Under the pieces are notes generated by a model. The model saw only the letters and a program-made list of their open reading frames with translations, was not told where the DNA came from and made no database searches. 35,080 bases of DNA, from IMG/VR virus record IMGVR_UViG_3300006802_000258, positions 1-35,080 of that record; one strand, written 5' to 3'. The position numbers and the translations under genes are program-made. This document shows, piece by piece, positions 1 through 35,080 of the stretch (position 1 is the stretch's first letter; every line of letters begins with the position of its first letter). This DNA is from a virus.

Positions 1-38
1 TACCGCCTACCCGACGCCACCCTACAGGAGATCACATC

Positions 39-821
39 ATGAGCTGGATTATTACTGGGACGCAGAAGAATAGCTTCACTCCCGCAGACATCACTACTGC
101 TTTGTGGCTTGATGCTGCAGATGCCAGCACCATCACCGAGAGCGGTGGAGCGGTGAGTCAGTGGGACGATAAAAGTGGAAACAATCGGCACGTCAGTCAG
201 GCAACTGCCGCAGATCAACCCACCTATCTGGCAACAGGATTTAATTCTTTGCCGACCATTGGCTTTGACGGCAGCAGCGATTTCTTGAAAAACGCAAGCT
301 ATGAGCCAACAGGTGCTGTAACTTGTTTTTTTGCGGCAGAACGAACAAGCGGTTCGGCCAATGGAGTATTGCTGCTCGTAAAAACATCTACAATATTTGA
401 AATAGTATCCGCCCCTGGGACCGATAGTTATTTGGATTTTACTTTTACAGGTGCCGGCAGCTCTTCACCTAAGGCGATTGATGTAAGCGGATCTACTACT
501 TCTCCTTTTGTTTTAGGAGTGCAATATGACGGATCTGGGACTGCCAACTCAGACTACAGTGCAAGATTTAATGGAGAAAGCCAAGCGATAACAAGCAGTG
601 GCCCAGTTGGCCATGTATCCGAAACAGGATTCACCATTGGCAAGAGAAGCGTTCAAAGCATCAGTCCTTTTAATGGCAAGATCTCTGAACTTATTTTTAT
701 CAATAGCCAATCACCGCTAGTAGATCAACAAAAAATCGAAGGTTACCTAGCCCACAGATGGGGACTCACCGCAAACCTCCCCGCTGATCACCCATATAAA
801 ACCGCAGTTCCTATGCCTTAA
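39..821 (+). CDS. LamG/concanavalin-like phage structural protein
   Basis: This 260-residue protein has the pattern of phage LamG-like (concanavalin A-like) proteins. An N-terminal LWLDAADAST segment is followed by a VSQWDDKSGNNRH segment and an IGFDGSSDFL segment. The tail reads IEGYLAHRWGLTANLPADHP, which is typical of this group. Such domains sit in tail fibres or capsid decorations and are thought to bind glycans, so a virion surface role is inferred. The ATG at 39 has a GGAG ribosome site 8 bases upstream. It is the first complete gene and structural genes probably continue to the left. The family resemblance is fairly sure; the location in the virion is a guess. Confidence 0.8.
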   Translation: MSWIITGTQKNSFTPADITTALWLDAADASTITESGGAVSQWDDKSGNNRHVSQATAADQPTYLATGFNSLPTIGFDGSSDFLKNASYEPTGAVTCFFAAERTSGSANGVLLLVKTSTIFEIVSAPGTDSYLDFTFTGAGSSSPKAIDVSGSTTSPFVLGVQYDGSGTANSDYSARFNGESQAITSSGPVGHVSETGFTIGKRSVQSISPFNGKISELIFINSQSPLVDQQKIEGYLAHRWGLTANLPADHPYKTAVPMP

Positions 822-1039
822 CCCGCCCTCCTAGTGTCCCCGTCTTCTCTGCTCGCGTGACAGAGCAGGCGCAGCGTGAGGATCAGCTACCGGACACCCT
901 ATTTAGCTAAATCACCGCTAATCCCTGACCCACTATGGCATTCACCGAAGGCCTTGCTTCGATGCAATCGGTATCATAGTACATAGGGCCTCGCTCTGGT
1001 AGGGCCTTGCTTATTAGTCCCTCGTTTTCGTAACCTAAA
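822..1039. other. Intergenic region, no convincing gene
   Basis: This 218-base gap holds only very short reading frames, for example a 14-codon ATG frame at about 925 and a start-less frame ending at 908. The word AGGCCTTGCTT or a close variant occurs twice, near 948 and 1005. I see no clear hairpin terminator or promoter in it. Confidence 0.4.
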
Positions 1040-1402
1040 ATGGCTGCACGTTCTTCTGGTATTTTCCCCCGCGAAGGTTTTAACCTTGACTCCCAGCTGG
1101 AAATCACCACTTCCACCCGTGGCTTCAACCAACACGGCGTCACTCTGGCTAGCGCCAAGACCATCCGCTTGACTGCTGTTGGCCTGACCTCCGGTGCCAA
1201 CGACGCTACTGCTACCGTGACCATCGGCGGCGAGACTGTGGTTCTTGATCAGGCTGACGCTGATCCCAACGGTGTGGTTATCGCCCACATCCGTGGTACC
1301 CTGTGTGATGCTAACAACGACGTGATCTACGTCCTCGGCGGCACCTCTACCCCCGTCTGCGGCGGTGTGTTCTTCGAGCTAGTTGACGGTCCTCGCCGTT
1401 GA
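1040..1402 (+). CDS. Hypothetical phage protein, probable virion component
   Basis: This 120-residue protein is not recognised. It is rich in T, V, G and A with alternating hydrophobic residues, as in beta-sandwich phage decoration or fibre proteins (TATVTIGGETVVLDQ in the middle). It lies between a LamG-like gene and a strong terminator, which fits a highly expressed structural gene. Its codons are strongly C-ending, again suggesting high expression. No clear ribosome site precedes the ATG at 1040. A decoration protein is inferred from composition and position only. Confidence 0.7.
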   Translation: MAARSSGIFPREGFNLDSQLEITTSTRGFNQHGVTLASAKTIRLTAVGLTSGANDATATVTIGGETVVLDQADADPNGVVIAHIRGTLCDANNDVIYVLGGTSTPVCGGVFFELVDGPRR

Positions 1403-1429
1403 TTCTAGCTCAATAAATTGAATATTTTC

Positions 1430-1455
1430 AAGGGGTCTTAAGGGCCCCTTTTTAA
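1430..1455 (+). terminator. Rho-independent terminator
   Basis: AAGGGG pairs with CCCCTT around a short loop and is followed by a run of five Ts. It sits 28 bases after the stop of the 120-residue gene. Confidence 0.75.
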
Positions 1456-1475
1456 ATGGGGGAAGGAATCCTAGT

Positions 1476-1649
1476 GTAAACCGCTTTCTTCCTCCTTATG
1501 GCGTCACCCGTTTATGGGACAGCGGCAGGACTGACACGTTCCCTGATACAAGGAACCTGGTTCAGGCTAAAGAAAGCTTCACCAAGTTGGTTATGACTTC
1601 CATGGTGTCCAGCGACATCGAGATGGTATTCATTGCTGGCCTGAGCTAA
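1476..1649 (+). other. Coding-looking frame without a usable start codon
   Basis: The frame ending in TAA at 1647-1649 reads like real protein: VNRFLPPYGVTRLWDSGRTD, then about 37 further residues ending in VFIAGLS. No in-frame ATG or GTG precedes it; the first in-frame standard starts are TTG and ATG far inside. A Shine-Dalgarno-like GGAAGGA at 1461-1467 is correctly spaced for the GTG at 1474, but that GTG is one frame off and is followed directly by TAA. A -1 shift there, a one-base sequence error, a non-standard start or gene decay would all explain it. The frame ends directly before a second terminator. Confidence 0.35.
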
Positions 1650-1672
1650 TTGCCTTTGGCCATCGGCACACT

Positions 1673-1697
1673 AGGGGGCTATATGCCTCCTTTTCTT
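1673..1697 (+). terminator. Probable Rho-independent terminator
   Basis: AGGGGGC pairs with GCCTCCT (one G-T pair) around TATAT and is followed by TTTTCTT. It ends just before the ATG at 1698, so the next gene probably starts after it and not at the upstream TTG at 1650. Confidence 0.6.
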
Positions 1698-2042
1698 ATG
1701 GCACATCTAGATAAATTGCCTACGTGGTTTGTTAAAGACGGAAAGCGCCGGCCTGCCTATTATACAGTGGATGCCCGTGAACTGCGTGCCGCAGGATACA
1801 AAGAGGAAGGGCAGAGGGCTGTTCCTGCTCCCGCCCCCAAGCCACAGCCTGAAATCTTGGTAGAAGCAGGCCAAGATGCTTTTGACGACGATTCAACCAA
1901 AGAATCTGTTGGCGATCGTCTAGAGGAGATGACCAAGACCGAACTATTGGACTGGGCTCTTGAGCAAGGCCATGACTTAAAAAGCTCTCTACCAAAAGCA
2001 GAAATTTTTAAACTTTGCAAGGAAATTGAGGACCTTGCCTGA
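1698..2042 (+). CDS. Hypothetical protein with HeH/SAP-like C-terminus
   Basis: The 114-residue product starts MAHLDKLPTWF and is not recognised overall. A proline/alanine linker (PAPAPKPQP) separates an N-terminal half from a C-terminal helical half. That C-terminal half reads MTKTELLDWALEQGHDLKSS, then a second helix, and resembles HeH/LEM/SAP-type helix-extended-helix motifs found at the ends of phage head-tail proteins. I chose the ATG at 1698 because the in-frame TTG at 1650 would put a terminator hairpin inside the gene. A head-completion or accessory virion role is inferred from position only. Confidence 0.7.
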   Translation: MAHLDKLPTWFVKDGKRRPAYYTVDARELRAAGYKEEGQRAVPAPAPKPQPEILVEAGQDAFDDDSTKESVGDRLEEMTKTELLDWALEQGHDLKSSLPKAEIFKLCKEIEDLA

Positions 2043-2089
2043 AGAAACTAGAGTCTCCTAAGGAATACTAATTCGTAAGGACAGACAAA

Positions 2090-2263
2090 ATGGACATCAC
2101 CTACAGTGAAGGGCCTCGATACATCGACGGGGTTAATGTCGATTCCGACGTTGACGCAGGACCCTTTACTGAGGTTGAGAGAGATATTGTTGATCCAGTC
2201 ACAGGCTTGAAGGGCCTTGGTTATGAACCAGGGCAGAAAAACAAGGATGGATCTTGGCTATGA
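2090..2263 (+). CDS. Small acidic hypothetical protein
   Basis: This 57-residue frame begins MDITYSEGPRYIDGVNVDSD. A ribosome site AAGGA lies 8 bases before the ATG. It is acidic and has no membrane segment. The stop overlaps an ATG in another frame (ATGA at 2260) of the following reading frame. The function is unknown; similar short proteins sit among virion genes of cyanophages. Confidence 0.65.
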   Translation: MDITYSEGPRYIDGVNVDSDVDAGPFTEVERDIVDPVTGLKGLGYEPGQKNKDGSWL

Positions 2264-2313
2264 CCTTAAGTGGCAGGGAAAATCAGTTTATATGTACGTA
2301 CAAGGAGAAGCGA

Positions 2314-2493
2314 ATGAAAGTTCGTGGGGCTTTGGCCGTCTTTGCTCTTACGAATTTCTTGCTTGGTATGGCCACTTTAATGTTTATTTTTTGCACTTCC
2401 TCGCCTAAGAGTATTCACGAGCTTCACTCTTTGTTAACAAGCTGGGTCTCATGTACACAAAAAGACTCAAAGCAGGTAGATTTGCTTACATAA
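2314..2493 (+). CDS. Small single-pass membrane protein
   Basis: The 59-residue product has one hydrophobic segment at about residues 6-28 (ALAVFALTNFLLGMATLMFI) after a basic start MKVRG. This suggests an inner-membrane protein with a cytoplasmic N-terminus. The ATG at 2314 has AAGGAG with a six-base spacer, which is why I prefer it to the in-frame ATG at 2260 that overlaps the upstream stop. With the two following small membrane genes it could belong to a lysis set, but no family is recognised. Confidence 0.6.
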   Translation: MKVRGALAVFALTNFLLGMATLMFIFCTSSPKSIHELHSLLTSWVSCTQKDSKQVDLLT

Positions 2494-2524
2494 AGGCACA
2501 CTAATATGAAAGCTTTCCAATTCG

Positions 2525-2833
2525 ATGCCTGAATATCTTGTGGGAGTTATTTTTTCTGCCATTATCGGATGGGGTGGATTTACTTGGAAGAGGGCGGAGG
2601 ATGCCTTAGTTGCAGCCCGGCAAGCAGCTAATCAGGTGGATCGGGTGGAACTCAAGATGGCGGAAGAATATCTTACAAAGAAAGACTTTGAGCTTTATAT
2701 GGATAGACTATTTGATACGTTGGCCGAGATGAAGGGAGCCGTTAAATACGTATCAGACCGCGTCGACTATCATGTAGCAGAACAGGCTCGTGAGACGAAA
2801 AACTTGCGCGAGAAGTTATCTAGTTACGAATAA
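2525..2833 (+). CDS. Membrane-anchored coiled-coil protein, possible spanin- or holin-like
   Basis: The 102-residue protein starts with a short hydrophobic segment (residues 4-18, YLVGVIFSAIIGWGG). It continues as a long charged helix rich in A, E, K and R that should form a coiled coil. This N-anchor plus coiled-coil layout is that of i-spanins and of several small phage membrane proteins. A seven-residue frame (MKAFQFDA) ends over the start codon and may couple translation. The lysis role is an inference from architecture and from the endolysin 2.4 kb downstream. Confidence 0.7.
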   Translation: MPEYLVGVIFSAIIGWGGFTWKRAEDALVAARQAANQVDRVELKMAEEYLTKKDFELYMDRLFDTLAEMKGAVKYVSDRVDYHVAEQARETKNLREKLSSYE

Positions 2834-2866
2834 ACTTGGCAGCCTATTTTGTGAGCTAGCATAGGT

Positions 2867-3193
2867 ATGACCGAAAAGAAAAAGAAAAGGTCGACCGCAG
2901 ACTTCTATAAGTCGAACCCAGAGGCCTACAAGAAAAAGCTCGCTTACGACAAAAAGCGCAATGCTCGTCCTGATCGCAAAAAATATCGGGCTGAGCTGGC
3001 CAAGGAACGTCGTGCTCGCGGAATCATGGGCAAGGGCGGCCCGGATGTCAGCCACACGAAGGATGGCAAGTTCAAGTTGGAGAATCCCTCAAAGAACCGT
3101 GCTCGCAACGGCCACGGCAAGAACACCCGTCTGGCTAATGGCGGAACTGCCCGCAAGTCCAAGCCCGGTTACAAGCCTCGGAAGAAGAAATGA
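2867..3193 (+). CDS. Lysine/arginine-rich basic protein
   Basis: The 108-residue product is extremely basic (MTEKKKKRSTADFYKSNPEA at the start, GYKPRKKK at the end). A central helix is rich in K, R, A and E. A SHTKDGKFKLENPSKNRARNG segment suggests a defined fold. It has no membrane segment. Its stop overlaps the start of the next basic gene (ATGA), so the two are co-translated. A packaged DNA-binding or condensing protein is a natural guess; no family is firmly recognised. Confidence 0.8.
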   Translation: MTEKKKKRSTADFYKSNPEAYKKKLAYDKKRNARPDRKKYRAELAKERRARGIMGKGGPDVSHTKDGKFKLENPSKNRARNGHGKNTRLANGGTARKSKPGYKPRKKK

Positions 3194-3588
3194 GCACCGC
3201 AAAAAAGACAAAACCTGAGCTTTGGAGTCGCAAAGTTGCAGCCGCCAAGGCTAAGTTTGGTAAGTGGTCTGCTCGTGCAGCACAGTGGGCAACCGCTGAG
3301 TACAAGAAGGCTGGAGGAGGCTATAGTGGGGCAAAGAAGTCTAGTAATTCCTTAAGCAAGTGGACTTCACAAAAATGGCGTACTCGCGACGGCAAGAAAG
3401 CTGAGCGTACCGACAGCAAAGGCCGCAAGGTAACTGCTCGTTATTTACCAGACAGTGCCTGGAAGTCCCTCAGCAAGTCAGAGGCAAAGGCTACGGATGC
3501 GAAGAAGAGAGCCGGCAGCAAGAAGGGCAAGGGAACCGTGGCAAATACTCGGAAAGCTAAGGGAGCGGGGCGGCGTGCTCGGAGGTAA
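3190..3588 (+). CDS. Basic protein resembling DUF5872
   Basis: The 132-residue product shows ELWSRKVAAAKAKFGKWSAR, then QWATAEYKKAGGGYSG, NSLSKWTSQKWRTRDGK and ARYLPDSAWKSLSKSEAKAT. This pattern matches my recollection of DUF5872 proteins of marine phages and large DNA viruses. It is strongly basic, with a disordered RAGSKKGKG-type tail. It lies between two other basic genes in one translationally coupled run. The biochemical role is unknown; nucleic-acid binding is likely from its charge. Confidence 0.82.
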   Translation: MSTAKKTKPELWSRKVAAAKAKFGKWSARAAQWATAEYKKAGGGYSGAKKSSNSLSKWTSQKWRTRDGKKAERTDSKGRKVTARYLPDSAWKSLSKSEAKATDAKKRAGSKKGKGTVANTRKAKGAGRRARR

Positions 3589-3590
3589 CC

Positions 3591-3896
3591 ATGGCTGCTA
3601 AAAAGAAGTCTTCAAAGAAAGATCCTAGGCTGGCTCGTGCCGGGGTGTCTGGTTATAACAGGCCAAAGCGCACTCCCAATCATCCCAAGAAGTCCCACGT
3701 TGTGGTCGCGAAGGAAGGCGACAAGATTAAGACCATTAGGTTTGGGGAGCAAGGGGCTAAAACTGCTGGTAAACCCAAAGCAGGAGAATCGACAAGAATG
3801 AAGAAGAAGCGGGCAAGCTTCAAGGCAAGGCACGCTAGGAACATTGCCAAGGGAAAAATGTCGGCAGCCTACTGGGCGAACCGCGAGAAGTGGTAG
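3591..3896 (+). CDS. Basic protein resembling DUF6321
   Basis: The 101-residue product has an HPKKSHVVVAKEGDKIKTIR strand region followed by FGEQGAKTAGKPKAGES. It ends in a helical SFKARHARNIAKGKMSAAYW segment. I recall this pattern from a short domain (DUF6321) shared by phages and eukaryotic large DNA viruses. A GGAGG site precedes the ATG. It is the third gene of the basic block. The function is unknown. Confidence 0.82.
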   Translation: MAAKKKSSKKDPRLARAGVSGYNRPKRTPNHPKKSHVVVAKEGDKIKTIRFGEQGAKTAGKPKAGESTRMKKKRASFKARHARNIAKGKMSAAYWANREKW

Positions 3897-3914
3897 AGAA
3901 AGCGAAATGGTGAC

Positions 3915-4082
3915 ATGACCACCAACAAGCAAACCTGGACTCTTGGACTGCTTGGCGTCCTGATGTGTTCTCATCTAGCTTTTCTTGGTTTCCGTTCTGA
4001 CCAACCCGATCAGTTTCAGCGAGCAGCTGAGACCTATGTTACAATTTTGTTAGCATTAATGACCCCACTACCTGGAAAATAA
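3915..4082 (+). CDS. Small two-segment membrane protein, holin candidate
   Basis: This 55-residue frame has two hydrophobic stretches, at about residues 8-25 (WTLGLLGVLMCSHLAFLGF) and 41-52 (YVTILLALMTPL), with a short polar link. Small two-helix proteins near an endolysin are common holins. Family membership cannot be shown from sequence reading alone. The start at 3915 follows a weak GGTGAC site. The gene lies inside the basic-protein block, between the 101- and 52-residue products. Confidence 0.55.
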   Translation: MTTNKQTWTLGLLGVLMCSHLAFLGFRSDQPDQFQRAAETYVTILLALMTPLPGK

Positions 4083-4090
4083 GGAAGACT

Positions 4091-4249
4091 ATGGCGTTAC
4101 CACTATCTACGGCGCAAGCCACTAAAAAGATGCCTGGACACTACGGAAAATCTAAAGCTGAAAAGAAGAAGTCTTCATCAAAAAAGATGCCACCCGCCTT
4201 TCTCGCTAACATGAAAAAGAAAAAATCTGCGGGTAAAAAGAAAAAATGA
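4091..4249 (+). CDS. Very small lysine-rich basic protein
   Basis: The 52-residue product contains three lysine clusters, such as SKAEKKKSSSKKMPP and a KKKKSAGKKKK end. A TTACAAT box at about 4038 could serve as its -10 element. It ends five bases before a clean terminator, closing the basic block. Its composition suggests nucleic-acid binding; no family is recognised. Confidence 0.7.
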   Translation: MALPLSTAQATKKMPGHYGKSKAEKKKSSSKKMPPAFLANMKKKKSAGKKKK

Positions 4250-4253
4250 TACA

Positions 4254-4276
4254 CTGGGGCATACGCCCCTTTTTTT
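4254..4276 (+). terminator. Rho-independent terminator
   Basis: GGGGC (4256-4260) pairs perfectly with GCCCC (4265-4269) around ATAC, followed by seven Ts. It ends the plus-strand basic-protein transcript. Confidence 0.85.
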
Positions 4277-4336
4277 GTGCACTACCAAGTTTGCTGGAGA
4301 GACAGGTTGCGCCATGTTGCTAATTTTAGCTTCATC

Positions 4337-4510
4337 ATGACGTACATCTGTTTCGAACGCGGATGGCTTGTTACCGGCGCTCTGTGCACTCTAGTCGGTG
4401 AAAGTCTTTTGATTCCTTCTGCGATCAAGCATAAGTCCTGGAGTAGCTGGATTGTTGCAGGAGTCTTCATTGTTATGAGCCTGAACACTTTAGCTCATAA
4501 CCTGCTTTAA
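4337..4510 (+). CDS. Small two-pass membrane protein
   Basis: The 57-residue product starting MTYICFERGWLVTGALC has two hydrophobic helices, at about residues 9-27 and 38-55. The frame is open back to a GTG at 4277, but that codon abuts the terminator and lacks a ribosome site. An eight-codon frame at 4313 (MLLILASS) ends over the ATG at 4337 and may couple it. The gene converges with the minus-strand island and overlaps its last codons. The function is unknown. Confidence 0.5.
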   Translation: MTYICFERGWLVTGALCTLVGESLLIPSAIKHKSWSSWIVAGVFIVMSLNTLAHNLL

Positions 4511-4692
4511 GCCCAAGGCCAAGAAACCTCTACGTCTCCCATCCAGACGTTCTCATCAATCGGGGTTCTGGCAACAAACTCGCAAAAAAGCCGCTGAAGT
4601 TCTGGGAGAGGAATCCCTAGAGCGTCAGCGGTTTTCTTTACGTTAACGGTTCCCTTGTACAGGTCAAGCAGGGCTTCGTCAATCGTCAACAT
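4507..4692 (-). CDS. Small HTH-like conserved cyanophage-type protein
   Basis: The 61-residue product begins MLTIDEALLDLYKGTVNVKK and continues with ADALGIPLPELQRLFCEFVA. This gives a helix-turn-helix-like core at about residues 18-44. It ends in an aromatic DVEVSWPWA tail. I recall similar short proteins in marine cyanophages and cyanobacteria, without a known function. Its start lies 14 bases inside the upstream 96-residue gene, so translation is probably coupled. DNA binding is a possibility only. Confidence 0.75.
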   Translation of the reverse strand: MLTIDEALLDLYKGTVNVKKTADALGIPLPELQRLFCEFVARTPIDENVWMGDVEVSWPWA

Positions 4693-4969
4693 CGATCCAA
4701 GGTGCGCGGAGTCTCATCTCGCCGCCAAGCTGTGTCTCACCTTCATTTGCTTCTGTGAAGATGGGCTTGTCGACTTGAGAGGTTTCCAAAAGACCTTTTA
4801 TTTGAGTGTCCGCATCCTGCATTGTCAGGCAGGCCTTGTAATCAACCCAGTAGCTGAACCAGTTGGCATGCACAATCTTTAGCCATTTGTTGTCCTTGTA
4901 GAGACCACGGTCCCATAGCCTGCGAACAATGTCGACGATGAGTCCACGGTAGCAGAAACAAGGGTTCAC
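4679..4969 (-). CDS. Hypothetical protein of the minus-strand island
   Basis: The 96-residue product starts at GTG 4969, which overlaps the stop of the upstream 44-residue gene (GTGA). It is rich in W, Y and C (CFCYRGLIVDIVRRLWDRGL; WLKIVHANWFSYWVDYKACL), followed by an acidic tail. No family is recognised. The tight overlaps on both sides support a real three-gene operon reading leftward. Confidence 0.7.
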   Translation of the reverse strand: MNPCFCYRGLIVDIVRRLWDRGLYKDNKWLKIVHANWFSYWVDYKACLTMQDADTQIKGLLETSQVDKPIFTEANEGETQLGGEMRLRAPWIDVDD

Positions 4970-5100
4970 TTTTTATGGGGAAAAGTTTCGCGCAGGGCCT
5001 TGATTAACACATCAACCAGGCCGTTACCAGCAAGAGGTGTAAAGGGCAGAATCTCTGAGACAAGGAACAAAACGAGACCAATGATTACAGTGGTTTCCAT
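4966..5100 (-). CDS. 44-residue single-pass membrane protein
   Basis: This short frame reads METTVIIGLVLFLVSEILPF, then about 24 residues to LRETFPHKK. It has a hydrophobic N-terminal helix and an LPFTPLAGNG turn. I recall similar ISEILPFTPLKGNG-type small proteins in cyanophage genomes, with no assigned function. It is the first gene of the minus-strand island and is divergent from the endolysin. Confidence 0.75.
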   Translation of the reverse strand: METTVIIGLVLFLVSEILPFTPLAGNGLVDVLIKALRETFPHKK

Positions 5101-5120
5101 AGCAGAATAGTCAAGACTGA

Positions 5121-5169
5121 CCTATTATGCCGACACGGCGTTTGCCCTCAATCTGATAGGCATCCTATC
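5121..5169. promoter_or_regulatory. Divergent control region with two inverted repeats
   Basis: Between the minus-strand island and the endolysin lie two perfect inverted repeats: GCCGacaCGGC (5129-5139) and GATAGGcatCCTATC (5155-5169). A TATTAT box at 5123-5128 could be the -10 element for the endolysin. The repeats are candidate operator sites for a dimeric regulator. Confidence 0.45.
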
Positions 5170-5186
5170 CCAGCCCTTAGCTGCCC

Positions 5187-6299
5187 ATGTCTAACCAATC
5201 CTTCTGGCAAGAGTTCTACGATCTTGGCAAGGCAGCTGGGGCCAAGTTTCCTGAACTGGTTGCAGCGCAGGCCGCATTGGAGTCAGGTTGGGGTAAGCAC
5301 CTGTCTGGCAAGAACAATTACTTCGGCATCAAGGGGTCTCCTGGCACTGTGGTCAAAACTCAGGAATGGGTTGTAAATAAATTCATGACCGTCGAGGATG
5401 AGTTCAAAGACTTTGATTCGTCACTAGAATGCGTACGACATCTTGTTGATCGCTGGTACAAGGATTGGCGAGGCTACGAAGGTGTCAACAGGGCCGACAA
5501 CCGTGACGATGCCGCTCAGTTGCTCCAGGACGAGGGGTATGCCACTGATCCTGTATACCCTGAACTCTTGATCGGCCTAATGGACGACAATCAGCCCGAG
5601 GAAGATTACTTTCTGGAGCGAGCTGCTGCTTGTTATGCCGCTGAGCCCCACGAGATAGCCGCCTGGAGGGAGTTAGAGCATCTGTTGGATGGAGATATCC
5701 TAGAGGCGTTTAAGAAGGCTTACAGAGGCATTAGGGAGGAGGTTCCTGTTGTGGAGTCCGACGGAATCAAAGTGCTTGACGCTCCTTACTTCTATCAGCG
5801 AGACAGCAAGACAGGACAAGGCGAAAGAATGTGCTTTTCCAGCGCAATGGCCATGGCTCTGGACTACTTAAGGCCTGAGGTGATTGAGGGTGACGATGAC
5901 TGGTATCTGTCCATTGTCAACTACTTCGGTGACAGCACTTCCAGCACGGCGCAGGTCAAGGCGGCTAGGTCTCTTGGATTTGACGCTAGCTTCCATTCTG
6001 ACGGCAGGCAGGAGGATTTGGTGAGTCTGCTCGACAATGGTACCCCAGTTCCGATTGGTGTTCTGCACAAGGGTTCTGTGTCTCATCCAACAGGTGGCGG
6101 ACATTGGGTCACCCTCGTGGGTCACGACAAGACCCACTTCATCGTCCATGATCCGTTCGGTGAAATGGATCTAATCGGTGGTGGCTACCTTGCAGCTGGT
6201 CCGACTGACGGCGAGTTTGTGAGATATAGCAAAGAAAATCTAATGAAACGCTGGCTGATTCAAAGTGATAACGACGGATGGTATGTTCGCGTCGCCTAA
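5187..6299 (+). CDS. Two-domain endolysin: GH73-like glucosaminidase plus C39-like peptidase
   Basis: The 370-residue protein degrades peptidoglycan. Residues 1-130 match glucosaminidase (GH73/FlgJ-like) domains: AAQAALESGWGKHLSGKNNY contains the likely catalytic Glu32, followed by FGIKG. Residues 195-345 look like a papain-fold C39-like peptidase: GERMCFSSA with Cys216, GGGHWVTLVGH with His306, and VHDPFGE with Asp322 as the third residue. The combination would cut both the glycan and a peptide bond. It has no signal peptide, so a holin is expected. The start is ATG 5187 without a clear ribosome site. A virion-associated lysin is an alternative. Confidence 0.85.
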   Translation: MSNQSFWQEFYDLGKAAGAKFPELVAAQAALESGWGKHLSGKNNYFGIKGSPGTVVKTQEWVVNKFMTVEDEFKDFDSSLECVRHLVDRWYKDWRGYEGVNRADNRDDAAQLLQDEGYATDPVYPELLIGLMDDNQPEEDYFLERAAACYAAEPHEIAAWRELEHLLDGDILEAFKKAYRGIREEVPVVESDGIKVLDAPYFYQRDSKTGQGERMCFSSAMAMALDYLRPEVIEGDDDWYLSIVNYFGDSTSSTAQVKAARSLGFDASFHSDGRQEDLVSLLDNGTPVPIGVLHKGSVSHPTGGGHWVTLVGHDKTHFIVHDPFGEMDLIGGGYLAAGPTDGEFVRYSKENLMKRWLIQSDNDGWYVRVA

Positions 6300-6333
6300 T
6301 TTTAGGAATGCTACGCATGAAATAATTAATCCC

Positions 6334-6546
6334 ATGCAGGCAGTACTTTCATGGCTACCAGGTTATATGTTTGATGGCTATCGCTTGAGGTCAACGGGCA
6401 CAGCTATTCAGCCAACAATGCACGTTAACCCCGAGAACGGAGAGGTTCGATACTACGTTCGTCCGATCTTTGCTCACGGAGCTACTGTCGGCATGTTTAT
6501 AAGGCATCAAGGAATCGTAGAAGCATTAGAGCGCGGAGATCTGTAG
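6334..6546 (+). CDS. Small hypothetical protein after endolysin
   Basis: The 70-residue product from ATG 6334 (MQAVLSWLPGYMFDGYRLRS) is not recognised. It is beta-rich with NPENGEVRYYVRPIFAHGAT in the middle. The frame is open upstream into the endolysin, but the later ATG avoids a long overlap. It precedes a bidirectional terminator. Confidence 0.55.
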   Translation: MQAVLSWLPGYMFDGYRLRSTGTAIQPTMHVNPENGEVRYYVRPIFAHGATVGMFIRHQGIVEALERGDL

Positions 6547-6550
6547 GCAC

Positions 6551-6577
6551 GAAAAAAGGGCCTTTCGGCCCTCCTTT
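6551..6577. terminator. Bidirectional terminator between converging genes
   Basis: AGGGCC (6557-6562) pairs with GGCCCT (6567-6572) around TTTC. On the minus strand the hairpin is followed by six Ts, so it mainly ends the leftward replication transcript. On the plus strand the tail is weaker (CCTTTC). Confidence 0.8.
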
Positions 6578-6614
6578 CACCCCACGAGCCTCACCACGGC
6601 TCCCTTCCATTATA

Positions 6615-7058
6615 TCAGGGGGAGCCTTCAATGCCATAGTGAAGGTCGGTTCCTGCTTCTACAACGGAGCGCAGGTAATCATGGATATCATCCTCTTCCC
6701 AGTCGCACTCATTTAGCAGCTGATTGCCAAGGGCTTCAATCGCTTCGCTGTGTCCATCGGTCCATTCTCCTGTCTCCAGGTAATGATCACGGACCATGGA
6801 GGCCGCGCTTAAGAGATGTAACTCGATCTGTTGTTTCTGGAGTTCTGCCTTCTGCTCGCTAGGGAGCAAGCTATTTGATTTCTTTACTGTTTCTTCGTCT
6901 ATTGCGTTCATAAGGAACAGGCCCAATCGCGCTATAGTTACACGGCTTAACTCGCCTAAGTTCGAGGGAATCCAGATTACTGCAGCATAAAACCAGTCAG
7001 AGAGTCTTATCAGTGCTTCGGTGGTTCGGACGACCGTATCAAAAAAAACTTTTTTCAT
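6615..7058 (-). CDS. Hypothetical protein in the helicase operon
   Basis: The 147-residue product starts MKKVFFDTVVRTTEALIRLS. It has a weakly hydrophobic stretch near residues 19-32 and an acidic helical C-terminal half (WTDGHSEAIEALGNQLLNEC, then DWEEDDIHDYLRSVVEAG). A GTG two codons upstream is also possible, but the AGAGG site is better spaced for this ATG. It lies 18 bases after the helicase stop on the same strand and ends at the terminator. No family is recognised. Confidence 0.7.
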   Translation of the reverse strand: MKKVFFDTVVRTTEALIRLSDWFYAAVIWIPSNLGELSRVTIARLGLFLMNAIDEETVKKSNSLLPSEQKAELQKQQIELHLLSAASMVRDHYLETGEWTDGHSEAIEALGNQLLNECDWEEDDIHDYLRSVVEAGTDLHYGIEGSP

Positions 7059-7076
7059 AGTCACGATTCCTCTCTC

Positions 7077-8756
7077 TCAGTTTACCTGTGACATGGTGTC
7101 GTCGGCTCTTACGGAGCTGTAGGCAAAATCCATCTGCAGCATTGACTTATTCACGAAGCCCTTGACGCCTTGCATGCCGTTACGCCAGAAGGCTTGGCGG
7201 CCACGAGTCTTGACGTGCCAAACCTCGAGCTGGCGCTTGACGTTAGGCTGGGCCATTTCCTCCTCGGTGAGCTTTTCTCGGCGGACAATCCATACGGCGT
7301 GACTGACATGGGACAAGGCGGCGGTACCGCGAATCCATGACTCATCAGGGTTGTTGTTTGTTATATCTGTGCCCATGCCGCTGCGATTGAGTTGAGCTAG
7401 AGTCAAGATGTCGATACCAAGCTCTTTGGAGGCGGTCGTCAACTTATATGCCCGCTCTTCTAGCATAGAGGCGTCATTGCTTGAAGCTTTTTGGTGACGA
7501 CCAAGGCAATGGAAGTGGTCAAGGATAACGGCACGCAGTTCTGGGTTCTTAGCCTTCATAGAGCGCATGCTGTTTATAACGGCGTCTACGTCTGCACCCC
7601 AGGGATCTTCTATCAAAAGCTTGCCGCCACCGTTTTGGATAAGCGCTGCAGCCTCGGCGATGCATGCAGCATCTCTTTCACGTGTATGGCTAGGTGATTC
7701 AATGGCGCCAACCGAAACCCACTTGTTGTTCTCTAGGTGGCGAGTTGCGGCGGCCCAGACGCGAGCATAGATGCTGGCGCGATCAAGCTCTGCGGAGATA
7801 AAGCCTACAGTCAGGCCACTTATGGCCAGATTGACAGCAGCATGCACAGCAAGAACCGTTTTGCCTACTCCTGTATGAGCCCCAAGGGTAAATAGTCTGC
7901 CGCCTTGCTCTTGCCCAGAAGGCCGTACACCACCTTCCATGTCCAGGTCAAACGCTTGTATTCCAGTAGAGACTGGAGCTTGCTGCTCTCGAGCGTTCAT
8001 GATCTGATCAATAATACTCACATGACCAGGACGAGGAGTTAGCAGGTCTTCGACAGCATCGACTGCGTTCCCTTGATTGCCGATAGAGCCACGCAACATG
8101 CCCAGACAGGTCATGAGCTGTTGCTGTTGGAACTCAATGGATTTCTCGAGCTTGGATTTAGATTTTTCGCTTTGAGCTACTACATGCTGGGTCTCCTGGT
8201 ACACAGCGCGTACTCTGGCTTGACGGAGTAAGTCAAGAGCGACGTTCCATTCAGAGTTGGGGTCCCCGTAGGCCTGCATAGACCGGGCGTCTGACAGGTC
8301 AGAGATGGTCTTATTAAACTCGGCGAGGCCAACGAAACGACTGCCTGGATCCAAACCTGCATAGCCCGCAATAAGGGATTCTCGGCTAATCAGGCTGGCG
8401 TTCCTTTCTCCAATAAAGGTGCGGTCTACTTCTCGACCGATAGCGCGAAAGACTCTAGTAGACCACAGTTCGTCGGGAATAGCCTGACCATGACCAACAC
8501 CAAAAGCGATACGAAGATCGGCCCATAGCTCATTAGCTTTGCCTGACGGCGAGGACAGAACACGGATAAGAACAATTGCTTCTTGGTCGGTAGTGTCGTC
8601 GACTTCAGATCCGGTAGTCGGTTGGATCTTTTCTATGAGGCGAGCCATGCCAAGAACGGTTTCTACTTCGTCCTTTTTGCAACCTGTGATCTTACCCTCT
8701 TCTGCCTTTAGTAGGCCAAGATCAACGGCTTTCTGGATGTAGGTTGGGAACGACAT
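7077..8756 (-). CDS. DnaB-type replicative DNA helicase
   Basis: The 559-residue protein is a SF4 hexameric helicase that unwinds DNA at the phage fork. The RecA-like core has Walker A GAHTGVGKT at about residues 291-299, an FISAELDR segment after it, Walker B AVILDHFH near 409-416, and the downstream LTLAQLNRSG motif. The N-terminal 240 residues are less typical and include a Q/K-rich helical linker near the middle. The gene starts four bases after the helicase-loader-like gene, so the two are co-expressed. Assignment is secure at superfamily level; a DnaB versus RepA-like subgroup is not settled. Confidence 0.92.
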   Translation of the reverse strand: MSFPTYIQKAVDLGLLKAEEGKITGCKKDEVETVLGMARLIEKIQPTTGSEVDDTTDQEAIVLIRVLSSPSGKANELWADLRIAFGVGHGQAIPDELWSTRVFRAIGREVDRTFIGERNASLISRESLIAGYAGLDPGSRFVGLAEFNKTISDLSDARSMQAYGDPNSEWNVALDLLRQARVRAVYQETQHVVAQSEKSKSKLEKSIEFQQQQLMTCLGMLRGSIGNQGNAVDAVEDLLTPRPGHVSIIDQIMNAREQQAPVSTGIQAFDLDMEGGVRPSGQEQGGRLFTLGAHTGVGKTVLAVHAAVNLAISGLTVGFISAELDRASIYARVWAAATRHLENNKWVSVGAIESPSHTRERDAACIAEAAALIQNGGGKLLIEDPWGADVDAVINSMRSMKAKNPELRAVILDHFHCLGRHQKASSNDASMLEERAYKLTTASKELGIDILTLAQLNRSGMGTDITNNNPDESWIRGTAALSHVSHAVWIVRREKLTEEEMAQPNVKRQLEVWHVKTRGRQAFWRNGMQGVKGFVNKSMLQMDFAYSSVRADDTMSQVN

Positions 8757-8759
8757 AGA

Positions 8760-9719
8760 TTAGCGGCGATTTGGTGGGGTTTTCAGGGCTTGGACTTTCT
8801 TGCCTAAAGTCCAATTCACGACAAAGCCATCGTCTTCAAGGCTGTGGTAAATGAAGATGGTTTCTCCATCTCGATGCTCTACGTCGTGCTGCCAGGAGGT
8901 CGGAGCGTCAGGAACGTCGAGGTGAATGATCCTGTTGAAAGTCCTGTCAGGGCACGCATCAGAGTACCATGCAAATATGCTGTCATCATTGCTCCAGGAG
9001 AACTTGTCAGCAACCTTGGAGCCTATTTTGTAAAGTTTTTCAACATTCTGGAACTTCTTGTCTTCAAGCTGAGCGCCAAAGCCAAAGATATTGCTAGCCT
9101 TGATTGCAGTGCGCTCTTTCCACCAGTCGTCCTGAGCGCAGCCCTTCAGGATGCGTTTCACGAAATCGCCGTACTTGGATCTTTCAATCCCGAGGCGCTT
9201 GGCCTGTGTCTCAATTGCGATAAAAGTAGAAGGATGCAGCTTGCTAGGGCATTCCATATAACCGTCAGGTCTGTGACTGTTCCAGGCCTCCACAATTGCA
9301 GCAGAGGCTTCGGCTTGGCTGATTCCACTTGGCTTTCGCTTGGGTTGAAGCGAGATCTCTTCAGCTATGTTAAGCTCTTCCTTCTGGGTGATCTCTGGAG
9401 CCGCAGGTTGCTCCTGCTTTGTAGGTTGCTCCGGCTTTGCCGGTTGATCTGGCATCGTCAGGATGATCTGCTTGCCGGTTGAAACCAGGTATCCCTTTTT
9501 GGTCAAATTTCTGCGTCGATCGCGAAACACGTCGACCCCAATACCGCAGAGCTCAGCCGCGTGGGTAGCGTTCTGGGCCACGAACTCGCCGCCACTTGCC
9601 AACGACAAAAGTCGAATCCAGAGAAGCAGCTCATGGGCCGTCAATTTTTGGTCGTCAAGGATAGCATTTGGAATCCTTGTGAAGCCGGATTTTGGGTTAA
9701 CACCCGTCTTGATAAGCAT
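8760..9719 (-). CDS. Replication initiator / helicase-loader-like protein
   Basis: The 319-residue protein begins with a winged-helix region (GFTRIPNAILDDQKLTAHEL, then LLWIRLLSLASGG and a recognition-like GIGVDVFRDRRRNL) at about residues 12-75. A repetitive PAKPEQPTKQEQPAAPE linker follows at about 92-110. The middle part, about residues 125-210, resembles DnaD/DnaB-like or helicase-loader regions. It is the first gene of the minus-strand operon, directly before the helicase. It lies next to the repeat-rich region at 9757-9890, as expected for an initiator that binds its own origin. A TATATT box on the minus strand (9742-9747) could be its -10 element. Confidence 0.75.
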   Translation of the reverse strand: MLIKTGVNPKSGFTRIPNAILDDQKLTAHELLLWIRLLSLASGGEFVAQNATHAAELCGIGVDVFRDRRRNLTKKGYLVSTGKQIILTMPDQPAKPEQPTKQEQPAAPEITQKEELNIAEEISLQPKRKPSGISQAEASAAIVEAWNSHRPDGYMECPSKLHPSTFIAIETQAKRLGIERSKYGDFVKRILKGCAQDDWWKERTAIKASNIFGFGAQLEDKKFQNVEKLYKIGSKVADKFSWSNDDSIFAWYSDACPDRTFNRIIHLDVPDAPTSWQHDVEHRDGETIFIYHSLEDDGFVVNWTLGKKVQALKTPPNRR

Positions 9720-9756
9720 GGTTCGTTTGCGGGGTAATCAAAATATACCAGGGCTG

Positions 9757-9847
9757 TCAACCCTGGACTGTGGACCCTGGACTGTGGACCCTGGACTCTC
9801 AACCCTGGACTCTCAGCCCTGCTTTTGTGGGGTTCTCAGCCCTGCTT
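9757..9847. repeat. 14-bp tandem repeats (iteron-like)
   Basis: CCCTGGACT recurs at 9761, 9775, 9789 and 9803, exactly 14 bases apart, with a degenerate fifth CCCTGCTTT copy at 9817. The unit is CCCTGGACT followed by GTGGA or CTCAA/CTCAG. A related 14-mer TCTCAGCCCTGCTT occurs at 9811 and again at 9834. Helical-face phasing is not exact at 14 bp, but fixed spacing is typical of iterons or of an initiator-binding array. Confidence 0.85.
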
Positions 9848-9890
9848 CCTGAAAAACACTTATATATTAAAATATAAAATATACTATCTG
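9848..9890. other. AT-rich tract, candidate origin unwinding element
   Basis: Directly after the repeats lies a stretch almost free of G and C (TATATATTAAAATATAAAAT). Repeats plus an AT-rich stretch beside a replication-initiator-like gene is the standard layout of an iteron origin. The tract also holds a TATACT box (9880-9885) that may be the -10 element for the gene at 9910. Confidence 0.55.
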
Positions 9891-9909
9891 CGTGTGCGCG
9901 AGGCTAACG

Positions 9910-10230
9910 ATGGGGATCAACAACCGCCCTCGGGGATGGACAAAGTGTCCAAAACTCCAAGCAGCTTTCGATGAAGGGGGGAAGGCTATCGGCAAGGCTC
10001 TGATGTGGGACAAGACCCGCGAGGAGTATTTCTGGTCTATCCTCGGTGGCATCAATCTTTGGCCTAGGTGGTACCTCCTGTGCTTCAGGACTCTCTACAT
10101 TCGGGAGAACCCAGAAGAGTATCTCAAGTATCGGATCTGGCAGAAGGACAAGCAGCGCAGGAAGAAGGCTATGGATCGCAAGGTTCGCGAGGCTCGTCGG
10201 CAGACAAAGAAAAGGCTTGCTGGTGGCTAG
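9910..10230 (+). CDS. Basic hypothetical protein at the candidate origin
   Basis: The 106-residue product starts MGINNRPRGWTKCPKLQAAF. It has a tryptophan-rich middle and ends in a strongly basic helix (KDKQRRKKAMDRKVREARRQ). ATG 9910 has a GAGG site with a suitable spacer; an upstream GTG at 9892 is possible. It is the first rightward gene after the candidate origin. DNA or RNA binding is inferred from the basic tail; no family is recognised. Confidence 0.7.
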   Translation: MGINNRPRGWTKCPKLQAAFDEGGKAIGKALMWDKTREEYFWSILGGINLWPRWYLLCFRTLYIRENPEEYLKYRIWQKDKQRRKKAMDRKVREARRQTKKRLAGG

Positions 10231-10237
10231 GCTTGCA

Positions 10238-10246
10238 TGATATACT
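10238..10246 (+). promoter_or_regulatory. Extended -10 promoter box
   Basis: TGATATACT, an extended -10-like element, lies 31 bases before the ATG of the annealing-protein gene. No good -35 box is visible 17 bases upstream. Confidence 0.5.
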
Positions 10247-10276
10247 GAGCCAGTACCTTCCCCACGAGGACTTGAA

Positions 10277-10957
10277 ATGGCAGAAATCCCTAACCTCGCA
10301 GGTGTAGCGACCAAGGATCTGGTTGAGACAATTGGCTCTAGCAAGTTTAACGCTATATACATCAACTGGGCCCGCACCCTGCACCTGTTGCGTCAGCATG
10401 CCCCTGGTTGGACTGCCAACTGCATCACCGCCAACGACGGCACTTTGCTGCACAAGGCTCCTGTTGGCGCTTACTTGATGATCCAGTTCGTCCACACCGA
10501 CGGCTCTGAAACACCGGCGATTCCTCAAGCTGTGATGGATCACCGTAACAACGCGATCCCCTACGACAAGATTGATTCTCGCGACATTACCGACACCCAG
10601 CGACGCGGTACTTGTATGGCTGCCGCCTTCATTTTCGGCCTAGCTTACGAGCTGTGGGCAAAGATGCCCATGGAGTCCGGCTACCCTGCCCCTGAGTCTG
10701 CCCCTGAGTCTGCCCCAAAGTCCGAGCGGCCAACCGCTGGGGTCAGCAAGGCCCCTACTGCGGAGGCTGCCAAGGCGTCTGAGGAGACGGAGGCCACGTT
10801 TCGCGAAGCAGCACTTGAAAAAGGAGTCGAAACCTTTGCTATCGACGCACTCGTCGAAATCGTCAAAGAAAAGCTGGGCGGAGACTTTAATAAAGGCCGC
10901 GCAACACTCAATAGCAAATCAGCCGAAGAGCTCAACGCAAAGTACGGTGAGTGGTGA
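10277..10957 (+). CDS. Sak3/DUF1071-like single-strand annealing protein
   Basis: The 226-residue product matches the DUF1071/Sak3 pattern. An N-terminal FNAIYINWARTLHLLRQHAP region is followed by VMDHRNNAI and by DSRDITDTQRRGTCMAAAFI, then an FGLAYELW helix (about residues 86-130). Such proteins anneal complementary single strands in phage recombination. A repeated PESAPESAPKSE linker leads to a helical C-terminal region. It works logically with the PDDEXK exonuclease at 14658 and the SSB at 11911. It has its own promoter-like box and a terminator after it. Confidence 0.8.
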   Translation: MAEIPNLAGVATKDLVETIGSSKFNAIYINWARTLHLLRQHAPGWTANCITANDGTLLHKAPVGAYLMIQFVHTDGSETPAIPQAVMDHRNNAIPYDKIDSRDITDTQRRGTCMAAAFIFGLAYELWAKMPMESGYPAPESAPESAPKSERPTAGVSKAPTAEAAKASEETEATFREAALEKGVETFAIDALVEIVKEKLGGDFNKGRATLNSKSAEELNAKYGEW

Positions 10958-11012
10958 CCCATTGGAGGGATTTATACATTTTTTCAAAGGTACTGAAATA
11001 GTGTTATAGATC

Positions 11013-11033
11013 AAGGGCCCACAAGGCCCTTTT
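11013..11033 (+). terminator. Rho-independent terminator
   Basis: AAGGGCC pairs with GGCCCTT around CACAA and is followed by Ts. It separates the annealing-protein gene from the sigma-like gene, which has its own CATACT box at 11040-11045. Confidence 0.8.
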
Positions 11034-11039
11034 CTATGG

Positions 11040-11045
11040 CATACT
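11040..11045 (+). promoter_or_regulatory. -10-like box before sigma-like gene
   Basis: CATACT follows the terminator and lies 25 bases before the ATG at 11071. It fits the recurrent NATACT pattern seen upstream of many genes in the window. Confidence 0.4.
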
Positions 11046-11070
11046 GTGTGCATACCTCATGAGGCACGCG

Positions 11071-11865
11071 ATGACCGATTCAACCACCGCATGGTTCAAT
11101 GCCGCCGGCAAGCGTAAGCTGACCCAGGAACAGACGTTGGAGCTTTTTGCCAAGCTTCGCAGCCAACGAGCTGCTGAAGACGAAGAGGGCGCTCTTGAGA
11201 CCTTGAACTCCATCTGTACGGGTAACTTGCTTCTGGTGGTGAGTGCAGTCAAAGCCTATACCAGCAAGATTACTCATCGCTTTAGGGTGAATCCTAATGA
11301 CGAGCTGTTCCTGGACTTGCTTCAGGTCGGATACATAGGATTGCGTGTGGCGGCCGAAAAATTTGACCTTGCTCGCGGAAACAAGTTTTCCACGATTGCA
11401 GTGACCTGGATTAGACAGCGTCTTGGGCGCTACCTAATCTCCAGTGAGCAGAAGATCTATATCCCTGAGGGCTGTATCCGGGAGATGTTCTATTACAAGA
11501 AACATGGCAAAGGCTCGGGGCGCAGGCATGCCCCTAAGGATGTCGACTACCTTCGTTCCGCCGCAACTGCCTATAACGTTGGCTCTCTTGACGTAAAGGT
11601 CAACAATGAAGACGGTGTAGGCTCTTTGTTGAATTTAATTCCAAGCCCTGCTAGCGAAGACCAGTCGCGCTCTTCTCGCGAGGCTTTGTTGCAGATCAAA
11701 GAGATAATGGCGAAAGCCATGGTCCCTCCTATGCAGCAGGATCTGATGATTGCTTATGCTCGGCTAGGTCGAGTTTCGACGGCTGCCTACTCTGTGGGGT
11801 ATCCTGTTCCTACTGCTGGCAAGGAGATTAAGGCGATCATCAAAAAGCTACGGACTTACGCCTGA
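11071..11865 (+). CDS. Sigma-70-family RNA polymerase sigma-like factor (first)
   Basis: The 264-residue product carries a clear sigma region 2: LDLLQVGYIGLRVAAEKFDL, then ARGNKFSTIAVTWIRQRLGR, at about residues 80-125. This covers the core-binding and -10-recognition helices. A degenerate helix-turn-helix near the C-terminus (about 215-262) resembles region 4. It would bind host RNA polymerase core and redirect it to phage promoters. ATG 11071 has a GAGG site; the ATG at 11059 lacks one. A terminator lies in front and SSB follows. It differs from the second sigma-like protein at 18833. Confidence 0.85.
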   Translation: MTDSTTAWFNAAGKRKLTQEQTLELFAKLRSQRAAEDEEGALETLNSICTGNLLLVVSAVKAYTSKITHRFRVNPNDELFLDLLQVGYIGLRVAAEKFDLARGNKFSTIAVTWIRQRLGRYLISSEQKIYIPEGCIREMFYYKKHGKGSGRRHAPKDVDYLRSAATAYNVGSLDVKVNNEDGVGSLLNLIPSPASEDQSRSSREALLQIKEIMAKAMVPPMQQDLMIAYARLGRVSTAAYSVGYPVPTAGKEIKAIIKKLRTYA

Positions 11866-11871
11866 TATACT
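11863..11871 (+). promoter_or_regulatory. Extended -10 promoter box before SSB
   Basis: TGATATACT overlaps the stop codon of the sigma-like gene and lies 39 bases before the SSB start. It is identical to the nine-base box before the annealing-protein gene. Confidence 0.5.
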
Positions 11872-11910
11872 TAAGAGACCTCAAACCAGACCTTAAGAGG
11901 AACGAAGCAA

Positions 11911-12267
11911 ATGGCAACCGTCACCGTAGTTGGCACAGTTACCTGCAAAGAAGGAGAAAATCCCTGCACTGTGCGTCAGTTTGATTCTGGTAACTCCGTC
12001 GTCAGTTTCAGCGTGCTAGACAAGCAGTATGTCTACACCAAGAAGGGCGAAGAAAAGTTTGGCCAGTTTTACAAGTGCGAGGTCATGGGCAAGGCAGGTC
12101 AGATCGCAGTTGACCGTCTTCAGCGTGGGGATAAGGTCGGGGTTTCCGGCCAGCTTGTTCAACGTGAGTATCAAGGGAAGATCTACCTAGATATCAAAAA
12201 CGCTCAGGTAACCTTCCTTGAGTACCGTGAAGACAGTGGCTCTGGCGGTAGTAGCGATCCTTTCTGA
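11911..12267 (+). CDS. ssb: Single-stranded DNA-binding protein
   Basis: The 118-residue product has an OB-fold SSB pattern: MATVTVVGTVTCKEGENP, then VVSFSVLDKQY, then FYKCEVMGKAGQIAVDRLQR, and GDKVGVSGQLVQREYQGKIY. A glycine/serine linker leads to the tail SSDPF, which resembles the acidic-Pro-Phe tip used for partner binding. It coats single strands at the fork and during recombination. A GAGG site precedes the ATG. Confidence 0.9.
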   Translation: MATVTVVGTVTCKEGENPCTVRQFDSGNSVVSFSVLDKQYVYTKKGEEKFGQFYKCEVMGKAGQIAVDRLQRGDKVGVSGQLVQREYQGKIYLDIKNAQVTFLEYREDSGSGGSSDPF

Positions 12268-12334
12268 TCGGCACACTAGCTTGGGCTACCTCTCAAGTGT
12301 CGTCCCGCGACGCTCCATATAAATAAAGATGTAA

Positions 12335-12368
12335 CTCTCCTGGCAAAATCCAGGGGGGTTCTTCTTTT
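12335..12368 (+). terminator. Probable terminator after SSB
   Basis: CTCCTGG (12337-12343) pairs with CCAGGGG around CAAAAT, with one T-G pair, followed by a pyrimidine/T-rich tail. The 128-base gap from 12268 to 12395 otherwise holds only a TAGACT box at 12375-12380. Confidence 0.5.
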
Positions 12369-12395
12369 ATGCAATAGACTAGGCACACCCGCAAG

Positions 12396-12830
12396 ATGAT
12401 TATGACCACTTTTGGTTTCAGTATCGAAGAAGCAGAGGTAGCTCCAGGGACCCTTGGTCTTCTGTACGATGACACTCCCGCCTTGACTACCGCAGACGTC
12501 AAGCCTTTCGTCTGGTCCATACTGCTGTTCAGACGCGCTGTAAGGGCCTGTGAGGTGGTTGGCGCCATCACGGCTGTATGTGCTCACTCAGAGCTTTACA
12601 GCGGCTGGAGCGACTTTCTGGAGGACGATGACGACCGAACCCGTCTCGAATATCTGGTTGACGAAGTTATTGGCGACATGACCGCTCAAGGCCTTCTTCG
12701 TTATGACACTAAAGACGACCTGTGGTCTTTGCAGCTTGGGAAGAACAATCGTAATCTTCCAGAAATCATTAAAGCTATTGCCGGCACTGGCGGCAGCATG
12801 CCTCAGCATCTTTTGATGGAGCTTAATTAG
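12396..12830 (+). CDS. Acidic hypothetical protein, possibly wHTH
   Basis: The 144-residue product is not recognised. It is acidic, with a helical centre (SWDFLEDDDD-like acidic patch near residue 70). It also has a segment DEVIGDMTAQGLLRYDTKDD followed by LWSLQLG, which looks like the wing of a winged-helix domain. Two ATGs at the start (12396 and 12402) are possible. It is followed by a one-base overlap with the next small gene. Confidence 0.65.
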   Translation: MIMTTFGFSIEEAEVAPGTLGLLYDDTPALTTADVKPFVWSILLFRRAVRACEVVGAITAVCAHSELYSGWSDFLEDDDDRTRLEYLVDEVIGDMTAQGLLRYDTKDDLWSLQLGKNNRNLPEIIKAIAGTGGSMPQHLLMELN

Positions 12831-12988
12831 TGAAAATCAACTACGACAATCTTGACGCTTACACAAAAACTCACAAAAAACTTTTAGAGTCAATGAGCGA
12901 CAAAGAGTACAACGACCACATTAACACAATTCTGGAGGAGCTTCACTATGACGAGAAAAAAGAGGAAGAAGACAGAGGAACCTACTGA
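12830..12988 (+). CDS. Small charged hypothetical protein
   Basis: This 52-residue frame starts at a GTG that overlaps the preceding TAG by one base. It reads MKINYDNLDAYTKTHKKLLE and ends in a very acidic DEKKEEEDRGTY tail. It overlaps the next gene by 41 bases in a different frame. The continuous helical sense and the coupled start support it; the function is unknown. Confidence 0.55.
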   Translation: MKINYDNLDAYTKTHKKLLESMSDKEYNDHINTILEELHYDEKKEEEDRGTY

Positions 12989-13163
12989 TGTTGAGGGAAA
13001 TCACTATGAAGGTCAGTTCTATGTCCTTTTGTGGCCTCAAATGAAAAAAGTCAAAGGATTGAACTGGAATCAAGCCGAAAAACTTTGGAAAGAGCATACT
13101 GACCGTGCTATGATCTTTTCTATGCGTGATTTAAAAGGAGGCCAGACCATTGAGACAGCTTAA
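12948..13163 (+). CDS. Small hypothetical protein
   Basis: The 71-residue product has a basic N-terminus (MTRKKRKKTEEPTD) and a compact aromatic core (YEGQFYVLLWPQMKKVKGLN, then WNQAEKLWKEH). GGAGG lies just before the ATG. It overlaps both neighbours, with 14 bases shared with the next gene. It is not recognised. Confidence 0.65.
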   Translation: MTRKKRKKTEEPTDVEGNHYEGQFYVLLWPQMKKVKGLNWNQAEKLWKEHTDRAMIFSMRDLKGGQTIETA

Positions 13164-13404
13164 AAACGGCGAGTTCAAGTTTAAGCCATCTGCAGTCAAA
13201 GCCGCCGAGTGGATGCAGCAGGAGCCTCTGCCAATGCGTTCAATACGAAAGGGTACGCCCGTTAAGGTTTTTTGTGGAGGCGGGTGGAAAGCAGGAACAG
13301 TGGTACAATGGACAAAGGATGGAGTGACAGTCCGCCTCAAACGGGAACAGAAAATCGTTGTCTGCAGAGACAACCGCAACTTGAAGGAGGAATCCAGTAA
13401 ATGA
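13150..13404 (+). CDS. Small protein with SH3/KOW-like segment
   Basis: The 84-residue product starts at TTG 13150, supported by AAGGAGG eight bases upstream; no ATG fits. The C-terminal half, RKGTPVKVFCGGGWKAGTVV followed by QWTKDGVTVRL, looks like a small SH3/KOW-type barrel. A GGTACAAT box inside the gene at about 13301 may be a promoter for the following gene. The function is unknown. Confidence 0.65.
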   Translation: MRQLKNGEFKFKPSAVKAAEWMQQEPLPMRSIRKGTPVKVFCGGGWKAGTVVQWTKDGVTVRLKREQKIVVCRDNRNLKEESSK

Positions 13405-13949
13405 CCCACGACAACATTAACCACCCCTCGCATTACACCGAGGGCCGCAAGTTCGAGACTATCGAGGTTATCGAGGACTGGGGGCTTAGCTACAGACTGG
13501 GCAACGCCGTCAAGTACGTATCCCGAGCTGGCCGCAAGGATCCCTCCAGGACGGCCGAAGACCTCAAGAAAGCAATCTGGTACATCAACCGCGAGATCGC
13601 CTCACTGGAGGGCGAGCAGACTTCTTACGGCGTTACCTACGAGGATGTGCTTGAGGACTACACTGTCTGCGCTGCTAGCGGCGAGGATTTACTGGCTGAG
13701 TATGGCGTAAAAGACGTCGATGACCAACCCCTGGCTCACTGGGACTCTGACGAGGATTACATGTGGGATCCATCCCTGGGTCCTGTGGAGCTGACTAGCG
13801 ACGAGATCAAGTCGATTATGGACAGGAAGGACCTGGCCATGTTTGATGAAGACGAGATAATTGCTACCGTCGAGAAGCGTGGCTTCATTCTTGGTATCAA
13901 GAAAGACGGCTCTACCTGTGAACTTGGTTCTAACGGAGGGTGCCTCTAA
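13401..13949 (+). CDS. DUF3310-domain protein
   Basis: Residues 5-70 carry the DUF3310 pattern: INHPSHYTEGRKFETIEVIE, then GNAVKYVSRAGRKD, then AEDLKKAIWYINREI. DUF3310 proteins are frequent in phages next to nucleotide or replication genes; their chemistry is unproven. The 182-residue length exceeds a bare domain; the extra C-terminal 110 residues are acidic (AHWDSDEDYMWDPS) and include a KRGFILGIKKDG hairpin. The start overlaps the previous stop (ATGA). Confidence 0.85.
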   Translation: MTHDNINHPSHYTEGRKFETIEVIEDWGLSYRLGNAVKYVSRAGRKDPSRTAEDLKKAIWYINREIASLEGEQTSYGVTYEDVLEDYTVCAASGEDLLAEYGVKDVDDQPLAHWDSDEDYMWDPSLGPVELTSDEIKSIMDRKDLAMFDEDEIIATVEKRGFILGIKKDGSTCELGSNGGCL

Positions 13950-14185
13950 TGATTGACGATTCCGATCAAATGGCCTGGTTGTATAGCGATCAACGTCAAG
14001 AAAGTCGCTCAGCTGCACTTCTGTCTTTACTGAAGGCGTTTGGCGGGGCGATTAACGCCGACGGGTCTCCTAGTCACAACCCTCGTGGACTGTACGGAGC
14101 CGCCCATGATTACGTCTCTCATGGAAACACTGATCCAGAAGGTATCTTGGGTTTCTATCTAGAGAACAGTGAAGTCTACAGTTGA
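13949..14185 (+). CDS. Small hypothetical protein
   Basis: The 78-residue product starts at ATG 13949 in a TAATG overlap, with GGAGGG upstream. It contains SRSAALLSLLKAFGGAINAD and ends acidic. It is not recognised. Confidence 0.6.
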   Translation: MIDDSDQMAWLYSDQRQESRSAALLSLLKAFGGAINADGSPSHNPRGLYGAAHDYVSHGNTDPEGILGFYLENSEVYS

Positions 14186-14186
14186 G

Positions 14187-14330
14187 ATGCCAGGACAGGT
14201 CACTTTCCAGTGGGAGGTGACCTTTCCAGTACCTGACCCGAGCACAGTTGTATTCCTGTTGGTAAACTTGGCTATTGCAATTATTGCGGGAGCCCTCGTT
14301 CTTGGAACTGATTGCCACGCTGACGATTAA
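14187..14330 (+). CDS. 47-residue single-pass membrane protein
   Basis: The frame reads MPGQVTFQWEVTFPVPDPST and then a hydrophobic helix (VVFLLVNLAIAIIAGALVLG, residues 21-40) ending in DCHADD. It lies between two coupled genes and overlaps the start of the RusA gene. The function is unknown. Confidence 0.55.
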   Translation: MPGQVTFQWEVTFPVPDPSTVVFLLVNLAIAIIAGALVLGTDCHADD

Positions 14331-14658
14331 CCTCCCTTTGTTCTCGAAGGCCCGTCCCAGAGTAACGAGCAGGGGTACTTTCATGCCCGCCGACTATCGC
14401 AAGAAGCAGAAGGAAATGCTACGACAGGTGCAGGAGCAGTGGCCCTGGCCGCCCCTGGAAGGACCTATCCGCGTCGAGATCGAGGCCTATGGTGAAGGCC
14501 GTGCTGACGGCGACAACATCATCGGAGCCCTGTTCGATAGCGTCAATAAGGTGCTCTGGGTTGACGATCGAGTTTCAATCATCCCTCAGCTGGAGGTCAA
14601 GTGGACCAAGGCGAAGAAGGCTGACTCGAAATGGGTCATTAAGATTTATGCGGTATAA
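14302..14658 (+). CDS. rusA: RusA-family Holliday junction resolvase
   Basis: The product (118 residues from TTG 14302) matches RusA. LPLFSKARPRVTSRG is followed by GRADGDNIIGALFDSVNKVL and WVDDRVSII; this aspartate cluster is the metal-binding site of the dimeric enzyme. It resolves four-way DNA junctions made during recombination-dependent replication. No ATG lies before the conserved part. TTG 14302 has a GGGAG site with a nine-base spacer; TTG 14275 and 14284 are alternatives. It is linked to the exonuclease gene by a one-base overlap. Confidence 0.88.
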   Translation: MELIATLTINLPLFSKARPRVTSRGTFMPADYRKKQKEMLRQVQEQWPWPPLEGPIRVEIEAYGEGRADGDNIIGALFDSVNKVLWVDDRVSIIPQLEVKWTKAKKADSKWVIKIYAV

Positions 14659-15521
14659 TGGGAGGCAAATACTTGATTGACGTGGAAGTAGCCTACAACC
14701 AGCCTGAGTTTGACTACCGACGCGCAGAAGGGGTCAACCAGTCATCTCTTAAGAAGATCCTTGACAGCCCGGCTCATTACCAGGCGGCCCTTAAGAATAA
14801 GGTTATCCCTACTCCAGCCATGGAAATGGGAACCGCTTTGCACTGCTTATCCTTGGACGGTAGGGATAAGTTCGATAGCAACTATATCATGAAACCCGAT
14901 GGCCTTAACTTGGCAACCAAAGCCGGCAAAGAGTGGAAAGCCAGCGTGGGTCGTAAGAAAGTCTTGAGTACCGGTGGCAAGGACGATCCCTGGGGCAGCG
15001 TGCAGGGCATGGCAGCTGAATTGGCCAAGCTTGCGTGGTTCGATCCCTCTCAGACTGACTACATCAAGCACAACGAGGTCTCCGTCTACTGGGAAGACCG
15101 TGGAGTCAGCTGTAAGGCCCGTCTGGACCGTCTTATGATCGAAGAGGGTCTGGTGTTAGACCTGAAGACTACTGACAGCGTCGACCCCGAGACCTTTACG
15201 AAGAAGGTTGTCAATTTGGGCTACGACTTTCAGGCTGCGTATTACACCCGTGCAGCCATGGCGGCCTACGGAAAGCCGTTTCGATTCATCTTTGTTGCTG
15301 TGGAGCGCAAGGCGCCCTTTGCCGTAGACCTCTTCGAAGTGTCTCCAGGCATAATGCATGAGGGTTTTTACAAGGTAGAGAAGGCTCTTGACCTGTACGC
15401 CAAGTGCAGCGAGTCCGGCGAATGGCCTATAAAAGAGCCAGTGATCCGCCAGCTGGAGTACCCCAGTTGGTATAAGTCGTATGGTACGATGGAGGAGCCC
15501 CTAGATGAGGACATCTTCTGA
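14658..15521 (+). CDS. PDDEXK exonuclease (RecE/Cas4-like, DUF3799-type)
   Basis: The 287-residue product shows the PDDEXK nuclease pattern of phage RecE-like enzymes. SSLKKILDSPAHYQAAL is followed by EMGTALHCLSLD, CKARLDRL, VLDLKTTDS (catalytic D-x-K) and YDFQAAYYTRAAM. It would resect double-strand ends for the annealing protein at 10277. ATG 14658 overlaps the RusA stop. TTG 14673 is also possible because GGAGG (14660-14664) is better spaced for it. A TATAAT box overlaps the ATG. Confidence 0.85.
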   Translation: MGGKYLIDVEVAYNQPEFDYRRAEGVNQSSLKKILDSPAHYQAALKNKVIPTPAMEMGTALHCLSLDGRDKFDSNYIMKPDGLNLATKAGKEWKASVGRKKVLSTGGKDDPWGSVQGMAAELAKLAWFDPSQTDYIKHNEVSVYWEDRGVSCKARLDRLMIEEGLVLDLKTTDSVDPETFTKKVVNLGYDFQAAYYTRAAMAAYGKPFRFIFVAVERKAPFAVDLFEVSPGIMHEGFYKVEKALDLYAKCSESGEWPIKEPVIRQLEYPSWYKSYGTMEEPLDEDIF

Positions 15522-16168
15522 TGCAACGTGAAGTCCACACCGCCAGCTTCGTCAACATCACTCCCGATGCAGAGAAGCAGATGGCCTACTGCGCCAGAGT
15601 TTCCAATCCTAATAACCAGGGCAACCACGAGACCGCTCCAAGACTGCTCCGTTACTGCATCAAACACAAGCATTGGAGTATCTTTGAAACCGCCAGCATG
15701 CAGGTAGAGGTCAATACCACCCGCGCCATTGCCGCCCAGGTGTTGCGCCACCGCTCGTTCAGCTTCCAAGAGTTCAGCCAGCGCTACAGTTCCGTCGACC
15801 AGCTTGGAGCATTTGGTGTGCCTCACCTGCGCTCTCAGGATCTGAAGAACAAGCAGGCAAGCCACGACAATCTTGACCCCGAGTTTGTCGCTCTGACCGA
15901 GAAGCAGATCCTGACTCATTACAACAGCGCCATCGACCTCTACGAGCACCTGCTTGCCAAGGGAGTGGCCAAAGAGTGTGCCAGGTCCATCCTGCCGCTT
16001 GGGACGCCTACAAGGCTCTATATGTCGGGATCAATTCGTAGCTGGATCCACTACATTCAGATCCGTGCTGGCATCGAGACTCAGCTGGAGCATCGTATGA
16101 TTGCCGAGTCCATTAAAGAAATCTTTGCGGAGCAGCTCCCCAATGTTTATGAGGCAGCTTTCGCATGA
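15521..16168 (+). CDS. thyX: Flavin-dependent thymidylate synthase ThyX
   Basis: The 215-residue enzyme methylates dUMP to dTMP using FAD, NADPH and methylene-tetrahydrofolate. The signature RHR-x7-S is complete (R76 H77 R78 ... S86, within RHRSFSFQEFSQRY). C-terminal SIRSWIHYIQIRAGIETQLE matches the substrate-binding helix region. The start overlaps the exonuclease stop (TGATG), so it is in the recombination operon. Length is normal for the family. Confidence 0.95.
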   Translation: MQREVHTASFVNITPDAEKQMAYCARVSNPNNQGNHETAPRLLRYCIKHKHWSIFETASMQVEVNTTRAIAAQVLRHRSFSFQEFSQRYSSVDQLGAFGVPHLRSQDLKNKQASHDNLDPEFVALTEKQILTHYNSAIDLYEHLLAKGVAKECARSILPLGTPTRLYMSGSIRSWIHYIQIRAGIETQLEHRMIAESIKEIFAEQLPNVYEAAFA

Positions 16169-16173
16169 AGCGA

Positions 16174-16198
16174 GAAAAGCCCTTTGGGGCCTTTTTTA
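16174..16198 (+). terminator. Rho-independent terminator after thyX
   Basis: AAAAGCCC pairs imperfectly with GGGCCTTTT around TTTG, followed by six Ts. A CATACT box (16208-16213) for the next operon follows. Confidence 0.75.
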
Positions 16199-16233
16199 TT
16201 GCCTTGGCATACTAGTTCGCGAGATGCACTGCT

Positions 16234-16659
16234 ATGACTAGCGATCCAAACAGTAAGACCTGCAGCAAATGCGGGCAAGTCAAAGGGATTGCATCCTTCA
16301 ACAAGCGAACCAATGGCTATTGGGGGTCTTGGTGCAAGCCCTGCAACAACGCCTGGCGTCGCGAGAAGTACCACGACTCGGAGGCGCACAGAGAAGCATC
16401 TCGACGTGGCCGACTAAAGCATCGCTATGGAATTACCGTGGAGCAGTATGAGTTCATGCTCCAAGCTCAAGGAGGTGTCTGCAAGATCTGCGGCGAGGTC
16501 GATAAGGCCGGGACAAAACTGGCTGTGGACCATTGCCACGAAACGGGAGATGTCCGAGCATTGCTTTGCCGAAGCTGCAACAATACGCTTGGCTTCGTTG
16601 AGAAGTATCTTCGGAACCCTGCCCCGTGGGATCGCTATCTTGAGGAACATTCATCATGA
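16234..16659 (+). CDS. Endonuclease VII-like HNH nuclease
   Basis: The 141-residue product has a zinc finger at the N-terminus (C10-x2-C13 and C34-x2-C37). It is followed by a recombination endonuclease VII-type core: GGVCKICGEVDKAGTKLAVD, then HCHETGDVRALLCRSCNNTL. Such enzymes cut branched DNA; free-standing relatives also occur as homing-type HNH proteins. Its stop overlaps the small-terminase start (ATGA), and HNH proteins next to terminase genes can aid packaging. CATACT at 16208 may be its promoter. Debranching during packaging is the most economical role. Confidence 0.88.
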   Translation: MTSDPNSKTCSKCGQVKGIASFNKRTNGYWGSWCKPCNNAWRREKYHDSEAHREASRRGRLKHRYGITVEQYEFMLQAQGGVCKICGEVDKAGTKLAVDHCHETGDVRALLCRSCNNTLGFVEKYLRNPAPWDRYLEEHSS

Positions 16660-17288
16660 ATAATGACCCGTCTTCTTGGCCTGAGGCAAAGCCTCCGTAC
16701 AACCCAGGGCCGATCTGGAATTTCACCAGAGGCTACAAGGTTAACGAGGCTGGTCGGCATGAAAACGAAGAGCAGTACAGGGCGTTTCAGTTTCATTTAA
16801 ATATGAGGGGTAGCAGGAGCTTCGATGCAACTGCCGAATTCATGCAGAAGAGCCCGGAGACACTTAAGGGCTGGGCAAAGAAATACAACTGGGATAGGCG
16901 TTGTGCTGCCTATGACAAGAAGGAGATGGCGATAACCTTTAAGGAGGCCAGCAAGATAGAGCGAAAGAAACATCGTTATGCGATCGAGGAGTTTCGCCAG
17001 GCGAACGAGGACCAGGCTAGGCTAATGATGGATGTGTCTGGCGATCTGATGGGTATCATCCAGCAGCGAATTGCAGAAGCGGCGGCTACTGGTGAGAAGA
17101 TTCCGATGGGGCTTTTGTCTGGGTTGATGCGAGCTGCTGCCAACATCTCTGATGCGGGTCGACAGGCTTGGGCAACCTCTCTTGGCGTTAACGAGCTTAT
17201 GACCGTTGTTGAGCAAGAGCTCGAGGAGGTCCAAGTCGAGGTGATGGAAGATCCCGACGTTTACGAAATACCCCTAGACGAAGACTGA
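16656..17288 (+). CDS. terS: Terminase small subunit-like protein
   Basis: The 210-residue protein has a helix-turn-helix-like region (FDATAEFMQKSPETLKGWAK, then KYNWDRRCAAYDKKE) at about residues 55-90. It then has long helices fit for oligomerisation and an acidic C-terminus (EVMEDPDVYEIPLDED). Position directly before the large subunit, with a TGATG overlap, supports a DNA-recognition role in packaging. The fold assignment is by pattern and context. Confidence 0.82.
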   Translation: MNNDPSSWPEAKPPYNPGPIWNFTRGYKVNEAGRHENEEQYRAFQFHLNMRGSRSFDATAEFMQKSPETLKGWAKKYNWDRRCAAYDKKEMAITFKEASKIERKKHRYAIEEFRQANEDQARLMMDVSGDLMGIIQQRIAEAAATGEKIPMGLLSGLMRAAANISDAGRQAWATSLGVNELMTVVEQELEEVQVEVMEDPDVYEIPLDED

Positions 17289-18808
17289 TGGCAGGTAAAC
17301 TAGGAAGAGACTATCTTGAACTAGCTTCTCAGGGGCAGGACCTGGTTCGCGCTGTAAAAGACAAAAAAGCCGACAAAGGTCCTGGCAGGGATGTCGTTTT
17401 CTGGAAATTAATTCGGAAAGTGATGCCTCAGTATAAATTTTACAAATTTCATGCAACAGTTATTGAGCAACTGCAAAAAGTCATCACAGGAGAAGTCACT
17501 AGACTTGTACTTCAGGTCCCGCCGAGACACGGAAAAAGCTTACTTACTTCTCAACTGCTTCCAGCTGCTTACCTACTTGCTCACCCTGAGCGCTTTGTGG
17601 GTATTAGCTCTTACTCCGCCGAGCTTGCCGAAGGTTTCTCCCGCAAGGCCCGCGAATTTTATCGTGAAGCTGGTGGATTACTGAATGAATCTTCAAAAGC
17701 GGTCAATGCCTGGGGAACTTCCTCGGGTGGAGGTCTTTGGGCGGCAGGTGTTGGCGGTGCAGTCACTGGCCGTTCTGGCCATCTTCTCATCATCGATGAC
17801 CCTGTCAAGAATAGAGAGGATGCTGAAAGTGCTCGAATAATGGAAAAGCTCAATGATTGGTATACATCTACATTGTATACACGTCTTGAGCCTCAAGTTG
17901 GAGCCATCGTAGTCATCCAGACCCGTTGGTCGGAGAACGATATGATTGGACAACTACTGGAGAACGAGATGAACGTTTCCGACAAAGGTAGAGAAAACTG
18001 GACGATTGTTGATCTGCCAGCGCTGTACGAGGATGAGGGCGATCGACCTACGCTACCTTCTCATTGCCCTGTAGTCCACGACTGGCGAGAAGAACTTGGC
18101 GAGGCGCTTTGCCCTCAGCGCTATGACACGGAGGACCTGGAGCGTATTAGAGAAGCTATTGGTTCTCGAGACTTCGCCTCCCTTTATCAGCAGCGGCCAG
18201 CCCCAGAAGGTGGCAATATGTTTGACCCTTCATGGTGGCAGTTCTATGATTGGGACACCTTGCTCCCGGACTTTCAGCGTGTCCTGCTTTCTGTTGACGC
18301 CACGTTTACCGCCACCAATAAGAGTGACTATGTGGTTGGCGCAGTTGTAGGCCAGGCAGGTTCCCAGTACTACGTGCTTGATCTGGTCAGAGAAAGGCTT
18401 GATGTCGTAGGTACGATGGCAATGATTGCCAGGATGTACAAGCGTCACCAGTTGAACGGCTGCCTGATCGAACTTGCGGCTTCTGGTTATGCCGTGCATC
18501 AGATGATGGCCAAAAAAGTGCCCGGACTGATTGGAGTGCGACCGGAAAAGAGTAAAGAGTCGCGTGCGGCAGGCATTGTTCCGATGGTGGAGGCTGGTAA
18601 CGTCTATCTGCCTGCTAGTGCTCCATGGCTTGATGCGTTTACCAGTGAGTTTGCGTTGTTCCCCGCCTCAAAGAATGATGACATGGTTGATGCTATTACC
18701 ATGGCCTTGAATTACTGTGGCCAGAGATCTGCTCCACAGATGACTTCTGTAACATGGGGCCGTGGAGATAGAGCTCTGCCAGGGGTTCAAAAATTTAACG
18801 CCTGGTAA
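17288..18808 (+). CDS. terL: Terminase large subunit
   Basis: The 506-residue motor has an N-terminal ATPase with Walker A VPPRHGKS (residues 77-84), an adenine/coupling region (GISSYSAELAEGFSRKAREF), and Walker B LLIIDDP near 166-172. The RNase H-like nuclease follows, with SVDATFT near 335, and EKSKESRAAGIVPMVEAGNV. The conserved late acidic pair is in KNDDMVDAI near residue 463. Length and motif order are normal and the gene looks intact. Confidence 0.96.
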   Translation: MAGKLGRDYLELASQGQDLVRAVKDKKADKGPGRDVVFWKLIRKVMPQYKFYKFHATVIEQLQKVITGEVTRLVLQVPPRHGKSLLTSQLLPAAYLLAHPERFVGISSYSAELAEGFSRKAREFYREAGGLLNESSKAVNAWGTSSGGGLWAAGVGGAVTGRSGHLLIIDDPVKNREDAESARIMEKLNDWYTSTLYTRLEPQVGAIVVIQTRWSENDMIGQLLENEMNVSDKGRENWTIVDLPALYEDEGDRPTLPSHCPVVHDWREELGEALCPQRYDTEDLERIREAIGSRDFASLYQQRPAPEGGNMFDPSWWQFYDWDTLLPDFQRVLLSVDATFTATNKSDYVVGAVVGQAGSQYYVLDLVRERLDVVGTMAMIARMYKRHQLNGCLIELAASGYAVHQMMAKKVPGLIGVRPEKSKESRAAGIVPMVEAGNVYLPASAPWLDAFTSEFALFPASKNDDMVDAITMALNYCGQRSAPQMTSVTWGRGDRALPGVQKFNAW

Positions 18809-18832
18809 AATGGGGTAAGTCGGTGCCAATGC

Positions 18833-19564
18833 ATGGCCAGGAAACCAGCTAAGTTCAAATTAAACAGCGAACAACAAGAGCTCGCATCAAGTAATTTGAA
18901 TCTTGCACGGCGAGAGGCATGGCGTCTACAACGCAGCACTGGTATCGACTACCAAACTCTTGAGTCGGTTGCTTTTGAAGGGTTGTGTAAAGCTGCCTAT
19001 AGGTATGATCCTGACAGGCCGCACCCGACTACTGGCAAGTCGATGAAGTTTAGCTCTCTTGCAGTTCCGACTATTCGCGGAGAGCTTTTGCACTGGGTCA
19101 GGGACAAAACCTATGCGGTTCGTCTTAGTCACAAGATGCGCGAGCGCTGGGTTAAAGGTCGCAGACTGCTTTACAGTGGATCTACTGACCTGGAGGTAGC
19201 TGCTAATCTTGGCATTACAAAGGAAGAGTGGCTGGAGGTTCGGAAAGTCTGTTCTGGTCCACCGTTGGAGCTCAAGGACCAGGCTCAGCCCACGGAGCCT
19301 CTCGAGCCTAATGAGATCAACTTCGGTGAGATGTATATAAGAATGGCAAACGATGCCATGAACAACCTCGATGATCACACAGAGGTCTTGCAGCAGATAG
19401 AGGTCTACCTTTCGGGAACCGGCAAGAGGATCCCTCGCTTTGCTGTGGACAAGCTTTTGAATGCCGCCGGCTGTCACGCCACCAATTGGGCGGAAGATGA
19501 AATAAACTTGGCGGAGGGGTGGGAGGAAGTAGGTGAAGGACGGTTACAGGGCTCGCTGTTCTAG
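18833..19564 (+). CDS. Sigma-70-family sigma-like factor (second)
   Basis: The 243-residue product shows sigma regions 2-3: NLNLARREAWRLQRSTGIDY, then SVAFEGLCKAAYRYDPDRP, then KFSSLAVPTIRGELLHWVRD and KTYAVRLSHKMRERW. The IRGE-hWVRD-hhVRhs series is that of group 3 (SigB/SigF-like) and phage sigma factors, unlike the first factor's WIRQ form. A helix-turn-helix-like STDLEVAANLGITKEEW follows at about 116-133. No clear region 4 is visible; the C-terminal 80 residues are acidic. A TAAAAT box at 18805 precedes it, after the large terminase. Confidence 0.82.
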   Translation: MARKPAKFKLNSEQQELASSNLNLARREAWRLQRSTGIDYQTLESVAFEGLCKAAYRYDPDRPHPTTGKSMKFSSLAVPTIRGELLHWVRDKTYAVRLSHKMRERWVKGRRLLYSGSTDLEVAANLGITKEEWLEVRKVCSGPPLELKDQAQPTEPLEPNEINFGEMYIRMANDAMNNLDDHTEVLQQIEVYLSGTGKRIPRFAVDKLLNAAGCHATNWAEDEINLAEGWEEVGEGRLQGSLF

Positions 19565-19575
19565 TCTGTCTACGA

Positions 19576-19581
19576 TATACT
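19576..19581 (+). promoter_or_regulatory. -10-like box directly before primase
   Basis: GATATACT ends only six bases before the primase ATG. A transcript starting the usual 6-8 bases downstream would begin at the start codon, implying a leaderless mRNA unless the gene is read from upstream. Confidence 0.4.
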
Positions 19582-19587
19582 GACGGC

Positions 19588-21186
19588 ATGGCAATCAATC
19601 AACGCACGCTACAGGCCATCAAGTCAGCTTCCCTCTCTGCGGTCATCGAGGCCTGCGGCGCCCCATTGAAGCGAGTCGGCCACGAATTCCTCACCAAGTG
19701 CCTATGGCACGAAGACGCCAACCCATCTCTGACTATTTCAGACCAGAAGGGTTTTTGTTTTTGTCACGTCTGCCGCAAGAGTGCCGATGCTATTGACTTC
19801 ATCCAGGAATCGAAGGGCTACAGTTGGCGCGAAGCTGTCGAGTTCGCAGCAGATATCGCCGGCATCGTAATCGAGACAGACAATGAAGATCCAGAGGTTG
19901 CTGCGCGACGCAGGGCCGCTCTTGCCCATGCGTTGTCCAAGAACGAGTCCGAGCAGTATCGTTACCAGGCAAATCTGCGGGACCCCAAGGCAAGTCGCAT
20001 CCGCCAGATCCTCAAGGACCGTGGCCTGACAGCGGAGGCGGCCAACGAGTTTGGATTAGGATTCGCCTCTGGAGGCTTCTTCTCTTCACGGATTACTATT
20101 CCTATTTACAACCATAGAAATCAGTTAGTTGGCTGGACTGGCCGGGCTACCAGGGGCAAGGAAGAGCAGCCTGCAAAGTACAAGAACAGCGCCGAGGATG
20201 ACCTTTTCCAGAAGAAGCTTCTGGTGTTCAACGAACCTCGCGCTCTTAAGGCAGCCCGTGAGGCCGGCTCGTTGATTTTCGTTGAGGGCCACCTTGATGT
20301 TATCAGCATGTGGCAGACTGGTATTCGTAACGTGGTTGCGGCTCAGGGAACCGGCGCCCCCGATCCACTCGTATTACAGCGCCTAAGTCGTAGCGTCAAG
20401 AATTTTATACTTTGCTTCGATGGCGATACCGGTGGAGTGAAGGCGGCTGAGCAATTCATCTCTGTTGCTGGGCCCATGGCAATGAAGGGGAGCATCTCTG
20501 TTAATGTGGTAACCTTGCCCGAAGGGAAAGATCCTGATGAGATCATTCGCGATGGACAGGATTTATATCACTACATAGCCGAGGCACCTAACTGGCTGGA
20601 CTGGACCATCGACACATGGGCTGCCGATCTTGATAAAGAAGACACAGCGATGATCACTGCGGTAGAAGAGAAGCTCCGTTCCTTGATCGGTGGTCTTAAA
20701 TCAAAAGCCTTGCGTGCCCATTACATTGACCGGGCCGCTCGCGTCTTGTCCAGTAGCGACAAAGAAGCAAAGTCGATCGCAGAGAGCTGGGGTGATCGCC
20801 ACGATGAGCTGATTGATCGGGAATGGGAGCCACGTTCACCACAGCAGATCCGCACAGCGGTAGAGCGGCGAATGATGAGGATTTACGTCCATGTCCCTGG
20901 GAGGCGCGATGAACTGCGTCCTCTATTATCAGGGGTAACCAGTCCCGCCCTGAGATGGCTTGCAGAGCGCCTGCACGAGCTTGAGTCCTACTGTATGGTC
21001 GATCTTACTCCTCACAGCGTCATGGCCGTTGTAGCCGTTGCTGAACCGCACTTTCTGCAGCAGCTTCGGACCCTGGTTCGTCCAAATGTAACCATTGATG
21101 ATACTCCGGGTGTTCTGAGCCATATTTACGATATAATGGGTGCTGAAGTGCCTTCTGAGACTTTTGACGAATCTCACTCCAATTAG
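19588..21186 (+). CDS. DnaG-type DNA primase
   Basis: The 532-residue enzyme makes RNA primers. The CHC2 zinc finger is at the N-terminus (C38, H41, C59, C62), and a catalytic core region follows (ILKDRGLTAEAANEFGLGFA, then ITIPIYNHRNQLVGWTGRAT). The TOPRIM motif LIFVEGHLDVISM is near 229-241, with LCFDGDTGGVKAAEQF near 275. The C-terminal 150 residues would contact the DnaB-type helicase. Start ATG 19588 lacks a ribosome site and sits beside a -10-like box. Confidence 0.94.
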   Translation: MAINQRTLQAIKSASLSAVIEACGAPLKRVGHEFLTKCLWHEDANPSLTISDQKGFCFCHVCRKSADAIDFIQESKGYSWREAVEFAADIAGIVIETDNEDPEVAARRRAALAHALSKNESEQYRYQANLRDPKASRIRQILKDRGLTAEAANEFGLGFASGGFFSSRITIPIYNHRNQLVGWTGRATRGKEEQPAKYKNSAEDDLFQKKLLVFNEPRALKAAREAGSLIFVEGHLDVISMWQTGIRNVVAAQGTGAPDPLVLQRLSRSVKNFILCFDGDTGGVKAAEQFISVAGPMAMKGSISVNVVTLPEGKDPDEIIRDGQDLYHYIAEAPNWLDWTIDTWAADLDKEDTAMITAVEEKLRSLIGGLKSKALRAHYIDRAARVLSSSDKEAKSIAESWGDRHDELIDREWEPRSPQQIRTAVERRMMRIYVHVPGRRDELRPLLSGVTSPALRWLAERLHELESYCMVDLTPHSVMAVVAVAEPHFLQQLRTLVRPNVTIDDTPGVLSHIYDIMGAEVPSETFDESHSN

Positions 21187-22438
21187 TTATCTCAGGGATG
21201 AAGTGCTTGCTCTCTACGAGCAGCACGGATCGTATCTCGGGGCCGCCAACGCCTTGTATACTTCTCACCCCCACCTAGCCAAACCCAACACTCTTCGGGA
21301 CTATATCAAAGCCGAGGTCAAGGCGATTGAGCCCGACCTTGAGCTTTTAACCGAAACGGTTCGCCTTGCAAAAGGCAATCAAAAGCTGCAAGACATTCAG
21401 CGTATTGAGCGCAAATCATTTCGAGAACATGCTCGTGTCGAAAACGCGGTCGCAGCTTACAACGAAGCCCTCGTCTCAGAGCTCAAGAGTATTGGAGACT
21501 CTCTCAAAGGTTGCAATCGTCGGACTGGCCCTCTTCTCGCCGACTCTGCAACTCTTGTGGTTCATCTGTCGGACAATCACTTCAACGAACTAGTTAACCT
21601 GCCCACTAATCGATTCGACTTTAAGGTAGCCGCCAAACGCTTGGAATTGTTGGCTCAAAAAGTTAAGCTATTAGGCAAGGCCTACAGTGCCGACAAAGTG
21701 GTCGTGTTTTTCGGTGGCGATCTCATGAACAGCGATCGTCGTTTGGACGAACTGTTGGCTATGAGTACCAATCGTGCACGCGCCACCTTGCTGGCGACTC
21801 ATTTATGCAAGCAGTTCCTGATGGACCTGAGAGCAGACTTCTTTGTCGATTGCTTTGGCGTGGCTGGCAATGAGTCCCGAGCCAAGGAGAACCTGGGCTG
21901 GGTGGACGTAGTAGCTACCGACAGCTACGACTACACTATCTACGCCATGCTCCAGGCTATCTTTGAGGCCGTCGAGGACAAGGGCCTGCGATTCCACGAC
22001 TTCCAGGCCAACGACGTGGTCTTCAAGATCCACAACGAGACGTTCCTGGGCATTCACGGCCATCAGATTTCGGCCACCGACCAGAAAAAGGTCCAGGCGA
22101 TGATCGGCAAGTATGCGGCCAAGGGTGTGAACATTACTCACATTCTGTGCGGCCACATCCACAGCTGTATGATCTCCGATTACATTTCTCGTAACTCCTC
22201 GCTGGTAGGTTCCAATGCTTATTCCGAAGAAGCCCTCGGGTTCGTTTCAAAAGCTAGTCAAAACATTGCAATTGTCACCCCCCGAGGGTTGGACGGTTTC
22301 AAAGCTGACCTTCAAAACGTCGAAGGGGTGGATGGGTATGACATCGTCGACAAGCTTGCTAGTTATAACGCTCGCTCCGCCGACAAGGCTCACGAGGCTA
22401 TGCGAGACCCTCAGACGATCATTAAGGTGGTGATCTAA
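21140..22438 (+). CDS. Calcineurin-like metallophosphoesterase
   Basis: The 432-residue product has the metallophosphoesterase motif series: HLSDNHFN, FFGGDLMN, GVAGNESR, GIHGHQ and CGHIH. These bind two metal ions in nucleases and phosphatases of this fold. An N-terminal helical region (about 130 residues) precedes it and contains a DEVLALYEQHGSYLGAANAL segment that resembles a DNA-binding helix-turn-helix. This suggests a DNA-end or nucleotide substrate. The frame opens at GTG 21140 inside the primase gene. TTG 21164 and GTG 21203 are alternatives. TATAAT lies at 21132-21137. Confidence 0.85.
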   Translation: MLKCLLRLLTNLTPISYLRDEVLALYEQHGSYLGAANALYTSHPHLAKPNTLRDYIKAEVKAIEPDLELLTETVRLAKGNQKLQDIQRIERKSFREHARVENAVAAYNEALVSELKSIGDSLKGCNRRTGPLLADSATLVVHLSDNHFNELVNLPTNRFDFKVAAKRLELLAQKVKLLGKAYSADKVVVFFGGDLMNSDRRLDELLAMSTNRARATLLATHLCKQFLMDLRADFFVDCFGVAGNESRAKENLGWVDVVATDSYDYTIYAMLQAIFEAVEDKGLRFHDFQANDVVFKIHNETFLGIHGHQISATDQKKVQAMIGKYAAKGVNITHILCGHIHSCMISDYISRNSSLVGSNAYSEEALGFVSKASQNIAIVTPRGLDGFKADLQNVEGVDGYDIVDKLASYNARSADKAHEAMRDPQTIIKVVI

Positions 22439-22441
22439 AGT

Positions 22442-22651
22442 TTGAGCAACTTGCAACTGCTGAGCCCGAGAGACAACATTACCAAGGGTAAATAGCGAAA
22501 GAAGCCTAGCCAGTTACCGCCAGGAGTGTTTCGATCGAGTCACTACTACAGGGCTCAGGTTGGAATAGATGGTAAACTGATTCACCTGGGCGTCTTCGAC
22601 GACCCCAAACAAGCTCATCAATGCTATCTGGAGTTCATCAATGAAAGCTAA
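22442..22651 (+). pseudogene. AP2-domain protein interrupted by an in-frame amber codon
   Basis: One continuous frame from TTG 22442 encodes 17 residues, a TAG at 22493-22495, then about 51 residues. These include GVFRSSHYYRAQVGIDGKLI and HLGVFDDPKQAHQCYLEF. That is a clear AP2 DNA-binding domain, usually part of phage HNH/homing proteins. No ATG exists; the only start after the TAG is GTG 22526, without a proper ribosome site. The frame ends 11 bases inside the glutaredoxin gene. It may be a decayed gene, an amber read-through product or the remnant of an HNH-AP2 endonuclease. Confidence 0.55.
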
Positions 22652-22835
22652 AATCTGGACGATTCCCAACTGTCCCTATTGTTCAAAGGCCAAGAAACTC
22701 CTCGAGTTTAAGAAGATTGAGTATGAATGCCTAGATGGACCTGTTGACAACTGGCCAACAAGCCCCTATGTTCGCATCGATGGCAAGGAAATTGGTGGCT
22801 TCACTGAGCTTGCCAGGTACGTACGCACTCTTTAG
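22641..22835 (+). CDS. Glutaredoxin
   Basis: The 64-residue protein has the redox centre CPYC (residues 11-14), the cis-proline segment TSPYVRIDGK and the GGFTEL glutathione-site motif. It is slightly shorter than cellular glutaredoxins, as is common in phages. It can reduce ribonucleotide reductase or other disulfides; the class II RNR at 24751 is a likely partner. It overlaps the AP2 frame at its start. Confidence 0.93.
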   Translation: MKAKIWTIPNCPYCSKAKKLLEFKKIEYECLDGPVDNWPTSPYVRIDGKEIGGFTELARYVRTL

Positions 22836-22836
22836 T

Positions 22837-23493
22837 TTGAAGATCACACATTTTATTCCCTGCACCTTGTTAGCTTTCTTGTTGAACGGTGCGGGTTTTT
22901 TTATTGAGAACGAAGCGTTAAGTTTCCCTTCCAAGCCAGTCGCCCAGAAGGAGGAGCCTGAGCCTAGCCCTTCTTTTGTTGAACAGCTTATGCCGCTAGC
23001 GGACTTGCTGGCCAGCGCCGAGGGCGACTATGATTCCATCAATCGTGGACACGCTGGAGACACTCCTGGCGGTATGACGAGGCTAACAGGCCGGCCCCTT
23101 GCTAGATATCTCGTGTCAGAGGTTATAGCCAAACAAAGGGGCGAGATACACGCCGTCGGACGTTACCAGTTCATACCCTCTACGCTTATTTTTGCTGTGA
23201 ACGCATCTCAGGTCAGTCTGGGCGACAGGTTCGACAAAGCGACACAGGATTGCTTGATGGCAGCTCTGATCGCTTACAAGCGTCCGTACATCCTGAAGTA
23301 CCTGCAGAGTCTTCACGATGATTTAAACGGGGCTCTCGATGACCTGGCGAGGGAGTGGGCGTCTGTTGAGTACCGAAACGGTCGCAGTTACTATAGCAAT
23401 GGCGGTAACCTCGCGAAGATCAGCCGGGTCAAAGCGACCAAGATGTTGCGCACTATTAAGGATGCCTGGGATGACAACGCGAAGCTGCCATAA
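22837..23493 (+). CDS. Secreted muramidase-like murein hydrolase
   Basis: The product is 218 residues from TTG 22837 and starts KITHFIPCTLLAFLLNGAGF, a signal peptide or signal anchor. The mature part has a lysozyme-like pattern: LADLLASAEGDYDSINRGHA, then GDTPGG, then EIHAVGRYQFIPSTL. This resembles muramidases and transglycosylases of the lambda/COG4678 type, with Glu in AEGDYD as the likely acid. TTG 22837 is chosen because it directly follows the glutaredoxin stop. A signal-arrest-release endolysin is possible. Confidence 0.78.
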   Translation: MKITHFIPCTLLAFLLNGAGFFIENEALSFPSKPVAQKEEPEPSPSFVEQLMPLADLLASAEGDYDSINRGHAGDTPGGMTRLTGRPLARYLVSEVIAKQRGEIHAVGRYQFIPSTLIFAVNASQVSLGDRFDKATQDCLMAALIAYKRPYILKYLQSLHDDLNGALDDLAREWASVEYRNGRSYYSNGGNLAKISRVKATKMLRTIKDAWDDNAKLP

Positions 23494-23516
23494 TCAGTGA
23501 GTCACTAGGAGATCTT

Positions 23517-23678
23517 ATGATCAAAGACTATACGGCAATCTATCGAGAGGCCAACGGCAGCAAAGGCAAGTTTGAACTTAAAGCCCAAGACGTTCGTCGC
23601 GCTGTTCTTGGTGCTGCTGAACTCATACCATTAGGCGCTACGCTAATTCGTGTTTTCCCTGATCCTAACTGGAACTAA
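23517..23678 (+). CDS. Small hypothetical protein
   Basis: The 53-residue frame MIKDYTAIYREANGSKGKFE continues to FPDPNWN. AGGAG lies six bases before the ATG. It has a central helix (ELKAQDVRRAVLGAAELI) and no membrane segment. It is not recognised. Confidence 0.6.
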   Translation: MIKDYTAIYREANGSKGKFELKAQDVRRAVLGAAELIPLGATLIRVFPDPNWN

Positions 23679-23683
23679 CTTAA

Positions 23684-23929
23684 ATGCTAAACGGAACCTA
23701 TCTTTTGGCTACCTTGGTTGTGGCTGCTTTTATCCTCTGGCCGGAAGAGTCCATTGCGGTCTTGACTGCCTGTAGCTTAAAGATTCAGATACATTTTCTT
23801 AACTATCGATTGAAGTGGATGGCTTGGCGTATGTACCGATCCATCATCAAGATGTCAAAGGAATCTGGCTTCCCTCACCCTGGTCCATTTACTTTTGTAA
23901 ATATCTGGGACAGAGAGTCCAGCGACTGA
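23684..23929 (+). CDS. Membrane-anchored conserved cyanophage-type protein
   Basis: The 81-residue product has an N-terminal membrane segment (YLLATLVVAAFILW) followed by PEESIAV and an amphipathic basic helix (FLNYRLKWMAWRMYRSIIKM). It ends in GFPHPGPFTFVNIWDR. I recall this pattern as a recurrent small protein in marine cyanophages; the function is unknown. Confidence 0.75.
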   Translation: MLNGTYLLATLVVAAFILWPEESIAVLTACSLKIQIHFLNYRLKWMAWRMYRSIIKMSKESGFPHPGPFTFVNIWDRESSD

Positions 23930-23963
23930 TAAACTGAAAAAAGTACACCCTCTCAAGACATCT

Positions 23964-24125
23964 ATGGTATTCGCAGCTGCTTTTCGTAACAACGCCTCTT
24001 ACGCCCGCACTGGCCACCGCCTCGGAGATCTCAAAAAGAAGACCTCTATCGGCAACGGCCACCGCAAGAGCGGGAGCTTCAAAAAGCGCTCTCAGAAGCG
24101 TTATTTAGGGCAAGGCAAACGATGA
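23964..24125 (+). CDS. Small basic protein
   Basis: The 53-residue frame reads MVFAAAFRNNASYARTGHRL and continues with lysine/arginine clusters (KKKTSIGNGHRKSGSFKKRS) to LGQGKR. A GATAAACT box at 23929 may be its -10 element. The stop overlaps the next start (ATGA). It resembles the basic-block proteins in composition only. Confidence 0.6.
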   Translation: MVFAAAFRNNASYARTGHRLGDLKKKTSIGNGHRKSGSFKKRSQKRYLGQGKR

Positions 24126-24319
24126 TTCCTTCCTTTTACCTCACTCGCCTAAACCATCGCTACAACACCATGACAGACAAAAAGCCTTGCGGCAAATGTG
24201 ACGACTGCAAATGCAAGAAACCTTGCGACACCCTACCAATTGATGCTAAGCTCTACACAGAGGTTGATGATACAACCTTTGCTCCCTATGAGCAGTACAC
24301 CCACCTGGAGATGAACTGA
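24122..24319 (+). CDS. Cysteine-cluster mini-protein
   Basis: The 65-residue frame overlaps the previous stop (ATGA); an internal ATG at 24170 gives 49 residues. The centre DKKPCGKCDDCKCKKPCD packs five cysteines into 13 residues (CGKCDDCKCKKPC). This suggests a metal-binding site of metallothionein or zinc-knuckle type. The rest is acidic and aromatic. The partner and the metal are unknown. Confidence 0.65.
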   Translation: MIPSFYLTRLNHRYNTMTDKKPCGKCDDCKCKKPCDTLPIDAKLYTEVDDTTFAPYEQYTHLEMN

Positions 24320-24510
24320 TGCTCGGCTTTTTTCGCCGTCAGCCCCAGCAAGTTTATGTTATTATCGCTCGATACGGTTCAGGCAACTGGATGAAACGCT
24401 TTGAGATCGCTGCAGCCAGCCCTTACGAGGCTTGTCGTAAGTTTGATCAAGCTCCTGAGTTTCACTCATTTACTCGCGTCTCTGGCGCCACCATCTCTAC
24501 GGGTTTTTAG
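24319..24510 (+). CDS. Small hypothetical protein
   Basis: The 63-residue product (MLGFFRRQPQQVYVIIARYG) looks like a compact alpha-beta fold with an AASPYEACRKFDQAP helix. It starts one base before the end of the preceding gene's stop codon. It shares an amphipathic layout with the next 49-residue protein. It is not recognised. Confidence 0.6.
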   Translation: MLGFFRRQPQQVYVIIARYGSGNWMKRFEIAAASPYEACRKFDQAPEFHSFTRVSGATISTGF

Positions 24511-24512
24511 TA

Positions 24513-24662
24513 ATGAATACATATATCTTCCGTTTTCGTCGAATGAGTGGTGAAGCCTCTAGTCACATGGCAGTGATGGCAGAAACGTTAGAGAATGCGG
24601 TCGAAAGGATCAGAAGAGACTATCCAGGCTGTTTGATTTACGCAGTCAATCTCGCAGGGTAA
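24513..24662 (+). CDS. Small hypothetical protein
   Basis: The 49-residue frame MNTYIFRFRRMSGEASSHMA continues to YAVNLAG. Like its upstream neighbour it has a beta strand, a helix with ETLENAVERIRRDYPG and a final strand, suggesting a related mini-fold. It is followed by a terminator. Confidence 0.55.
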   Translation: MNTYIFRFRRMSGEASSHMAVMAETLENAVERIRRDYPGCLIYAVNLAG

Positions 24663-24686
24663 ATCCGCTACATTCTTGTTACATCG

Positions 24687-24706
24687 GGCCTCAAGGCCCT
24701 TTTTTA
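24687..24706 (+). terminator. Rho-independent terminator
   Basis: GGGCCT/AGGCCC-type hairpin (GGGCC, loop TCAA, GGCCC) followed by six Ts. It separates the small-gene cluster from the RNR operon. A TATTCT box (24724-24729) follows it. Confidence 0.8.
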
Positions 24707-24750
24707 TTGCTACTATCGTTAGGTATTCTACCTCCACGCGCTCAAGCCCT

Positions 24751-27069
24751 ATGAAAGAATTTCGCCCACAAGCTCCTTCAGCTGAGACCGTTTTCTATCG
24801 GACTTATTCGCGCCGCAAAGCCGACGGAACCAGGGAGAATTTTGAGGAGGCCATGCTCCGTACTATCAATGACCTTGCCTCCATTGGTGGGTATACCGGA
24901 GAGCAGTATGCCCTTGTCCGCGAGCAAGCTCTGAAGCAAAGAGCATTCCCTTCTGGTCGAGCTTTCTGGGTTGCCGGGACCGACTGGTCTAAGCGCCCCG
25001 AGAACTTCAGTGGTTACTACAATTGTACGTCGACTCACATCGGCGACCTGAATGCTTTCGGCCTGCTTGTCGACCTGGCCATGCAGGGATCCGGGACTGG
25101 TGCTGTTCTAGAGCAGGACGTCATTGCGAATCTGCCCATTGTAAAAAACGTTATCGATATTATCGGCATTAGCGCCATTGGAACTAAGGCCAAGCAACTT
25201 CGCCAGGAATACACCAGCTACGAGATCATCCTACCTTCAGGTGTCGTAGAAGTGCGTGTGGGTGATTCCCGTGCCGGTTGGCGCGACGCATACCAGTTCC
25301 TTCTGAACCTGGCGCACAATGGCCTTCCTCATAATGAAGGGCACATCCGCGTGCATTTGGACTTGAGTAACATTCGCCCCTCTGGAGAGCGCCTGAAGGG
25401 CTTTGGCGGCACCGCTAATCCTGTGAAGCTTGATGATGCTTTCAGAAAAGTGGCTTCCATTTTGAATGATGCCGTGGGCCGTCAGCTTACATCTGTTGAA
25501 GCGTGCCTTTTGATCGACGAAGCTGCTACCGCTATTGTTGCTGGGAACATTCGCCGCTCTGCTGGCATGCGCCAGTTCTCCGAGCACGACGAAGTCGCCG
25601 CAACAGCGAAGCTTGGACTCTATTCTCAGGACGAAGAAGGCAATTGGCGAGTAGACCCAAAGAAAGAGGCTCTGCGGATGGCGAATCACACCCGCTGCTA
25701 CCATACCAAGCCTTCTTTTGACGCCGTAGAGACCGCTGTGGCGCTGCAGTTTAACTCTGGTGAAGGAGCTATCCAGTACGTTCCTGAAGCCGTTGCGCGG
25801 GCGAATGCCGACCTGCTGCCTGAGCATGCCACCAAGAAGGCATTCCTGGACCTCTATACGACCAAAGGTCGCGACGCTGCTAAGCGGTATCTGGGAATGG
25901 CCTATGAGCTCAAGCATAATGAAAAGCTTGATGAGCGCGAACTCCAGCACCGCATGGACCGTTATGGCCTCAACCCCTGTGGTGAGATTATTGGTCGCGA
26001 CTTCCACTGCAACCTTGCCGAAGTTCACCTCAATACTATTGATCCATCGGACTATGAAGCACAGGATGCCGCCTTCTATGCAGCGGGCTTACAGGTCGCA
26101 GCGCTACTTCAGCACGAGTTCGTCCACGAAAGGTACCAGTACTCACGCGAGATTGATCCGATCGTTGGTGTCTCTTTCACTGGTCTTTTTGATTTCCTGG
26201 TCCATGCTGGTGGCTACGATTGGCTGAAATGGATGATGGAAGGCCGTAATGGCCGGCGTGCTAAGGACATGTACGAAGGCATGGAGAAGCAATACCTCAG
26301 TCGCTGGCGTGCAGCAGCTCATCGCGGTGTAGAAGATTACTGTACCGAGAAAGGTATTCGCTTGCCCAACCGTATTACAACCGTTCAGCCCGCCGGTACT
26401 AAGTCCTTGTTGACTGGTGCCTCCTCTGGATGGCATCCCCCCAAAGCTCAACGTTTCATTCGTCGCATTACCCTTGGCGTTAACGACCCGCTTGTTCCTG
26501 CTCTTATTGAGCACGGTTATTCTGTTATCCCAGCGCAATCCGCTCGTGATAACGATGGCAATCTGCTGGACGACATATCTGATCCTAGGGTTCAGGAAGT
26601 ATTGGTAGAGATTCCAACGGAGGTGAGCTGGGCCAATCTGCCTGGTTGCGACACCTTCGATCTGGCAAAGCTACCTGTAGAGGCACAGTACGGCCTTTAT
26701 ATGCAAGTTCAAAACTACTACACCGACCACAATACTTCCGCAACTATCGAGCTGCGTGAGGACGAGGTTCCTGTTCTCTCTAAACTGATTCATGAGTCAA
26801 TCGAAAACGACGAAGGCTACATCTCTGCTGCGCTTCTTGCTCGCTTTGATGTTAGTGGCGGTACTTTCCCACGTCTTCCCTTCGAGCCGATCTCCAAGGA
26901 AAGATACGACGACCTCAGGACAATCCAGGAGATCTCAGGTACTCAAGAAGATTTCCTGGTCACACTCAACAAGTACGACTCCTCTGAGTGGTCAATCGAG
27001 TCAGTAGCGGGTTGCACTAACGCCGCCTGTATGGCCAAGGCTGAAGCCGACGAGAGAGAGGGCAAATGA
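24751..27069 (+). CDS. Adenosylcobalamin-dependent (class II, monomeric) ribonucleotide reductase
   Basis: The 772-residue enzyme reduces ribonucleotides to deoxyribonucleotides. The active-site cysteines are Cys92 (GYYNCTST), Cys410 in NPCGEI (thiyl radical) and Cys420 (FHCNLAEVHLN). Cys755 and Cys760 (GCTNAAC) form the C-terminal redox pair. The layout follows the monomeric Lactobacillus-type RTPR, and TTVQPAGTKSLLTGASSGWH is the family's phosphate-site region. ATG 24751 follows the terminator; the longer open frame is rejected. B12 from the host is required. The gene starts an operon with dCTP deaminase. Confidence 0.94.
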   Translation: MKEFRPQAPSAETVFYRTYSRRKADGTRENFEEAMLRTINDLASIGGYTGEQYALVREQALKQRAFPSGRAFWVAGTDWSKRPENFSGYYNCTSTHIGDLNAFGLLVDLAMQGSGTGAVLEQDVIANLPIVKNVIDIIGISAIGTKAKQLRQEYTSYEIILPSGVVEVRVGDSRAGWRDAYQFLLNLAHNGLPHNEGHIRVHLDLSNIRPSGERLKGFGGTANPVKLDDAFRKVASILNDAVGRQLTSVEACLLIDEAATAIVAGNIRRSAGMRQFSEHDEVAATAKLGLYSQDEEGNWRVDPKKEALRMANHTRCYHTKPSFDAVETAVALQFNSGEGAIQYVPEAVARANADLLPEHATKKAFLDLYTTKGRDAAKRYLGMAYELKHNEKLDERELQHRMDRYGLNPCGEIIGRDFHCNLAEVHLNTIDPSDYEAQDAAFYAAGLQVAALLQHEFVHERYQYSREIDPIVGVSFTGLFDFLVHAGGYDWLKWMMEGRNGRRAKDMYEGMEKQYLSRWRAAAHRGVEDYCTEKGIRLPNRITTVQPAGTKSLLTGASSGWHPPKAQRFIRRITLGVNDPLVPALIEHGYSVIPAQSARDNDGNLLDDISDPRVQEVLVEIPTEVSWANLPGCDTFDLAKLPVEAQYGLYMQVQNYYTDHNTSATIELREDEVPVLSKLIHESIENDEGYISAALLARFDVSGGTFPRLPFEPISKERYDDLRTIQEISGTQEDFLVTLNKYDSSEWSIESVAGCTNAACMAKAEADEREGK

Positions 27070-27251
27070 GACCAAGTAAGGAAGAAGTCCTGGAGGCTCT
27101 TACGAGCTTCCGGGAGGCCTACAGAGATGGTAGTCAGTACCGGGCTAAGTTTCATGAACAAACTCAAGCTTTGTTCAACAGATACCTTAGACTAAACAAG
27201 GCCTATCACGGCCGTTATACCCCAGCCAAATCGCCTGATTTTCTAAAGTGA
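27066..27251 (+). CDS. Small helical hypothetical protein
   Basis: The 61-residue product (MRPSKEEVLEALTSFREAYR) is a helical hairpin with basic residues at the end. It overlaps both the RNR stop (ATGA) and the dCTP deaminase start (GTGA), so the three are translated as a unit. The function is unknown. Confidence 0.7.
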   Translation: MRPSKEEVLEALTSFREAYRDGSQYRAKFHEQTQALFNRYLRLNKAYHGRYTPAKSPDFLK

Positions 27252-27748
27252 GCACAATCATTGACTATCAAATTCGTGAGCTTTGCAGAAAGCAAGGTCT
27301 TGTGGAGCCCTTTGATCCAGAAATGATCAACCCGGCAAGCATAGATGTCACTCTAGGTCCAGAGATCAAAGTCGAGGCCGACAACGGCGATTTTGTCTGC
27401 TTTAACATTGAAGACAAAACCTTCTATATGCCACCCGGAGGCTTTGTTCTCGCAGTCACGGCCGAGTTTGTACGGATACCTGTCAATCTCGAATGCGTCT
27501 TTCAGCTTAAATCGTCCCGTGGACGAGAAGGCTATGAGCACGCTCTCAGCGGATATATCGATCCGGGGTTTCACGGTGAAGTCACACTAGAGCTTTCCAA
27601 CCTGCGCCGTTTCAAAGAGCTACCTTTACGGGCAGGCATGAGGATAGGACAACTTCGATTCTCTAAACTGGACCAGATCCCTCATAGGCCATATAACCTG
27701 ACTGGACGCTATCACGGCGATAGAGGACCCCAGGAATCGAAAGGATGA
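27248..27748 (+). CDS. dcd: dCTP deaminase / dUTPase-fold enzyme
   Basis: The 166-residue product has the Dcd pattern: NPASIDVTLGPEIKVE, then SSRGREGYEHALSGYIDPGF, then HGEVTLELSN. It makes dUTP from dCTP, and together with ThyX supplies dTTP. The GTG start overlaps the previous stop. Length is close to the family. A dUTPase cannot be excluded, but the SSRGR and AGYIDPGF-like segments favour dCTP deaminase. Confidence 0.88.
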   Translation: MSTIIDYQIRELCRKQGLVEPFDPEMINPASIDVTLGPEIKVEADNGDFVCFNIEDKTFYMPPGGFVLAVTAEFVRIPVNLECVFQLKSSRGREGYEHALSGYIDPGFHGEVTLELSNLRRFKELPLRAGMRIGQLRFSKLDQIPHRPYNLTGRYHGDRGPQESKG

Positions 27749-27755
27749 GAAGCTC

Positions 27756-27780
27756 AGGGGGTAAGGACCCCCTTTCTCTC
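27756..27780 (+). terminator. Rho-independent terminator after dcd
   Basis: AGGGGGT (27756-27762) pairs perfectly with ACCCCCT (27767-27773) around AAGG, followed by TTCTCTCTT. The rest of the gap to 27869 holds no convincing gene. Confidence 0.8.
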
Positions 27781-27869
27781 TTGCCTGGCAACCTATTAGA
27801 TGACGGTGTGCGAGATGCAGCCAGCTCACAATTATTCAGGGCGCGACGCCCACCATCGCAGCGATTGCC

Positions 27870-29450
27870 ATGCACGGAATCAATCATCCAGTGAACGACC
27901 CAAATCTGGTCTCGTATCACCGCCCGGAGCTGGTTAGGCTCCTGCCTCAACTGGAGCAAGCCTACGACTGCTGGACCCTCCTCAATTCCGAGGGATTGGG
28001 TGCGGCCAAAAGTAAATATCTTCACCGTGAACCGGCCGAGCCCATGGAGGCCTACAACGCCCGCCTGGCTCGCTCTACATACACTCCGATCTATCGAGAC
28101 AGTATTCGCTCTTATGCTGGCCTGCTTGGGCGCTTCCATTTGATCGACGCGCCCTCGAGCCTTGAGTTAAGTAAGAACAATGTAGATCTTCAGGGATCTA
28201 GTATTCAATCGTTCTTGACTCAAGTCGATGAGATGGCTCTTCGCGATGGCGGAGCATACGTCATGGTTGACATGATGCCTGATTCAGGCAGCGACAACTT
28301 TTTCGATCAGCAGCGTGACGGGCGTCATCCGTACTTCATCTCAATCAAGAGGGCTGATGTTATTAACTGGGAGGTCAGCTATGATCGCGGCATCGAGAGT
28401 GTTTCTCGGGTAACTGTTCGCCAGCTTCGCAGCATGCCCGATACTGAAGGGCGCTATGGCAACAGGGTTGAGCCGGTCTATTACGTGCTAACTCCCGGAA
28501 TGGTGGAGATGTACAGGGTGGTCAAGTCAGACGTAAGTCGCTGGACCAATGTAAAGTTTGGCGAAGTCAACACATCTCTACCCATCGTGCCCATTGTTTG
28601 GTACGGGGCAACTACCAGCCGTTTTGCCCAGGGCGACCTGCCCATGGACGGTCTAGCAGACCTGAGCATTCAGCATTTTCAGATGCGATCCGATCTTAGC
28701 GAATTGCTCCATAAGTGCGCCATGCCTGTCCCAGTGCGCAAGGGTGCACCTATTGGACCCAATGGTCAGCCCGCACCGCTGGTACTTGGTCCCAATACAG
28801 CCGTAGACCTTCCTGCAGAAGGTGGTGACTTCTCTTTTGCAGAGCCTTCTGGGAAGAGTCTTGAGCGTCATCAGGATGAAATCAAGCACGTTGAAGAGCT
28901 CATGGACCGCAGCTCTTTGAACTTTCTTTATGGAGCAAACGTCAAGACTGCGACCGAGGCATCTCTTCGGGCCTCTCAGGTTGCTTCCAGTGTTTCTGCT
29001 CTAATCCGAAACAAGGCCAGCATGTTTGGGATGCTCATGCGTCTGTGGGCATGGTACGCGGGTGAACAGTCTGACATCACAATCGAGTCAGGTATTGCCA
29101 TTAACGACTCTCTGATCAATAAGCCGCTAGGGGCTTCTGAGATGGCACAGCTTGTTAACTTGTTTAACAATGACCTTCTCTCCAAGAAGACCGTGCTCGA
29201 TGAGCTCCAGCGTGGTGGTGTCCTTGACCCCGACCTAATGGTTCAAGAGGAGATGAATAGAATCGAGGAAGACAAAGAGGAGGAGCACGACCTGGGTGAA
29301 CTGGAGGCTCGAATGAGACTCGACCAGGACATCGAGCGAGCACGAGAGCTCCAAGATAGTGCATCGAGCCAGCAGGAAAGAGCTGAAGGCCAGTCTCAAC
29401 AGGAACAGGAGCAGGCTAATGTCAAGAAGGCCGCCGAGCAGGCCAAGTAA
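27870..29450 (+). CDS. Portal protein (DUF4055-type)
   Basis: The 526-residue product resembles DUF4055 phage portals. An N-terminal region ARSTYTPIYRDSIRSYAGLL is followed by DEMALRDGGAYVMVDMM, SYDRGIESVSRVTVRQLRSM, and a helical stem with YGANVKTATEASLRASQVAS. A Q/E-rich coiled tail (REL-QDSASSQQERAEGQSQ) ends it. It would form the ring through which the terminase loads DNA. It is separated from terL by 9 kb of metabolic and replication genes. A terminator follows at once, so no capsid operon continues here. Confidence 0.85.
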   Translation: MHGINHPVNDPNLVSYHRPELVRLLPQLEQAYDCWTLLNSEGLGAAKSKYLHREPAEPMEAYNARLARSTYTPIYRDSIRSYAGLLGRFHLIDAPSSLELSKNNVDLQGSSIQSFLTQVDEMALRDGGAYVMVDMMPDSGSDNFFDQQRDGRHPYFISIKRADVINWEVSYDRGIESVSRVTVRQLRSMPDTEGRYGNRVEPVYYVLTPGMVEMYRVVKSDVSRWTNVKFGEVNTSLPIVPIVWYGATTSRFAQGDLPMDGLADLSIQHFQMRSDLSELLHKCAMPVPVRKGAPIGPNGQPAPLVLGPNTAVDLPAEGGDFSFAEPSGKSLERHQDEIKHVEELMDRSSLNFLYGANVKTATEASLRASQVASSVSALIRNKASMFGMLMRLWAWYAGEQSDITIESGIAINDSLINKPLGASEMAQLVNLFNNDLLSKKTVLDELQRGGVLDPDLMVQEEMNRIEEDKEEEHDLGELEARMRLDQDIERARELQDSASSQQERAEGQSQQEQEQANVKKAAEQAK

Positions 29451-29477
29451 GCGTCAACGATCTGACATGGAGTCTAT

Positions 29478-29505
29478 AGGAGGTCGCTTGGCACCTCCTT
29501 TTTTA
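29478..29505 (+). terminator. Rho-independent terminator after portal
   Basis: AGGAGGT (29478-29484) pairs perfectly with ACCTCCT (29493-29499) around CGCTTGGC, followed by Ts. Confidence 0.85.
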
Positions 29506-29510
29506 TGCTG

Positions 29511-29516
29511 TATACT
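29511..29516 (+). promoter_or_regulatory. -10-like box TATACT
   Basis: TATACT lies directly after the portal terminator and 26 bases before the next ATG. It would begin the small-gene operon at 29542-30924. Confidence 0.5.
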
Positions 29517-29541
29517 TTGAGGGTCCCAACCGGAGTACCAC

Positions 29542-29766
29542 ATGCGACCAGATCTCGGCCTCCCCACGATTGCTCGCTTTATCTTCAAAGAAGAGCGTGC
29601 AAAAGACTTTACCTTTGATAGTCGTCCAATCATGGAGATGGCTTTCGAAAGTATCGATGAAGTAATGATCTCCGTCGAAGAGTTTGACGATGCCCTGGTG
29701 GACGCATATATCTTGGTTGACGGTATTCACGTGGTGAATGCTTCCGACTATACGACCACCAACTGA
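29542..29766 (+). CDS. Small acidic hypothetical protein
   Basis: The 74-residue product (MRPDLGLPTIARFIFKEERA) ends in acidic beta segments (VMISVEEFDDALVDAYILVD). A CGGAG site precedes the ATG. It is first in an operon of five small genes. It is not recognised. Confidence 0.65.
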   Translation: MRPDLGLPTIARFIFKEERAKDFTFDSRPIMEMAFESIDEVMISVEEFDDALVDAYILVDGIHVVNASDYTTTN

Positions 29767-30089
29767 TGATCTACACATACGGAAAGCGTTTCAGGTCTCC
29801 AGGCGGCAGTTTTGCTTATGAAGTCCAAGGACCTGTCTGTCGCCTATTTGATAGGGAGGAACTTCCATGGCCTTCCTGTTCCTTGAGCTGGAAGGGTAAG
29901 CAGCCGTCTTGGCGCCGCATCGGTCGTCGCTTCGTCGCTGATATCTCTACCAGCAGATTCCCTAGTTATGCAGTCAAGGCTGTGGACGCACAAGGCGTTC
30001 AGTGGGAACAAGTGATTACTCTTTACCATCAGCGACTCAATTCCGAGGAGAAGGGCTGGTGGTGCTCACCTATTCGTGAAAACTTATGA
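29766..30089 (+). CDS. Hypothetical protein
   Basis: The 107-residue product is basic and rich in W, R and S (WPSCSLSWKGKQPSWRRIGR), with a beta-rich sense. It overlaps the previous stop and the next start, showing translational coupling. The function is unknown. Confidence 0.65.
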   Translation: MIYTYGKRFRSPGGSFAYEVQGPVCRLFDREELPWPSCSLSWKGKQPSWRRIGRRFVADISTSRFPSYAVKAVDAQGVQWEQVITLYHQRLNSEEKGWWCSPIRENL

Positions 30090-30229
30090 CAAAACCGAGG
30101 CGGGGAATCAACTGGGCCGCTATCTTTGAGCGAAGGCCGGACCTTAAACCTCCTGGCTATGAACAATTGCTAACCAAGATCAGAGAGGAACACCATGAGC
30201 GATCAAAGCTTGACATCGAAGGAGATTAA
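30086..30229 (+). CDS. 47-residue conserved cyanophage-type protein
   Basis: The frame MTKPRRGINWAAIFERRPDL continues with KPPGYEQLLTKIREEHHERS. I recall a similar KPRRGINW...FE.RPDL-PPGY pattern in cyanophage small proteins. It starts in an ATGA overlap and overlaps the next gene by 35 bases. The function is unknown. Confidence 0.65.
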   Translation: MTKPRRGINWAAIFERRPDLKPPGYEQLLTKIREEHHERSKLDIEGD

Positions 30230-30440
30230 AGAAGCTTGCCAGATAATAGCTGAGCACGTAAACCGTTTTCGTCCCAATAGACATAGTCAAGAATGGATTA
30301 AGCGGCAGATACTTGAAATTCTGCTCAATCAGGCTAATGTAGAATTGTTGTCTGAAGATTATCTGGATGAGTACGCTTATGCTGATGTTCAAAATTCATA
30401 CCTCGTAGAAATTCTCAAACAGTACGACCAGGAGGCTTGA
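30195..30440 (+). CDS. Small helical hypothetical protein
   Basis: The 81-residue product is all-helical and acidic at its end (MSDQSLTSKEIKEACQIIAE, then EWIKRQILEILLNQANVELL). GAGAGGA lies before the ATG. It is not recognised. Confidence 0.65.
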   Translation: MSDQSLTSKEIKEACQIIAEHVNRFRPNRHSQEWIKRQILEILLNQANVELLSEDYLDEYAYADVQNSYLVEILKQYDQEA

Positions 30441-30444
30441 ACTA

Positions 30445-30924
30445 ATGACACGTTCCAATCGCAAGCTTACGCAATTTGCGGTAGACAAGATGCGTCAAGC
30501 TTTAATTCATGGACCAGAAACATTTGTTGACGCAGTTGCTGGCAATACAGCTGTTGAGCTTAAGAAGCGTAACCACAGCAATACGCCAAGCCACGAGCTA
30601 ATTGTCAACCTCTTTGACAAAGAAATCCTGCGAGTCTTCTTTGGTCCGGGTAACGATCGCGCCGTCACTGGTGTCATGATCAGCGCAGGCGGCTTCTACG
30701 ATAAGAAGGGCCGCCCTTCTAGAACTACCAGAGAGCGTCTCAATGGCCTTTTGGACGCGCTGGGTTCCACTGGCTCTATTCCTGAAGGCGTGCGTGTGTT
30801 CTTTCGTGACGACGGTGCCTGCTGTCTTGGAAAAGGCGACAGCTACAAGTCTCTTGACTCCGAGAACTCTAGCTCTTTGATCCTTTCCTGCTCAACTGAA
30901 TTGCTGTTTGGTAAAACCTCTTAG
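30445..30924 (+). CDS. Hypothetical protein
   Basis: The 159-residue product starts basic (MTRSNRKLTQFAVDKMRQAL). It has a beta-rich centre (VNLFDKEILRVFFGPGNDRA, VTGVMISAGGFYDKKGRPSR) and a helix TTRERLNGLLDALGS. Similar proteins occur in cyanophages to my memory, without a known role. It ends the operon before petE. Confidence 0.7.
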   Translation: MTRSNRKLTQFAVDKMRQALIHGPETFVDAVAGNTAVELKKRNHSNTPSHELIVNLFDKEILRVFFGPGNDRAVTGVMISAGGFYDKKGRPSRTTRERLNGLLDALGSTGSIPEGVRVFFRDDGACCLGKGDSYKSLDSENSSSLILSCSTELLFGKTS

Positions 30925-30931
30925 AGGTAGG

Positions 30932-30937
30932 CATACT
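30932..30937 (+). promoter_or_regulatory. -10-like box before petE
   Basis: CATACT lies 29 bases before the petE ATG, with no gene overlap, suggesting petE has its own promoter. A terminator closes the gene, making it a single-gene unit. Confidence 0.4.
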
Positions 30938-30965
30938 TCTACATCCACTCTTTAACTTCTAAAGA

Positions 30966-31310
30966 ATGAACCACCTTCGCAATTTCCTTGTCTTTTCCAT
31001 CATTGGCTGCATTTACGCCCTATTAGCTCTTCCCTCCTTCGCTCTTGACGTTCAGATGGGCTTCGACGGCAACCTCGTCTTTGAACCCTCTGAGATCACC
31101 GTTAATGCTGGTGACTCTGTCCACTTCGTCAACAACATGCTGCCACCCCACAATGTCATCGTTGAGGATCGTGCAGACCTTAGCCATGAACCCTTGGCCA
31201 TGATGCCAGGGGAGGAGTTCGACGTAGTGTTCCCCGAGGCGGGTGATTTTAATTTCTGGTGTGGTCCTCATAAAGGAGCTGGCATGACTGGAGTGGTCCA
31301 CGTACAGTAA
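30966..31310 (+). CDS. petE: Plastocyanin
   Basis: The 114-residue product is a type I copper protein that carries electrons from cytochrome b6f to photosystem I in the thylakoid lumen. Residues 1-27 form a signal peptide ending in PSFA. The copper ligands are all present: His62 (PPHN), Cys99, His102 and Met107 (CGPHKGAGM). It is slightly shorter than cellular plastocyanins. Cyanophages carry petE as an auxiliary photosynthesis gene. It stands alone between a CATACT box and a strong terminator. Other cupredoxins are less likely given the CGPHKGAGM pattern. Confidence 0.94.
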   Translation: MNHLRNFLVFSIIGCIYALLALPSFALDVQMGFDGNLVFEPSEITVNAGDSVHFVNNMLPPHNVIVEDRADLSHEPLAMMPGEEFDVVFPEAGDFNFWCGPHKGAGMTGVVHVQ

Positions 31311-31335
31311 ACCGTACCTAAAGATTCGGTCAACA

Positions 31336-31368
31336 CCCCAGTCCCCGCAAGGGGTTTGGGGATTTTTT
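31336..31368 (+). terminator. Rho-independent terminator after petE
   Basis: A nested perfect hairpin: CCCCA and CCCC pair with GGGG and TGGGG around GCAA, followed by a run of six Ts. It is one of the strongest terminators in the window. Confidence 0.92.
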
Positions 31369-31400
31369 ATGGTAACTTAAAAATAGTTAAGTAATGAACT

Positions 31401-31607
31401 ATGCTTGATCTTTTTGACCTCATGACTCCTCGGGTTGTCGTCATCAGCGAGAAAAGCTACAACGAGCGCAAGCGCCGTGACCTGTTGGAGCGCAGGAGTC
31501 GCTATCAGGACTACGTCAAGACCTATAAGGCAGCCATTAGGGAGATCGACGAAGCGGTTTCCATGCTTAATGAGGAATGTGGGCTCAATAGTAATGAGCA
31601 CAAGTGA
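31401..31607 (+). CDS. Small basic helical protein
   Basis: The 68-residue product (MLDLFDLMTPRVVVISEKSY) continues as a charged helix (NERKRRDLLERRSRYQDYVK) likely to form a coiled coil. It is not recognised. It stands between the petE terminator and a palindrome at 31636. Confidence 0.6.
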   Translation: MLDLFDLMTPRVVVISEKSYNERKRRDLLERRSRYQDYVKTYKAAIREIDEAVSMLNEECGLNSNEHK

Positions 31608-31635
31608 CCTCACGGTAAACTTAAGGTAACCGTTG

Positions 31636-31653
31636 ATACCACTGAAGTGGTAT
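31636..31653. promoter_or_regulatory. Perfect palindrome, candidate operator
   Basis: ATACCACT-GA-AGTGGTAT is a perfect 8-bp inverted repeat with a two-base centre and no T-tail, so it is not a terminator. It lies 53 bases before the DUF4278-like gene and after a TAAACT box at 31616. Confidence 0.5.
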
Positions 31654-31705
31654 GCAGTTCGATCCGCGCCAGGCAACGGGGACGTGGACACTGTGGAGTT
31701 CCGTT

Positions 31706-31882
31706 ATGAACACCCTTCAAATGATCAAAGAGCGTCAAGTCAAGCGCTCCCGCCTTTCTCAGGCTCAAAGGTTGATGGCGAAGGCATATCGTGGCGTCGA
31801 GTATGTCGATGCTCACCACGCAGCGCCAAGGCCTAGCAGGTCTAACGACTTGGTCTACAGAGGTCTTCATTACAGTTTGTAA
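31706..31882 (+). CDS. DUF4278-like YRG-repeat protein
   Basis: The 58-residue product has two YRG motifs, AYRGVEYVDAHHAAP and VYRGLHYSL, after a basic helix (QVKRSRLSQAQRLMA). This is the pattern of DUF4278, common in cyanobacteria and cyanophages. ATG 31706 has a GGAG site; the ATG at 31652 overlaps the palindrome. The function is unknown. Confidence 0.75.
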   Translation: MNTLQMIKERQVKRSRLSQAQRLMAKAYRGVEYVDAHHAAPRPSRSNDLVYRGLHYSL

Positions 31883-31885
31883 AGC

Positions 31886-31910
31886 AAAGGGGGCTTAGCC
31901 CCTTTTTTTT
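31886..31910 (+). terminator. Rho-independent terminator
   Basis: AAAGGGGGC pairs with GCCCCTTT (one bulged G) around TTA, followed by more Ts. It precedes a TTACACT box and the secreted three-gene module. Confidence 0.85.
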
Positions 31911-31947
31911 TGGTTACACTTTGGGAGTCCTTGCATGACATGCACAA

Positions 31948-32514
31948 ATGCTCAAGTCTCTCGCGATTGCTGCCACCTTTGGTCTGGTTAGCTTGTCTCC
32001 CGCGCTGGCAGGTCCCAACTTCGGCGGTTTTAAGCCCTCTGTGTGCGGTAATGACCGCCACGTCGGTAACCCTTTCTGTGACAACGACGAAGACGGTGAT
32101 GATTACGAGCAGAACCGTGATGCGAACATCGTGGCCACTTACGAGTCCGGTCATTTCTGCAATATCGACGGCTCCGACGTCTTGATTGAAACCGCATTTA
32201 TCAGTCCTGGTCAAGCCTCTGGTACCGATAACACCCTCTCAATCAGCCAAAACGGTCCAACTGTCTGGAGTCTTGACACCGTAACTTCTACGGGCGAAAA
32301 CCTTGCTGGCAGCGACTCTGGATTTGCCGTGACCTCATCCGAGGGACTTGATTTGGACGCTCGTCTTGGCGAAGATGCAGGACAGATTGTAAATGGTGTC
32401 TATTCTGACGACGGTGTAACTATTGTGGCAAACATCACCGACGACGGTGGCGTGTTCCAAGCTGGTGGCTATCGCATCCAGACCACCCTTCGCTGCGTAT
32501 CTGGAGACAATTGA
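31948..32514 (+). CDS. Secreted protein, pilin-subunit-like
   Basis: The 188-residue product has a clear signal peptide (MLKSLAIAATFGLVSLSPAL, cleavage after ALA). A mature part with four cysteines and mostly beta sense follows. The end VFQAGGYRIQTTLRC resembles the last strand of spore-coat-U/CsuA-type or chaperone-usher pilin subunits. The next gene looks like a PapD-type chaperone, which strengthens the reading. An acidic stretch DNDEDGDDYEQNRD is unusual. TTACACT at 31914 may be its promoter. Pilin identity is an inference. Confidence 0.65.
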   Translation: MLKSLAIAATFGLVSLSPALAGPNFGGFKPSVCGNDRHVGNPFCDNDEDGDDYEQNRDANIVATYESGHFCNIDGSDVLIETAFISPGQASGTDNTLSISQNGPTVWSLDTVTSTGENLAGSDSGFAVTSSEGLDLDARLGEDAGQIVNGVYSDDGVTIVANITDDGGVFQAGGYRIQTTLRCVSGDN

Positions 32515-32969
32515 TGGCTACTCTCGCATCTAGCACGCTGCTTGCATTGGCGACAACGCTTATGTACAGCAACGGTTCGAACGTGAGATTGACAGTTGCC
32601 CATGATGGCAATCGCCCTGCAAGGGTTGAGATCGTAGGTCTGACCCATGACAATCAGGAGGTGGAGGTCAAGGCCTTCCCCTCCTCTTTCGTCGCCACCA
32701 AAGGCAATCCACGTCGAGTTCTTGTTCAAATAGACCCCTCAATCAAAGCATTATGCTCTTCAACATCTCAACTGGTCTCAAGAGGACCTTCTGGTCAACA
32801 GCAAGTGCTGCGCTGGCAATCCTGTGTGCAAGTCCCGCAACAGCCAACGGAATCATCGCGCCAGCGAGGCGGTTTGACGGAGGGAGACTCTCTGTCCAGA
32901 CGCAGACTGGAAGCAATTGTTCGTCATCTTCACCTGACCGTGCCGCCATATCCGCAACAGCAGGAGTAA
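32514..32969 (+). CDS. PapD-type periplasmic chaperone-like protein
   Basis: The 151-residue product starts in a TGATG overlap with the pilin-like gene. A short hydrophobic N-terminus (ATLASSTLLALATTLMYS) precedes NVRLTVAHDGNRPARVEIVG, then AFPSSFVATKGNPRRVLVQI and VLRWQSCVQVP. This matches the G1-type edge and PFhhhhPPxxxQ-like layout of fimbrial chaperone N-domains. It lacks the usual second domain. Its last 72 codons overlap the next gene in another frame. Assignment is moderate. Confidence 0.55.
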   Translation: MATLASSTLLALATTLMYSNGSNVRLTVAHDGNRPARVEIVGLTHDNQEVEVKAFPSSFVATKGNPRRVLVQIDPSIKALCSSTSQLVSRGPSGQQQVLRWQSCVQVPQQPTESSRQRGGLTEGDSLSRRRLEAIVRHLHLTVPPYPQQQE

Positions 32970-33199
32970 GAGGTCAAGACCGCTTTAGCGGTATCAATTA
33001 CAACTCTCAGGACCTGCTTGGCGGCGTTTCTGTTACGATCCCCTTCGGAGCCTCTCAGAAAGGAGACTGCAGCAAGCTCTTGAAGATAGAAGAAGCCCGC
33101 AATAGCATAGACCTTGCTGTCACGCTATTTGAAGCTGGCGCTATGAGTGCGGACGAGTTCAAAGAGGTAATGGAACGAGCGCGGGCGGTGCTTCATTGA
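32753..33199 (+). CDS. Secreted hypothetical protein overlapping the chaperone-like gene
   Basis: The 148-residue product has a signal peptide (FWSTASAALAILCASPATA, cleavage before NG). A beta-rich middle (GGVSVTIPFGASQKG) and a helical end (KIEEARNSIDLAVTLFEAGA) follow. No later in-frame ATG exists, so the 217-base overlap with the previous gene seems real. It is the third secreted product in a row. No family is recognised. Confidence 0.65.
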   Translation: MLFNISTGLKRTFWSTASAALAILCASPATANGIIAPARRFDGGRLSVQTQTGSNCSSSSPDRAAISATAGVRGQDRFSGINYNSQDLLGGVSVTIPFGASQKGDCSKLLKIEEARNSIDLAVTLFEAGAMSADEFKEVMERARAVLH

Positions 33200-33262
33200 C
33201 GCTGTATTTTCTTCAGTCCGGGGTTACTGACATTGAGCTGGGATCATGAGTCCAAAGTTATC

Positions 33263-33379
33263 ATGGGTATATCCGCCCACTTCTTCATGACCCCTCCCCA
33301 CCGATCCATTCTTGCCTACGCTCTCTTTGTCCTGATATGCGCTGCAATAATCGCTCAACCCCACCTTGTTGTGAACTAA
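33263..33379 (+). CDS. 38-residue membrane protein
   Basis: The short frame MGISAHFFMTPPHRSILAYA continues as a membrane helix (LFVLICAAIIA) and ends in QPHLVVN. An internal ATG at 33287 overlaps the stop of another mini-frame (ATGA). It precedes a terminator. The function is unknown and the gene is only moderately supported. Confidence 0.4.
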   Translation: MGISAHFFMTPPHRSILAYALFVLICAAIIAQPHLVVN

Positions 33380-33386
33380 CGTGAAC

Positions 33387-33408
33387 AAGCCTCGCGAAAG
33401 GCTTTTTT
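33387..33408 (+). terminator. Rho-independent terminator
   Basis: AAGCCT (33387-33392) pairs with AGGCTT (33399-33404) around CGCGAA, followed by Ts. It ends the secreted module transcript. Confidence 0.85.
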
Positions 33409-33448
33409 CATGTCACACTACGGGTACCGACAACAAAAGGAAGCAACT

Positions 33449-33589
33449 ATGAAAACCACCGAACTCGGCTTCACCCACGCGGAGCTTTTTGAGATGGCCC
33501 TCAGCCTGGAGATCGTTGAAGACGGCGACGAGATCGAGCTGGAGGAGCTTCAAGAACTGTTAAGCAGCTATGCAGGCGACGTACTCTGA
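33449..33589 (+). CDS. 46-residue acidic protein
   Basis: The frame MKTTELGFTHAELFEMALSL continues with EIVEDGDEIELEELQELLSS and is highly acidic and helical. An AAAGGAAG site precedes the ATG. The function is unknown; acidic mini-proteins of phages sometimes inhibit host factors, but nothing here shows it. Confidence 0.6.
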   Translation: MKTTELGFTHAELFEMALSLEIVEDGDEIELEELQELLSSYAGDVL

Positions 33590-33591
33590 GC

Positions 33592-33597
33592 TATACT
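33592..33597 (+). promoter_or_regulatory. -10-like box TATACT
   Basis: TATACT follows the stop of the 46-residue gene and lies 30 bases before the ATG at 33627. Confidence 0.45.
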
Positions 33598-33626
33598 TGA
33601 ACCATCAACCAAAAGAGGCAATTCCG

Positions 33627-33836
33627 ATGACCACTTTCCTCACCACCGCCCAACGCGAGTTCCTGATCGAAGAGTACGAAGAGCAGCTCATCGAGTTCGA
33701 CAAAGAAGACCAGGTGGAAGAGCTCACCGCATGGCTCCGCACACTGAACAACGTCGACTTCCTCCAGGAGTGCGTTGAGCAGATGCCCATCTACGGCGAG
33801 CCCGTTGGCCGCAAGATCCTCGCCAAAATTAAGTGA
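33627..33836 (+). CDS. Acidic helical hypothetical protein
   Basis: The 69-residue product from ATG 33627 (MTTFLTTAQREFLIEEYEEQ) is acidic and all-helical. An AGAGG site supports this start over the open frame from 33570, which would cross the TATACT box. It is not recognised. Confidence 0.65.
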   Translation: MTTFLTTAQREFLIEEYEEQLIEFDKEDQVEELTAWLRTLNNVDFLQECVEQMPIYGEPVGRKILAKIK

Positions 33837-33853
33837 GGGCTTCGGCCCTTTCT
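33836..33853 (+). terminator. Terminator overlapping the stop codon
   Basis: AGGGC, the stable TTCG tetraloop and GCCCT form a compact hairpin followed by TTCT. A GATACAAT box (33855-33862) follows. Confidence 0.7.
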
Positions 33854-33891
33854 CTGATACAATTAACCCATCAACCACCCACCCACCCATC

Positions 33892-34140
33892 ATGGCTACC
33901 ATCACCCTCAACCTCGAGCTTCACTCCAACAACCGTGTCACCAATGGCCTCTACGAGGTCGAGCACCTCTGGGCCTGTGACGAAGGTTTTGCTATCTATC
34001 CTCGCGGTGGCTTCCGTGACGGGATCTTGGCCGCCATTGACGTCGACGCTGGCCGCTATGACAGCGAAGGTGACGCATACATCGTTAGCCTGCTCCAGAT
34101 ACTACCTGGCGACCTCATCTCCAGTGAGGTGGCAGAGTGA
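33892..34140 (+). CDS. Small beta-rich hypothetical protein
   Basis: The 82-residue product starts MATITLNLELHSNNRVTNGL and is beta-rich with DGILAAIDVDAGRYDSEGDA near the end. ATG 33892 lies 30 bases after a GATACAAT box. The open frame further upstream is rejected because it crosses a terminator. It is not recognised. Confidence 0.65.
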   Translation: MATITLNLELHSNNRVTNGLYEVEHLWACDEGFAIYPRGGFRDGILAAIDVDAGRYDSEGDAYIVSLLQILPGDLISSEVAE

Positions 34141-34319
34141 CTCAAGCCGAACCATGGACCACCAATATCGGCCGCGTCCTGAACGAGATGCAAGCCAATG
34201 GTGCTCCCGAGCGCCACGTCCAGGCCCTTGAAGACGAGCTGATGCATGCGATACAATGTGTTAGGTTTATCCGTAAATGCTACAATCTTGAACCAGCGCA
34301 CCCGGAGGTGTCATCATGA
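34137..34319 (+). CDS. Small helical hypothetical protein
   Basis: The 60-residue product starts at GTG in a GTGA overlap with the previous stop. It is helical (IGRVLNEMQANGAPERHVQA, then DELMHAIQCVRFIRKCYN). It is not recognised. Confidence 0.6.
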   Translation: MTQAEPWTTNIGRVLNEMQANGAPERHVQALEDELMHAIQCVRFIRKCYNLEPAHPEVSS

Positions 34320-34369
34320 GTCAATCACCCCAAGAAAAAGACCCGGCTCTCCAGGATCGCCGTCCCTAG
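34316..34369 (+). CDS. 17-residue micro-ORF with strong ribosome site
   Basis: MSQSPQEKDPALQDRRP starts in an ATGA overlap with the previous stop. GGAGG lies six to eight bases before the ATG. This is the best ribosome site in the right end yet serves only 17 codons. It may be a peptide gene or a spacer that carries ribosomes to the terminator. Confidence 0.4.
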   Translation: MSQSPQEKDPALQDRRP

Positions 34370-34391
34370 AATTGCGTGCGCTATTCATCAC

Positions 34392-34420
34392 AGCACTCCA
34401 CAGAAGGGTGCTTTTTATTT
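34392..34420 (+). terminator. Rho-independent terminator
   Basis: AGCACTC (34392-34398) pairs with GGGTGCT (34406-34412), one T-G pair, followed by TTTTATTTT. A TGATACT box lies at 34422-34428. Confidence 0.75.
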
Positions 34421-34449
34421 TATGATACTCTTGTAGTCAATCAAACATC

Positions 34450-34938
34450 ATGACCTACGAAGCAACTGTCCAATTCAAGTTCGATGCTACTTACACATAC
34501 AACTACAACTGCAGCACTGGATACGATGCTGATAACTTCATCCCTGAAGAGCATTACCTGATCACTGCACCTGCTGCTGACCTCAGTGCCAAGCAGTATT
34601 TCAAACTATTTGAAAAGTTCATGCTCTGTGTGGGTATGTCCCCCAGTTCTATTCGTAGTGGTGCCATGTCATTGGTATTCAATGATATGGTAAATGAAGA
34701 AGACCAACGCAAGGTCTGTAAAGAGTATGAACTTACTATGGATGAAGACCTCCATGGCAAATATCAAGAATGGAAGAAACTTGATGCACCATTTGAACAC
34801 CACAAAGAGAATGTTGTGAGTGAACCAAAAGACTTGGGTCGTTACCAACGATTTGCTGTTTATAGTGACGATCAACTGAATGAAATGCTTGATGCGTATG
34901 ACCGACTTCAAATCGATAGTGCTGATGGAGTAGCATGA
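34450..34938 (+). CDS. Hypothetical protein with A/T-ending codons
   Basis: The 162-residue product (MTYEATVQFKFDATYTYNYN) has a beta-rich start and an acidic helical end. Its codons favour A and T endings (GAA, GAT, AAA, CAA, CCA) far more than genes to the left, suggesting a different source such as a T4-like cyanomyovirus. It is not recognised. It overlaps the next start (ATGA). Confidence 0.7.
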   Translation: MTYEATVQFKFDATYTYNYNCSTGYDADNFIPEEHYLITAPAADLSAKQYFKLFEKFMLCVGMSPSSIRSGAMSLVFNDMVNEEDQRKVCKEYELTMDEDLHGKYQEWKKLDAPFEHHKENVVSEPKDLGRYQRFAVYSDDQLNEMLDAYDRLQIDSADGVA

Positions 34939-35080
34939 TGTTTGAAAAACCAACTAAATGGGAAGACTTTCTTGATGGATTCCACAACATCTGCTATGCT
35001 CTTGACTGTTATAATGATGGTGATGAATGGGGTTATGGTGAGTTTTGGGAAAGTTTGAGTATCGGTTGGTATCGAGAATA
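34935..35080 (+). CDS. Partial hypothetical protein cut by window end
   Basis: The frame starts at ATG 34935 (or 34938) and is open to the last base: MMFEKPTKWEDFLDGFHNIC, then YALDCYNDGDEWGYGEFWES. It is acidic and aromatic with the same A/T-ending codon preference as its neighbour. It is not recognised; the C-terminus is missing. Confidence 0.65.
   Translation, partial: MMFEKPTKWEDFLDGFHNICYALDCYNDGDEWGYGEFWESLSIGWYRE

Follow-up and report, generated by a model that had tools for sequence, protein, structure and literature searches.

The virus record IMGVR_UViG_3300006802_000258 of IMG/VR (positions 1 to 35,080; the whole stretch of 35,080 nt is hereafter the window), from a marine cyanophage, carries a block of small, strongly basic proteins, one of which, P3, appears to belong to the DUF5754/Tlr6f family. 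Domains of the P3 type are built into portal-MuF proteins and XkdF-type prohead proteases of other tailed phages. The genes of the window add members to families that are known but functionally unexplained, and what is new here is the link of Tlr6f/DUF5754, DUF5872 and DUF6321 with the phage head. Our preferred reading, which we hold tentatively and at slightly less than even confidence, is that P3 is a head-associated module and that the stand-alone basic products are probably taken into the procapsid along with the DNA.

A lysine-rich gene block near the lysis genes

The block is composed of five genes on the plus strand, P1 (2867-3193), P2 (3190-3588), P3 (3591-3896), P4 (3915-4082) and P5 (4091-4249). 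P1, P2, P3 and P5 are basic products of 108, 132, 101 and 52 residues, and the 55-residue P4 is a small membrane protein among them, all exactly as stated in the original prediction. The four basic proteins have net charges of +28, +32, +25 and +16, respectively, with pI values of 10.7-11.4, and occupy ranks 1-4 in lysine content among the 248 window ORFs of 45 residues or more; lysine makes up 33% of P5. P1-P3 all fall into PHROG families of unknown function, P1 into phrog_6437 (3e-29), P2 with its N part into phrog_17747 and its C part into phrog_14910, and P3 into phrog_7595 (2e-41). A PHROG search gave no family for P5.

The gaps from P1 to P5 are −4, +2, +18 and +8 nt, P1 and P2 overlapping by 4 nt, and a terminator-like hairpin (4256-4276, plus strand; GGGGC-AUAC-GCCCC-T7, by consensus match only) directly follows P5. 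Given this spacing and the hairpin, P1-P5 are likely carried on a single transcript. Upstream of the block, P0 (2525-2833, plus strand; 102 residues, phrog_12220, 8.7e-19) has an N-terminal transmembrane segment followed by a coiled coil. With a weak Rz-like spanin match (0.07) and a syntenic position in relatives, P0 is a possible spanin or holin partner. Downstream, the hairpin is followed by a gene for a second small membrane protein (4277-4510, plus strand; 77 residues, phrog_2318) and then by the endolysin gene (5187-6299, plus strand), which encodes a glucosaminidase and a C39-like peptidase (Pfam, 1.3e-20 and 4.4e-9; phrog_10051, 6.7e-117). The predicted location near lysis genes is thus borne out by the endolysin on one side and P0 on the other. 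The TerL gene at 17288 and the portal gene at 27870 are both distant from the basic block. Elsewhere, the window encodes a plastocyanin (PetE), an auxiliary photosynthesis gene (30966-31310; phrog_515, 1.8e-54), and two distinct RNA polymerase sigma factors in the one phage (11059-11865 and 18833-19564).

Conservation and recurrence of the block genes

The closest named relatives of the window are cyanophages S-CRES1-3, with patchy matches of about 73% DNA identity to S-CRES2 and S-CRES3. In S-CRES1, P0, P1, P2, P3, P4 and P5 occur in the same order, ~9 kb downstream of the major capsid gene; P4 is conserved there as gp99 and P5 as gp102. The order P0-P1-P3 is present in S-CBS2, so that P0 adjoins P1 in both phages. 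Syn5 has a member of the P0 family, gp47, and a P1 homologue, gp50. Comparison with S-CRES1 shows saturation at synonymous sites (pS 0.77-0.87) but low pN (0.08-0.29), which indicates that the proteins are real, constrained and under purifying selection. The P1-P3 profiles had zero matches among about 21,900 shuffled ORFs. Purifying selection, synteny and the shuffled-ORF controls together rule out chance or low-complexity ORFs.

The clustering of lysine-rich genes that drew attention to this region is a true recurring gene type: of the small ORFs lying no more than 500 bp from P1-P3, 18% encode other lysine-rich proteins, compared to 2% beyond 2 kb, a ~9-fold enrichment. A fixed four-gene unit of P1, P2, P3 and P5 was nonetheless ruled out, since P1 occurs mostly without P2 or P3, these being nearby in just 7 and 13 of 76 P1 loci. 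P2 is found near P3 at 46 of 80 P3 loci and at 35 of 79 DUF5754-type loci. A chromosomal or plasmid origin was also rejected. Plasmids held no matches, a DUF5754-type query found no match in a one-per-species genome collection, and the P3 matches in that collection (L467-L520) are metagenome-assembled or single-cell contigs, judging by their titles. They are probably phage contigs that were misbinned, and not prophages.

P3 and the DUF5754/Tlr6f family

Against PF19058 (DUF5754), P3 scores 12.9 bits, or 15.2 bits when trimmed, below the Pfam cut-off of 27.4 bits. The P3 profile matches all 79 of the 79 DUF5754-type loci, and hhalign aligns the P3 family with the phage DUF5754-type family end to end (99.2%, E 7.6e-20, 86 columns). 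Five of six scanned members of the latter family exceed the PF19058 cut-off (43-51 bits). Foldseek placed Tunisvirus V9SE36 at prob 0.99 with E 0.023, and a fold shared with giant-virus members is possible. P3 is therefore assigned as a divergent branch of DUF5754/Tlr6f by sequence, and because P3 alone lies under the cut-off, the assignment is transitive, through the phage proteins above it.

DUF5754 is the protein named Tlr6f, which almost all polinton-like viruses, many giant viruses, several virophages and some phages have conserved (PMC4642659, PMC12220804); in 2015 it was reported to have no similarity to domains of known structure or function (PMC4642659). Like P3, these proteins are small and single-domain, and they occur both in phages and in DNA viruses of eukaryotes (PMC4642659, PMC12220804). 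Unlike them, P3 has the PKRTPxHP N-part and the RH...SAAYW...KW C-part seen in the marine phage branch. In phage HMO-2011 (L217:2524-3679), the annotated 345-residue gene 68 overlaps the P3 gene, gene 69, by 176 nt in another frame, and the start of gene 68 may be misannotated.

P3-type domains fused to head proteins

In other phages, the P3-type domain is built into head proteins. In Aphanizomenon phage CL131, the 1393-residue gp12 carries Phage_portal_3 (60-419), a P3-like domain (535-604), InPase (631-752) and Mu_F (991-1103), and the ORF012 product was detected by LC-MS/MS in CsCl-purified virions (PMC6293099). The annotated capsid protease of ICP1, gp125, consists of an XkdF-like part and a C-terminal P3-like domain at 187-261; its gene is positioned in the head operon, flanked on one side by genes for scaffold, decoration and major head proteins and on the other by those for portal and terminase. 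Aeromonas phages also carry XkdF fusions, with the P3-like domain N-terminal to XkdF (4e-19) in PhAER-4, and two environmental IMG/VR contigs have this same arrangement. Unlike these fusions, P3 of the window is encoded by its own gene and has no protease, portal or MuF domain. Fusion of the P3 domain to portal-MuF and prohead protease proteins, in one case in a protein detected in virions, lends indirect support to the original prediction that the basic proteins are packaged.

The fused copies of the domain have net charges of −1 to +9, whereas stand-alone copies range from +11 to +31, with a median of +21 (183 sequences). Since the fused domains are nearly uncharged, strong charge is not intrinsic to the P3 fold, which need not bind DNA by itself; the stand-alone versions may do so. 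The near neutrality of the copies in the prohead protease and the portal-MuF protein would also fit a role for P3 and P2 as head-assembly factors without a nucleic-acid function, that is, scaffold, protease or portal cofactors whose charge pairs with an acidic scaffold and not with DNA. Two gene arrangements point the same way. At one locus (L264:4656-5381), P3 and P2 domains are fused in a single 241-residue ORF, with spanin-like genes on one side and the portal gene upstream, and the fusion is followed by a 388-residue acidic scaffold-like ORF (net −48) and a major head-type gene. In MED4-184, the two ORFs immediately after P3 are scaffold- and capsid-like by length, composition and order. 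However, the charge retained by the stand-alone forms is above what docking appears to need, and we consider a purely assembly-related function somewhat unlikely.

P2, DUF5872 and DUF6321

P2 was not reported against PF19197 (DUF5872) when untrimmed; the trimmed search gave 16.5 bits (E 0.013, residues 9-99 aligned to 4-102 of 116), with the Pfam cut-off at 27.5 bits. Among the P2 relatives, 5 of 14 close members match DUF5872 (best 1.6e-5), as does L268 (1.1e-5), and the best P2-related ORF reaches 26.4 bits, still under the cut-off. P2 thus appears to be a remote DUF5872 relative. It differs from DUF5872 in its strongly basic tail and in that its halves, of the phrog_17747 and phrog_14910 types, are two separate, adjacent ORFs in many marine phages. 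The C half of P2 has remote kin (hhalign E 1e-4) in a family of small basic proteins with KWFKEDWVDVKTGKPCGRK..YPxCRP (L346:4672-4974 and 20 loci), which adjoins P1 in some phages.

DUF6321 (PF19846) was found in none of P1-P5 and nowhere in the window when all six frames were searched. An hhalign comparison of P3 with DUF6321 covered 16 columns only (E 0.013), corresponding to an (R)RKSFxAR motif; with this 16-residue motif as the sole likeness and DUF6321 absent across the window, P3 was ruled out as a DUF6321 protein. The two resemblances originally proposed therefore fared differently in profile searches. The one to DUF5872 persists as the remote match of P2, while the one to DUF6321 is lost and P3 is placed with DUF5754/Tlr6f instead. 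The broader expectation holds: two of the four fall into families that tailed phages share with large DNA viruses of eukaryotes, giant viruses of algae included, and DUF5872 is one of these families. Phycodnavirus CpV-BQ1 carries both a DUF5754 gene and a DUF5872 gene (PMC12085832).

DUF6321 proteins, although absent from the window, adjoin P2 relatives in pelagiphage Hodr and are fused to one at L224:4605-6068, where a single 487-residue ORF contains a DUF5872-like part (5e-4) and DUF6321 (1.6e-27). In the T4-like cyanophages P-HM1 (L378:3539-4240) and S-SM1 (L379:10537-12024), a DUF6321-bearing gene (T4-GC119) is located between TerS and TerL. The P-HM1 and P-SSM4 records place the note 'similar to Synechococcus phage S-SM1 protein' on the DUF6321 gene and on experimentally found virion proteins, not on the terminase genes, which hints that the DUF6321 protein is perhaps among those detected in virions.

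P1 and a possible HNH-type module

The AlphaFold model of P1 (pLDDT 74) is composed of three helices, a beta-hairpin (61-71) and a short helix. Candidate HNH-like residues are D60-V-S-H63 ... N77, and by hhalign the P1 profile aligns with a family of small, basic, HNH-like phage proteins (77%, E 2e-5). P1 shares the pattern RRxxG..GKG-G-DVxH...NR with the small HNH-like basic proteins of phrog_4578/4590; it differs from them in a shorter loop, and the completeness of its active site is doubtful. These features, predicted in part from the model, are compatible with P1 being a remote, reduced HNH-type (beta-beta-alpha) module.

A stronger version would make P1 an HNH-type packaging nuclease or terminase accessory, with the other basic proteins helping genome processing, a scheme that is partly compatible with our preferred reading. 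The hhalign match and the helices, hairpin and short helix of the model are in its favor, as is cyanopodovirus S-CBP1, in which the P1 homologue comes immediately after the gene for the small terminase (TerS). P1 itself is not the small terminase, as the annotated TerS of S-CBP1 is the neighboring gene. Against a working nuclease, P1 has no HNH match in Pfam and no solved-structure match by PDB sequence-profile search, Foldseek or VIA-align, and only a short stretch separates its His from the last Asn, which may leave the active site incomplete. We judge such a nuclease or accessory role unlikely. Taken over P1-P3, no convincing solved-structure match was found by sequence, and two models gave no PDB match with Foldseek or VIA-align, which does not by itself imply a new fold.

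Genome neighborhoods

Around loci chosen by similarity to P2 and P3, raw neighbor counts, which carry no random-phage background, were among the highest for the following: 34 loci for the TerL-type cluster, 32 and 12 for portal, 14 and 12 for major head and 19 for DUF6321. The order in Hodr is TerS, DUF6321, a P5-like ORF, others, P2, one ORF, TerL, one ORF and portal, the P5-like product being a 39-residue protein that resembles P5 by eye. A 51-residue basic protein recurs in Hodr and in another unrelated marine phage cluster (L219:7840-7995, L218:7816-7971); it is phrog_31838 in Hodr, and both copies have the HMDFMKxxMxxGxSFxxAHxxAMxxxGK pattern.

Neighborhoods of a different kind bring in another explanation, in which the basic proteins are late, non-virion factors that are made from a late operon, remain unpackaged and act on the host nucleoid, ribosomes or lysis timing. 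The window block adjoins membrane and endolysin genes, basic genes of this type lie near lysis genes in unrelated phages as well (L132), and a PDB search gives the P3 profile a very weak match (E 0.19) to ribosomal protein L24. That match is at chance level and was treated as such. The portal and protease fusions, moreover, put the P3 domain in the head, and late expression would leave little time for host takeover. A late, non-virion role in the host seems to us improbable.

Discussion

In our preferred reading, the basic block would comprise late genes tied to head assembly and DNA packaging. P3 would be the stand-alone copy of a small folded module, of the DUF5754/Tlr6f type, that other phages fuse to proteins of the procapsid interior or lining, and P2, of the DUF5872 type, is its usual genetic partner, fused to it in one phage. 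We infer that P3, together with P2, docks on the inner face of the procapsid or on the portal. The basic surfaces of the two proteins could then hold packaged DNA, so that they would be enclosed with the genome and may reach the next host cell together with it. P1 would contribute a reduced HNH-type DNA-binding module at the packaging step. The DNA-condensing or nucleoid-targeting function suggested in the original prediction remains a putative one, drawn from charge alone.

Several observations weigh against this head-associated role. The window block adjoins neither TerL nor portal, P1 is mostly apart from P2 and P3, and the fused P3 domains are nearly neutral. Stand-alone homologues of P1, P2, P3 or P5 had no entry in the virion proteomes examined, and in the Syn5 record gp50 is without the structural label given to gp53, gp54 and gp58. 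A parallel in idea is offered by A278L and A282L of PBCV-1, basic virion proteins that are packaged with DNA (PMC3281028); unlike the window proteins, these are large kinase fusions.

The fold might extend this role across virus groups. As a more speculative and somewhat doubtful proposal, Tlr6f/DUF5754 could be a common head-docking module of tailed phages, giant viruses, virophages and polinton-like viruses, bringing a partner protein or DNA to the capsid interior, with P2/DUF5872 and DUF6321 as additional, interchangeable modules of this toolkit that serve as cargo or bind DNA.

The head fusions are the main evidence here and a first testable clue to the role of P3-type proteins. They place Tlr6f/DUF5754 inside the heads of tailed phages, in one protein detected in virions and in one of the genetically tractable ICP1 that is annotated as a capsid protease. 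A question about a very widespread viral protein thereby becomes answerable by deletion and virion proteomics.
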